Shown: positions 1 to 44,625 of the stretch, in pieces
How the letters are laid out: each line of letters starts with the position of its first letter
Numbering within the stretch: position 1 is the stretch's first letter
Origin: Chitinophaga pinensis
GTDB lineage: Bacteria > Bacteroidota > Bacteroidia > AKYH767-A > OLB10
Reading direction: 5' to 3'
DNA: 44,625 nt
NCBI GenBank assembly: GCA_943332105.1
Contig: CALQOD010000009.1
Span: 1-44,625, forward strand
Translations under genes and position numbers: made by a program
Notes under the pieces: model-generated
What the model was told of the DNA's origin: nothing
What the model saw: only the letters and a program-made list of their open reading frames with translations
Databases searched by the model: none

Positions 1-3000
1 ACTGAATATGTACCCACAGCAGCACTTATGGATTGAGTTGTTTGTCCATTACTCCAATAATAAGTTGAGCCTGTGTTCGCGGTTAAAGTAGTACCGGTAG
101 ATCCACTGCAATATGAAGTATTTCCACTGATAGATCCTATATAATTTGAAATTGTTAAAATAGCCGCCTGGGATGTAACGCTTAATGCCCCACAAGAGAT
201 AGTACATCTGAAATAATAACCTGAATAAGAAGTTGGCACACTATAAAGACTTAATGTTTGCGAATTAACACCATCAAAAACTCCGTTATTAGTACAATTT
301 GACCAGGTGATATTATTATTTGAATACTGCCAATTGTAATTAACAATTGCACTATTAGTGCTAACAGAAAAACTAACATTACTAAATGGACATGTGCTAA
401 CATTTGATGGATTTGAAGTTATAACTGGAGTTATTACAGATAAAGTAGCAGAGTTAGTTGTCAAAACTGATGTGCCGCAGTCACTTATTTTACATCTAAA
501 TTGGTAATTATTATAAGTAACTGAAATTGAACTCACGCTAAGAAAAGGTGTTGTTACTCCTGAAAAATTTACATTGCTTGGAACATTTGTCCATACACTT
601 CCAGCTATTGGAGATAAATATTGCCATTGATAAGTACTTCCTGAATTACTTGAAGATGCATTAAATGTAATAGAAGAGCCTTGGCAAATGGATTGCGAAA
701 CTGGTTGTAAATTAATTGAGAAAGTTGAAACAGTTAGCAAAGCCACATTAGTATTTAAACTTTGCCCGCATCCACCTACAACACAATAAAACTGATAATT
801 ATTATAGGTTGTTGTAACTGATGTCAATACCAAAGTATTTGTATTTACACCTGAAAAAACAGTATTCGTTGGTACTAAGGAATAAACTGAAGAAGACGGA
901 GATTTATAATACCAATTATAGCTTGTACCGTTTGTTGAATTAGCCACTAAAGAAGAACTAAAACCAACACATATTGTCGTATTTATCGGTTGAACTGTAA
1001 TACTATTTCCAATAATTGACAAGGTCGCAGTGCTTGAATTTACAGTGGTAGCACCGCAAGTAACAACGCACCTTATAGAATAACTAGTAATAGTTGATGT
1101 ATAATTAGCTACTGTTAAAGTATTAGTAGCAAAACCAAATGCCCATGGATATGAAGTAGTGTTTAAATTAACCCATACCGATCCATTTAAAATTTGCCAT
1201 TGATAGGAAAGTGATGTTCCACCTGAAGCTGTTACTGTAAATGAGACTGGCAATGCATTACATTTGTTGTAACTTGCATTAGTAGGTTGTGAATTAATTA
1301 CTGGCGAACCACTACTTACTATTTTAGTTGCAATACCAACACAACCTTGGCTATCTGTAATTGTAACAATATATGTACCCGGAATTGCCGATATTGATTG
1401 AGATGTTGCACCGGTACTCCATAAATAACTGAAAGCAGCATTAGCAGTTAATTGAGTACTAGCGCTACAAATATTGCTATTACCTGTAATTGCAGCAGTG
1501 GTTGCACAAACACCAGTTTGCATTTTTGTTAAATACGAGTCTGTCGCACCTTGTAATGTTGATTGATATGAACCGCTCGTTGAGATACCAACTGATGAAT
1601 ATGTTTGTGAAGCAAAATATAAATATGATAAATTATAAGATGAGATATGGCAAAATAATTCTTCAGATGTGCCACCTAAATAAGAACACCAATCACGTAA
1701 CCCCGTTGGTAATATTTTTAAAATAAAGTTATCGCTATTACCATTTATGGTGGTTTGCATAGCATTAGTTGTTGAAATTCCGGTTGTTGATTGCGTATAG
1801 CCTGCAATATAAACATTACCAACCGAATCTATAGTTAATGATGGTTCAAATTCCAAATTAGTACCACCATAGTAAGTAGCCCATTGTCTTGCTCCCAAGG
1901 TATCAAATTTTGTTATTAGTAAATCAAAGTTTCCTAAATTAACAGTTTGCAAAGCTCCAACACTAGCCAAATTATTAGATTGAGTATAACCAACTATATA
2001 TATATTCTTAGGATTTGCTTTGTCAATTTCGATTTCATTTACATAATCCCAATTTGTACCTCCATACAAAGTCGACCATACTCTTGTACCATCACTATTA
2101 AACTTTGATATAAACCAATCAGAAGAACCATTATATGTGGTTTGATAAGCCCCGACTGTGGTTAATCCAGCATTTGTATAAGTATAACCTGCGAGATATA
2201 TACTTCCAAGTCCTGAAATGGTTAAACTTTTAAAAAAACCACCGTAATAAGTACCCCATATCCTAACACCATTCTTATTAAATTTTATCAACATTGAACT
2301 ACCACTAGTTGTTTGAAAAGAACCAGGGGTAGCGATGGCATTTGAAGACTGTGTGGATCCAATACAATAAATATTTCCTGCAGGATCAGTTTTAACATCA
2401 ATTATCTGATCGTCATCAACACCACCATAATAAGTACTCCATTGCCTTACTCCAAATGAATCAAATTTTGCTAAAAAACCATCTACGAACCCACCAAATG
2501 TTGATTGATGCGCACCAACTGTAGCAACTCCTTGAATAGCTTTAGTATATCCGCCAACAATAACATTTCCAAGATAATCTGTTGTAATATATAGTGTATC
2601 ACATATTATATAAGTGCTCCACAATTTACTTCCAGAAGAATTGAACTTAGCTAAATAACTATCTGTTAAATTAGCAATATACGTAGTTTGATGTGCCCCG
2701 AGACTCGCAATTAATGTGCTTGATGTTGTTGAACCACAAATATATACATTTCCAGAAATATCAGTAGTCAAATCTGTGACATTCTCATCCCCAACTCCCC
2801 CAAAATAAGTTGACCAAGCAATTGACGGATCCAGAATAATGGTTTTATTCGCATTATAATTACCTGCCTTGAAAGTTAATATATGATCATTTAATATATA
2901 CTCCGTATTAATCTCTTCATTGTCTTGATAACTAATTGGAGCTTCATCAACAACATCTCCCAAGGAAGTTTTAATAATTAGCTGCCCATTACTATTGATT

Positions 3001-3557
3001 TTCAAACCATCTTCGCCATTAAACTTCATTTTAATTTTGCTGATATCACCACCTGGCTTAACAACAAAATCATACTTGAAATTTTCACCATCTATTTTTA
3101 ATACCCAGTCAATGTTCGGATAAACATCGTGATAAATGATTTTCTTAAAACTCTTTATACCTGTCAAGTCATTTTCGCCACCAGCATAAAAATTGACTTC
3201 ACCGTCAGCGAGCGTCACTTCTTCAATTTTTGCATTAACATTAGCATCAACCAACTCTACATCAACTCGATGAGTACGAACTTTAGCACCTTCTTTTTCA
3301 TCTTTATTTAAGAATTGAACGAATTGATAAGCAATCCCTGTTTTCGTCAATAAAATACTTTTACCTTGTTGTGAAGCAATGTATAGAATATCATTTTGTT
3401 TTTCTCCATTAATGCCAACCAGCTGCCCTTCATTTTTTTGAAAGTAGTAATTGTTGATTTTAAATGATGGATTAGTTTCTTTCGAAAATCCGATAAATCC
3501 CGTTAGAATAAACAAAAGGACAAATGCTGTTTTAAACAGTTTCAACTTCTGATGCAT
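1..3557 (-). CDS. SBBP-type beta-propeller / Ig-like repeat surface protein, 3' end cut by window edge
   Basis: The frame is open from the ATG at 3557 to the left edge (about 1,185 residues), with no stop in the window. Residues 1-25 form a signal peptide. Residues about 35-235 resemble the N-terminal domain of Bacteroidota SBBP proteins (DUF7948-like; YPNIDWVLK, LDPSIAWSTYFGG). Residues about 240-680 hold seven units of 60-65 residues, each with a W-[SGAC]-[TS]-[YL]-[FYL]-GG-like strand and a G[AS]xQ[TS]T-like core, as in a seven-bladed propeller. From about residue 690 to the edge are at least six Ig/SprB-like domains (YLWSTGATSQSI, YQWQI, YNWYY, YQWQY, YNWQY, YYWSNGQTTQSI). The missing C-terminus would be expected to carry a T9SS sorting domain; that is inference. 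It starts 28 nt after the stop of the outer-membrane protein gene and is probably co-transcribed. Role: extracellular or surface adhesin-like protein, exact ligand unknown. Confidence 0.88.
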   Translation of the reverse strand, partial: MHQKLKLFKTAFVLLFILTGFIGFSKETNPSFKINNYYFQKNEGQLVGINGEKQNDILYIASQQGKSILLTKTGIAYQFVQFLNKDEKEGAKVRTHRVDVELVDANVNAKIEEVTLADGEVNFYAGGENDLTGIKSFKKIIYHDVYPNIDWVLKIDGENFKYDFVVKPGGDISKIKMKFNGEDGLKINSNGQLIIKTSLGDVVDEAPISYQDNEEINTEYILNDHILTFKAGNYNANKTIILDPSIAWSTYFGGVGDENVTDLTTDISGNVYICGSTTSSTLIASLGAHQTTYIANLTDSYLAKFNSSGSKLWSTYIICDTLYITTDYLGNVIVGGYTKAIQGVATVGAHQSTFGGFVDGFLAKFDSFGVRQWSTYYGGVDDDQIIDVKTDPAGNIYCIGSTQSSNAIATPGSFQTTSGSSMLIKFNKNGVRIWGTYYGGFFKSLTISGLGSIYLAGYTYTNAGLTTVGAYQTTYNGSSDWFISKFNSDGTRVWSTLYGGTNWDYVNEIEIDKANPKNIYIVGYTQSNNLASVGALQTVNLGNFDLLITKFDTLGARQWATYYGGTNLEFEPSLTIDSVGNVYIAGYTQSTTGISTTNAMQTTINGNSDNFILKILPTGLRDWCSYLGGTSEELFCHISSYNLSYLYFASQTYSSVGISTSGSYQSTLQGATDSYLTKMQTGVCATTAAITGNSNICSASTQLTANAAFSYLWSTGATSQSISAIPGTYIVTITDSQGCVGIATKIVSSGSPVINSQPTNASYNKCNALPVSFTVTASGGTSLSYQWQILNGSVWVNLNTTSYPWAFGFATNTLTVANYTSTITSYSIRCVVTCGATTVNSSTATLSIIGNSITVQPINTTICVGFSSSLVANSTNGTSYNWYYKSPSSSVYSLVPTNTVFSGVNTNTLVLTSVTTTYNNYQFYCVVGGCGQSLNTNVALLTVSTFSINLQPVSQSICQGSSITFNASSSNSGSTYQWQYLSPIAGSVWTNVPSNVNFSGVTTPFLSVSSISVTYNNYQFRCKISDCGTSVLTTNSATLSVITPVITSNPSNVSTCPFSNVSFSVSTNSAIVNYNWQYSNNNITWSNCTNNGVFDGVNSQTLSLYSVPTSYSGYYFRCTISCGALSVTSQAAILTISNYIGSISGNTSYCSGSTGTTLTANTGSTYYWSNGQTTQSISAAVGTYS

Positions 3558-3585
3558 GATTTTATTTTTAAGCTATTATTAAACA

Positions 3586-4215
3586 TTAAAATTTGGCAGC
3601 TACTCCTGCTTGAATTGCCGCTACTTGCCCAACTCCAAATTCAGCATAAGCCCCGAGCAAAGGGGTAAATTCATATCGAACTCCTGCATGCATTCCAAAT
3701 CCGAAAGCACCAGCAAAACTTGCTTTGTAATTAAAACTTGCATCATTTGAGGTTACATCGTAGGAATATTTACGATAACCAATTGCCAAACCAGCGTAAG
3801 GATCTAATTTTTCATTTTTGGTTTTGATGTGGTAGTTTCCTCGACCTAATACAACAGTATTCCCAATAGCGACTTCGTATTTAAATGTTTCATAAATATA
3901 ATTACCATTAATATCTATGTCAGTTACATATGAATCAGTCCATTTTCCAGTACTTTTTTGATGAGCAAAATACAATCCCATACTAAACTTGTCATTTACA
4001 CCATATTCATATTTTAAGCAAATTGGACCAAAGTTTTTTGATTCAAATGATGACTTGGAATCATAAGCTGACCACCATGCTTTCCAGCTAAAACCAATCC
4101 CATAGCCAACGCTTGCAATGCTTGAGCCTTCTTGGTATGCTTGCGCATTTACATTTAATGTTCCGATGCAAAATACTGCAGCAAGTAATAATTTAATAGT
4201 TAGTTTTTGTTTCAT
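3586..4215 (-). CDS. outer-membrane beta-barrel protein
   Basis: The 209-residue protein has a clear signal peptide (MKQKLTIKLLLAAVFCIGTL, cleavage near NVNAQA). It is followed by alternating hydrophobic/aromatic strands (VGYGIGFSW, LKYEYGVNDKFSMGLYFAH, GLAIGYRKYSY, GMHAGVRYEFTPLLGAYAEFG). It ends in phenylalanine (AGVAAKF), the usual C-terminal residue of outer-membrane barrels. Length and strand pattern fit a small eight-stranded OmpW/OmpA-type or 'porin family' barrel. No catalytic motif is visible. It lies 28 nt upstream of the SBBP protein on the same strand, so the two are probably one transcript. A surface or transport role is inferred from the fold only; the substrate is unknown. Confidence 0.8.
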   Translation of the reverse strand: MKQKLTIKLLLAAVFCIGTLNVNAQAYQEGSSIASVGYGIGFSWKAWWSAYDSKSSFESKNFGPICLKYEYGVNDKFSMGLYFAHQKSTGKWTDSYVTDIDINGNYIYETFKYEVAIGNTVVLGRGNYHIKTKNEKLDPYAGLAIGYRKYSYDVTSNDASFNYKASFAGAFGFGMHAGVRYEFTPLLGAYAEFGVGQVAAIQAGVAAKF

Positions 4216-4484
4216 TTTTTTAGTTTTATTTATGTTATTTATTTTTTAACTTTAATTGATAAACATTCTAATTGTTATTTTTATTAGTATCAATATTTTA
4301 TGTTTATTAAAACCACATAAAATCCATTAATAATAAAATATTACAACGAAATACAAGCCTCATCCAAAATCAAAATTACAATATCTTTTTTAATTAAAAA
4401 ATATTAAATCACTTTTTGATTATTGCTATCAAAAATAACATCCTATTACATTTCAATGAATCCCCAAATTTGACAAATTACTTT
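4216..4484. other. AT-rich intergenic stretch
   Basis: This is the main part of a 330-base gap between the barrel protein and the next minus-strand gene. It is very AT-rich and shows no open frame, RNA gene or clear TAnnTTTG element. The only structured part is the terminator next to it (4485-4521). It presumably carries the leader and promoter of the barrel gene. Confidence 0.6.
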
Positions 4485-4521
4485 AAACAAAAAACCACCA
4501 CCTTACTAAAAAGATGGTGGT
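4485..4521 (-). terminator. Rho-independent terminator of the 4546-6912 gene
   Basis: An inverted repeat pairs 4494-4504 (ACCACCACCTT) with 4511-4521 (AAGATGGTGGT): 11 positions with one mismatch. On the minus strand it is followed by a T-rich run (4487-4493). It lies 24 bases past the stop of the T9SS cargo gene and separates it from the barrel protein gene. Confidence 0.85.
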
Positions 4522-4545
4522 ATACACTCATATAAACCATATTTT

Positions 4546-6912
4546 TTAATGAGCTATTTCTATTTTTAATACCTGTGTTTCATTACCCATCAAACGTAAA
4601 CTATAAATACCACTCGCCAGTTGCTGAATGTTTAATTGATGATCCGTTAAAATACCTGCCATTACTTTTTCACCTAGCACATTATATATCTCATAACGTG
4701 TTTCCTTCTCCGCAATATTATCGATATACAACCAGTCGCTTGCAGGATTTGGATAAACCGAGTATTCATCGGATGCATTACCTTCTTCTACACGGCAATT
4801 TACATTTACGGTATATGCATTACTTGTTTTAGTACATCCGGCATTGCTAGAAAACAAACAACGATAGATACCCGCTGATTTTGCATAATACAAAGGATTG
4901 GTTGCGCCAACTATACTAACCCCGTTCTTCTTCCATTGATAAGTATATCCCGTTAACTGATCGGCTCCGAATCCTACACTATCTCCATTACAAAAAGTAG
5001 TACTTCCATTAGTAGATATACTTACAGTACCTATACCAACCGTTGCTTTTTTCGAACTTGAATATTTATTACAGCCTAATGAATCGTATGCATACACTCG
5101 ATAGTATCCCGTTTGTGAGGCATAATAATTTTGCTGATTGTCCGATCCCGGTATATAAAATCCGTTACGCTCCCATCGAAACATAGGAGTATTTACGGTC
5201 GCTTTTAAATTTACTGTTTGCCCACTACATACTGTTGATGAGCCAACGATGCTTAAAGCGCTGCTTACAGGTTGAGATACAGTTAATGAAAGTGTATCGG
5301 ATTCTTTAGGACAATTTACACCTATAGCTTTTAGTGAAATAGAATAATTACCAGACGACTTAATATAATAAGTGGTTGTGTTATACAAAGAATCAATCAC
5401 AACCCCATTCTTTTTAAGATAAGAATAATAGTTGCCATAACAATCAAACGGCAACACTTTTAATAATACGCTATCACATAGTGTTGGCATTGGTGAATAA
5501 CTCAACTTGACTTCTGGATTGTATCCCTCAAAAATCGGATAATAAAATAATGAACTACTTGCTATTGGGTTTGATGAAGTAATTTTTAAATAATTACCAG
5601 GACGAATAGAAGGAAATCCAACATTGGTAAACGTTCCATTACTTGTTCCCGCCATATCTGCTATTTTAATACAGTTGGCTCCTGTATTATCACAAATCCA
5701 TAGTGAAAAAACGTTACCAGCATTAAACTGTTTACACTCTGTTGAAAAGGGCACATAAGTAGGTGAACATTGACAGAGCTCAGATATTCCATAAATGTAG
5801 GATTGCTGTACAATATCATTAGGAAGTACGTTTATAGAATATGGTGTTATTGATGAACTATACTCTTGTATATAATAGGCACTAATATTATCAGTAAAAC
5901 TTGCTAAGCTTGATTTATAATAATTATACTCACCATTTAATGCCCCAGCAAAAACATGTACTTGATTATTAGCTTCTATACCTAAACCAATAGCAGTGCT
6001 GCCCATGTGACAATATTGCCATAACACATTTCCCATTGTACTATATCGTACTAACTCATTTGCATTATTTAATGATAATGTATAGGAATATCCACTATAG
6101 TCAAATGTATGTCCGATAATATTTCGCTTTCGTTTCCATACTTCATTGTTATAACGATCTACTTTAATTGTTGAGTCGGCAGTTTTTTGAAGATATAAAT
6201 TACCTCTTGGGTCATTAACACAATCAACGAATATTCTCGTCCATGAAATCACACCTAGTGAATTTACTCGTTTAATTAAACCGTTGTCTTTTACATAAAC
6301 TCCCCCATCCTGATCAGGAGCAATAATTGTTGCACCAGCAAATAACTTTGTTTTGAAAATCACAGCTCCATTTCCATTGATTTTAAGCACTGAATCATTT
6401 TTAATAAAAAATGCATTGCCTTTATTATCTGGCTTTACAACTCCAATCCCTTCTTTCGACCAACGCAAAGTATTATTTGTATTTAATGAGAATGTCCAAA
6501 TACCCCCGTAAAACATGATACCGTTAGCACTGGCAGAGTCATAAGCGTTCGCATTAAAAACATAATATTTATTTCCTGCGGAATCAACATCAAAATCTAA
6601 ATCCACAGAATTATATAAAACATCTGGTTCATTTGACCACGAAGGAGCTATCCCTAATGCATAAACAGCTGTATTAATTCCTGGAATCACCCAATATGGC
6701 ATTCCATTCCAAGGGTAATTTGCTCCTGGGTTAAAGTATTTAATATAATCATTACCTTGACCATCTACTTTATAAGTAAAGTCACTTAAATCACTCGTCC
6801 ATGATGAAGCATACGAATTAAATGTAGCTACCTGCTGGTCACGTATTAAAGTTTGAGCTTTTAACGTAATAAACTGAAGTGAAATCAAAAAAGCAAAAAT
6901 TAGTTTTTTCAT
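4546..6912 (-). CDS. T9SS-secreted protein with Ig-like repeats and type A sorting domain
   Basis: The 788-residue secreted protein has a signal peptide at residues 1-20 (MKKLIFAFLISLQFITLKAQ). Residues about 60-330 contain propeller-like segments built on W, D/N and G (YKVDGQGNDYIKYFNPG, IFKTKLFAGATIIAPDQDGG). Residues about 470-705 hold three Ig/SprB-like units (GNYSISLKAIG, FRWERNGFYIPGS, YTYQWKKNGVSIVGA). The last about 70 residues form a T9SS type A sorting domain (YSVYPNPASDWLYID, YEIYNVLGEKV, LASGIYSLRL). The family is exported by Sec and then the Por/T9SS machinery and anchored or released outside. No enzyme motif is seen, so function beyond a surface or adhesive role is unknown. A TAAATTTG promoter element sits 35 nt upstream and a strong terminator follows. 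Confidence 0.88.
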   Translation of the reverse strand: MKKLIFAFLISLQFITLKAQTLIRDQQVATFNSYASSWTSDLSDFTYKVDGQGNDYIKYFNPGANYPWNGMPYWVIPGINTAVYALGIAPSWSNEPDVLYNSVDLDFDVDSAGNKYYVFNANAYDSASANGIMFYGGIWTFSLNTNNTLRWSKEGIGVVKPDNKGNAFFIKNDSVLKINGNGAVIFKTKLFAGATIIAPDQDGGVYVKDNGLIKRVNSLGVISWTRIFVDCVNDPRGNLYLQKTADSTIKVDRYNNEVWKRKRNIIGHTFDYSGYSYTLSLNNANELVRYSTMGNVLWQYCHMGSTAIGLGIEANNQVHVFAGALNGEYNYYKSSLASFTDNISAYYIQEYSSSITPYSINVLPNDIVQQSYIYGISELCQCSPTYVPFSTECKQFNAGNVFSLWICDNTGANCIKIADMAGTSNGTFTNVGFPSIRPGNYLKITSSNPIASSSLFYYPIFEGYNPEVKLSYSPMPTLCDSVLLKVLPFDCYGNYYSYLKKNGVVIDSLYNTTTYYIKSSGNYSISLKAIGVNCPKESDTLSLTVSQPVSSALSIVGSSTVCSGQTVNLKATVNTPMFRWERNGFYIPGSDNQQNYYASQTGYYRVYAYDSLGCNKYSSSKKATVGIGTVSISTNGSTTFCNGDSVGFGADQLTGYTYQWKKNGVSIVGATNPLYYAKSAGIYRCLFSSNAGCTKTSNAYTVNVNCRVEEGNASDEYSVYPNPASDWLYIDNIAEKETRYEIYNVLGEKVMAGILTDHQLNIQQLASGIYSLRLMGNETQVLKIEIAH

Positions 6913-6946
6913 AAAGCATTAATTTTATTCGAAGGGGCAAGTTAAA

Positions 6947-6954
6947 CAAATTTA
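6947..6954 (-). promoter_or_regulatory. -7 promoter element of the 788-aa T9SS protein
   Basis: On the minus strand this reads TAAATTTG, a full match to the Bacteroidota -7 consensus TAnnTTTG, and implies a leader of roughly 25-30 nt before the ATG at 6912. The -33 element is not clear. Confidence 0.5.
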
Positions 6955-7064
6955 ATAATACGAAACAAGAAAACCTATTAGGTATTTATTTTAATAGCCA
7001 TGCAATTGCTGTAATATTTCAATTGAAATAAAATACAATTAAAATAGAGTTAAAACACAATTGA

Positions 7065-8738
7065 TTATTTTAAAATCGACAATTTAGTAGTATAAACTTC
7101 ACCATTTTGCTCAAACTGTAATAGATAAAGACCGTTAGGCAAATCACCTTTAGCGCTATACTGAAAACCACCATCTATCGATGGCAAATATTCGGTTGTT
7201 TCCACTAATTTACCATTGATGTCTGAAATTTTAATTTTTATTGGTTCATCCGAATAATTATCAATAAATGAAATCAAGAACTGTCCATTATTAGGATTAG
7301 GAATAATCTGTGCTGAAAAATTATCACCTATATTTTCATTATTATTCATTCGACAATTAACTATTATTCTTATGGTATTGCTAGTATCAGAACAGCCATC
7401 AATACTTTGCGAAACTACTTTATAAAATCCACGTTGTGTTACATTAAAAGTATTACTTGTTGCGCCCATTATAATGGCATTATTTCTTATCCATTGGTAA
7501 GAACTAGTAGCGTCATTCACCGTACTAATCAAATCAACACTTGAGCCTGCACAAAATGTTGTTGGGCCGTATGCTTGAATTCGATTTTTATAATCGCTAA
7601 TTATGGTTGCTGGACTAAATTGTCCACACCAATTAGAACCATATGTTCTAGCTTTATACCGACCTGCACCGATAGCAGTATAGGTAGAACCAGTAAACCC
7701 TGTAAATACATTGTTCTTATACCATTCTGTATAAATTGATGCAGGGCAATTAACTGTTAATGTTACAGGGGTTTGAGGACAAATAACTGAATCAACAACA
7801 GGATTAATGGTAGATGCAGGACCGTGTAACACAGTTACAGAAATTGGATTAGTCGTAAATTGACATCCTAAGGAATTAGTAATTCGAACATAATAATTCC
7901 CTGTAAATCTTGGATAGTAATTATAAACATTAGAATTAGGTATTATATTACCATTATAAAACCACTCATAGGACCATGACCCACTTGGCATTGCTCCTGA
8001 CAAACCATTATTTCTCTCCAAACTAAAATATTCAGTACCTGCACAAAACGTAGTATTATACAATACAATATTTGGATTGATATCATATAAATAATCATCG
8101 TTTCCCCAACCAGTTTCATAATAAGAACTAGAGCATCCATAGGAATTTTTAACGCAAACATATACATCAGCTCCAGCATTCAACGTTGCAGAAGCCGAGT
8201 AAACAGATATATTTGGATCAGCAGTTCCATCACAGTCCCAATCATAGCTATTTCCAATACCTGAAAGATTGTTTAAATCCACAGCATGATACCAAATACC
8301 ACTGCAATTAATAGAGTCTTGAGAAATGTACAATCTCGGCAATGGTTTAAAAAAAACATTGATATCGAAAGTATCAGCCGTGAACAAATTTGTATCTGTG
8401 AAAACAACTCTTATCTCTCCACTATCCAGATAATTCTCAAATGATTGTTTTTCTATATTATCTCCATAATTATTCCAATTTGCGCTCAATGGCTGCCAAT
8501 TTGGATTTTGAGAAACGCGTCTGTAAAACCACTCTAACGTTCCATTAGCACAATAATTCCCAAGCGAATCATAGCATCTGGAAACATCTACATATAACGG
8601 ATAATGCGTATTTAAATCTTCACATTCATTACTACCACTTTGAAATATGGCTGTTAAACCTCCAGCATTATTATTATGCTGTGAATATCCAACTGAATAT
8701 ATTAATAAGCAAAATATAAAAATGATATTTTTTTTCAT
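7065..8738 (-). CDS. T9SS-secreted protein with Ig-like repeats and type A sorting domain
   Basis: The 557-residue protein has a signal peptide at residues 1-19 (MKKNIIFIFCLLIYSVGYS). The body contains tandem Ig/PKD-like units with the Y-x-W and C pairs typical of SprB-like repeats (YDWDCDGTADPN, WSYEWFYNGNIIPNS, YTEWYKNNVFTGFTG, SSYQWIRNNAIIMGA). The last about 80 residues are a T9SS type A sorting domain (AQIIPNPNNGQFLISF, IKISDINGKLVE, LPNGLYLLQF). It is related in layout to the 788-residue protein downstream; the 152-base gap suggests separate transcription. No catalytic residues were recognised. Likely a surface-exposed or released protein of unknown ligand. Confidence 0.87.
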   Translation of the reverse strand: MKKNIIFIFCLLIYSVGYSQHNNNAGGLTAIFQSGSNECEDLNTHYPLYVDVSRCYDSLGNYCANGTLEWFYRRVSQNPNWQPLSANWNNYGDNIEKQSFENYLDSGEIRVVFTDTNLFTADTFDINVFFKPLPRLYISQDSINCSGIWYHAVDLNNLSGIGNSYDWDCDGTADPNISVYSASATLNAGADVYVCVKNSYGCSSSYYETGWGNDDYLYDINPNIVLYNTTFCAGTEYFSLERNNGLSGAMPSGSWSYEWFYNGNIIPNSNVYNYYPRFTGNYYVRITNSLGCQFTTNPISVTVLHGPASTINPVVDSVICPQTPVTLTVNCPASIYTEWYKNNVFTGFTGSTYTAIGAGRYKARTYGSNWCGQFSPATIISDYKNRIQAYGPTTFCAGSSVDLISTVNDATSSYQWIRNNAIIMGATSNTFNVTQRGFYKVVSQSIDGCSDTSNTIRIIVNCRMNNNENIGDNFSAQIIPNPNNGQFLISFIDNYSDEPIKIKISDINGKLVETTEYLPSIDGGFQYSAKGDLPNGLYLLQFEQNGEVYTTKLSILK

Positions 8739-8758
8739 AATTATTATCCTTTATCAAA

Positions 8759-8766
8759 CAAAGGTA
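8759..8766 (-). promoter_or_regulatory. -7 promoter element of the 557-aa T9SS protein
   Basis: The minus strand reads TACCTTTG, matching TAnnTTTG, about 20 nt upstream of the ATG at 8738. This implies a short leader of about 12-16 nt. Confidence 0.5.
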
Positions 8767-8790
8767 ATTTTCTAAATGATAGCCTCCAAG

Positions 8791-9085
8791 TGTTTTTTTT
8801 TAAAGTAGAGCTATCTGCTCATTTTATATGCATGTAGCATGCTTTATCATTTCATCATGAATTAGAGCTATTCGCCCTTCGAGAGCATTGCCTCGACATG
8901 CTCAGCACAAGCAAATTAACCCATCATGAAGTAGAGCTCATCGAGCACACTTCATAATTATAATTTTCAAATTAGCACTCCCGATAGCCATCGGGATCAA
9001 ATTATTACCTCGACAAGCTCGGTACAAGCAAATTAACCTATGCGAAGCAGATTAGCATCCGTGGGATTGCTACACGCTTCTGCAT
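8791..9085. repeat. palindrome-rich, REP-like intergenic cluster
   Basis: This is the centre of a 415-base gene-free gap. A 31-nt direct repeat occurs at 8891-8921 and 9008-9038 (28 of 31 identical). A 17-nt repeat occurs at 8853-8869 and 8922-8938 (16 of 17). A perfect 7-bp hairpin lies at 8979-8996 (TCCCGAT/ATCGGGA, 4-nt loop). A long imperfect hairpin spans 9041-9084 (GAAGC/GCTTC flanking TAGCA-TCC/GGA-TGCTA). No convincing coding frame is present. It looks like decayed repetitive extragenic palindromic elements between the surface-protein island and the thiolase operon. Confidence 0.6.
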
Positions 9086-9126
9086 ATTCAAAGGCCTCCT
9101 AACGGAGAACATTAACTATAAATTCT

Positions 9127-9134
9127 TACTTTTG
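9127..9134 (+). promoter_or_regulatory. -7 promoter element of the thiolase gene
   Basis: The sequence is TACTTTTG, a full TAnnTTTG match, 19 nt before the ATG at 9154. It predicts a leader of about 12-15 nt with no Shine-Dalgarno sequence. No clear -33 element was seen. Confidence 0.55.
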
Positions 9135-9153
9135 CAGCACAAAATTCAAGTCT

Positions 9154-10332
9154 ATGAAAGAAGTTTATATCGTATCCGCAATGCGTACTCCAATGGGAAG
9201 CTTTGGTGGTTCTCTCGCATCGTTCTCTGCTACGCAGTTAGGTGCAATCGCAATTAAAGCCGCTATCGAAAAAGCAGGCATCTCCCCTTCCGAAATTAAC
9301 GAAGTTTATATGGGCAACGTCCTGCAAGCTAATGTAGGTCAGGCACCAGCAACGCAAGCTGCTACGTGGGCAGGAATCCCTAATACTGTTCCTAGTACTA
9401 CCATCAATAAGGTATGTGCTTCAGGCATGAAAGCTATTATGCTTGGTGCGCAAAGCATTATGTTAGGAGAAAGCGATGTGGTTGTTGCCGGCGGAATGGA
9501 AAGTATGAGTCGCGTGCCTTTTTACTCAGAAAATATGCGTTGGGGAAATAAATATGGTAACGTTACTATGGTTGACGGACTTGCAAAAGATGGCTTGACC
9601 GATGTTTATCATAACTACCCAATGGGCAACGCTGCTGAACTTTGCGCGAAGGAATGTAACATTTCTCGTGAAGACCAGGATGCTTATGCCATCGAATCAT
9701 ATAAGCGTTCGGCAGCTGCTTGGGCTGCTGGTAAATACAATGACGAAATTGCTCCGGTAGAAATCAAAGGTCGTAAGGGCGATGTAGTTTTGTTTTCAGA
9801 AGATGAGGAATTTAAGAGTGTAAGTTTTGACAAAATCCCTGGCTTACGTCCCGTTTTTGCAAAAGATGGAACTGTAACAGCTGCTAATGCGTCAACGATG
9901 AATGATGGTGCTGCTGCAGTTGTTTTAATGAGCAAGGAAAAAGCAGATGCTCTAGGAATTAAACCTCTTGCTAAAATTCGTTCGTTTGCAGATGCGCAAC
10001 AAGCTCCTGAATGGTTCACCACTGCTCCTTCTAAAGCTTTACCAAAGGCATTAGCAAAAGCAGGTTTATCAGTTAATGATGTTGACTTTTTCGAAATTAA
10101 CGAGGCATTCTCTGTAGTTTCTTTAGCTAACAATAAAGAAATGAACTTAGATGCTTCAAAGGTAAACGTTAACGGAGGTGCGGTATCGTTAGGACATCCA
10201 TTAGGTAGTTCAGGTGCGCGTATCATCGTTACCCTAGTTCATATTTTAAAACATAATAACGGAAAGATTGGTGCAGCAGGAATTTGTAACGGTGGCGGTG
10301 GTGCATCAGCGTTAGTAGTTGAAGCAATGTAA
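9154..10332 (+). CDS. acetyl-CoA C-acyltransferase (thiolase)
   Basis: The 392-residue cytosolic enzyme matches the thiolase II family in full length. It condenses two acetyl-CoA to acetoacetyl-CoA, or cleaves 3-ketoacyl-CoA. The acyl-enzyme cysteine is in NKVCASGMKA (about Cys88). The C-terminal catalytic His and Cys are in GHPLGSSGA (about 346-354) and CNGGGGAS (about 378). The NEAF motif is present (INEAFSVV). The start is supported by MKEVYIVSAMRTPMGSFGG and by the promoter 19 nt upstream. The C40 peptidase gene starts 3 nt after its stop. Sequence alone does not separate biosynthetic acetyl-CoA acetyltransferase (AtoB/PhaA) from a degradative thiolase; length and motifs favour the former. 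Confidence 0.95.
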   Translation: MKEVYIVSAMRTPMGSFGGSLASFSATQLGAIAIKAAIEKAGISPSEINEVYMGNVLQANVGQAPATQAATWAGIPNTVPSTTINKVCASGMKAIMLGAQSIMLGESDVVVAGGMESMSRVPFYSENMRWGNKYGNVTMVDGLAKDGLTDVYHNYPMGNAAELCAKECNISREDQDAYAIESYKRSAAAWAAGKYNDEIAPVEIKGRKGDVVLFSEDEEFKSVSFDKIPGLRPVFAKDGTVTAANASTMNDGAAAVVLMSKEKADALGIKPLAKIRSFADAQQAPEWFTTAPSKALPKALAKAGLSVNDVDFFEINEAFSVVSLANNKEMNLDASKVNVNGGAVSLGHPLGSSGARIIVTLVHILKHNNGKIGAAGICNGGGGASALVVEAM

Positions 10333-10335
10333 TTT

Positions 10336-11109
10336 ATGGCTTACGGAATTTGTAATTTAAGTATTGTTCCAATAAGAACAGAACCTGCTCACCGAAGTGA
10401 GCAGGTTTCTCAGTTGTTATTCGGCGAAACTTTTACAGTTACGGATCAGCAAAATGAATGGGTGAAAATTACCACCAGCTACGATGATTATGAAGGATGG
10501 ATTTTAAAGGCACAGTACCTGTCGCTTGAACTGACATCTTATAATGAGCTTCAAAAATCGCCAGCATTTTTGAGTTACGATTTGGTTCAGATATTAATTA
10601 ATCACCAACAACTTTTTTCTATTGTTTTAGGTAGTACGCTGCCGTTATACCGCGCGAATTCTTGTCGCTTGGGCGATATAGACTATACGTTTGAAGGTAA
10701 TGCCCGCCAACCAGAAATTAATTTAAGCACGAATGTAATTCTCGAAAACGCATTCATGTATTTAAATGCGCCTTACTTGTGGGGAGGTCGTTCGCCATTT
10801 GGTATTGATTGTTCTGGATTCACACAAATGGTTTACAAGCTTTGCGGCATCAAACTAAAACGCGATGCCTACATGCAAGCAGAGCAAGGCACTGCAGTAC
10901 ATTTATTAGATGAAAGTCAGCCGGGCGACCTAGCCTTTTTTGATAATGAAGAAGGAAAAATAATTCACGTAGGAATCCTGACCGCTAAAAACAGAATTAT
11001 TCACTCTTCTGGAAAGGTGCGCATCGATTCAATAGACCATCACGGAATTTTCAATCAGGAAACAAAGCGATACTCGCACAACCTGCGATTAATCAAAAGG
11101 ATTTTATAA
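10336..11109 (+). CDS. SH3-domain NlpC/P60 (C40) peptidase
   Basis: The 257-residue protein has bacterial SH3-like segments at about residues 5-120 (MAYGICNLSIVPIRTEPAHR; WVKITTSYDDYEGWILKAQYL). The NlpC/P60 domain follows at about 130-257. Its catalytic Cys is in DCSGFTQMVYK (about Cys159) and its His in HVGIL (about His211). This YkfC-like layout hydrolyses gamma-D-Glu-diamino acid bonds in peptidoglycan peptides. There is no obvious signal peptide, so a cytoplasmic murein-peptide recycling role is possible, though lipid-free export cannot be excluded. It is 3 nt downstream of the thiolase and surely co-transcribed. Its 3' end overlaps the convergent NUDIX gene by 6 nt. Confidence 0.9.
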   Translation: MAYGICNLSIVPIRTEPAHRSEQVSQLLFGETFTVTDQQNEWVKITTSYDDYEGWILKAQYLSLELTSYNELQKSPAFLSYDLVQILINHQQLFSIVLGSTLPLYRANSCRLGDIDYTFEGNARQPEINLSTNVILENAFMYLNAPYLWGGRSPFGIDCSGFTQMVYKLCGIKLKRDAYMQAEQGTAVHLLDESQPGDLAFFDNEEGKIIHVGILTAKNRIIHSSGKVRIDSIDHHGIFNQETKRYSHNLRLIKRIL

Positions 11110-11730
11110 TTCTCCAGCTAAGTAATATTTCTTTACCAGCTGCGCGATTGAATGGTAAGCTTTGTCTATCACATTCTCTACTTTTTCAGAATTAAGCCAC
11201 TTAGCTTCTGTAATTCCTTCTTCAAGCTGAGGAATAGGAATAGCATTATCACCACAACTCATCTTATACCAATAAGTAAACTTCAGCACTTGTTGATCGT
11301 AATACGGATATACATGATAGGTGATAAAGGGCCCCTCTGTCAATGCTAACATTCCCACTCCACATTCTTCATACACTTCACGAATAGCTGCCGTTTCCTT
11401 TTCCTCGCCAGTTTCTATTTTACCTTTTGGCAAATCCCATTTCCCATTTCTGAAAATCATCAGTAAGTCGCTTTGTGAATTAAGAACAATACCTCCAGCG
11501 GCTTCCAGAATCGTATAAAGCGAGCAGAAAGTTTTCCACGAAGCGTTTATATCGACACATTGGAAATACAGCTCACCCACCATTTTATTTGTATCAAAAG
11601 CAACAAGAAGCTGCTGGATAACAGTCGCCGATTCAGTACCATTCAGACGTAAAATAAGATCGCCACCCTGAATAGATCCTTTCACATCCATAAAACGAAT
11701 TATCCGTTCATTGATATAAACATTGTACAT
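11104..11730 (-). CDS. NUDIX hydrolase
   Basis: The protein carries a complete NUDIX box at about residues 103-126 (GKIETGEEKE then REVYEECGV), matching GX5EX7REUXEEXGU, which binds the metal that drives hydrolysis of nucleoside-diphosphate-X substrates. The first about 75 residues are an extension of unknown function seen in Bacteroidota homologues. A GTG at 11736 would add two residues, but the ATG at 11730 is the better initiator. It is divergent from pyrE, about 60 nt away, and overlaps the peptidase gene tail to tail. Substrate (ADP-ribose, dNTP, NADH or other) cannot be told from the motif. Confidence 0.88.
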   Translation of the reverse strand: MYNVYINERIIRFMDVKGSIQGGDLILRLNGTESATVIQQLLVAFDTNKMVGELYFQCVDINASWKTFCSLYTILEAAGGIVLNSQSDLLMIFRNGKWDLPKGKIETGEEKETAAIREVYEECGVGMLALTEGPFITYHVYPYYDQQVLKFTYWYKMSCGDNAIPIPQLEEGITEAKWLNSEKVENVIDKAYHSIAQLVKKYYLAGEL

Positions 11731-11777
11731 AATCACAGATTTAATGTAGCATTTTTGCTTCGTTTACTTAAAGTGCG

Positions 11778-11785
11778 TAGGTTTG
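11778..11785 (+). promoter_or_regulatory. -7 promoter element of pyrE, almost abutting the start codon
   Basis: The sequence TAGGTTTG matches TAnnTTTG. A possible -33 TTTTG lies at 11751-11755 (22-nt spacing). The pyrE ATG begins 7 nt after the element ends, so transcription should begin at or within a few bases of the start codon. Confidence 0.55.
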
Positions 11786-11791
11786 CAGACT

Positions 11792-12427
11792 ATGCAAAAT
11801 GACACTGCCACAAAAGTAGCCGAATTTTTATTGCAAATTAAAGCAATTAAACTGCAACCTGATGAGCCCTTTGTTTGGGCATCGGGCTGGAATTCTCCTA
11901 TTTATTGTGATAATCGCATCGCCCTTTCTTATCCAAGAGTACGAACTTTTATTCGTCAGGAGTTAGTTAAACTGATTGAAGATAAATTTGGTCGTCCTGA
12001 TATTATTGCAGGAGTAGCTACTGCTGCTATCGCACAAGGAGCATTAGTATCAGAAGCATTAGGCTTACCATTTGTTTATGTACGCTCATCTGCAAAAGAT
12101 CATGGTCGACAAAACACAATTGAGGGTGAAGTAAAGCCTAATTTAACAGCTGTAGTCATTGAAGACTTAGTTTCTACAGGTGGAAGTAGCTTAAAAGCAG
12201 TAGAAGAATTGAAAAAGAACGGAGTAATTGTTAAAGGGCTTGTTTCTATTTTTTCTTACGGATTTGAAACAGCAACAGAAAACTTTAAAAAAGCAGCATG
12301 CCCTTTTTATTCGCTATGCGATTATGAAATATTATTAAAACAAGCATTAGGCACAGGAAATATCAAAGAATCAGATTTAGAGATGCTTCAGGAATGGAGA
12401 AAAGATCCAGCAAATTGGAAAAAATAA
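11792..12427 (+). CDS. pyrE: orotate phosphoribosyltransferase
   Basis: The 211-residue enzyme of pyrimidine synthesis joins orotate and PRPP to give OMP. The PRPP-binding loop is VVIEDLVSTGGSS (about 120-132), and the orotate-side loop residues RSSAKDHGRQN are present. The N-terminal LLQIKAIKLQPDEPFVWASGW is typical of the family. A TTG at 11783 could extend the frame by three codons, but it lies inside the -7 element, so the ATG at 11792 is preferred. The SRPBCC gene follows after 4 nt. Pyrimidine repression is not visible in the sequence. Confidence 0.95.
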   Translation: MQNDTATKVAEFLLQIKAIKLQPDEPFVWASGWNSPIYCDNRIALSYPRVRTFIRQELVKLIEDKFGRPDIIAGVATAAIAQGALVSEALGLPFVYVRSSAKDHGRQNTIEGEVKPNLTAVVIEDLVSTGGSSLKAVEELKKNGVIVKGLVSIFSYGFETATENFKKAACPFYSLCDYEILLKQALGTGNIKESDLEMLQEWRKDPANWKK

Positions 12428-12431
12428 TTTC

Positions 12432-12833
12432 ATGACTATTATAGAGAGCGATAAAGCAAGAATTAACAAACCATTATCTGCTATTTTTAGCTATTTGCAA
12501 AAAATGGAAAATATTGGTGATCTGCTTCCTGAGCAAGTAGAGAATTTTACTTCGGAAGATCAGACTTGTCGCTTTGAGATTAAAGGAATGGGGCCAATGG
12601 GATTAAAGCTTGGCGTAGTGAATTTCGATTCGATTACTTACTTAAAAAACGAAAAAGCTCCTTTTGACTTTTCATTAATTGCAAGAATAAATGAAATAGG
12701 TTCCGATATCGCTGAAGTGCAATTAGTATTTGAAGCTGACCTTAATCCGATTTTTAAAATGATGGCCGAAAAACCTTTGCATAACTTCGTGAATCATCTC
12801 GTAAAAAAGCTTGAATCGATTATGAATGCTTAA
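12432..12833 (+). CDS. SRPBCC (START-like) superfamily protein
   Basis: The 133-residue soluble protein has a helix-grip pattern: N-terminal strand ESDKARINKPLSAIFSYLQKMEN, a central region with FEIKGMGPMGLKLG, and a long C-terminal helix (MMAEKPLHNFVNHLVKKLE). Such folds bind hydrophobic ligands. No specific partner is recognisable, and the function is unknown. It starts 4 nt after pyrE and shares its transcript. Its 3' end overlaps convergent birA by 14 nt. Confidence 0.7.
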   Translation: MTIIESDKARINKPLSAIFSYLQKMENIGDLLPEQVENFTSEDQTCRFEIKGMGPMGLKLGVVNFDSITYLKNEKAPFDFSLIARINEIGSDIAEVQLVFEADLNPIFKMMAEKPLHNFVNHLVKKLESIMNA

Positions 12834-13557
12834 CTATCATTCTGGCTTGCGGATGATAAACCTTTCTTGATTCTCCATCATAAAAAACACTTGCACTTCC
12901 GTCGGAATTAACACCTTCTAATTGTGCAGTAACGATTTTTTCATCGATTAAAAATTCAGCTTGTTCACGATTCTGATATAAGTGCTGATGGTACATTTTA
13001 CTAATCAACTCATAATGACCTGCTTTAAAATAGTCGAGGTGCTTTTTGATATGCTCTGACAAATTTAAAACTTCCGTTTCATAGTGATAATCTTCACCCG
13101 TAATCATTTTTAATGAAGAAGAAGGTGTTTCAAAATTATCATCTTGCCATAGTTGATTAAGGTTTAAACCAATTCCAACAATACTTACTGAAATCCTATC
13201 CCCTTTCAGACTATTTTCAATTAGCAATCCTGCAATTTTCTTTTGGTTCACCAATAAATCATTGGGCCATTTAATTTTCACATTCTGAATGCCTTTTGAA
13301 TCTAAATAACTTCGAACAGCAACAGCAATTAGCATATTAAACAGAAACTGGTCGCGTACGAATGCATTCTTGTGAAACACTACAAATGAACAATAAACAC
13401 CTTCACCTGCTTGGCTGACCCAAGCATTCCCTCTTTGACCACGTCCTTCGGTTTGTGCATTGCAATAAACTAGCGCATCTTCACTTAATCCCTCGCTAAT
13501 CAATTGATGAGCGTAAGTATTTGTAGAATCTACTAAAATCAGAGGGAATAATCGCAT
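12820..13557 (-). CDS. birA: biotin--[acetyl-CoA carboxylase] ligase, catalytic-only type
   Basis: The 245-residue protein activates biotin to biotinyl-AMP and transfers it to the biotin carrier protein. The adenylate loop GRGQRGNAW (about 38-46), KWPNDLLVNQKKIAGLLIE (about 98-116) and GIGLNLN (about 133-139) are all present, followed by the small C-terminal SH3-like domain. There is no N-terminal winged-helix, so unlike E. coli BirA it should not be a DNA-binding repressor. The ATG at 13557 fits (MRLFPLILVDSTNTYA). It is divergent from rsfS with overlapping promoters. Confidence 0.93.
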   Translation of the reverse strand: MRLFPLILVDSTNTYAHQLISEGLSEDALVYCNAQTEGRGQRGNAWVSQAGEGVYCSFVVFHKNAFVRDQFLFNMLIAVAVRSYLDSKGIQNVKIKWPNDLLVNQKKIAGLLIENSLKGDRISVSIVGIGLNLNQLWQDDNFETPSSSLKMITGEDYHYETEVLNLSEHIKKHLDYFKAGHYELISKMYHQHLYQNREQAEFLIDEKIVTAQLEGVNSDGSASVFYDGESRKVYHPQARMIVKHS

Positions 13558-13576
13558 AAGAAGAGATGATTTTTTT

Positions 13577-13584
13577 TATTTTTG
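13577..13584 (+). promoter_or_regulatory. -7 promoter element of rsfS
   Basis: TATTTTTG fully matches TAnnTTTG, 24 nt before the rsfS ATG. It lies 5 bases from the birA element on the other strand (13590-13597). Confidence 0.5.
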
Positions 13585-13589
13585 TACGA

Positions 13590-13597
13590 CAAATTTA
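13590..13597 (-). promoter_or_regulatory. -7 promoter element of birA
   Basis: On the minus strand this reads TAAATTTG, a full TAnnTTTG match, about 33 nt upstream of the birA ATG at 13557. It faces the rsfS element, so the two start sites should cross. Confidence 0.45.
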
Positions 13598-13607
13598 ATA
13601 AACCTGA

Positions 13608-13997
13608 ATGGCAAAATCAGCGCGCGTAGCGAAAGCAGTAAAAAACAAGTCAAAAGATTTACTTAGTGAAGCAATTATTTTAGGATTGCAAGAAAAAAAA
13701 GCAAAAAATATTGTCGTTCTGAATTTGAAAGGAATCAGTGGTGCGGTTGCAGATAAATTCATTGTTTGTCACGGAGATTCAACAACTCAAGTAGACGGCC
13801 TTTACCGGTCAGTTGATGAAACAGTAGAAAAAGAAACAGGCGAGACTCCTGCTTACGTAGAGGGACGCCAATATGCCCACTGGATCATTTTAGACTATTT
13901 TAATATTGTTGTACATATATTCCAAAATGACTCTAGAGATTTCTATGGAATTGAAAGACTTTGGGCAGATGCCGATATTGAAGAAATAAAAGATTAA
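13608..13997 (+). CDS. rsfS: ribosome silencing factor
   Basis: The 129-residue RsfS/Iojap protein has the family core: FIVCHGDSTTQVDGLYRSV, EGRQYAHWIILDYFNIVVHIF and the C-terminal DFYGIERLWADAD. RsfS binds ribosomal protein L14 and blocks 30S-50S joining under nutrient limitation. The start fits the promoter 24 nt upstream. The gap to ftsH is 73 nt. The rsfS-ftsH-LUD-cdsA order recalls that of other Bacteroidota (recalled, not checked). Confidence 0.95.
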   Translation: MAKSARVAKAVKNKSKDLLSEAIILGLQEKKAKNIVVLNLKGISGAVADKFIVCHGDSTTQVDGLYRSVDETVEKETGETPAYVEGRQYAHWIILDYFNIVVHIFQNDSRDFYGIERLWADADIEEIKD

Positions 13998-14070
13998 CTT
14001 TAAAAGTTTTTAATTGTTATCATACCTACTTGTCTATTTCTAAGAGGCAATTTGAAAGAAAGAAAAAAAT

Positions 14071-16113
14071 ATGTCAGATCAAAATCCAAACGAGGAAAAG
14101 AAAAATAATACACCTCCTAATTTTCCTAATAAACCAAAAGGACCAAAATTCACTTTTAACTTTTATTGGCTTTATGTTGCACTATTAGTGGTAATATTAG
14201 GTATTAGCATCTTTGATTTTGGAAATCATCCACGTGAAATTTCTAGAAATAAATTTTATTCATGGGTGAAAGCAGGTGATGTAGATAAAATTAAAGTTAT
14301 CAATAAAGAATCGATTGATGTTTACATCAAGAAAGACTCTATAGGAAAAGCCGAGTTTCAATCTGTATCAACCAAACCACTTGGAAAAGGCTCTAACGAA
14401 GGCCCACATTATACATTTACAATTGGCGATTTAGGCGCATTTGAAGAAGAATTAAATCTATATCAGAAGGATATTACTCAGGAAAGCAGAGTAAATATTT
14501 ATTATGAAAACAATGTACATAGCATAGGTGACACAATTGCAACATGGATTTTCCCAATATCAATTGTTATCTTAACAATCTACTTTATTCGCCGAATGAA
14601 TTCTGGTAGTGCTGGTGGAAATCAAATTTTCAATATCGGAAAATCAAAAGCCACTTTGTTTGATAAAGACCTGCAGGTAAAAGTTACTTTTAATGATGTT
14701 GCTGGACTAGAAGAAGCAAAAGTGGAAGTCATGGAGATTGTTGACTTCTTAAAAAACCCAAAGAAATACACCCAACTAGGTGGTAAAATTCCAAGAGGTG
14801 CTTTATTAGTGGGCCCTCCAGGAACAGGAAAAACATTATTAGCGAAAGCAGTTGCCGGTGAAGCACAAGTGCCCTTCTTCTCTTTATCAGGATCCGACTT
14901 CGTAGAAATGTTTGTAGGTGTTGGAGCTTCTCGAGTAAGAGATTTATTCCGTCAGGCTAAAGAAAAAGCACCAAGTATTATTTTTATTGATGAGATTGAT
15001 GCGATTGGTCGTGCACGCGGAAAGCAACCTTCTTTCAGTGCAAATGATGAGCGTGAATCAACATTAAATCAATTGCTGACTGAGATGGATGGGTTCGGAA
15101 CTAATTCAGGAGTAATCATTCTTGCAGCCACTAACCGTGCAGACATTTTAGATCGCGCTTTATTACGTCCAGGTCGTTTTGATCGTCAGATTTATGTTGA
15201 GCTTCCGGACTTAAATGGAAGAAAAGAAATATTTAAAGTTCATTCAATGCCATTGAAATTAGAGATAGGCTTAGACTTAGATTTTCTAGCAAAACAAACT
15301 CCTGGTTTCTCAGGAGCTGATATAGCTAACCTTTGTAATGAAGCTGCATTAATTGCTGCAAGAAAAAACAAAACAGCAATTGGTCGCCAAGATTTTTTAG
15401 ATGCAGTAGACAGAATTATTGGTGGATTAGAAAAGAAAAATAAAATTATTTCTGCAGAGGAGAAAAAAGTTATTGCTTACCATGAGTCAGGACATGCTGC
15501 CGTTAGTTGGTTATTACAACATACAGCACCATTAGTAAAAGTAACGATTGTGCCAAGAGGAAATTCATTGGGAGCAGCGTGGTATTTACCTGAAGAAAGA
15601 CAATTAACAACAACAGAACAAATAGCTGATGAAATGTGCGCAGCCCTAGGCGGTCGTGCAGCAGAGAAAGTAGCATTCGGAAAAATATCAACAGGCGCAT
15701 TAAGTGATTTAGAAAAAGTAACGAAACAAGCTTATGCTTCCGTTTCGATTTTTGGCTTGAACGATAAACTAGGCAATATATCCTATTACGATTCACAAGG
15801 AGGTAATGAATATTCCATGACCAAGCCTTACAGCGAAAAAACTGCTGAGTTAATAGATAATGAAGTAAAGAAAATGATTGATGAAGCTTATGTTAAAACG
15901 GTTCAATTGTTAACTGATAACAGAGCTGCACTTGACACCCTAGCAATGACTTTATTAGACAAAGAAGTTATCTTTCGTGAAGATTTAGAAATCATATTTG
16001 GAAAGCGTAAATGGGATAAAGAAGAACCAATAGCTAATCAAACTTCAACAGTTGCACCTGCATTGTCTGATGATGATTCTTTAGCTGGCGAAAATAATAC
16101 TCCAATTGCTTAA
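14071..16113 (+). CDS. ftsH: ATP-dependent zinc metalloprotease FtsH
   Basis: The 680-residue inner-membrane AAA protease degrades membrane and regulatory proteins. TM1 is at about 28-50 ([18 protein letters not shown]) and TM2 at about 155-175 ([16 protein letters not shown]), with a short domain between them. The AAA domain has Walker A GPPGTGKT (about 248), Walker [12 protein letters not shown] (about 305-315) and the second region of homology [20 protein letters not shown]. The zinc site HESGH is at about 471. The C-terminus is low-complexity and acidic. The downstream LUD gene starts 8 nt after its stop. All catalytic residues are intact. Confidence 0.97.
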
Positions 16114-16121
16114 CCATCCAA

Positions 16122-16763
16122 ATGCAAGATAATACTACCAAAGAAAAGGTATTAAAAAAAATACGCGCTTCGTTATTATCGAAGTCGCCTAATCCTTTTC
16201 CGCAGATAGACATAGAATCAAGTGTTTTTGTTAAAAGTTCAGACAACGCTATTATTGAATTTAAAAATCAATTAACTGCTGTGGGTGGAGAATTTTTTTT
16301 AGTAGAAGATGAACTAGCATTTGCTGCCGAAGTAGTAGAATTAGGTACTCAATACCTATGGAAAAACATTGTATGCATCGAAGAAAGTCTTTCTAACCTT
16401 CTTTATGAATGCGACCTTCCACACTCTTGCTTAGTTGAAGACATAAATAACATGAATGTAGCTATAACAGGCTGTGAATGTGCAATTGTAAGAAGCGGCT
16501 CAATTGTTTTATCATCAAAAAATCAAACACGATCAGTTCCTGCATTTACTCCTGTTCACATTGTTTTAGTAAAGGCATCACAGTTAGTAAATAACATGAA
16601 AGAGATGTTTGCCTATTTCAAAAGCAAAGGCAAGCTTCCATCAGCAATCAGTATTATAACAGGTCCAAGTAAAACAGCCGATATTGGAGGCGTTACCGTG
16701 ATAGGTGCACATGGACCAAAACAATTATTTGTATTCTTAATTAACGACAGAAATCATGAATAA
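16122..16763 (+). CDS. LUD-domain protein (LutC/YkgG family)
   Basis: The 213-residue protein has the LUD fold signatures: CECAIVRSGSIVLSSK (about 121-136) and the C-terminal GPSKTADIGGVTVIGAHGP (about 180-198). LutC belongs to a lactate-oxidation complex, but lone LUD proteins beside ftsH in Bacteroidota have no proven substrate, and no lutA/lutB partners are seen here. The gene is inside the ftsH-cdsA operon and its last codons overlap the next start by 8 nt. Confidence 0.85.
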   Translation: MQDNTTKEKVLKKIRASLLSKSPNPFPQIDIESSVFVKSSDNAIIEFKNQLTAVGGEFFLVEDELAFAAEVVELGTQYLWKNIVCIEESLSNLLYECDLPHSCLVEDINNMNVAITGCECAIVRSGSIVLSSKNQTRSVPAFTPVHIVLVKASQLVNNMKEMFAYFKSKGKLPSAISIITGPSKTADIGGVTVIGAHGPKQLFVFLINDRNHE

Positions 16764-16965
16764 TATCAATTGGATAAAGATTTACTCTACCAATCAAATC
16801 CAGCAGCCTGAAATTATCAAATCAATTTTCGAAGAGGCTGACATCCCGTGTACATCAATCGATAAAAAAGACTCTAGTTACATATTTGGAGAGATTGAAA
16901 TTTATGTGCCTGAAGAAAAATTAGCTGAAGCCACTTCACTATTAAAAGAACATCAAATTTCATGA
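16756..16965 (+). CDS. DUF2007-like small protein
   Basis: The 69-residue protein has the pattern of the DUF2007 'putative signal transducing protein' family: an initial strand (INWIKIYSTNQ), a helix over a short-loop (QPEIIKSIFEEADIPC), a strand (GEIEIYVPEEKLAEA) and a terminal helix. These resemble ACT/PII-like small folds, but no ligand is known. It overlaps the LUD gene by 8 nt and cdsA by 4 nt, so translational coupling is likely. Confidence 0.75.
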   Translation: MNNINWIKIYSTNQIQQPEIIKSIFEEADIPCTSIDKKDSSYIFGEIEIYVPEEKLAEATSLLKEHQIS

Positions 16966-17771
16966 GCAACTTTTGGCAACGATTATTATTTGGAACAATA
17001 TTTATCGCTATACTAATAGGCGCTATACTATATGACGCCATTACTTTTCGTATTCTATTCTTATTAATTAGCATAAGTGCACTAGACGAGTTTTATAAAA
17101 TAGTAAAGACCGATAAAAACGAACCCAATAAGACAGTAGGCAGAATAGTTGGAATATTAACTTATATACTTTTATCTGCTATTGCTTTTGGAACATTACC
17201 TTTCAAATATTCAACATTAGTCATTGCTTTATTACTCGTTATACCTATCGCTGAATTATACCGTAATAAAGAGCAACCAATCATCAATATTACATTAACA
17301 ACATTCGGGATATTTTATGCAATAATCCCTTTTGCATTGTTAAACTTTTTTGCAACCTTTAAAATTCATTACAATCCCGAAATAGTTTTAGGCTACTTTA
17401 TACTTCAATGGAGCAGCGATACATTTGCATATTTAGTTGGAATTACATTAGGCAAACGAAGATTGTTTGAACGAATCTCTCCAAAAAAATCATGGGAAGG
17501 ATTTATTGGTGGTGGCCTCCTTACATTAATTGCAGCTTATATAACATCCGTTTATTTTCATTCATTGAGTACAAGCAACTGGATTATAATTGCTTTTATA
17601 ATCGTTATTACGGGCACATTTGGAGATCTAGTAGAAAGCCTGCTAAAGCGAACTTATAACCTAAAAGATTCAGGTGATATTATACCAGGACATGGCGGTA
17701 TTTTAGATCGCTTTGATAGTTTATTATTTGCGATACCGTTTATCTGGCTTTACCTGAATTTTATACATTGA
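16962..17771 (+). CDS. cdsA: phosphatidate cytidylyltransferase
   Basis: The 269-residue integral membrane enzyme makes CDP-diacylglycerol from CTP and phosphatidate, the branch point of phospholipid synthesis. The CDP-diglyceride synthetase signature is complete at about 225-252 (SLLKRTYNLKDSGDIIP, then GHGGILDRFDSLLF). Seven to eight hydrophobic segments are visible, for example WQRLLFGTIFIAILIGAILY. Its start overlaps the DUF2007-like gene by 4 nt. In this window it is followed by a patatin-like gene. Confidence 0.95.
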   Translation: MSNFWQRLLFGTIFIAILIGAILYDAITFRILFLLISISALDEFYKIVKTDKNEPNKTVGRIVGILTYILLSAIAFGTLPFKYSTLVIALLLVIPIAELYRNKEQPIINITLTTFGIFYAIIPFALLNFFATFKIHYNPEIVLGYFILQWSSDTFAYLVGITLGKRRLFERISPKKSWEGFIGGGLLTLIAAYITSVYFHSLSTSNWIIIAFIIVITGTFGDLVESLLKRTYNLKDSGDIIPGHGGILDRFDSLLFAIPFIWLYLNFIH

Positions 17772-17809
17772 TTTTTTAACTTTATGAGAATACTTTTTTT
17801 AATTTATTT

Positions 17810-20053
17810 ATGACAAAAAAAACATTTCCATTATTATTGAGAAGGTTTATTTACTCCTTCCCGATACAATTAATGGTAATGTATGCCAAAAAAAATAAAT
17901 CGTTTCTGTTATTCTGGATTTTACTTTTTGGTATAATAACAGAAAACTTTGGGACTAAATACGGGTTACAATTTTTATTTTTAAATCCTGAGTATTTAGG
18001 TCGGGTAAGTTTTACATCTTTCTTTATTGTTGGAATGATGATTGGCCTTTACATTGTTGCATTTAATATATCAGGATTTCTATTAAACAGTTTTCGCTTT
18101 CCATTTCTTGCAACATTATCGCGAATATTATTAAAATTCTTTTTAAATAATTTCATTATTCCTACAACATTCGTATTTCTTTATTGCTACCGCATTTACG
18201 AGTTCCAGTCCGATAGTCAGTTAAAATCGTTGACAGAAATAACAATTGATATTTCGGGATTATTAGCTGGAATAACTGTAATAATATTCTTATCACTTCG
18301 CTATTTCAATACCACTAATGATGATATTCAAAAATTATTTGGTGTTAATGATTCCGACAAAAATGATCAATTACCAACAAGAGACTATACAAAAATAGAT
18401 AAGAAACTAAAAGACTCATGGAGAGTAGAGACCTACTTGAGTTCCTTTCACAAAATAAAGTTAGTAAGAGAATCAGGTCACTACCACCCATATATGTTGC
18501 AAAAAGTTTTTCGACAAAACCATTTGAATGTAGCTGTTTTCGAAATCATCTTGATTATATTATTTCTTTCTCTCGGTTTTTTTGGCGAAAGTCCTAATTT
18601 AAAAATCCCAGCAGGTGCTTCTATATTATTAACAATGACGATTTTATTAATGATTGCAGGCGTTATTCGCTATTGGTTAAAAGCATGGGCCACACCTGCA
18701 ATGATTTTAATTTTGATAGTAATTAATTTCCTTTCTCGATTTGATTTTATTTCTCCAAAAACTTATGCTTACGGAATAGACAACGCGAAAAATACTATAA
18801 TCTATTCAGAAGAGAAATTAGAAACGCAATATAATGAAACAATACTTTCCAATGATATACAGCATACCGAGAAAATATTAAATAACTGGAAACAATATTG
18901 GAAAGCAAGAGGAGTAGGCAAACCTAAATTAGTTATATTAGAAGCAAGTGGCGGCGGATTACGATCGATGCTATTTACATTTAAAAGCTTACAAGTAATT
19001 GACAGCACATGTAGCGGAAGCTTAATGAAGAATACGGCAATTATGTTTGGATCATCAGGAGGAATGCTAAGCGAAAGTTATTATCGAGAATTGTTTTGGA
19101 AACAAAAAGAAAAATTAATGCAAGATGATTTTTCTGGCAAGCAACAATTGATAGATTCACTCGGAAATGATATGCTTAATTCAATTATTTTTAATGGTGT
19201 AGTTGCAGATCTATTTCTCAATCCGAGTCGCGTAAAAGTTGATGGTAGTTTTTATGCGAAAGACAGAGCTTATGCATGGGAACAACAGTTTAACGAAAAC
19301 ACACAAAATTTATTAGCACATCCAATAAGCGATTATATTTTACCTGAGCAATCAGCTTCAATTCCAATGCTTGTTGTATCACCAACTATACTTAATTCCG
19401 GTGGCGCATTACATATATCAGCACAGCCAGTAAGCTACTTGCTTAATGCATCTGAAAATGCTGACCTTATGCAACTTCCTAGCGGTATCGAATTTACGCG
19501 TTTCTTTAAGAGTAAAAATTCTTATAACCTAAGAATGAGCTCTGCACTTAGAATGAATGCAGCATTCCCTTATGTAACACCAGCTACAACCCTCCCTTGC
19601 AATCCGTCAATTGAAGTATTAGATGCTGGCTTACACGATAACTATGGAACACAAAATGCAATTCAATTTATCTATAGTTTTAAAAAATGGATTCAGGAAA
19701 ACACTTCGGGTGTAGTTCTGCTTCAAATAAGAGATACTCCCAAAAAATTAAAAATTAAAAATAATTCAGCAGAAACTTTTTTTGAAAAAACTACTGCTCC
19801 AGTACAAAATTTGAGTGATAATTTTTTAGTAATGCAAGATTATGTTTCAGACAAACTAATATGTAGCATCAGCATGACAAAAGGTATTCCCTTTGAATAT
19901 GTTCTTATCCAGATGCCTGACACAAAAGAAAGAGTATCACTTAACTGGCACTTAACTGAGAAAGAAAAAAAAATGTTATTAACCGGAATATATTCGAAAC
20001 AAAACACAGAAGCATTAGCCAAGTTAAAATCTATACTTATAACAAATCAATAA
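17810..20053 (+). CDS. membrane-anchored patatin-like phospholipase family protein
   Basis: The N-terminal about 300 residues hold roughly seven hydrophobic segments (for example FLLFWILLFGIITE, FFIVGMMIGLYIVAF, VFEIILIILFLSLGFF, ATPAMILILIVINFL). The C-terminal about 380 residues have patatin elements: an oxyanion-type glycine run EASGGGLRSM (about 376), a serine elbow FGSSGGM (about 413, G-x-S-x-G) and a catalytic Asp in LDAGLHDNYG (about 605), where the family's usual D-G/A dyad is D-A. Patatins hydrolyse acyl esters of lipids, so a lipid hydrolase facing one side of the inner membrane is likely. It lies 38 nt after cdsA, a plausible lipid-metabolism context. Its 3' end overlaps convergent E1 by 7 nt. 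Substrate is unknown. Confidence 0.8.
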   Translation: MTKKTFPLLLRRFIYSFPIQLMVMYAKKNKSFLLFWILLFGIITENFGTKYGLQFLFLNPEYLGRVSFTSFFIVGMMIGLYIVAFNISGFLLNSFRFPFLATLSRILLKFFLNNFIIPTTFVFLYCYRIYEFQSDSQLKSLTEITIDISGLLAGITVIIFLSLRYFNTTNDDIQKLFGVNDSDKNDQLPTRDYTKIDKKLKDSWRVETYLSSFHKIKLVRESGHYHPYMLQKVFRQNHLNVAVFEIILIILFLSLGFFGESPNLKIPAGASILLTMTILLMIAGVIRYWLKAWATPAMILILIVINFLSRFDFISPKTYAYGIDNAKNTIIYSEEKLETQYNETILSNDIQHTEKILNNWKQYWKARGVGKPKLVILEASGGGLRSMLFTFKSLQVIDSTCSGSLMKNTAIMFGSSGGMLSESYYRELFWKQKEKLMQDDFSGKQQLIDSLGNDMLNSIIFNGVVADLFLNPSRVKVDGSFYAKDRAYAWEQQFNENTQNLLAHPISDYILPEQSASIPMLVVSPTILNSGGALHISAQPVSYLLNASENADLMQLPSGIEFTRFFKSKNSYNLRMSSALRMNAAFPYVTPATTLPCNPSIEVLDAGLHDNYGTQNAIQFIYSFKKWIQENTSGVVLLQIRDTPKKLKIKNNSAETFFEKTTAPVQNLSDNFLVMQDYVSDKLICSISMTKGIPFEYVLIQMPDTKERVSLNWHLTEKEKKMLLTGIYSKQNTEALAKLKSILITNQ

Positions 20054-22047
20054 GCATTTAATTCGCAGAGCAACTGAAGAAATCTCTCTTTTGGCAAGAA
20101 GTTTTTTTCTAATGCAGCTGACATTGGCACTGCTGTATCTAACGCTCCAACACGAACAGGAGGCGCATCTAGATAAGGGAAACACTTTTCGGCTATGCGT
20201 GCCGTTATCTCGCCACCTATTCCACCAGTCTGCGTATCTTCATGCATTACAATCACCTTTCCTGTTTTCTTCACTGAATTTAAAACTGACTCTTCATCCC
20301 AAGGCAACAAGGTTCGCAAGTCGATAATCTCGGCATCAATTTCAGGATGTAATTGTAAAGCTTCAAGAGCCCAATGGACACCTAATCCGTAAGTAATTAT
20401 TGACAAATTATTTCCTTCTCTAATTGTTTTTGCCTTACCAATCTCTATAGTGTAATAATCATCATAAACATCTTCATTAATACTTCTATACAGTGCTTTA
20501 TGCTCAAAATACATTACTGGATTAGGATCTTCAATCGATGCTGCAAGTAATCCTTTAGCATCTGATGGAAATGCAGGATAAACTATTTTCAATCCTGGCA
20601 CATGAAAGAACCATGCCTCGGTTGATTGAGAGTGAAATGGCCCAGCTGCAACACCAGCACCCGTTGGCATTCGCACTACAACATCTGCATTTTGGCCCCA
20701 GCGATAATGTGTTTTAGCAAGGTTATTTACAATCTGATTAAATCCACAGGTAACAAAATCGGCAAATTGCATTTCAACAATCGATTTGTATCCATTGATA
20801 GAAAGCCCTAAAGCAGCGCCCACTATTGCTGATTCACATAAAGGTGTATTTCGCACTCTTCCTTTTCCAAACTCCTCCACAAATCCAGCAGTTGCTTTAA
20901 ATGCACCACCATATTCCGCAACATCTTGTCCCATAATTACCAGGTTTGAATGTCGTTGCATAGCCTGACGCATAGCATCAGTTATTGCGTCTAAAAATCG
21001 TTTATCCTTTTTTGCCTGACTAACCACAGGGATTACCGAACTTGTACTAGGTGCGAACATGTCTGCCAATTCAGTATTTGTATCTACTTGAACTTCGGGT
21101 TCAGAAAAACTAATTTCTAATCCTACTTCTATTTCTTCTTTAATACCTGCTCTTACAATCTTCACATAATCTGCATCAATTATCTTCTCATCTAATAGAT
21201 AATTTTCGTAATTCTTAATTGGGTCTTTTCTCCCCCATAAATCAAAAAGTTCTTGCGGAACATATTTTGTTCCTGAAGCTTCTTCATGCCCGCGCATACG
21301 GAACGTCATGCATTCTAATAAAATAGGACGAGGATTTTCACGCATCGAAGCTGCGAGATTAGAAACCGTTTGATAAACCTCCAGAATATTATTTCCATCT
21401 ACTTGCACGCCTTCTATTCCGTAACCAATAGCTTTATCAATAAACTGCTTGCAGCGAAATTGCTCACTGCTCGGTGTAGATAGTCCGTAGCCGTTATTCT
21501 CAATAATAAATATCACAGGTAAATTCCATACAGCAGCCACATTAATACTCTCATGAAAATCACCTTCGCTAGTTGCACCATCACCTGTAAAAACTGCAGT
21601 CACTTTCTTATCGCCTCGAAGCAAATTTGCCAGGGCAACACCATCTGCAACGCCTAGTTGCGGACCAAGATGTGAAATCATTCCTACAATTTTATAATCC
21701 TGCGTGCCCATGTGAAATGAACGATCCCTGCCCTTCGTAAATCCTGATGGCTTGCCAATGAACTGAGAAAACAACCTGTTTAATGGAATTCCTCTTACTG
21801 TGAAGATTCCAAGATTGCGATGCATAGGAAGGATATACTCTAACTTATCAAGCGCCATAGCTGTTCCTACTGATATAGCTTCCTGCCCTATTCCACTAAA
21901 CCACTTAGCAAGCTTACTTTGACGCAAAAGCACAAGCATTTTCTCTTCAATCATGCGCGGTTTTAAAAGCGCTTTATACAAATCAATCAGTTGTTCATCC
22001 GTAAGATTCTTCCTATTAAAAACAATGGGGGACTCTGCAGTTATCAT
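20047..22047 (-). CDS. fused E1 alpha/beta component of a 2-oxoacid dehydrogenase complex
   Basis: The 666-residue protein joins the alpha and beta subunits of thiamine-diphosphate-dependent E1. The alpha part covers about residues 1-330, with a ThDP motif starting GDGATSEGDFHE (about 155) and ending near ENNGYGLSTP. The beta part starts near DKRFLDAITDAM (about 350), contains GGAFKATAGF and AGVAAGPFHSQ, and ends GGIGGEITARIAEK. It decarboxylates pyruvate or branched-chain 2-oxoacids and hands the acyl group to lipoyl-E2. The matching E2 is at 27741-29048; E3 is not in the window. The ATG at 22047 is preferred over a TTG at 22098, because a TACTTTTG element lies between them. Whether it is BCKDH or PDH type is not settled. 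Confidence 0.92.
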   Translation of the reverse strand: MITAESPIVFNRKNLTDEQLIDLYKALLKPRMIEEKMLVLLRQSKLAKWFSGIGQEAISVGTAMALDKLEYILPMHRNLGIFTVRGIPLNRLFSQFIGKPSGFTKGRDRSFHMGTQDYKIVGMISHLGPQLGVADGVALANLLRGDKKVTAVFTGDGATSEGDFHESINVAAVWNLPVIFIIENNGYGLSTPSSEQFRCKQFIDKAIGYGIEGVQVDGNNILEVYQTVSNLAASMRENPRPILLECMTFRMRGHEEASGTKYVPQELFDLWGRKDPIKNYENYLLDEKIIDADYVKIVRAGIKEEIEVGLEISFSEPEVQVDTNTELADMFAPSTSSVIPVVSQAKKDKRFLDAITDAMRQAMQRHSNLVIMGQDVAEYGGAFKATAGFVEEFGKGRVRNTPLCESAIVGAALGLSINGYKSIVEMQFADFVTCGFNQIVNNLAKTHYRWGQNADVVVRMPTGAGVAAGPFHSQSTEAWFFHVPGLKIVYPAFPSDAKGLLAASIEDPNPVMYFEHKALYRSINEDVYDDYYTIEIGKAKTIREGNNLSIITYGLGVHWALEALQLHPEIDAEIIDLRTLLPWDEESVLNSVKKTGKVIVMHEDTQTGGIGGEITARIAEKCFPYLDAPPVRVGALDTAVPMSAALEKNFLPKERFLQLLCELNAY

Positions 22048-22064
22048 AGCTGTAAATTCTTTTA

Positions 22065-22072
22065 CAAAAGTA
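22065..22072 (-). promoter_or_regulatory. -7 promoter element of the E1 gene
   Basis: The minus strand reads TACTTTTG, a full TAnnTTTG match, 17 nt from the ATG at 22047. It excludes the upstream TTG at 22098 as the main start. The same octamer precedes the thiolase gene. Confidence 0.55.
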
Positions 22073-22125
22073 TTCTTTTTTTCAGTGGCGAAAAACAATA
22101 AATTTTACGAAATTTGCAGTAGCTG

Positions 22126-22245
22126 ATGGACATACTTCAAAATATAATTGTATTTGCAATTGTGATTGGTGCAACCTATTACCTAATTCTTAAGATGAGA
22201 AAGAAATCGAAGGGTGACACTTGCAGTGCTTGCGACAAAAAATAA
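22126..22245 (+). CDS. FeoB-associated-type Cys-rich small membrane protein
   Basis: This is a 39-residue open frame. It has one hydrophobic helix (ILQNIIVFAIVIGATYYLI) followed by a basic stretch KMRKKSKG and a Cys pair DTCSACDKK. This is the layout of the 'FeoB-associated Cys-rich membrane protein' family, which commonly sits beside the iron transporter FeoB. No feoB gene is in the window. The ATG at 22126 is the only good start. It is divergent from E1 and ends next to the lon terminator. Coding status rests on the family pattern and the intact frame. Confidence 0.65.
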   Translation: MDILQNIIVFAIVIGATYYLILKMRKKSKGDTCSACDKK

Positions 22246-22274
22246 AAAAGCCCTTAGAATAAATATCAGGGCTT
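22244..22274 (-). terminator. Rho-independent terminator of lon
   Basis: The arms AAGCCCT (22248-22254) and AGGGCTT (22268-22274) pair, and on the minus strand a run of T (22249-22244) follows. It lies 8 bases after the lon stop. It may also stop transcription of the small plus-strand gene ending at 22245, though T-richness on that side is weaker. Confidence 0.8.
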
Positions 22275-22281
22275 ATCACTT

Positions 22282-24735
22282 TTAACTTCGTGTAGCTTGC
22301 TTAACCTTTTGACTAAGTAAGGCTAAATCTAAAACTTCCGTCATTTTATTTACATAGTGAAATTTTAAATCTTTTGTATAATCTGTTTTTATCTCTAAAA
22401 TATCCTTTTCATTATCTGAACTTAGAATAATTTCTTTTATACCTGCACGCTTAGCCGCTAGAACCTTTTCTTTAATACCTCCTACTGGAAGCACTTTGCC
22501 TCTCAGTGTAATTTCGCCTGTCATAGCTAATTTGCTTTTCACTTTTCGTTGCGAAAAAAGTGACGCAAGTGAAGTAAGCATTGTAATACCAGCTGAAGGA
22601 CCATCTTTAGGAGTAGCACCTTCGGGCACATGAATATGTACATCCCATTTATCAAAATCTGATGCATCAAGTTTTAATTCTTCGGCATGCGCTTTTAAGT
22701 AAGCCATTGCAATTACAGCCGACTCTTTCATCACATCACCCAAGTTTCCAGTTAAGGTAAGTTTGCCTGTGCCTTTACTCTTGCTACTTTCAATAAATAA
22801 AATACTTCCTCCGTTAGCATTCCAGGCAAGGCCTGTCACAACACCTGCGACATCATTTGATATTAAACGATCAGGTAAAAATCGCGGAGCACCTAAAGCT
22901 TTTATTATAACACCTTCCGTTACTTTATTTGGTGCTTTTTCTTCCATAGCTACCATTTTAGCAACAGAACGAACAACACTGGCAATACATTTTTCTAATG
23001 CTCTTACTCCACTTTCCCATGTATATTGCTCAATAATCATTTTTAAGTTTGATGCCGAAAATGAAAGCTGTCCTTCCTTTAGACCATGGGCCTCTAATTG
23101 TTTTTTCACCAAGTGATTAATAGCAATATGCGTTTTCTCTTCGAGTGTATAGCCTGTTATATCAATAATTTCCAAACGATCTCTTAACGCAGGTTGAATA
23201 CTACTGAGCGAGTTGGCCGTAGCAATAAATAAAACTTTCGATAAGTCGTATTCTAACTCAACATAATTATCATAGAATGCTGTGTTCTGTTCTGGGTCTA
23301 ATACTTCAAGCAATGCGGAAGATGGATCACCATGAAAATCGCTAGTTAACTTATCTATCTCATCTAAAATAAAAACAGGATTTGATGACTTAGCTTTTTT
23401 AATATTCTGTATGATACGTCCTGGCATTGCGCCGATATAAGTCTTGCGATGTCCACGAATTTCTGCTTCATCGCGCAAGCCACCTAACGACATACGCACA
23501 TACTTACGGCCAAGCGCTTCCGCTATTGAACGACCGAGAGATGTTTTACCAACGCCTGGAGGTCCGACTAAGCACATAATCGGCGACTTCATATCTTTCT
23601 TCAACTTGATTACTGCAAGATATTCAAGAATACGCGTCTTTACTTTCTCTAATCCGAAATGATCTTTATTTAGAATTTTCTGCGCACGCTTCAAATCGTA
23701 ATTATCTTCTGTCATATCCTCCCAAGGAAGCTCTAAAAGCAAATCAAGATAATTCATCGTTACAGAGTATTCTGCTGCGGCAGGATTAATTCTCCCTAAA
23801 CGATCCATCTCTTTATCAAAAACTTCTTGCACTTGCTTAACCCACTTCTTTTTCTTTGCGCGATCACGCATTTCTTCCATCTCTTTGTCTGGCGTGTTAC
23901 CTCCTAACTCTTCCTGGATTGTTTTTAACTGCTGATTCAAAAAGTACTCGCGCTGCTGTTTATCTAAATCAGTTTTTACTTTACTCTGAATTTGATTTTT
24001 CAACTCAAGCATTTGTAATTCTTTTGTTAAATGCTCTAAAACTCTTGTTGCTCTTTCTTTCAAATCATTCATCTCAAGTAAGCTTTGTTTTTTATCTACA
24101 TCCGCATTCATATTAGATGAAATAAAATTTATTAAGAAGGAAGGACTCTCAATATTGCGTAATGCAAAAGAAGCTTCTGTAGGAATATTTGGCGACTGCT
24201 GAATAATCTGCATCGAGATGTCTTTTAATGAATCTACGATTGCGCTAAACTCTTGATCCTTTTCCACTTTAGTTGAATCTGAAAATGGCTCAACCACTGC
24301 TTTTAAATAAGGATCATCTTGTACTAACTTTTTTACTCTGAAACGGCGTTTGCCCTGAATAATAACTGTTGTATTTCCATCAGGCATTCGTAGCATTTTT
24401 AAAATTTGTGCAACCGTACCAATCGATTTTAAATCGTCTAACTTTGGATCCTCAATACTTACATCTTTTTGAGCAACAACGCCGATTATTCGATCAGATG
24501 CATAAGCATCTTTTATCAGTTTGATGGATTTATCGCGACCAACAGTAATTGGAATAACAACTCCTGGAAATAAAACCGTATTTCTTAATGGCAACAATGA
24601 AAGTGTCTCAGGAACCTTTTCATTATTCATCTGCTCCTCGTCTTCATTGGTGAGCAATGGGATTAACTCTGGCTCATCATCATTTATACCTATGGCAGAT
24701 AAAGGCATACTATTAAAATTATTTTCTGAATACAT
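22282..24735 (-). CDS. lon: ATP-dependent protease Lon
   Basis: The 817-residue cytosolic serine-lysine protease degrades damaged and regulatory proteins. The substrate-binding N-domain is at about 40-240 (LPLRNTVLFPGVVIPITVGRD). The AAA domain has Walker A GPPGVGKT (about 391) and Walker B PVFILDEIDKL. The catalytic Ser is in PKDGPSAGITM (about 715) and the Lys in GGIKEKVLAAKRAG (about 758). All residues are intact. The ATG at 24735 follows a near-consensus -7 element (TCAATTTG, one mismatch) about 20 nt upstream. A terminator follows at 22244-22274. Confidence 0.97.
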   Translation of the reverse strand: MYSENNFNSMPLSAIGINDDEPELIPLLTNEDEEQMNNEKVPETLSLLPLRNTVLFPGVVIPITVGRDKSIKLIKDAYASDRIIGVVAQKDVSIEDPKLDDLKSIGTVAQILKMLRMPDGNTTVIIQGKRRFRVKKLVQDDPYLKAVVEPFSDSTKVEKDQEFSAIVDSLKDISMQIIQQSPNIPTEASFALRNIESPSFLINFISSNMNADVDKKQSLLEMNDLKERATRVLEHLTKELQMLELKNQIQSKVKTDLDKQQREYFLNQQLKTIQEELGGNTPDKEMEEMRDRAKKKKWVKQVQEVFDKEMDRLGRINPAAAEYSVTMNYLDLLLELPWEDMTEDNYDLKRAQKILNKDHFGLEKVKTRILEYLAVIKLKKDMKSPIMCLVGPPGVGKTSLGRSIAEALGRKYVRMSLGGLRDEAEIRGHRKTYIGAMPGRIIQNIKKAKSSNPVFILDEIDKLTSDFHGDPSSALLEVLDPEQNTAFYDNYVELEYDLSKVLFIATANSLSSIQPALRDRLEIIDITGYTLEEKTHIAINHLVKKQLEAHGLKEGQLSFSASNLKMIIEQYTWESGVRALEKCIASVVRSVAKMVAMEEKAPNKVTEGVIIKALGAPRFLPDRLISNDVAGVVTGLAWNANGGSILFIESSKSKGTGKLTLTGNLGDVMKESAVIAMAYLKAHAEELKLDASDFDKWDVHIHVPEGATPKDGPSAGITMLTSLASLFSQRKVKSKLAMTGEITLRGKVLPVGGIKEKVLAAKRAGIKEIILSSDNEKDILEIKTDYTKDLKFHYVNKMTEVLDLALLSQKVKQATRS

Positions 24736-24787
24736 AAACTAATTGTGACAAATTGACATTAAAACTTAAATGAATACGCGTTTTTTT

Positions 24788-24799
24788 GGCGCGCGCGCC
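24788..24799. other. 12-bp perfect GC palindrome in the lon/GlmU-like intergenic gap
   Basis: GGCGCGCGCGCC is its own reverse complement and is preceded by seven T. It stands out in an AT-rich genome. It sits between the lon promoter and the stop of the downstream-facing GlmU-like gene, so it could be part of a terminator or a protein site; neither is shown. Confidence 0.5.
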
Positions 24800-24827
24800 T
24801 TAGGCAATTGATATGCCAACAGAATTA

Positions 24828-26009
24828 CTAATCTGAAATTGGATTAGCTTCTTTCAAAAAAACTTCTGTTAATATATTACTATCTGCGGAAGTCATGTGT
24901 ATCCCTCTTCGCTGCATCACAATTTTTGCTAAAGAGGTGGCTTTCTCCAATAGAAATTTCGTTGAATCTGCACTTCCACCCCAGGTAAATGAAGGAATAA
25001 ATTTATCAGGAAATGCGGCACCAAAAATATTAGCAGAAACACCAACAACAGTTCCTGTATTAAACATTGTATTGATACCACACTTAGAATGATCCCCCAT
25101 CATTAATCCACAGAAGAGTAAACCAGTGTCAATCATTTTACGTTCTCTATAACTCCACGCTTTTACATTTGAATAATTGTTTTTCAAATTGGAAGTATTG
25201 GTATCTGCTCCTAGGTTACACCATTCGCCAATTACGCTATTACCCAAAAACCCATCGTGTGCTTTATTGGAATTAGCAATAAAGACAGAATTACTCACTT
25301 CTCCTCCTACTTTACAACCTTGACCGATAGTTGTTGCGCCATATATTTTAGCTCCCATTTTCAAAACAGCACTTTCGTTTAACGCAAAAGGTCCACGGAT
25401 CATGCAACCTTCCATTACCTCCGCATTTTTACCTATGTAAACCGGACCAGTACTTGCATTTATGATCGAGCATTCAACCTTGGCCCCTTCTTCTAGAAAA
25501 ATATTTTGCAGACCTATTACCTGGTTTGTTGATGACAATAATTGACTTTTCCTTCCTTTAGTTAGAAATTCAAAATCATTAGTTAGCTCTCGTTCATTTT
25601 TCACAAATACTTCCCAAGGATAATTCAGAAAATCAGCCTCCCCATCATAACCAACAAACTCAATAGACGAATCATTATTGCTATTAAAATTATCAGAACG
25701 CACAGCAATAAACTTATTACCAGAAATTAGCCCCTTCCCTATTTCAAGTTTTTTAATTGAAGAAAATAATTCAAAAGTCGGGAAAAGAGCTCCGTTTATA
25801 AAATAACTATCCTGCGAATTATTACAAGCAAACTTTTCTTTTAAATAATCTCTTGTAAGGTAAGAGATTTGGTTATCTTCTGTTGACAATAGTGTTTCCC
25901 ACTTTTCTTTAATAGTTAAAATCCCAACTCTCATTTCGCATACAGGACGAGTATAGGTGAAAGGCAGAAGGTTATCTGTATATTGATCATCAAAAAGAAT
26001 AATATTCAT
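24828..26009 (-). CDS. Bacteroidota-type GlmU-like sugar nucleotidyltransferase/acetyltransferase
   Basis: The 393-residue protein matches the alternative GlmU family of Bacteroidota (TIGR03991-like). The N-terminal segment MNIILFDDQYTDNLLPFTYT is followed by TRPVCEMRVGILTIKEKW (about 20-38). The C-terminal half from about 165 is a left-handed beta-helix with hexapeptide-type turns (GPVYIGKNAEVMEGCMIRGPF, GATTIGQGCKVGGEVSNSVF) and NTGTVVGVSANIFG. It is proposed to make UDP-N-acetylglucosamine for cell wall and LPS in place of classical GlmU. The phosphate-loop consensus of the canonical pyrophosphorylase is not obvious. Activity is inferred from family. It is transcribed alone, 92 nt upstream of lon on the same strand. 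Confidence 0.85.
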   Translation of the reverse strand: MNIILFDDQYTDNLLPFTYTRPVCEMRVGILTIKEKWETLLSTEDNQISYLTRDYLKEKFACNNSQDSYFINGALFPTFELFSSIKKLEIGKGLISGNKFIAVRSDNFNSNNDSSIEFVGYDGEADFLNYPWEVFVKNERELTNDFEFLTKGRKSQLLSSTNQVIGLQNIFLEEGAKVECSIINASTGPVYIGKNAEVMEGCMIRGPFALNESAVLKMGAKIYGATTIGQGCKVGGEVSNSVFIANSNKAHDGFLGNSVIGEWCNLGADTNTSNLKNNYSNVKAWSYRERKMIDTGLLFCGLMMGDHSKCGINTMFNTGTVVGVSANIFGAAFPDKFIPSFTWGGSADSTKFLLEKATSLAKIVMQRRGIHMTSADSNILTEVFLKEANPISD

Positions 26010-26190
26010 AAATAGGAAGATATGTTACGAAAATAATAACCAATGATGTATTATCCTTGATTATCGTGAATATTTTTTCTTTTATTGTTAACCAAATCGA
26101 AATACTGTTAATAGTTTAGCATATAACGTAATAAACCTACGTGTTATTCAATTAATTTTATAATCATTAAATAACCAAAATTATTAGAAG

Positions 26191-26838
26191 ATGGAATTTA
26201 TCAGCAAAGAGCTTTTAAGTTATTGTGAGGCGCATACAACTCATGAAGATGCTGTTTTAAAAGAGCTAAATCGCGAAACACATGCAAAAGTCTTTTCTCC
26301 AAGAATGCTTTCTGGACATTTACAAGGTCAATTTTTGACCCTTATAAGTGAGATGATTAATCCAGAAAAGATTTTAGAAATCGGAACCTTTACTGGCTAT
26401 TCTGCAATATGCCTTGCCCGAGGACTAAAACCAAATGGCAAGCTCATTACCATTGATGTTAACGACGAGTTAAAAACAATTGCTGAACAATATTTAGCTA
26501 AAGCAAATGTTTTACATTCGTGTGAAATAATTACAGGTGATGCCGAAAAAATAATCCCTACTTTAAATGAAAAATTTGACCTTGTTTTTATTGATGCCAA
26601 TAAAGAAGCCTATTCAAGATACTACGATTTGATAATCGACAAGGTCAATATCGGAGGTTATATTTTAGCTGACAATGTTTTATGGAGCGGCAATGTGATC
26701 AAACAAGAAATGGACTGGGATCGCGACACTAATCATTTAATAGCATTTAATGAAAAAGTGAATTCTGACCAAAGAACAAGTAAAATACTACTACCTATCA
26801 GAGACGGAATATATCTAATCAAAAAAATTAGTGAATAA
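26191..26838 (+). CDS. class I SAM-dependent O-methyltransferase (COMT-like)
   Basis: The 215-residue protein has the SAM-binding motif LEIGTFTGYSAICLARG (about 60-76) and the metal/catechol-site region VFIDANKEAYSRYYDL (about 130-145), then ADNVLWSGNV (about 164). The pattern matches bacterial caffeoyl-CoA/catechol-type O-methyltransferases that act on small diphenols with a divalent metal. The natural substrate is unknown. It stands alone with 181 bases upstream and 66 to the next gene, and no -7 element is clear. Confidence 0.92.
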   Translation: MEFISKELLSYCEAHTTHEDAVLKELNRETHAKVFSPRMLSGHLQGQFLTLISEMINPEKILEIGTFTGYSAICLARGLKPNGKLITIDVNDELKTIAEQYLAKANVLHSCEIITGDAEKIIPTLNEKFDLVFIDANKEAYSRYYDLIIDKVNIGGYILADNVLWSGNVIKQEMDWDRDTNHLIAFNEKVNSDQRTSKILLPIRDGIYLIKKISE

Positions 26839-26904
26839 GAACAAGAAAAAATTATAATTATCAACTAAATAAAATCACTATTAATAATTTAAAAAAAACA
26901 TATC

Positions 26905-27279
26905 ATGAAAAAACAATTTTTATTAATTTGCTTCTTATTAATTACGGGTTTCGCAACTACTGTATCAGCTCAAGAAATGAAACGTAAAGAAATGTCGCCT
27001 GAAGACAGAGCCACTAAAAGAGCGATTATGTTAAAAGAGAAGTTAAGTTTAAATGAAAAGCAAGTAAAATCATTGGAGGTTTTATTTGTTAATCAGGAAA
27101 AGGAAATGGAATCTATTAAAGAGCAAATGCGCAAACAGAGAGACAATTACGAGAAAGAATTAAGCAGCATCTTTAACCCAGAACAAATGAAGCAATTTAA
27201 AGAAATGCAAAACGATCGTAAAGAAATAAAAGCTGATATTAAGGAGCAAAAGAAAGATCCTGCTCAAGACACGAAATAA
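26905..27279 (+). CDS. Spy/CpxP-like periplasmic protein
   Basis: The 124-residue protein has a signal peptide (MKKQFLLICFLLITGFATTV, cleavage near VSAQ). The rest is helical and charged, with an LSLNEKQVKSLEVLF segment and a second helix over KEQMRKQRDNYEKELSSIF, then NPEQMKQFKEM. This LTxxQ-like helix repeat resembles Spy/CpxP-type periplasmic chaperones. Function in stress protection is inferred from the fold pattern only. A strong terminator follows. Confidence 0.75.
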   Translation: MKKQFLLICFLLITGFATTVSAQEMKRKEMSPEDRATKRAIMLKEKLSLNEKQVKSLEVLFVNQEKEMESIKEQMRKQRDNYEKELSSIFNPEQMKQFKEMQNDRKEIKADIKEQKKDPAQDTK

Positions 27280-27290
27280 TTAATTAATAA

Positions 27291-27317
27291 AAAAGACCTC
27301 TAAGGAGGTCTTTTTTT
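27291..27317 (+). terminator. Rho-independent terminator after the Spy-like gene
   Basis: The arms AAAAGACCTC (27291-27300) and GAGGTCTTTT (27305-27314) form a 10-bp stem with loop TAAG, followed by a T run. It starts 12 bases after the stop. The facing A-run also permits termination from the other strand. Confidence 0.9.
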
Positions 27318-27587
27318 ATCCTTTTTTTTGATAGAATTGGGCTATGTTTTCTATAAAGATCAATATTTTTTTTGATGCAACACGATATAACCAAGCTGAC
27401 ATTTTTTCAATTGGTTTAATGCGCACTGTTTGCATTAAATCAATATAAACATTCGGTAAAATATCTTCTGCATCCTCTTGACTACGAACCCGACGACGAA
27501 AAAATTCCGTAATCGCTGGCAGTATTCGAGAAGAATCTTCGTTGCCTCAATATTTGTTTCCAAGATGTTAATATCGTAAACAACCAT
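27318..27587 (-). pseudogene. decayed ECF sigma factor (region 2 remnant)
   Basis: On the minus strand from 27540 the frame reads EDSSRILPAITEFFRRRVR then SQEDAEDILPNVYIDLMQTV and KPIEKMSAWLYRVAS, a clear sigma-70 region 2 of the ECF type. At the 8-base A run (27366-27373) the frame shifts and continues as NIDLYRKHSPILSKK, the expected region 2 end (DLYRKH). Upstream, the ATG at 27587 (MVVYDINILE) is in a different frame from the EDSS segment, and a TGA precedes that segment. Region 4 is absent; the sequence runs into the terminator of the Spy-like gene. So at least two frame breaks plus loss of the C-terminus. It cannot give a working sigma factor unless the window contains sequencing errors. 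Confidence 0.75.
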
Positions 27588-27704
27588 AGCTAAATCATTA
27601 TATCTTGACGGCAAACGATTACATCTTAGCTTTATTTTACATATTACTGCCTAATCTAAACAACAGAAGTATTCAAATTGATGCGATGCTTTGTCGGTTT
27701 TTCT
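27588..27704. other. AT-rich intergenic remainder
   Basis: About 117 bases between the sigma-factor remnant and the E2 promoter. No gene or repeat is recognised. Together with the pseudogene this makes the 27318-27740 gap free of intact genes. Confidence 0.5.
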
Positions 27705-27712
27705 TATTTTTG
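27705..27712 (+). promoter_or_regulatory. -7 promoter element of the E2 gene
   Basis: TATTTTTG, a full TAnnTTTG match, lies 28 nt before the ATG at 27741 and downstream of the longer open frame's first codons, so it decides the start. Confidence 0.55.
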
Positions 27713-27740
27713 CATCTTCTTACAATTATCTGTTATCAAA

Positions 27741-29048
27741 ATGGCGACTGTTGAACTAAAAATGCCTAAGATGGGCGAAAGCGTGCATGAGGCAACTATC
27801 ATACGCTGGCTTAAAATCGAAGGTGATGCGATTCAAGCTGATGAATCTGTATTAGAAATCGCAACTGACAAGGTTGATTCTGAAGTGCCTTCAACAGCTG
27901 CTGGAGTTTTATTTAAGCGATTATTTAAAGAGGGAGAAGTAGTTCAGGTTGGAACTGCTATCGCCATTATAGAAACAGGCGGAAGTGGCGATTCAATGAC
28001 TTCAACTGTAACGAGCTCAGTGGCACCAGTACAAACAGCGCCTACCCCTGTTTCTGTACCTATTCCTACAACAACTAATGCTAATGAAGCAGCGAAACCT
28101 ATAACCATTAGCTCGTCTTCTAACAGATTTTATTCTCCGTTAGTAAAAAATATTGCTCAAACAGAAAGTATTTCTCAAATAGAATTAGATAAAATTCAGG
28201 GAACTGGCACTGATGGAAGAGTGACTAAAAAGGACATAATGGCCTATTTGGAATCCAGAAAGTCTGGCACTTCGGCTTCACATGCCACCTCAATACCCTC
28301 CCCTGCAACAACACAATCTACATCCTTTTCTTTTAGCGGTGATGTAGAGATTGTAGAAATGGATCGTATGCGTAAACTAATTGCCGATCATATGGTGATG
28401 AGTAAACAAACATCGCCTCATGTTACTTCTTATGTAGAGGCCGATGTTACAAACCTTGTGATTTGGAGAGATAAAATAAAAAAAACGTTTGAAAAGCGCG
28501 AAGGCGAAAAAATAACTTTTACCCCTGTATTTATTGAAGCTGTTGTTAAAGCAATAAAAGACTTTCCGCTAATTAATGTAAGTGTTGATGGCACTAAAAT
28601 AATTATCAAAAAGAATATTAACATTGGTATGGCAGCGGCCTTGCCATCAGGAAACCTTATCGTCCCTGTTATCAAAAATGCTGATCGTCTTAATTTAATC
28701 GGATTAACTAAGTCAGTAAACGATTTAGCTAATAGAGCCCGTGCTAATAAACTTTTACCTGACGAAATACAAGGCGGTACATTTACAATAACAAATGTGG
28801 GTTCATTTGGGAATATTATGGGTACACCAATTATCAATCAACCTCAAGTAGCTATTTTAGCTGTTGGTGCTATTCGTAAGAAACCAGCTGTAATAGAAAC
28901 ACCTATGGGGGACGCAATCGCTATCCGCCAAATGATGTTTCTATCTTTAAGCTATGATCACCGTGTAGTTGATGGGGCTTTAGGTGGGACCTTCTTACGA
29001 CGAATTGCTGACTATTTGGAGCAATTTGATGGGAGCCGAGAAATCTAA
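27741..29048 (+). CDS. dihydrolipoamide acyltransferase (E2) of a 2-oxoacid dehydrogenase complex
   Basis: The 435-residue protein has a lipoyl domain at about 1-80 with the lipoyl-lysine in EIATDKVDSEV (about Lys44). A Thr/Pro/Ala/Ser-rich linker follows. The E1/E3-binding domain is at about 130-170 (FYSPLVKNIAQ then GTGTDGRVTKKDIMAYL). The catalytic acyltransferase domain has the terminal active site SYDHRVVDGA (His about 405). It transfers the acyl group to CoA at the core of the complex. The ATG at 27741 begins MATVELKMPKMGESV; an ATG at 27678 would add 21 codons that contain the promoter and no known domain. The E1 partner is at 20047-22047 on the other strand. Confidence 0.95.
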   Translation: MATVELKMPKMGESVHEATIIRWLKIEGDAIQADESVLEIATDKVDSEVPSTAAGVLFKRLFKEGEVVQVGTAIAIIETGGSGDSMTSTVTSSVAPVQTAPTPVSVPIPTTTNANEAAKPITISSSSNRFYSPLVKNIAQTESISQIELDKIQGTGTDGRVTKKDIMAYLESRKSGTSASHATSIPSPATTQSTSFSFSGDVEIVEMDRMRKLIADHMVMSKQTSPHVTSYVEADVTNLVIWRDKIKKTFEKREGEKITFTPVFIEAVVKAIKDFPLINVSVDGTKIIIKKNINIGMAAALPSGNLIVPVIKNADRLNLIGLTKSVNDLANRARANKLLPDEIQGGTFTITNVGSFGNIMGTPIINQPQVAILAVGAIRKKPAVIETPMGDAIAIRQMMFLSLSYDHRVVDGALGGTFLRRIADYLEQFDGSREI

Positions 29049-29097
29049 AATATTTTGAAAAAAAAGACAGAATACTTGATTTGTAAAAATAAAAGCC

Positions 29098-29105
29098 TAA
29101 TTTTG
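29098..29105 (+). promoter_or_regulatory. promoter of tRNA-Glu
   Basis: TAATTTTG is a full TAnnTTTG element, with TTG at 29076-29078 spaced 19 nt upstream as the -33 element. It is followed by GCCCTCCC, the same eight bases that follow the rpsF -7 element. Confidence 0.6.
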
Positions 29106-29134
29106 CCCTCCCGTTAATGGGAAATTAAAACAAT

Positions 29135-29207
29135 GGTCCGTTCGTCTAGGGGTCTAGGACATCTCCCTTTCACGGAGGAAACACGGGTTCGATTCCCGTA
29201 CGGACTA
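29135..29207 (+). tRNA. tRNA-Glu (anticodon TTC)
   Basis: This is a 73-nt cloverleaf. The acceptor stem is GGTCCGT (29135-29141) with ACGGACT (29200-29206, one G-U pair) and discriminator A at 29207. The anticodon arm is TCTCC-CTTTCAC-GGAGG, giving anticodon TTC. The T arm is ACGGG-TTCGATT-CCCGT. CCA is not encoded. It has its own promoter and lies upstream of rpsT. Confidence 0.95.
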
Positions 29208-29269
29208 CAAAAAAAATTGGAATTTGTTGTGTAATATCTTAACTTGCACAACTTTAAAAAACAAAAGCA

Positions 29270-29521
29270 ATGGCAAATCATAAGTCAGCCGAAAAACGTA
29301 TCCGCGCAAACGACTCAAAACGTGTTCGTAATCGCTATCAAGCAAAAACTACTCGTAATCTCTTAAAAGAATTGCGCAGCAATAAAGATAAAGCAGAGGT
29401 ATCTAAGTTAGTTCCTGAAGTTTCTGCTATGCTTGACCGTTTAGCAAAGAAAAATGTAATCCATAAGAATAAGGCTGCTAATTTGAAGTCTGGTATTCAA
29501 ATGCACTTAAATAGTTTATAA
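29270..29521 (+). CDS. rpsT: 30S ribosomal protein S20
   Basis: The 83-residue basic helical protein of the small subunit binds 16S rRNA. The start MANHKSAEKRIRANDSKRVR and the C-terminal KKNVIHKNKAANLKSGI are family signatures. Usual length. It is 62 nt after tRNA-Glu; a partial -7-like sequence (TTAACTTG) occurs upstream, so it may have its own promoter or read through from the tRNA. A terminator follows. Confidence 0.97.
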   Translation: MANHKSAEKRIRANDSKRVRNRYQAKTTRNLLKELRSNKDKAEVSKLVPEVSAMLDRLAKKNVIHKNKAANLKSGIQMHLNSL

Positions 29522-29543
29522 TATTTAAATACTATACATTTAT

Positions 29544-29575
29544 AAGCCTTTCTGATAAAGAAAGGCTTTTCATTT
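29544..29575 (+). terminator. Rho-independent terminator after rpsT
   Basis: The arms AAGCCTTTC (29544-29552) and GAAAGGCTT (29560-29568) pair over 9 bp with a 7-nt loop, followed by TT and a broken T run. It lies 22 bases past the rpsT stop and closes the unit before radC. Confidence 0.85.
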
Positions 29576-29621
29576 TAATAGAACAGGGTTGATTTTTCTT
29601 TCGCCCACATAAATTTTAAAA

Positions 29622-30305
29622 ATGAAAAACACTGAATTCAATGAATGGTCTGAATTAGACCGTCCCAGAGAAAAACTTGTAAGATTAGGTCTCAGTTCGT
29701 TGTCAATAGCAGAACTTATTGCTATTTTAATCAGAACTGGTTCAAAAAACAAGAATGCAGTTGAACTTTCTAAGGAATTACTTGCTTCCTATGACAACAA
29801 TTTGGCGAGCTTAAGCCGTTTGAGCATTCAAGAACTTTCGAGGGTTAAAGGATTAGGCTCCGTTAAAGCAATTTCTATTATGGCGGCACTTGAATTAGGC
29901 AGAAGGCGAAGAGAATTTGAAATCTCAGGTAATAAAATAAAAAGTAGCGCTGATGTGGCTGCCCAAATGCAGCCGCTCCTGTCAGATTTAGCCCATGAAG
30001 AATTCTGGATTATACTACTTAATAGAGCAAATAAAATAATATCCAAAAAGAAAGTAAGTATGGGTGGTACTAGTGGAACAGTAGTGGATCCTAAAATAAT
30101 TTTCAAAGAAGCCATTCAAGTTGCTTGCTCAAATATTATTGCAGTTCACAATCACCCAAGTGGAACAAACGAACCAAGCCTAGCTGATAAAGAACTAACA
30201 AAAAAACTCAAAACTGGTGCTAACCATCTCGATATTCAATTAATCGACCATATCATAATAGCAGGCAATTCCTACTATAGTTTCGCAGATGAAGGAGAAT
30301 TATAA
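29622..30305 (+). CDS. radC: RadC family DNA-repair/JAB-domain protein
   Basis: The 227-residue protein has an N-terminal helix-hairpin-helix region (RVKGLGSVKAISIMAALELG, about 70-90) and a C-terminal JAB/MPN domain with metal-binding HNHPSG (about 175), then DIQLIDHIIIAG. The family was long linked to DNA repair, but its biochemical role is still unclear. Full length and all metal ligands are present. Alone between the rpsT terminator and the 30363 gene cluster. Confidence 0.93.
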   Translation: MKNTEFNEWSELDRPREKLVRLGLSSLSIAELIAILIRTGSKNKNAVELSKELLASYDNNLASLSRLSIQELSRVKGLGSVKAISIMAALELGRRRREFEISGNKIKSSADVAAQMQPLLSDLAHEEFWIILLNRANKIISKKKVSMGGTSGTVVDPKIIFKEAIQVACSNIIAVHNHPSGTNEPSLADKELTKKLKTGANHLDIQLIDHIIIAGNSYYSFADEGEL

Positions 30306-30362
30306 AACTATATTAGTTAGCAGTTAATGAAATCACTATTTTTAGGACTTCATTGACCAGTA

Positions 30363-31685
30363 GTGAAAGAAGCCCAACTATTAGTTTATTCACATAAAAC
30401 AACGCCTCGTTTGCAATACATATTTAAGTTATTGCTAAGCGATATTATTGGAGTTGAATTTAAGATCATTAATAATAAAACAGAGTTTCAAGACAGCAAG
30501 CTTCCTAAACTCACCTATTGTGAGCATGCGTTTGGAGATGAACTTTTTATTTTTGCAACACGTTTACTTTTTGAGAAAGGAATAGTAGATCAGGAAGTAA
30601 ATGTTTTTGATTGGAAAAATATGCCGGTGTTTTTTGGGACACATCCAAAATACGAAATTCCATTTGATCTTTTTTCTGCTTCATTTTATTTAGTAAGCAG
30701 ATATGAAGAATACCTGCCTCATATTAAAGATGAACATTTAAGATTTAGCCCTCAACAAAGCCTTGCGCACCAAAAAGGATTTTTAAATAAACCATTAATT
30801 AATATATGGTGTAAAGAATTAAAGCAACAGTTAAAAGCAAAATACCCAGCCTTGCTTTTTAAAGAGAAGCAGTATAAGTTTATATCTACTTTTGATATTG
30901 ATAGTGCATATGCCTATAAAGAAAAAGGAATCACCCGACAATTTGGTGCTTTTTCTAGTTCTTTATTAAAATTAGACTTCGATAAAATAATCGAGCGTTT
31001 AAAAGTTTTGACAGGACTCGAAAGAGATCCTTATGATACTTATGAATGGCAACTTGAATTAAAAGAAAAATATCATTTAAAGCAAATCTATTTTTTTCTG
31101 TTGGGAAACTATGGAGAGTTTGATAAAAATATTTCAATAGAAGGAAGCATTAAATTTCAATCATTGATTAAATCAATTGCAGATAATGCAGAAGTGGGAA
31201 TACACCCATCTTATGCAAGCAATGGCGATAAAAATCAAATTCAAAAGGAAATAAAACGATTATCTAAAGTAGTTAAACGGGAAATAACAAAAAGCAGACA
31301 ACACTTTTTAAAATTGACTTTCCCGGAAACTTTTCGCAATCTTATAGAGATGGATGTTCAAGAAGATTATTCGTTAGGATATGCATCAGAAACAGGATTC
31401 AGAGCCAGCATTTGCTCTCCATTTTATTTTTACGATTTAGACCTTGATACTACTACACAATTAAAATTAATACCTTTCATGTTAATGGATGGTACATTAA
31501 AAGATTACTTGGGTTTAACTCCAGAAGAAGCAATTAATCGTTCTAAACTTCTTATTGATGAAGTAAAAAACGTTAATGGTATTTTTGTTTCTCTTTGGCA
31601 CAATCACTCCATAAATGACAAAGGTGATTGGGCCGGATGGAAAAATGTATATGAAGAAATAGTGGCTTATGCTTACTGCAAATAA
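30363..31685 (+). CDS. NodB-like polysaccharide deacetylase family protein (DUF7033-type)
   Basis: The 440-residue protein starts at GTG 30363, the only suitable start (VKEAQLLVYSHKTTPRLQYI). The N-terminal about 130 residues are the Bacteroidota-specific domain that precedes such deacetylases. The NodB-like part has FISTFDIDSAYAYK (about 178-190, D-x-D in place of the metal DD), the His-containing VGIHPSYAS (about 278-286) and a C-terminal SLWHNHSIN. The last two resemble metal-binding histidines. Likely role: removal of acetyl groups from a cell-envelope sugar. It starts a co-directional run whose next gene begins after 15 nt. No signal peptide is visible, so it probably acts on a cytoplasmic or membrane-linked intermediate. 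Confidence 0.75.
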   Translation: MKEAQLLVYSHKTTPRLQYIFKLLLSDIIGVEFKIINNKTEFQDSKLPKLTYCEHAFGDELFIFATRLLFEKGIVDQEVNVFDWKNMPVFFGTHPKYEIPFDLFSASFYLVSRYEEYLPHIKDEHLRFSPQQSLAHQKGFLNKPLINIWCKELKQQLKAKYPALLFKEKQYKFISTFDIDSAYAYKEKGITRQFGAFSSSLLKLDFDKIIERLKVLTGLERDPYDTYEWQLELKEKYHLKQIYFFLLGNYGEFDKNISIEGSIKFQSLIKSIADNAEVGIHPSYASNGDKNQIQKEIKRLSKVVKREITKSRQHFLKLTFPETFRNLIEMDVQEDYSLGYASETGFRASICSPFYFYDLDLDTTTQLKLIPFMLMDGTLKDYLGLTPEEAINRSKLLIDEVKNVNGIFVSLWHNHSINDKGDWAGWKNVYEEIVAYAYCK

Positions 31686-31700
31686 AAAGAGTTGAACTAT

Positions 31701-32612
31701 ATGAAAGCTGCTTTCCTTCGAATAATACCTGAGTTTATACTTGTATTTTTAATGCGATTAAAGAAATATTTTCGCAATCGTACTTTAAATTCTCAAAAGA
31801 AGCTACATCATACTTTATCTAAACAAGATATTATTTATGAATTAAAGAAAGCCGGAATAAACAATGGAGACCATATTATTTTACATTGCGCACTAAGTAA
31901 AATAGGATATATTAACGGTGGCGCATTAACGCTAATCGATGCACTTATAGAAACTATTGGAGAAGAAGGTAATTTATTAATGCCTGCATTCCCTGCAACA
32001 GGAAGAAACAAAGACTACCTATCCAACAACCCGATTTTTGACATCAGAAATACACCATCACAAATGGGTATCGTTTCAGAAACATTTCGAAATATGGTGG
32101 GCGTGCAAAGAAGCTTACATCCTACTGATTCAATTTGCGCATTTGGCAAAGACGCTGAATATTTAACCAACACACACTTCAATAACATATCACCTTACAA
32201 CGAAAATTCACCCTTTAGAAAGCTTTGTACTATTAAAGGAAAAATACTTATGCTCGGAACTACCCTGAATGGTGCATGTACGAATTTACATACGCTGGAA
32301 GATGCAGTAGATTTCAAATTCCCTATTTACGACGAGAAAGTATTTACAGTTAAAATGATTGACTATAATGGAGAAGTAAAAACAATGGAAACAAAAGTCC
32401 ACAATCCTATTTGGTCTGCAAAGCGCAATTGCGATGCTTTAAACCCGATATTTGAAAAAGAAGGAGTGCTTATCAACTGCATTATAGGTCAAGCGAAATG
32501 CATGCTGCTTGATGCGGATAAAATGTTAAAGGTAATGGTTGAGTATTACAACAAGTACGGAGTAACAATGTATACACCTTATGGAGATAATAATTCACTT
32601 ATCAACTCATGA
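31701..32612 (+). CDS. AAC(3)-fold N-acetyltransferase family protein
   Basis: The 303-residue protein carries the motifs of the AAC(3)/YokD acetyl-CoA family: ILHCALSKIGYINGGALTLIDAL (about 55-77, shown here only as landmarks LHCALSKIG and GGALTLIDAL), RSLHPTDSICAFG (about 135-147) and SPFRKL. The residues about 1-40 are hydrophobic and basic (MKAAFLRIIPEFILVFLMRL), hinting at membrane contact. The ATG at 31701 is preferred to a TTG at 31692. In this context (two deacetylase-like genes, a FemAB-like transferase and an SDR) its substrate is more likely a sugar or lipid intermediate than an aminoglycoside. It overlaps the next gene by 4 nt. Confidence 0.78.
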   Translation: MKAAFLRIIPEFILVFLMRLKKYFRNRTLNSQKKLHHTLSKQDIIYELKKAGINNGDHIILHCALSKIGYINGGALTLIDALIETIGEEGNLLMPAFPATGRNKDYLSNNPIFDIRNTPSQMGIVSETFRNMVGVQRSLHPTDSICAFGKDAEYLTNTHFNNISPYNENSPFRKLCTIKGKILMLGTTLNGACTNLHTLEDAVDFKFPIYDEKVFTVKMIDYNGEVKTMETKVHNPIWSAKRNCDALNPIFEKEGVLINCIIGQAKCMLLDADKMLKVMVEYYNKYGVTMYTPYGDNNSLINS

Positions 32613-33592
32613 ATATTTATCTAACATTCGATTATGAATTATATTTCGGCGAAAGAACCGGAACAGCTAAAAATTGTATTTTACATCCTACGCAATTGCT
32701 AAAAGAAGTTGCGGATAAACACGGTGTTAAATTAGTTCAATTTGTTGATGTCGGATATATCATCAAACTTGAAGAATATAAAATAAAACACCCCGAGTTA
32801 GAAGAAGACTATCAATTAATCACTGATCAGATTAGACTACTGTATCAGGAAGGACACGACATTCAACTTCACATTCACCCTCATTGGGAAGATAGTTATT
32901 ATAGTGAAGGCAAGTGGCATATTGTTGCTAAACGATATAAGTTACCTGATTTCGATAATGAAAATATTGAAAGAATTGTTTCAACTTACAAGCAGAAATT
33001 AGAATCGCTAACTGAAAAAGAAACTGCATTTGCTTTTCGTGCAGGAGGATGGTGCATACAACCATTTGAAAAGTTTAGAGAAGTATTTATTAAAAATAAG
33101 ATTGCCATTGATTCAAGCGTATTTAAAAACGGGAAGTACAGCTCAGAACAATATAGTTATGATTTTTTATCAGCACCTGATGAAAGTAGCTGGACATTTA
33201 ATTATGATCCCTGCAAAATCGAAACTGGTCCTTTTACAGAAATACCAATTGGCTCAATCAAGAACAGTCCTTTATTCTATTGGAAATTATTTTTACTGGG
33301 AAGATTAAATCCATATATGCACAAGCCGTTTGGTGATGGTGTACCAATAACAGCACCTGGTCAAAGGAAAAAACTTTTAACACAGTACACACAAAATACT
33401 GTTTCATTAGACGGTTACAATGCTGCGCTGCTTGACAAGGCGCTTCGTGAACACCACAATAAAAAAGAATTAGTTATCATTGGTCATCCAAAATCCTTAA
33501 CGCGATTTGGATTAAATGCATTAGATCAATTTATTGCTAAAAACAAAAGCAAACATCAATTCACTACATTTCAAATTGAAAGAAGCAAATAA
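32609..33592 (+). CDS. polysaccharide deacetylase-like protein (WalW-like)
   Basis: The 327-residue protein has NodB-fold landmarks. The initial strand YLTFDYELYFGERTG carries D and E instead of the usual D-D, LHIHPHWED (about 90-98) offers the metal-binding histidines, FRAGGW (about 145-150) is an R-x-G-G/W-type motif and VIIGHPKSLTRFG (about 290) is the C-terminal His motif. Similar proteins are annotated polysaccharide deacetylase WalW. Whether it deacetylates is unproven because the first metal motif is altered. It overlaps the AAC(3)-fold gene by 4 nt (ATGA) and the next gene begins after 2 nt. Confidence 0.7.
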   Translation: MNIYLTFDYELYFGERTGTAKNCILHPTQLLKEVADKHGVKLVQFVDVGYIIKLEEYKIKHPELEEDYQLITDQIRLLYQEGHDIQLHIHPHWEDSYYSEGKWHIVAKRYKLPDFDNENIERIVSTYKQKLESLTEKETAFAFRAGGWCIQPFEKFREVFIKNKIAIDSSVFKNGKYSSEQYSYDFLSAPDESSWTFNYDPCKIETGPFTEIPIGSIKNSPLFYWKLFLLGRLNPYMHKPFGDGVPITAPGQRKKLLTQYTQNTVSLDGYNAALLDKALREHHNKKELVIIGHPKSLTRFGLNALDQFIAKNKSKHQFTTFQIERSK

Positions 33593-33594
33593 GT

Positions 33595-34500
33595 ATGATT
33601 CGTTTTTTAAGCAGAAGAGATATTGAGAATGATAAATGGAATGAATGCATAAAGAGTAGTCATTCATCTCAAATTTTTGGCTGCTCGTTTTATTTAGATA
33701 TTTGTTGTCCTGATTGGTCAGCTTTGGTACTTAACGATTACGAAGCTGTTTTCCCGATTATTATAAAAAACAAATATTTAATCAACCATATTACGCAACC
33801 ATATTTCGTACGACATTTTGGAGTTTACACAACCAACGCATCACCTGACTTAAAACCATGGATTCAGCAACTGACCAAACTAGCAAGTTATTTCAACTTT
33901 AATGTCTTCAATAGTTCAGATGATTTTTCAAATGAATTTGAATCGAAAGAAAAAATTTATCAGTCGTTAAATTTAGATTATAGCTACGAAACAATTAAAA
34001 AAAAATATAGTGAAAGTCATCTGAGAAAAATAAAAAAGATAACGCCACTTGAAACAGCGATTATTGAAATAAGTGACTACACTATTTATATCAAAGAATT
34101 CAGGAATACAGTATCAGAAAAAAAACTGAATTACAAAGAATCGCATTTGAACATATTACTTCAATTAATGAATGAACTTCCGAAACATTGCAAAGTGATT
34201 TCAAAAGGACTTTTATTAAATGGCGAATTAGTAGCAGGGGCTTACTTTGTACAATACAACAATCGCTTGTTATATTTAAAAGGATTTCGAAGGTTTAGTA
34301 CAGACAATGATGGAGGCATGTTCTTACTCTTTGATAGTATAGTAAAAGAAAACTGCGACCAATCATTAATCTTAGACTTTGGAGGATCTAACAATTTAAA
34401 TGTCCGTCAATTTTTCAAAGGATTTGGAGCGGAAGATTCTGTATATTTACATCTTAAAAAAAACGAAATGCCTAAGATTATTCGTTGGCTTAAGAAATAA
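33595..34500 (+). CDS. FemAB/GNAT-like acyltransferase
   Basis: The 301-residue protein resembles FemAB/GNAT-type transferases: N-terminal half with an initial W-N-x-C strand (DKWNECIKSSHSSQIFG) and the C-terminal GNAT core: LLLNGELVAGAYFVQYNNRLLY (about 203-224) and ILDFGGSNNLNVRQFFKGFG (about 261-280). Known relatives transfer aminoacyl or acyl groups to peptidoglycan or surface glycolipids. The acceptor here is unknown. It sits between a deacetylase-like gene and an SDR with 2-3 nt gaps, so it belongs to the same operon. Confidence 0.68.
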   Translation: MIRFLSRRDIENDKWNECIKSSHSSQIFGCSFYLDICCPDWSALVLNDYEAVFPIIIKNKYLINHITQPYFVRHFGVYTTNASPDLKPWIQQLTKLASYFNFNVFNSSDDFSNEFESKEKIYQSLNLDYSYETIKKKYSESHLRKIKKITPLETAIIEISDYTIYIKEFRNTVSEKKLNYKESHLNILLQLMNELPKHCKVISKGLLLNGELVAGAYFVQYNNRLLYLKGFRRFSTDNDGGMFLLFDSIVKENCDQSLILDFGGSNNLNVRQFFKGFGAEDSVYLHLKKNEMPKIIRWLKK

Positions 34501-34503
34501 ATT

Positions 34504-35241
34504 ATGTCGAATAAAGTTGCTGTAATCACTGGTGCAAGTGGTGGACTCGCTCAAGAAGTTATTCTTACAATGTTAAATTCAAAATTTAATGTTGTTGCAA
34601 TTAACAGAAATAATGAATTCAACTATTCTTTTTTTGAAAACGAAGCCAAACTTAACGGCGTAAATTTTTCTATTTACACTGCAGACTTATCAAATGAAGA
34701 AAGTATTGCATCTGCTGTCAATAATATTTTAATCGAGAATCAAAGAATAGACGCAATAATTCATTTAGCGGGGATTTCATACAGTGGTATGAGTTGGAAA
34801 CAATCAGTTGAAAACTGGAAAGAAATTTTAGATATAAATCTAACTGGGCCAATGTTGGTAAGTAAATATTTGATTCCACAGATGAAAAAACAACAGGATG
34901 GATGTATTATTTATTTTTCATCAATTGTAGCGCACAGACCAATTGCAGGAACATCAGCCTATGCTGCGAGCAAAGCTGCAATAGAAGGATTAACTAAAAC
35001 ACAAGCTATTGAACTTGGTGGATCTAATATTAGGGTAAATTGCATAGCACCCGGCTACATTGATGCAGGTATGATTAGAGAAGTAAATGACACTATTCGT
35101 CATGAACTAATACAATCAACTCCGTTAAAATCACTTGGCAATCCGAAAACTATTGCGGAAACAGTCCTATATTTGTGCAGCATTGGTGGGTCATTTACAA
35201 CTGGCCAGGTATTACATATTAACGGCGGATTATTTATTTAA
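34504..35241 (+). CDS. short-chain dehydrogenase/reductase (FabG-like)
   Basis: The 245-residue Rossmann enzyme has the cofactor motif TGASGGLA (about 9-16), catalytic Ser in YFSSIVAH (about 140), and Tyr/Lys in AYAASKAA (Tyr about 153), then the C-terminal GQVLHINGG typical of FabG-like SDRs. It reduces a keto or oxidises a hydroxyl group with NAD(P)H. In a glycan/lipid modification set it could act on a beta-ketoacyl or a sugar nucleotide. It begins 3 nt after the FemAB-like gene and ends 12 nt before upp. Confidence 0.9.
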   Translation: MSNKVAVITGASGGLAQEVILTMLNSKFNVVAINRNNEFNYSFFENEAKLNGVNFSIYTADLSNEESIASAVNNILIENQRIDAIIHLAGISYSGMSWKQSVENWKEILDINLTGPMLVSKYLIPQMKKQQDGCIIYFSSIVAHRPIAGTSAYAASKAAIEGLTKTQAIELGGSNIRVNCIAPGYIDAGMIREVNDTIRHELIQSTPLKSLGNPKTIAETVLYLCSIGGSFTTGQVLHINGGLFI

Positions 35242-35253
35242 AAAACGATCATC

Positions 35254-35907
35254 ATGGTACATGTGTTAAGCGAAAAAAACTCAATCATTAATTACTTTAT
35301 TGCTGAGTTAAGAGATATTGAGATACAAAAAGACAGAATGCGCTTTAGAAGGAATATAGAAAGGATTGGAGAAATTGCAGCATACGAAATCAGCAAAACG
35401 ATGGAATATGAAACAAAAGAAATTGTTACTCCACTGGGTGTTGCTCCTACTCCATTATTAAAAGAACAACCTGTAATAGGAACCATTTTAAGAGCAGGCC
35501 TTCCTCTTCATCAAGGAATTCTTAATTACTTTGATAGAGCAGACAATTCATTTGTATCTGCATATAGAAAGCATCACAAAGATGGCAGTTTTGATATTCG
35601 TCTTGACTATATGAGTAGTCCTAGTTTAGAAAACAGAGTCTTAATACTTGCAGATCCAATGATTGCAACTGGATCATCTATCGTTGTTACATTTAAAGAA
35701 ATGTTGCAAAGTGGCAAACCCAAACATACGCATATTGTAGCGTGCATTGCGAGCACAGAAGGTATTGAATATGTAAAAAGTCATTTGCCATCTGATGTAA
35801 CGTTATGGATAGGTGCTGTTGACGAAGAACTTACAGCACAATCATACATAGTACCTGGGTTAGGAGATGCGGGCGATTTAGCATTCGGAACAAAGGCACA
35901 GCATTAA
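35254..35907 (+). CDS. upp: uracil phosphoribosyltransferase
   Basis: The 217-residue salvage enzyme makes UMP from uracil and PRPP. The PRPP loop is ILADPMIATGSSIV (about 128-141), and the uracil-binding C-terminal VPGLGDAGDLAFGT is intact. Position 12 nt after the SDR suggests transcription with it. It is the second pyrimidine PRTase in the window, with pyrE. Confidence 0.95.
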   Translation: MVHVLSEKNSIINYFIAELRDIEIQKDRMRFRRNIERIGEIAAYEISKTMEYETKEIVTPLGVAPTPLLKEQPVIGTILRAGLPLHQGILNYFDRADNSFVSAYRKHHKDGSFDIRLDYMSSPSLENRVLILADPMIATGSSIVVTFKEMLQSGKPKHTHIVACIASTEGIEYVKSHLPSDVTLWIGAVDEELTAQSYIVPGLGDAGDLAFGTKAQH

Positions 35908-35928
35908 TCTTTAATCCTATTTTTTTAT

Positions 35929-36504
35929 ATGCAGGATATTTTTGAAATAATTCAAATAATTTTATTGAGTAGTGTAAAATTCGTTACAGGACCAACATTT
36001 GCTTACTACAATAATAGTTATGAATTTACTGTTTTCGAAGTAATATTGTTTAGTGTTACAGGAGGAATGTTAGGAGTATTTGTATTTACTTTTTTTTCTA
36101 ATAAAATTCATGGGCTTTGGTTGATGATAAAGTATCATTTTAAGAAGACATTCACAGCTAGTAATAACTACTCTGAACCAGCTGCAGATGTTGATACTCC
36201 ATTAAAAATTAATTACGAATACACCAACGGGAGTAAAAATCAAAAGAAAATTTTTACAAAAAGAAACCGGCAAATCGTTTCGATATTTAGAAAATATGGC
36301 TTATTTGGCATTGCCTTTTTAACTCCAGTTTTATTATCTATACCGATAGGAACGATAATAGCAAACAGCCTTGAAAGCAACAAAAGAAAAATATTTATTT
36401 ATATGCTTATTTCACTCCTTTTTTGGTCTACAACCATGGTTGGTTTATTTGAAATATTTCATGCTAAAAATGTAATCGAACTACAAGAAAAAATTTCAAA
36501 ATGA
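35929..36504 (+). CDS. putative membrane protein of unknown function
   Basis: The 191-residue protein has a hydrophobic N-terminal segment, a second TM at about 40-62 (FEVILFSVTGGMLGVFVFTFF), a polar cytosolic middle, and two further TMs at about 125-180 (YGLFGIAFLTPVLLSIPIG and FIYMLISLLFWSTTMVGLF). The G-x-x-G-I-A-F-L-T-P segment recalls small multidrug export or DedA-like proteins, but I cannot assign it. It is 21 nt after upp and overlaps the nucleotidase gene by 4 nt. Confidence 0.7.
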   Translation: MQDIFEIIQIILLSSVKFVTGPTFAYYNNSYEFTVFEVILFSVTGGMLGVFVFTFFSNKIHGLWLMIKYHFKKTFTASNNYSEPAADVDTPLKINYEYTNGSKNQKKIFTKRNRQIVSIFRKYGLFGIAFLTPVLLSIPIGTIIANSLESNKRKIFIYMLISLLFWSTTMVGLFEIFHAKNVIELQEKISK

Positions 36505-37205
36505 AAAATATTACTCACATTTTTTTTGATTTGGATCATACTTTATGGGATACTGAGACGAACGCCAAAGAGTCATTAAAAGAATTGCACGAGGAAGTTA
36601 AAGTTCAAGGTAATTTTAGTGTATCGTTTGATTTGTTTTATAGTACGTACGAGAAGCATAATAATTTACTATGGAAAAAGTATGCGAAACATGAAGTAAC
36701 AAAAGAAGATGTCAGAATAAATAGATTTAAATTTACGCTCGAAGAATTAAATATTTTTGATGATACTATCAACGAATTTTTCGCGAGTCATTTTGTTAGC
36801 CGTACGCCACTAAAGAAAAACCTTATTGAAGGTGCTATCGATTTAATGGAATCTGTAAAAGATCGATTTACTCTTTCGATTATCACTAACGGATTTAAAG
36901 AAGTTCAATATATTAAAATGGAAGAGTCGGGATTAAGGAAATATTTTGAGCACATTTTTATTTCAGAAGAAGTAGGACATAACAAACCAAGTCCTGATAT
37001 ATTTAACCACGCAATGAATAAAAGTGGAGCTGCTTTAGCAGAAAACTGCTTAATGATTGGCGACTCATTGGAGGCTGATATATATGGAGCGCTTAGTGCG
37101 GGCATGAAAGCTATTTATCTATCTCCGGAAAGCAGAATGGATATAATAGAAAAAAATTATATCACGGTTAATTCATTAAATCAAATAAAAAGTCTTTTAA
37201 AATAA
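36501..37205 (+). CDS. YjjG family noncanonical pyrimidine nucleotidase (HAD)
   Basis: The 234-residue HAD hydrolase has motif I FFDLDHTLWDTE (about 8-19, nucleophile DxD), motif II SIITNGFKEVQ (about 126-136), motif III K near GHNKPSPDIF and motif IV MIGDSLEADIYGA. The FDLDHTLWD form and length match YjjG (TIGR02254), which dephosphorylates noncanonical pyrimidine nucleotides. Its start overlaps the upstream membrane protein by 4 nt. With upp it gives a pyrimidine theme to the end of the run. A strong terminator follows. Confidence 0.9.
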   Translation: MKNITHIFFDLDHTLWDTETNAKESLKELHEEVKVQGNFSVSFDLFYSTYEKHNNLLWKKYAKHEVTKEDVRINRFKFTLEELNIFDDTINEFFASHFVSRTPLKKNLIEGAIDLMESVKDRFTLSIITNGFKEVQYIKMEESGLRKYFEHIFISEEVGHNKPSPDIFNHAMNKSGAALAENCLMIGDSLEADIYGALSAGMKAIYLSPESRMDIIEKNYITVNSLNQIKSLLK

Positions 37206-37230
37206 AAGCCCCGAAAATTTCGGGGCTTTT
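37204..37230. terminator. bidirectional terminator between convergent genes
   Basis: AAAAGCCCCGAAA (37204-37216) pairs with TTTCGGGGCTTTT (37218-37230), flanked by A- and T-rich tails on both sides. It lies at the stop of the YjjG-like gene and 4 bases from the stop of the convergent Cys-rich gene, so it can end both transcripts. Confidence 0.9.
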
Positions 37231-37233
37231 ATT

Positions 37234-37485
37234 TTATTTCTTTTCACTCTCTTCGTGTCCTTTTTTACAACAAGCTTTCACTTCTGATTTTTCTCCTTCT
37301 TTATTGCAAGATTTTGAAGTAGTACTTGCTTCCTTTTTAGAGCAGCATGACTTGTCAGATTTCTTGTCACAAGTTTTTTCTTTCTTCTCTGGATTTTGTT
37401 GAGTTAATTTTTCAGTTGATTGAGCATTAGCAAATGTAACAGCTGTCAACGTTAAGAATACGATTAAAAATGCTATTTTTTTCAT
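37234..37485 (-). CDS. small secreted Cys/Lys-rich protein
   Basis: The 83-residue protein has a signal peptide MKKIAFLIVFLTLTAVTFAN with cleavage near ANAQ. The mature part is very rich in Lys, Glu and Ser and has seven Cys (CDKKSDKSCCSKKE, SCNKEGEKS, ACCKKGHEE). No family is recognised. Candidate roles are metal binding or redox buffering outside the inner membrane. An ATG at 37503 would add six residues (MKKINI), but the ATG at 37485 gives a standard signal peptide. It is monocistronic and convergent with the YjjG-like gene. Low-complexity makes the coding call less certain than for neighbours, but the signal peptide is clear. Confidence 0.75.
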   Translation of the reverse strand: MKKIAFLIVFLTLTAVTFANAQSTEKLTQQNPEKKEKTCDKKSDKSCCSKKEASTTSKSCNKEGEKSEVKACCKKGHEESEKK

Positions 37486-37591
37486 AATATTTATTTTTTT
37501 CATAGTACAAGTATACGCACAACAGCGAATTTATGCAAATAAATTATTAAAATATTTTATGATTTTAGCAATCCTTTATCATAAACTAATG

Positions 37592-37599
37592 TAATTTTG
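37592..37599 (+). promoter_or_regulatory. -7 promoter element only 4 nt before a GTG start
   Basis: TAATTTTG is a full TAnnTTTG match. The GTG of the permease at 37604 is 4 bases past it, so initiation would give no leader or one of a few bases. No good -33 element was found. Confidence 0.45.
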
Positions 37600-37603
37600 A
37601 CAA

Positions 37604-38836
37604 GTGACTCCTAAGGAAAACTTTTCGATATCCCTTCAAGCAATTAAAAGTCAAAAGCTACGTGCATCTTTGACAATATTTATTATTGCGCTAGGCATTA
37701 TGGCTTTGGTTGGAACTTTAACCGCTATAGATGCTGTCAAATACTCATTGAACAATTCATTTTCGAGTATGGGAAGTAATTCAATAACAATACGAAATGT
37801 ATCATCATCAATTCGTATGGGACATGGCCCGGGAAAGCGTAATGTATTTCCTGCTATTAACTATTATCAGGCTAATTACTTTAAAGAAAATTTTAATTCG
37901 CCTGGGACTGTTTCCATTTCCGTTTCAGTAACTCCTGTAGGAACGATTAGAAAAGAATCTCTAAAAACGAATCCCAATATTTTAGTGATGGGCATCGACA
38001 AAAATTACTTTGAGGTGTTAGGTTATCAGGTAAAATCAGGACGAAATTTCAACAAACAAGAACTTGATTTAGGGTCTAATGTATGTATTTTAGGTAAAGA
38101 AATTACAGACAAACTATTCTTATCTCAATCGCCGACTGATAAATTAGTTTACATTGGAAGCAAACAATATCGTGTAATTGGTGCACTCGATGAAAAAGGT
38201 AGTAGCATGGGATTTGGTGGAGATAAAATGGTGGCGATTCCGCTATTGAATGCCAAGATGAATTATTTATCAAATACAACATCTTACTCGATAACCATCA
38301 AAGCAAAAGGAGTTGAAAATTTACAAGTAATAAATGGTCAAGCCACAGGGTTAATGCGAACAATTCGTAAAGACCAATTAGGCAATCCCGACAGTTTTGG
38401 AATATCACAAAGCGATAGTTTATCGAAAGCCTTATTTGACAACTTGATTTATTTGCGTGCAGCAGCAATTTTTATTGGAATAATAACATTGTTAGGGGCC
38501 GCTATCGGCTTAATGAACATCATGCTTGTATCTGTAACTGAGCGAACAAGAGAAATCGGAATTCGTAAATCGTTAGGAGCAACGGCGGAGAACATTCGAC
38601 GACAATTTTTAACAGAAGCAGTTTTGATTTGTCAAATTGGGGGCTTGCTCGGTGTATTATTAGGTATTATTATCGGTAATCTAGTTGCATTTGCTACGGG
38701 AGCGGGCGTTATAATACCTTGGGCATGGATGATAATGGGCTTTGCACTTTGCTTTATTGTAGGAATCAGCAGCGGAATTTATCCAGCTATAAGGGCTTCA
38801 AAACTTGATCCTATTGAAGCTTTGCGCTACGAGTAA
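37604..38836 (+). CDS. MacB/FtsX-type ABC transporter permease
   Basis: The 410-residue protein has TM1 at about 20-42 (RASLTIFIIALGIMALVGTL), a long periplasmic MacB-like domain (about 45-285, with ILVMGIDKNYFEVLGYQV and ALDEKGSSMGFGG) and three C-terminal TMs with the FtsX core IMLVSVTERTREIGIRKSLGA (about 305-325; read as IMLVSVTERTREIGIRKS). The end is ASKLDPIEALRYE, typical of MacB permeases. It should pair with an ATPase to move lipoproteins, peptides or drugs, or act in mechanotransmission. No ATPase gene lies in the window. The GTG start is required because no ATG precedes TM1. Confidence 0.9.
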   Translation: MTPKENFSISLQAIKSQKLRASLTIFIIALGIMALVGTLTAIDAVKYSLNNSFSSMGSNSITIRNVSSSIRMGHGPGKRNVFPAINYYQANYFKENFNSPGTVSISVSVTPVGTIRKESLKTNPNILVMGIDKNYFEVLGYQVKSGRNFNKQELDLGSNVCILGKEITDKLFLSQSPTDKLVYIGSKQYRVIGALDEKGSSMGFGGDKMVAIPLLNAKMNYLSNTTSYSITIKAKGVENLQVINGQATGLMRTIRKDQLGNPDSFGISQSDSLSKALFDNLIYLRAAAIFIGIITLLGAAIGLMNIMLVSVTERTREIGIRKSLGATAENIRRQFLTEAVLICQIGGLLGVLLGIIIGNLVAFATGAGVIIPWAWMIMGFALCFIVGISSGIYPAIRASKLDPIEALRYE

Positions 38837-38864
38837 ATTTACAACTAGATTTTTGATATTACTA

Positions 38865-38895
38865 TTTGATTTTACACCATAATAATCTATCTTTG
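38865..38895 (+). promoter_or_regulatory. promoter of the rpsF-rpsR-rplI operon
   Basis: TTTG at 38865-38868 and TATCTTTG at 38888-38895 are spaced by 19 nt, a full -33/-7 pair of the Bacteroidota type. The sequence after it begins GCCCTCCC and then C-TTAAAA-GGGA, like the tRNA-Glu promoter. The leader to the rpsF ATG is about 45-50 nt. Confidence 0.7.
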
Positions 38896-38947
38896 CCCTC
38901 CCCTTAAAAGGGACAATTCTAAATTAAATAATTAAACAAACAAAAAA

Positions 38948-39307
38948 ATGACCAAGCAGTATGAAACTGTAATCGTTCTTACCCCTGTATTATTACAAGA
39001 GCAGGTGGAAGAAGCGGTTGCAAAGTATCGTAAATTCCTCTCCGACAACGGAGCCGTAATTGTTCATGAGAACAATTGGGGATTACGCAAGCTGGCCTAT
39101 CCTATTCAGAAGAAAAGCACAGGCTTTTACTTCTTATTCGAATTCCAAGCTGATCCAACAATGATCGCAAAAATGGAAATAGAATACAAAAGAGATGAGC
39201 GCATCATGCGATTCCTAACAATTGCTCTTGACAAACACGCTATCGCGTACAACGAGCGCAAACGCAAGAATGCATCTCAGAAAAAACAAGAAGAATCAGT
39301 ATCTTAA
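38948..39307 (+). CDS. rpsF: 30S ribosomal protein S6
   Basis: The 119-residue small-subunit protein binds S18 and 16S r[25 protein letters not shown], the central [19 protein letters not shown] and [17 protein letters not shown] are family signatures. The start lacks a Shine-Dalgarno sequence. It leads the rpsF-rpsR-rplI operon, gap to rpsR 15 nt; priB/ssb is absent from the gap. Confidence 0.97.
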
Positions 39308-39322
39308 AACTCGAAACCGAAC

Positions 39323-39598
39323 ATGGCAACTACAAACGTAAATGGAGGAATCCGTTACCTCAATCCACCGGCAGCAGAGGTAAACAAAAAGAAATACTGC
39401 CGTTTCAAAAAAATTGGTATCAAGTACATTGATTATAAAGATGCTACTTTCTTAACCAAGTTTGTTAATGAACAAGGAAAAATTCTTCCTCGTCGTTTAA
39501 CAGGAACATCATTAAAATACCAACGAAAAGTTGGACAGGCAATCGCTCGTGCTCGTCATCTTGCATTGATGCCTTATGTAACAGATTTATTTAAATAA
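39323..39598 (+). CDS. rpsR: 30S ribosomal protein S18
   Basis: The 91-residue protein has the S18 core: [37 protein letters not shown] and [14 protein letters not shown]. It partners with S6 near the 16S rRNA 3' end. In Bacteroidota, S18, S6 and S21 have been linked to hiding the anti-Shine-Dalgarno sequence (known from Flavobacterium). No Shine-Dalgarno sequence lies before its ATG. Confidence 0.97.
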
Positions 39599-39606
39599 GG
39601 GAAGGA
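39599..39606 (+). promoter_or_regulatory. unusually good Shine-Dalgarno sequence of rplI
   Basis: GGGAAGGA lies 7 nt before the rplI ATG at 39614 and contains AAGGA, a close match to the anti-Shine-Dalgarno complement. It stands out because most genes here have AT-rich leaders without such a sequence. Confidence 0.6.
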
Positions 39607-39613
39607 CAATAGC

Positions 39614-40060
39614 ATGGAAGTAATTTTAAAACAAGACGTAAAAAACCTGGGCTTTACAGATGAAATTGTAAAAGTTCGTAATGGTTATGGTTTGAACTAC
39701 CTTATCCCTCGTGGGTTAGCAGTAATCGCAAACGACAGCAACAAGAAAATCAATGCTGAAACAGTAAAACAGCGTGCGCACAAAATCAACAAGTTGCGTA
39801 TGGATGCAGAATCATTGGTATCTAAACTAGAAAGTGTAACATTATCTATTGGAGCGAAGGTTGGCGAAAATGGAAAACTGTTCGGCTCAATCACCTCTCA
39901 ACAGTTAGTAGATAAACTAGCTGCCATGGGTTATGAAATCGACAAGAAGCAAATATCGATGCCTGCAGATCATATTAAAAAGACTGGATCATATGTAGCA
40001 GAAATTAATGTTCACAGAGATGTTAAAGCAAAATTAAACTTCGAAGTAGTAGAAGGTTAA
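39614..40060 (+). CDS. rplI: 50S ribosomal protein L9
   Basis: The 148-residue protein has the L9 N-terminal lobe VILKQDVKNLGFTDEIVKVRNGYGLNYLIPRGLAV (landmarks VILKQDVKNLG and VRNGYGLNYLIPRGLA) and the C-terminal GKLFGSITSQQLVDKLAAMG. It binds 23S rRNA and reaches the L1 side. It follows rpsR by 15 nt and is preceded by a real Shine-Dalgarno sequence. A terminator follows. Confidence 0.97.
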   Translation: MEVILKQDVKNLGFTDEIVKVRNGYGLNYLIPRGLAVIANDSNKKINAETVKQRAHKINKLRMDAESLVSKLESVTLSIGAKVGENGKLFGSITSQQLVDKLAAMGYEIDKKQISMPADHIKKTGSYVAEINVHRDVKAKLNFEVVEG

Positions 40061-40077
40061 TTATTTTAAAAAAACCA

Positions 40078-40109
40078 AAGGCAGAGCAATAGCTCTGCCT
40101 TCTTTAATT
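40078..40109 (+). terminator. Rho-independent terminator after rplI
   Basis: AAGGCAGAGC (40078-40087) and GCTCTGCCTT (40092-40101) form a perfect 10-bp stem with a 4-nt loop, then a T-rich tail. It closes the rpsF operon 17 bases after the stop and separates it from efp. Confidence 0.92.
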
Positions 40110-40118
40110 TAAAACAAA

Positions 40119-40679
40119 ATGGCTACAACTAGTGATGTTCATGTAGGAACAGTATTAAGAATTAACGGCGAATTATGTGTGGTTACAGAATGGCAGCACC
40201 GCACTCCTGGCAACTTGCGTGCATTTTATCAAGGTAAAATGCGTAACATTCGCAATGGAAAAATTCTTGAAAATCGCTTTCGCTCAAGTGAGGAAGTTGA
40301 TATAGCTCGTGTTGAGTATAAAATGATGGAATATCTTTATAATGATGGAGATTTTTTAGTTTGTATGGATAAAGATAATTTTGAACAAATTCCAATTCCA
40401 GATTCATTATTTGGTAGTGCCCTCAAATTCTTAAAAGAAGGTATGGAAGTAAAAGTATCCTTTGAAAGTGAAATGCCAATACTTGCAGAAGCCCCAACAT
40501 TTGTTGAAATGGTAATCACTTATTGTGAACCAGGGGTTAAAGGCGATACCGCAACCAACACATTAAAACCTGCAACAATGGAAAATGGTTCAATTGTTAA
40601 CGTGCCCTTATTCGTTGGCGAAGGAGAAAAAATAAAGATTGATACTAGAACAGGATCGTATGTTGAGCGTGTGAAATAA
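40119..40679 (+). CDS. efp: translation elongation factor P, variant modification loop
   Basis: The 186-residue three-domain factor helps ribosomes past polyproline stretches. The OB-fold regions (GMEVKVSFESEMPI, EPGVKGDTATNTLKPA, VPLFVGEGEKIKIDTRTGSY, ERVK) are canonical. The loop that normally carries the modified Lys or Arg reads HRTPGNLRAFYQGK (about 27-40). Asn32 falls where E. coli EF-P has the beta-lysylated Lys34, so the known EpmA or EarP chemistry cannot apply at that residue. No modification genes are in the window. It begins 17 bases after the rplI terminator. Confidence 0.95.
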   Translation: MATTSDVHVGTVLRINGELCVVTEWQHRTPGNLRAFYQGKMRNIRNGKILENRFRSSEEVDIARVEYKMMEYLYNDGDFLVCMDKDNFEQIPIPDSLFGSALKFLKEGMEVKVSFESEMPILAEAPTFVEMVITYCEPGVKGDTATNTLKPATMENGSIVNVPLFVGEGEKIKIDTRTGSYVERVK

Positions 40680-40700
40680 ACGCAAATCATTATAAAAAAG

Positions 40701-40728
40701 AAAAGCCCTGAATATGCAGGGCTTTTTT
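40701..40728 (+). terminator. Rho-independent terminator after efp
   Basis: AAAAGCCCTG (40701-40710) pairs with CAGGGCTTTT (40717-40726), loop AATATG, followed by a T run. It lies 21 bases past the efp stop. Confidence 0.93.
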
Positions 40729-40823
40729 AATGGTTACTATTAATTTCACAAAATTGTGTATTTGTTGGGTACATCCTAATAAATTATTTTACTTATGAAA
40801 TTGCATTAAATCTTAAATATAAA

Positions 40824-41018
40824 ATGAAACAAGTGCTTTATTTGATTGTCCAATTTTTGGCTGTTATTTTTATTATGCCTTGGATTATTATGTTTTGTTT
40901 GGGTATAGTTGTGCCAATGCTTTTTATTTCAATTGGCTTAGACTTATTAACCGGTAGGAAAACAGGATTTAGTAAATTCACTAAATCAATTATTGATAAA
41001 ATCGAGGCAATTTTTTAA
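40824..41018 (+). CDS. small membrane protein, function unknown
   Basis: The 64-residue protein is nearly all hydrophobic in its first 45 residues, with two likely helices (VLYLIVQFLAVIFIMPWIIM and FCLGIVVPMLFISIGLDLL), then a basic end TGRKTGFSKFTKSIIDKIE. No family is recognised. It starts with a good ATG and is flanked by the efp and rplQ terminators, so it forms its own unit. The coding call rests on the membrane-type composition and intact frame. Confidence 0.55.
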   Translation: MKQVLYLIVQFLAVIFIMPWIIMFCLGIVVPMLFISIGLDLLTGRKTGFSKFTKSIIDKIEAIF

Positions 41019-41051
41019 TCAAGTTGATTTGATTTTCGAATTATAATTTTA

Positions 41052-41087
41052 ATAAAAAAGTGGGCCACTTTATCAATGACCCACTTT
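41052..41087 (-). terminator. Rho-independent terminator of the rplQ operon
   Basis: AAAGTGGG (41057-41064) pairs with CCCACTTT (41080-41087). On the minus strand the stem is followed by a run of T (41059-41054). It lies 22 bases after the rplQ stop and ends the long ribosomal operon. Confidence 0.85.
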
Positions 41088-41108
41088 CTATATAGTATTA
41101 AACTAATA

Positions 41109-41591
41109 TTATTCTTCTGATGCCGTTCCTTCAGCAGCGTTATCAGCTTTAGCTGTCGTAGCTTTCTTAGAATCACCTCCACGACGACGCGTTTTAGTAG
41201 CTTTCTTAGCACCTTTATCTTTTAATAGATTATCATTGAAATCTACTAATTCAATCATTGCCATTTCAGCCGCATCACCAGGACGATTACCAATTTTAAT
41301 GATTCGTGTATATCCACCCGGACGATCAGCAACTTTAGTAGCAACTTCTCTGAATAATTCAGAAACTGCTTCTTTATTTTGCAAATCAGCAAACACCGTA
41401 CGGCGAGAGTGAGTTGAATCTGTTTTTGATTTTGTGATGATTGGTTCAACAAAAACACGGAGCGCTTTTGCTTTAGCAACTGTGGTAAATATACGCTTAT
41501 GCGTAATTAATGATATAGCCAAGTTACTAAGCAAAGAATTGCGATGCCCTTGTTTACGGCCCAAGTGGTTATTTTTCTTACCGTGACGCAT
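41109..41591 (-). CDS. rplQ: 50S ribosomal protein L17
   Basis: The protein starts [20 protein letters not shown] and has the family core [51 protein letters not shown]. Beyond about residue 118 there is a 40-residue charged tail ([20 protein letters not shown]) typical of Bacteroidota L17. The protein is last in the alpha operon, 54 nt after rpoA, and is followed by a terminator. Confidence 0.97.
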
Positions 41592-41645
41592 TTTATAATA
41601 TGATTACTTTAAATATTAATTTAACTAATTGACCGAATGAATAAA

Positions 41646-42638
41646 TCAATCCTTATCTAACATATACTTTGACACATTCATACCAAAGTTCAAATTCTTG
41701 CTTCTAACTAATTCTTCTAATTCTGTTAAAGACTTCTTACCAAAATTTCTGAATTTTAATAAATCTGATTTTGAGTAGCTAACTAAATCACCAAGCGTAT
41801 CAACATCTGCAGCTTTAAGACAATTCAATGCACGAACACTTAAATCCATATCTACCAATTTCGTCTTTAACAATTGACGCATGTGCAATGTGGCTTCATC
41901 TAATTCCTCAGCTGGTTGCTTAGGTTTAGACTCCAATGTTATCTTCTCATCAGAAAACAACATAAAGTGGTGAATCAAGATTTCAGCTGCTTCTTTTAAT
42001 GCATCTTTTGGATGAATCGAACCATCAGTTGTGATTTCAAGAACTAACTTCTCATAATCGGTCTTTTGCTCAACACGGAAATTTTCGATGAAATATTTCA
42101 CATTGCGAATAGGAGTGTAAATTGCATCTAAGAATATTGTACCAATTGGAGCGGCGCTCGTTTTGTTTTCTTCAGATGGAATATAACCTCTTCCTTTATC
42201 AATAGTAATATCTAATTCTAACTTCACACTTGTTTCCATATTGCAGATAACAAACTCAGGATTTAACACCTGAAAAGCTGTAGTATGCTTAGCGATATCT
42301 CCAGCAGTGAAAGTGTCTTTTCCACCAACTGTAACATGAACTTTCTCAGAATCCGTTCCTTCAATTTGACGCTTAAATCGAACTTGCTTTAAGTTCAAAA
42401 TAATTTCCGTCATATCTTCAATAACTCCTTTAATAGTAGAAAACTCATGATCAACGCCACCTAACCTCACTGAAGTAATTGCGTATCCTTCAAGTGAACT
42501 TAATAAAATCCTACGCAATGCGTTGCCAACTGTAATGCCGTATCCTGGTTCCAAAGGTCGGAATTCAAACTGACCGAACGTTTCGGTAGCATGATTCATA
42601 ATCACTTTGTCAGGCTGTTGAAAGGCTAATATTGCCAT
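41646..42638 (-). CDS. rpoA: RNA polymerase subunit alpha
   Basis: The 330-residue subunit has the N-terminal assembly domain ([21 protein letters not shown], about 35-55) and the C-terminal DNA- and activator-binding domain ([21 protein letters not shown], about 274-294; [17 protein letters not shown]). Length and motifs are complete. The position between rpsD and rplQ is the usual alpha-operon order. The Bacteroidota TAnnTTTG promoters in this window are read by this polymerase with its primary sigma factor. Confidence 0.98.
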
Positions 42639-42698
42639 GTTTATATATTTATTTTTGGTTGATGTTAATTTGAATTAAAACTTCAATTGATTTCAAAA

Positions 42699-43304
42699 TT
42701 ACTTAGAGTACAACTCGACAATCAACTGTTCTTTAATATTCTCAGTAATTTCTGTACGAGCTGGAGCATTAAGGAATTTGCCAGCCATTTTACTTCCATC
42801 CCACTCAATCCATGCATACTTATTGGTTCTGGAAGCAACTGATTCAGAAATAGTTGTCAGCGACTTAGATTTTTCACGAACAGCAATAACATCTCCTGCA
42901 CGTAAGGTATAAGAAGGAATATTTACTAGTTCACCGTTAACAGTAATATGACAATGTCCAACTAACTGACGGGCTGCAGAACGAGTAGGTGCTAAACCTA
43001 AACGATAAACTACATTATCCAGACGAGATTCGATTAACTTTAATAAGTTTTCACCTGTAATTCCATCCATTCTTGATGCGCGATCAAAAATCTTAGCGAA
43101 CTGACGCTCAAGGATACCATACATGTATTTAACCTTTTGCTTCTCCATCAACTGAACAGCATATTCAGAAACTTTTGATCGCTTCTTATTTTGTCCATGC
43201 TGTCCTGGAGGATAGCTTCTTTTGTCAAAGTTTTTATCCGGTCCATAAATAGGCTCACGGAATTTTCTACTAATCCTTGTTTTGGGGCCAATATATCTTG
43301 CCAT
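42699..43304 (-). CDS. rpsD: 30S ribosomal protein S4
   Basis: The 201-residue primary 16S-binding protein has an S4 RNA-binding domain at about 92-155 ([39 protein letters not shown]). The N-terminal region lacks the four-Cys zinc cluster seen in some bacteria (the C-minus form, with [17 protein letters not shown]). It follows rpsK by 37 nt. In some bacteria S4 represses this operon; that is not visible here. Confidence 0.98.
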
Positions 43305-43341
43305 TGTAAATTATTATCTCGTTTATTAATAAATTAATTGA

Positions 43342-43731
43342 TTAGATTCTTCTCTTTTTAGGAGGGCGACATCCATTATGTGGAATCGGAGTTATATCCA
43401 TAATTTCAGTAACTTCAATACCTGAAGTATGAAGAGTACGGATAGCAGACTCACGACCAGATCCTGGACCTTTAACAAAAACTTTCACCTTACGTAATCC
43501 TAAGTCGAATGCAACTTTAGAACAATCTGCAGCAGCTAACTGTGCAGCATAAGGGGTGTTTTTCTTTGATCCTCTGAAGCCCATCTTTCCAGCAGAAGCC
43601 CATGAAATAACTTGACCAGAAGTGTTTGTCAAGCTAATGATAATGTTGTTAAAAGTAGCACTTATATGCGCTTCACCTGCAGCTTCTACTTTAACTACTT
43701 TTTTCTTTACAGCTTTAGTTTGTTTAGCCAT
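43342..43731 (-). CDS. rpsK: 30S ribosomal protein S11
   Basis: The 129-residue platform protein has a lysine-rich N-terminal tail ([20 protein letters not shown]) and the family core [40 protein letters not shown] and [18 protein letters not shown]. The gap to rpsM is 24 nt. Confidence 0.98.
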
Positions 43732-43755
43732 TGTTATGGATTATCTTTTCGATTA

Positions 43756-44133
43756 TTACTTAGTTACTTTCTTTTTGTTTGCTACTGTCTTACGCTTTCC
43801 TTTACGTGTACGACAATTATTTTTTGTACGCTGTCCACGAACAGGCAAACCTGAACGATGACGAACACCACGATAGCAACCAATATCCATTAATCGTTTA
43901 ATGTTCAACTGAGTCTCAGAACGCAAAGCACCCTCAACTTTAAATTGATCATTTATGATTGTACGGATTTTAGTTAACTCATCATCGTCCCATTCATTAA
44001 CTTTCTTATCGAAGCTTACTCCAGCTTCTAATAGAATTTTTTGAGCGCTTGGACGACCAATTCCGAAGATGTATGTGAGACCTATCTCACCTCTTTTATT
44101 CTTTGGTAAATCTATACCTGATATACGAGCCAT
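43756..44133 (-). CDS. rpsM: 30S ribosomal protein S13
   Basis: The 125-residue head protein contacts tRNA and 23S r[42 protein letters not shown] and [20 protein letters not shown] are signature segments, ending in a basic tail. The neighbours rpmJ and rpsK are in the standard order. Confidence 0.98.
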
Positions 44134-44178
44134 TGAAGAATATAATTACTTAATGATTGACAATTGAATAGTTAGTTA

Positions 44179-44295
44179 TTAACCTTGACGCATTTTAAAG
44201 CGAGGGTTTTTCTTGTTAATTACATAAAGGCGACCTTTACGACGTACGATTTTGCAATCAGCGCTACGCTTTTTTAAGGATGGACGTACTTTCAT
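44179..44295 (-). CDS. rpmJ: 50S ribosomal protein L36, zinc-site-reduced form
   Basis: The 38-residue protein, from ATG 44295 to TAA at 44179-44181, begins [20 protein letters not shown] and ends with [12 protein letters not shown]. It is the L36 family. The canonical zinc ribbon has three Cys and one His; only one Cys (Cys14) remains here, with Arg and other residues in place of the rest, so it is the C-minus-like form that does not need zinc. It lies between infA and rpsM as usual. Confidence 0.95.
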
Positions 44296-44337
44296 TTTCT
44301 AATTATTTTAATTGGTATTCCAACTATTTTGATTCTA

Positions 44338-44556
44338 CTATTTATATCTATATGTTATTCTTCCTTTTGATAAATCGTATGGCGACATTTCCACTTTAAC
44401 CCTGTCTCCAGGAAGAATTTTAATATAATTCATTCTCATCTTTCCTGAAATATGAGCTATTATCTCATGACCATTTTCAAGCTCAACGCGAAATGTTGCA
44501 TTTGATAGGGCCTCTACTATTGACCCATCTTGCTCAATTGCTGGTTGTTTAGACAT
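44338..44556 (-). CDS. infA: translation initiation factor IF-1
   Basis: The 72-residue OB-fold protein binds the 30S A-site. [40 protein letters not shown] and [20 protein letters not shown] are family features. The length is typical. Position upstream of rpmJ-rpsM is conserved. The preceding gene ends 3 nt before its start. Confidence 0.98.
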
Positions 44557-44559
44557 AGA

Positions 44560-44625
44560 CTAATTAATCGTCGAGATGACTTCAGTTATATTATTATTTT
44601 TTTTTATTGCGTTTTCAATTTCTTG
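44560..44625 (-). CDS. C-terminal end of a gene upstream of infA, possibly map
   Basis: An open frame enters from the right edge and gives 21 residues ending NNNITEVISTIN, then TAG, 3 nt before infA. In Bacteroidota the gene before infA is commonly methionine aminopeptidase (map), after secY. The short tail has no diagnostic motif, so the name is inferred from gene order only. Confidence 0.5.
   Translation of the reverse strand, partial: QEIENAIKKNNNITEVISTIN

Follow-up and report, generated by a model that had tools for sequence, protein, structure and literature searches.

Elongation factor P (EF-P) helps ribosomes join prolines and is usually taught as requiring a costly modification at its tip. 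In the Lys-type EF-P of E. coli, which is beta-lysylated by EpmA, Lys34 is essential and its replacement is hardly tolerated (PMC6544042). The loop around it is sensitive as well, with 3.8% of the activity left in G35N and 21.1% in Q36S; the residue triad of the Asn type is not among the variants described in the accessible text of that study. Other solutions have been reported. EfpL of E. coli is functional with a tip Arg that bears no modification, and in a docking model this Arg can reach the CCA end (PMC11611912). An actinobacterial EF-P subfamily is cited as functional in the unmodified state through the composition of its loop (Pinheiro et al., 2020). EF-Ps with Asn at the tip make up 2.2% of the EF-Ps in genomes without yjeA/yjeK (PMC2821294) and 2.23% of 1166 EF-Ps, where the Pro at −2 is always present (PMC6544042, published in 2019); they were named again in 2024 (PMC11611912).

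The efp gene analyzed here is located in a stretch of 44,625 nucleotides (the window), whose nearest named relatives are uncultured Bacteroidia. It is a complete open reading frame with the loop region HRTPGNLRAF (Table 1), and its reverse strand contains stops throughout. All three EF-P domains (KOW-like, PF08207; OB, PF01132; C-terminal, PF09285) score above their cut-offs and cover the whole length of the protein, and the NCBIfam model for efp (TIGR00038) scores 229.7 bits (cut-off 185.8). The models for yeiP/EfpL are not passed (TIGR02178, 96.1 versus 264.05 bits; NF003392, 107.2 versus 216). A structure predicted with AlphaFold2 from an alignment of 35 relatives (mean pLDDT 88.4, pTM 0.66) places the seven-residue loop between two strands, with canonical loop length and fold. 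The best solved fold match of this model is the EF-P of C. glutamicum (6s8z; Z 21.0, rmsd 3.2, 184 aligned residues), followed by other EF-Ps, EfpL and IF5As; the 14 top-ranking rows of the fold list all belong to EF-P or EfpL, and none of their titles contains the name of a Bacteroidota species.

Table 1. Features of the efp locus in the window (positions on the window, residues numbered in the EF-P protein).
Feature	Position	Strand	Description or basis
rpsF	38948-39307	+	upstream context
rpsR	39323-39598	+	upstream context
rplI	39614-40060	+	directly upstream of the efp locus; ribosomal protein array 38948..40060
terminator-like hairpin	40078..40101	+ (terminator-like on both strands)	in the gap between rplI and efp; 4 such sites versus 1.5 expected in the stretch
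efp (elongation factor P, Asn-tip type)	40119..40679	+	186 aa; open reading frame, ATG start, profile matches
beta3-beta4 loop, seven residues (T29-P30-G31-N32-L33-R34-A35)	40203..40223	+	translation; predicted strands 18-28 and 36-43 on either side
Asn32, codon AAC	40212..40214	+	loop tip; at the aligned position other EF-Ps have the modified Lys/Arg
Leu33, codon TTG	40215..40217	+	position +1
Arg34, codon CGT	40218..40220	+	position +2; proposed stand-in for a modified tip, putative function
Arg53, codon CGC	40275..40277	+	candidate linked site, see text

The earlier note on this DNA had placed Asn32 where E. coli has Lys34 and had concluded that the known modifications cannot occur there. 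Both points hold. In an alignment with five EF-P sequences of known structure, Asn32 falls without a gap on the Lys of PGKG, and with Asn at the tip the known chemistry on Lys or Arg is impossible at this residue: T29-A35 contains no acceptor Lys for the hypusine type (DHS), and the 5-aminopentanol type of B. subtilis (YmfI) requires a Lys tip. The window protein shares with the Lys-type EF-P of E. coli homology over the whole length, the three domains, the seven-residue loop and the P-G before the tip, but has Asn instead of the modified Lys, followed by Leu and Arg. In EfpL/YeiP proteins the loop is lengthened and its tip is Arg, whereas the loop is of ordinary length here and the Arg is found at +2; the likeness is that a loop Arg functions without modification in E. 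coli EfpL (PMC11611912). The actinobacterial EF-P 6s8z has a Lys tip (PGKGP) and is the best fold match. EF-Ps of the Arg type, which depend on EarP, have Arg at the tip and no Pro at −2, whereas P30 is kept here and the Arg is found two residues further on; the positive charge of an Arg is what they have in common. The Asn-tip EF-Ps tabulated before (PMC2821294, PMC6544042) have the same tip residue, with Asn in place of E. coli residue 34, and the Pro at −2, as does the window protein with P30-G31-N32.

For a census of the phylum, all full EF-P genes of 138 Bacteroidota genomes were fetched and their loops read, with one EF-P fragment (genome G122) excluded. The tip is Asn in 62, Lys in 73 and Arg in six of the 141 EF-P genes. 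Counted by genome, 59 have Asn only, three have Asn and Lys, 70 have Lys only and six have Arg; 59 of the 62 Asn-bearing genomes are thus without any other EF-P. EF-P was matched in 294 of the 296 Bacteroidota genomes searched. A scan of contigs found PGNLRAF in the best matches of 79 of 80 loci. Because some of these loci were selected with a peptide pattern that includes PGN, the fair figure is the census count of 62 of 141. Within the window's own family, 22 of 24 genomes have an EF-P match. With PGNLRAF in 20 of the 21 family relatives fetched, Asn32 is neither an error nor chance. The named cultured genera with an Asn tip include Olivibacter, Sphingobacterium, Parapedobacter and Pedobacter.

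The earlier note had also mentioned a similar loop in the EF-P of Chlorobi, and this is correct. All 28 census genomes of one family (f18) and both of another (f16) have the Asn tip, and the FMO antenna protein (PF02327), which we take to mark green sulfur bacteria (Chlorobi), was found in all seven genomes tested (five of f18, four of them in the census, and two of f16). A second EF-P gene or a Lys or Arg at the aligned tip, either of which the note would have counted against itself, was not encountered: the source genome (2.77 Mb in 147 contigs, 95.96% complete) gave a single EF-P match, and the window tip is Asn in the alignment across Bacteroidota. What the note overlooked is that Asn tips are common in the phylum and are tabulated in print, and that the tip changes together with the residues at +1 and +2.

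This linkage was counted in a representative set of 131 rows, two of them outgroup sequences and the other 129 from Bacteroidota. For this set, rows with the same loop were clustered at 80% identity, and re-fetched copies (L182-L199; L, G and f numbers are our labels for loci, genomes and families) and the partial EF-P L316 were left out. A larger tally of 281 rows, which includes repeat fetches, and three further stretches (L331-L333) do not enter the results. Next to an Asn tip, the +1 residue is never Gly (72 of 72 rows) and the +2 residue is Arg in 71 of 72 rows. Next to a Lys tip, +1 is Gly in all 53 rows and +2 is Arg in one of them. The Asn loops are of the types NLR (63 rows), NWR (6), NKR (2) and NLH (1); the exceptions at +2 are L031, which combines the Asn tip with His, and L055, which combines the Lys tip with Arg. 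A tree-aware test with the loop columns removed gave eight starred independent pairs. Joint change with the tip was obtained for +1 in 7.9 of these pairs (median p 0.0078) and for +2 in 6.9 of them (median p 0.0156), and linkage in the opposite direction never occurred among them. With fewer rows the result is weaker, with five starred pairs in the first tree and six in the 100-row tree (median p 0.031 for +1 and 0.0625 for +2). As judged from the sequences, tip, +1 and +2 are exchanged as a set and not the tip alone. Arg53 was considered as a fourth linked site, since it is Arg in 69 of 69 Asn-tip rows counted and Thr in the 28 rows with HVKPGKGGAFV. It was rejected: Arg is retained in seven of eight switched rows and may therefore reflect shared ancestry.

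The exchange between the two loops happened repeatedly. All trees omitted the loop columns (a 131-row tree; 100-row trees, which omit the long-branched row of family f13; a third tree with nine family rows added), and in all three trees parsimony requires eight switches between Asn and other tips. A single Asn clade is rejected with a p-AU of 3.8e-8 (59 versus 41 rows). In the outgroup-rooted tree the outgroups with Lys tips are located at the base. Several Lys rows are nested within Asn groups: HRTPGKGGAFY, the second gene of Sphingobacteriaceae-type genomes, forms a group (100/99) inside a 100/100 group; HRTPGKGVACY (L172) groups with two Asn rows (98/88); HITPGKGNAIY (L209), the second gene of Sporocytophaga, lies within a 100/100 group of 35; HRTPGKGRASY (L055, genome G128) lies within a 95/90 set of 50; and FRKPGKGGAFF (L069) lies within a 98/88 set of three. 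The group with HVKPGKGGAFV is located inside a mixed clade, which may mean a return to Lys or that Asn arose twice. L066, with an Arg tip, shifted its position between trees and was not counted as a sure exchange.

The clearest case of exchange is the one exception among the fetched relatives of the window's family, L354 (genome G326), which reads HRTPGKGQASY. Because the genes for S18 and L9 are located upstream, as in the window and in 20 of the 21 fetched loci, the locus is the same and the loop is another; the completeness of 88% and the contamination of 7% in this genome call for caution. In this row and in L055 and L172, all with Lys tips inside Asn-tip groups, Phe36 is replaced by Ser or Cys as well (PGKGQAS, PGKGRAS and PGKGVAC).

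Some genomes carry two EF-P genes. Locus L003, from a Pedobacter-type genome, has them in tandem (1501-2058 and 2183-2740), one with the Asn tip (NLR) and one with the Lys tip (KGG), and tandem Asn and Lys genes are also present in L004, L174, L176 and L178, again of the Pedobacter type. A separate check found two EF-P genes in six of 22 genomes. L066 is the second EF-P of genome G196 and reads HVQTGRGGAYY, without the Pro at −2; it occurs beside the Asn-tip copy L020, and an EarP search of this genome gave no match, with silent controls. Family f9 mixes EF-Ps of Asn clades and Lys clades (G049, G146 and G186 versus G076 and G111), pointing to gene replacement or the loss of old duplicates.

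A search for EpmA (TIGR00462) gave partial matches in all 296 Bacteroidota genomes and none above the cut-off of 286.9 bits. The highest match has 261.4 bits in a frame of 509 amino acids and the best one in the source genome 241.1 bits in a frame of 576 amino acids; from the frame length of the matches listed we infer that these are lysyl-tRNA synthetases. Since no genome passes the cut-off, the Lys-tip Bacteroidota sampled are also without a recognisable EpmA. The demand for polyproline synthesis persists: ValS retains PPPN(V/I)T in all 13 genomes examined, 11 of which have only Asn-tip EF-P (the source genome and ten others), and therefore polyproline must be translated.

Taken together, we give a probability of roughly 0.55 to the reading that efp encodes a working Asn-tip EF-P, independent of all known tip modifications, in which Arg34 would supply the positive charge. 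Activity, absence of a modification and the role of Arg34 are what we infer here. That the known tip modifications may be dispensable is supported by conservation, and the evidence points at Arg34 as putative charge donor because this residue comes and goes with Asn32. The Asn-type EF-P would bind to the E site of ribosomes stalled at consecutive prolines, as other EF-Ps do; the Arg at +2 would give the charge, while Asn and the bulky +1 residue may shape the loop. N-x-R and K-G-x would then be two solutions whose mixtures work badly, and a linked exchange at three positions is as expected in this case. Lineages have swapped the N-x-R loop for K-G-x and back via such linked changes. The intolerance of E. 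coli EF-P to replacement of Lys34, as reported in the accessible text of PMC6544042, the exceptions L031 and L055, the raw census link to DHS described below and the presence of YebC stand against the preferred reading.

A wider proposal is more tentative, and we would not give it even odds: P-G-N-(L/W/K)-R may be a second, modification-free chemistry, in which an Arg two residues past the tip replaces the lengthened Lys. Bacteroidota would have toggled between the two several times by coordinated change, and the side-by-side genes in Pedobacter, Desertivirga and Sporocytophaga could each serve a different share of the stalling motifs. The Asn residue itself is already known, and the linked loop class may be new. 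The accessible text of PMC6544042 gives the tip count and does not describe the linked +1 and +2 residues, the repeated exchange or the share in Bacteroidota; a description of the triad or the exchange was likewise not found in the accessible parts of the open-licence literature searched (preprints excluded).

The near invariance of the +2 Arg next to Asn tips would also fit an arginine-directed enzyme that is not yet known and that modifies Arg34, comparable to the rhamnosylation of the tip Arg by EarP, with the site moved by two residues. Chemistry of the EarP type on a loop Arg exists (PMC6544042), but P30 is kept, and the equivalent Pro in E. coli EF-P blocks rescue by rhamnosyl-Arg (PMC6544042), which makes this reading unlikely. 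EarP (PF10093) was matched in none of 16 genomes including the source genome; 14 controls were likewise silent, so that this says little.

A loss or weakening of polyproline rescue in Asn-type EF-Ps, with ABC-F proteins and YebC taking over, would be in line with the essential tip Lys of E. coli (PMC6544042), with the YebC gene, a possible helper, in the source genome and with the second, Lys-tip EF-P that some lineages hold beside the Asn-tip one. Such a loss is quite improbable, since P-G-N-x-R is held across deep lineages without drift, nearly all Asn-bearing census genomes have this EF-P alone and the Asn-only genomes examined keep the PPP of ValS.

A modification of Asn32 itself, such as a glycosyl group on its amide, has little in its favor. 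Other EF-Ps are known to be modified at the tip and the Asn is invariant within its class, but N-L-R, N-W-R and N-K-R are excluded by the sequon rule for N-glycosylation, and a candidate enzyme was not identified in this analysis.

The source genome contains one divergent member of the DHS family. The protein is far below every DHS cut-off, and the best model is homospermidine biosynthesis, also below its cut-off. The gene is located at 1456-2430 of L330, with an open reading frame upstream and a glycosyltransferase-like one downstream (names from reading). DHS chemistry requires a Lys. The suggestion, raised in print for Lys- and Asn-type EF-Ps (PMC6544042), that a DHS-family protein is the modifier agrees with the raw census, in which all 62 Asn-bearing genomes, 42 of the 70 with Lys only and all six with Arg have a member of the family, but is very hard to sustain and was rejected, since the loop has no Lys, the link vanishes on the tree (three starred pairs, no difference in 2.7), the Asn-tip genome G279 has no DHS match, and the DHS-like genes that accompany Asn tips differ widely in similarity.

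The gene neighborhood was considered as a functional clue and rejected. In 20 of the 21 fetched family loci efp follows rpsF-rpsR-rplI, but among 169 EF-P loci of more than 2 kb, a set with some repeat fetches, L9 was seen in only six. Two of these six are the window itself and one is the genome of L102, fetched again; the order is thus a local arrangement. In E. coli, a link between L9 and growth with deficient EF-P has been reported (PMC4399890).

If the preferred reading of a working, unmodified Asn-tip EF-P is true, a loop of plain amino acids bears on what EF-P modification is for. It would explain how polyproline is handled in a phylum without EpmA, and expression work would gain an unmodified EF-P that can be used as it is. 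The question lends itself to testing, given the repeated exchanges and the culturable Pedobacter in which N and K genes are paired.

Further loop types were observed in the phylum. All six census genomes of family f3 (Bacteroidia; L246, L258, L265, L271, L275 and L278) have an Arg tip in the loop (E/Q)NKTARAAAKV, without P-G. These EF-Ps resemble the TARGAA of E. coli EfpL (PMC11611912), yet have an ordinary loop length and score below the yeiP cut-off; no EarP match was obtained, and the EarP control was silent too. Many Lys-tip EF-Ps (L231-L244 and others; families f4, f5, f7, f10, f22 and f24) read PGKGP, as in 6s8z, and are possibly unmodified too, with no EpmA above the cut-off. The EF-Ps of family f13 (L285-L288) are very divergent, with the loop HHTPGNLRAMV, 28-31% identity to a Lys-type query and a very long branch, and were possibly acquired from elsewhere.
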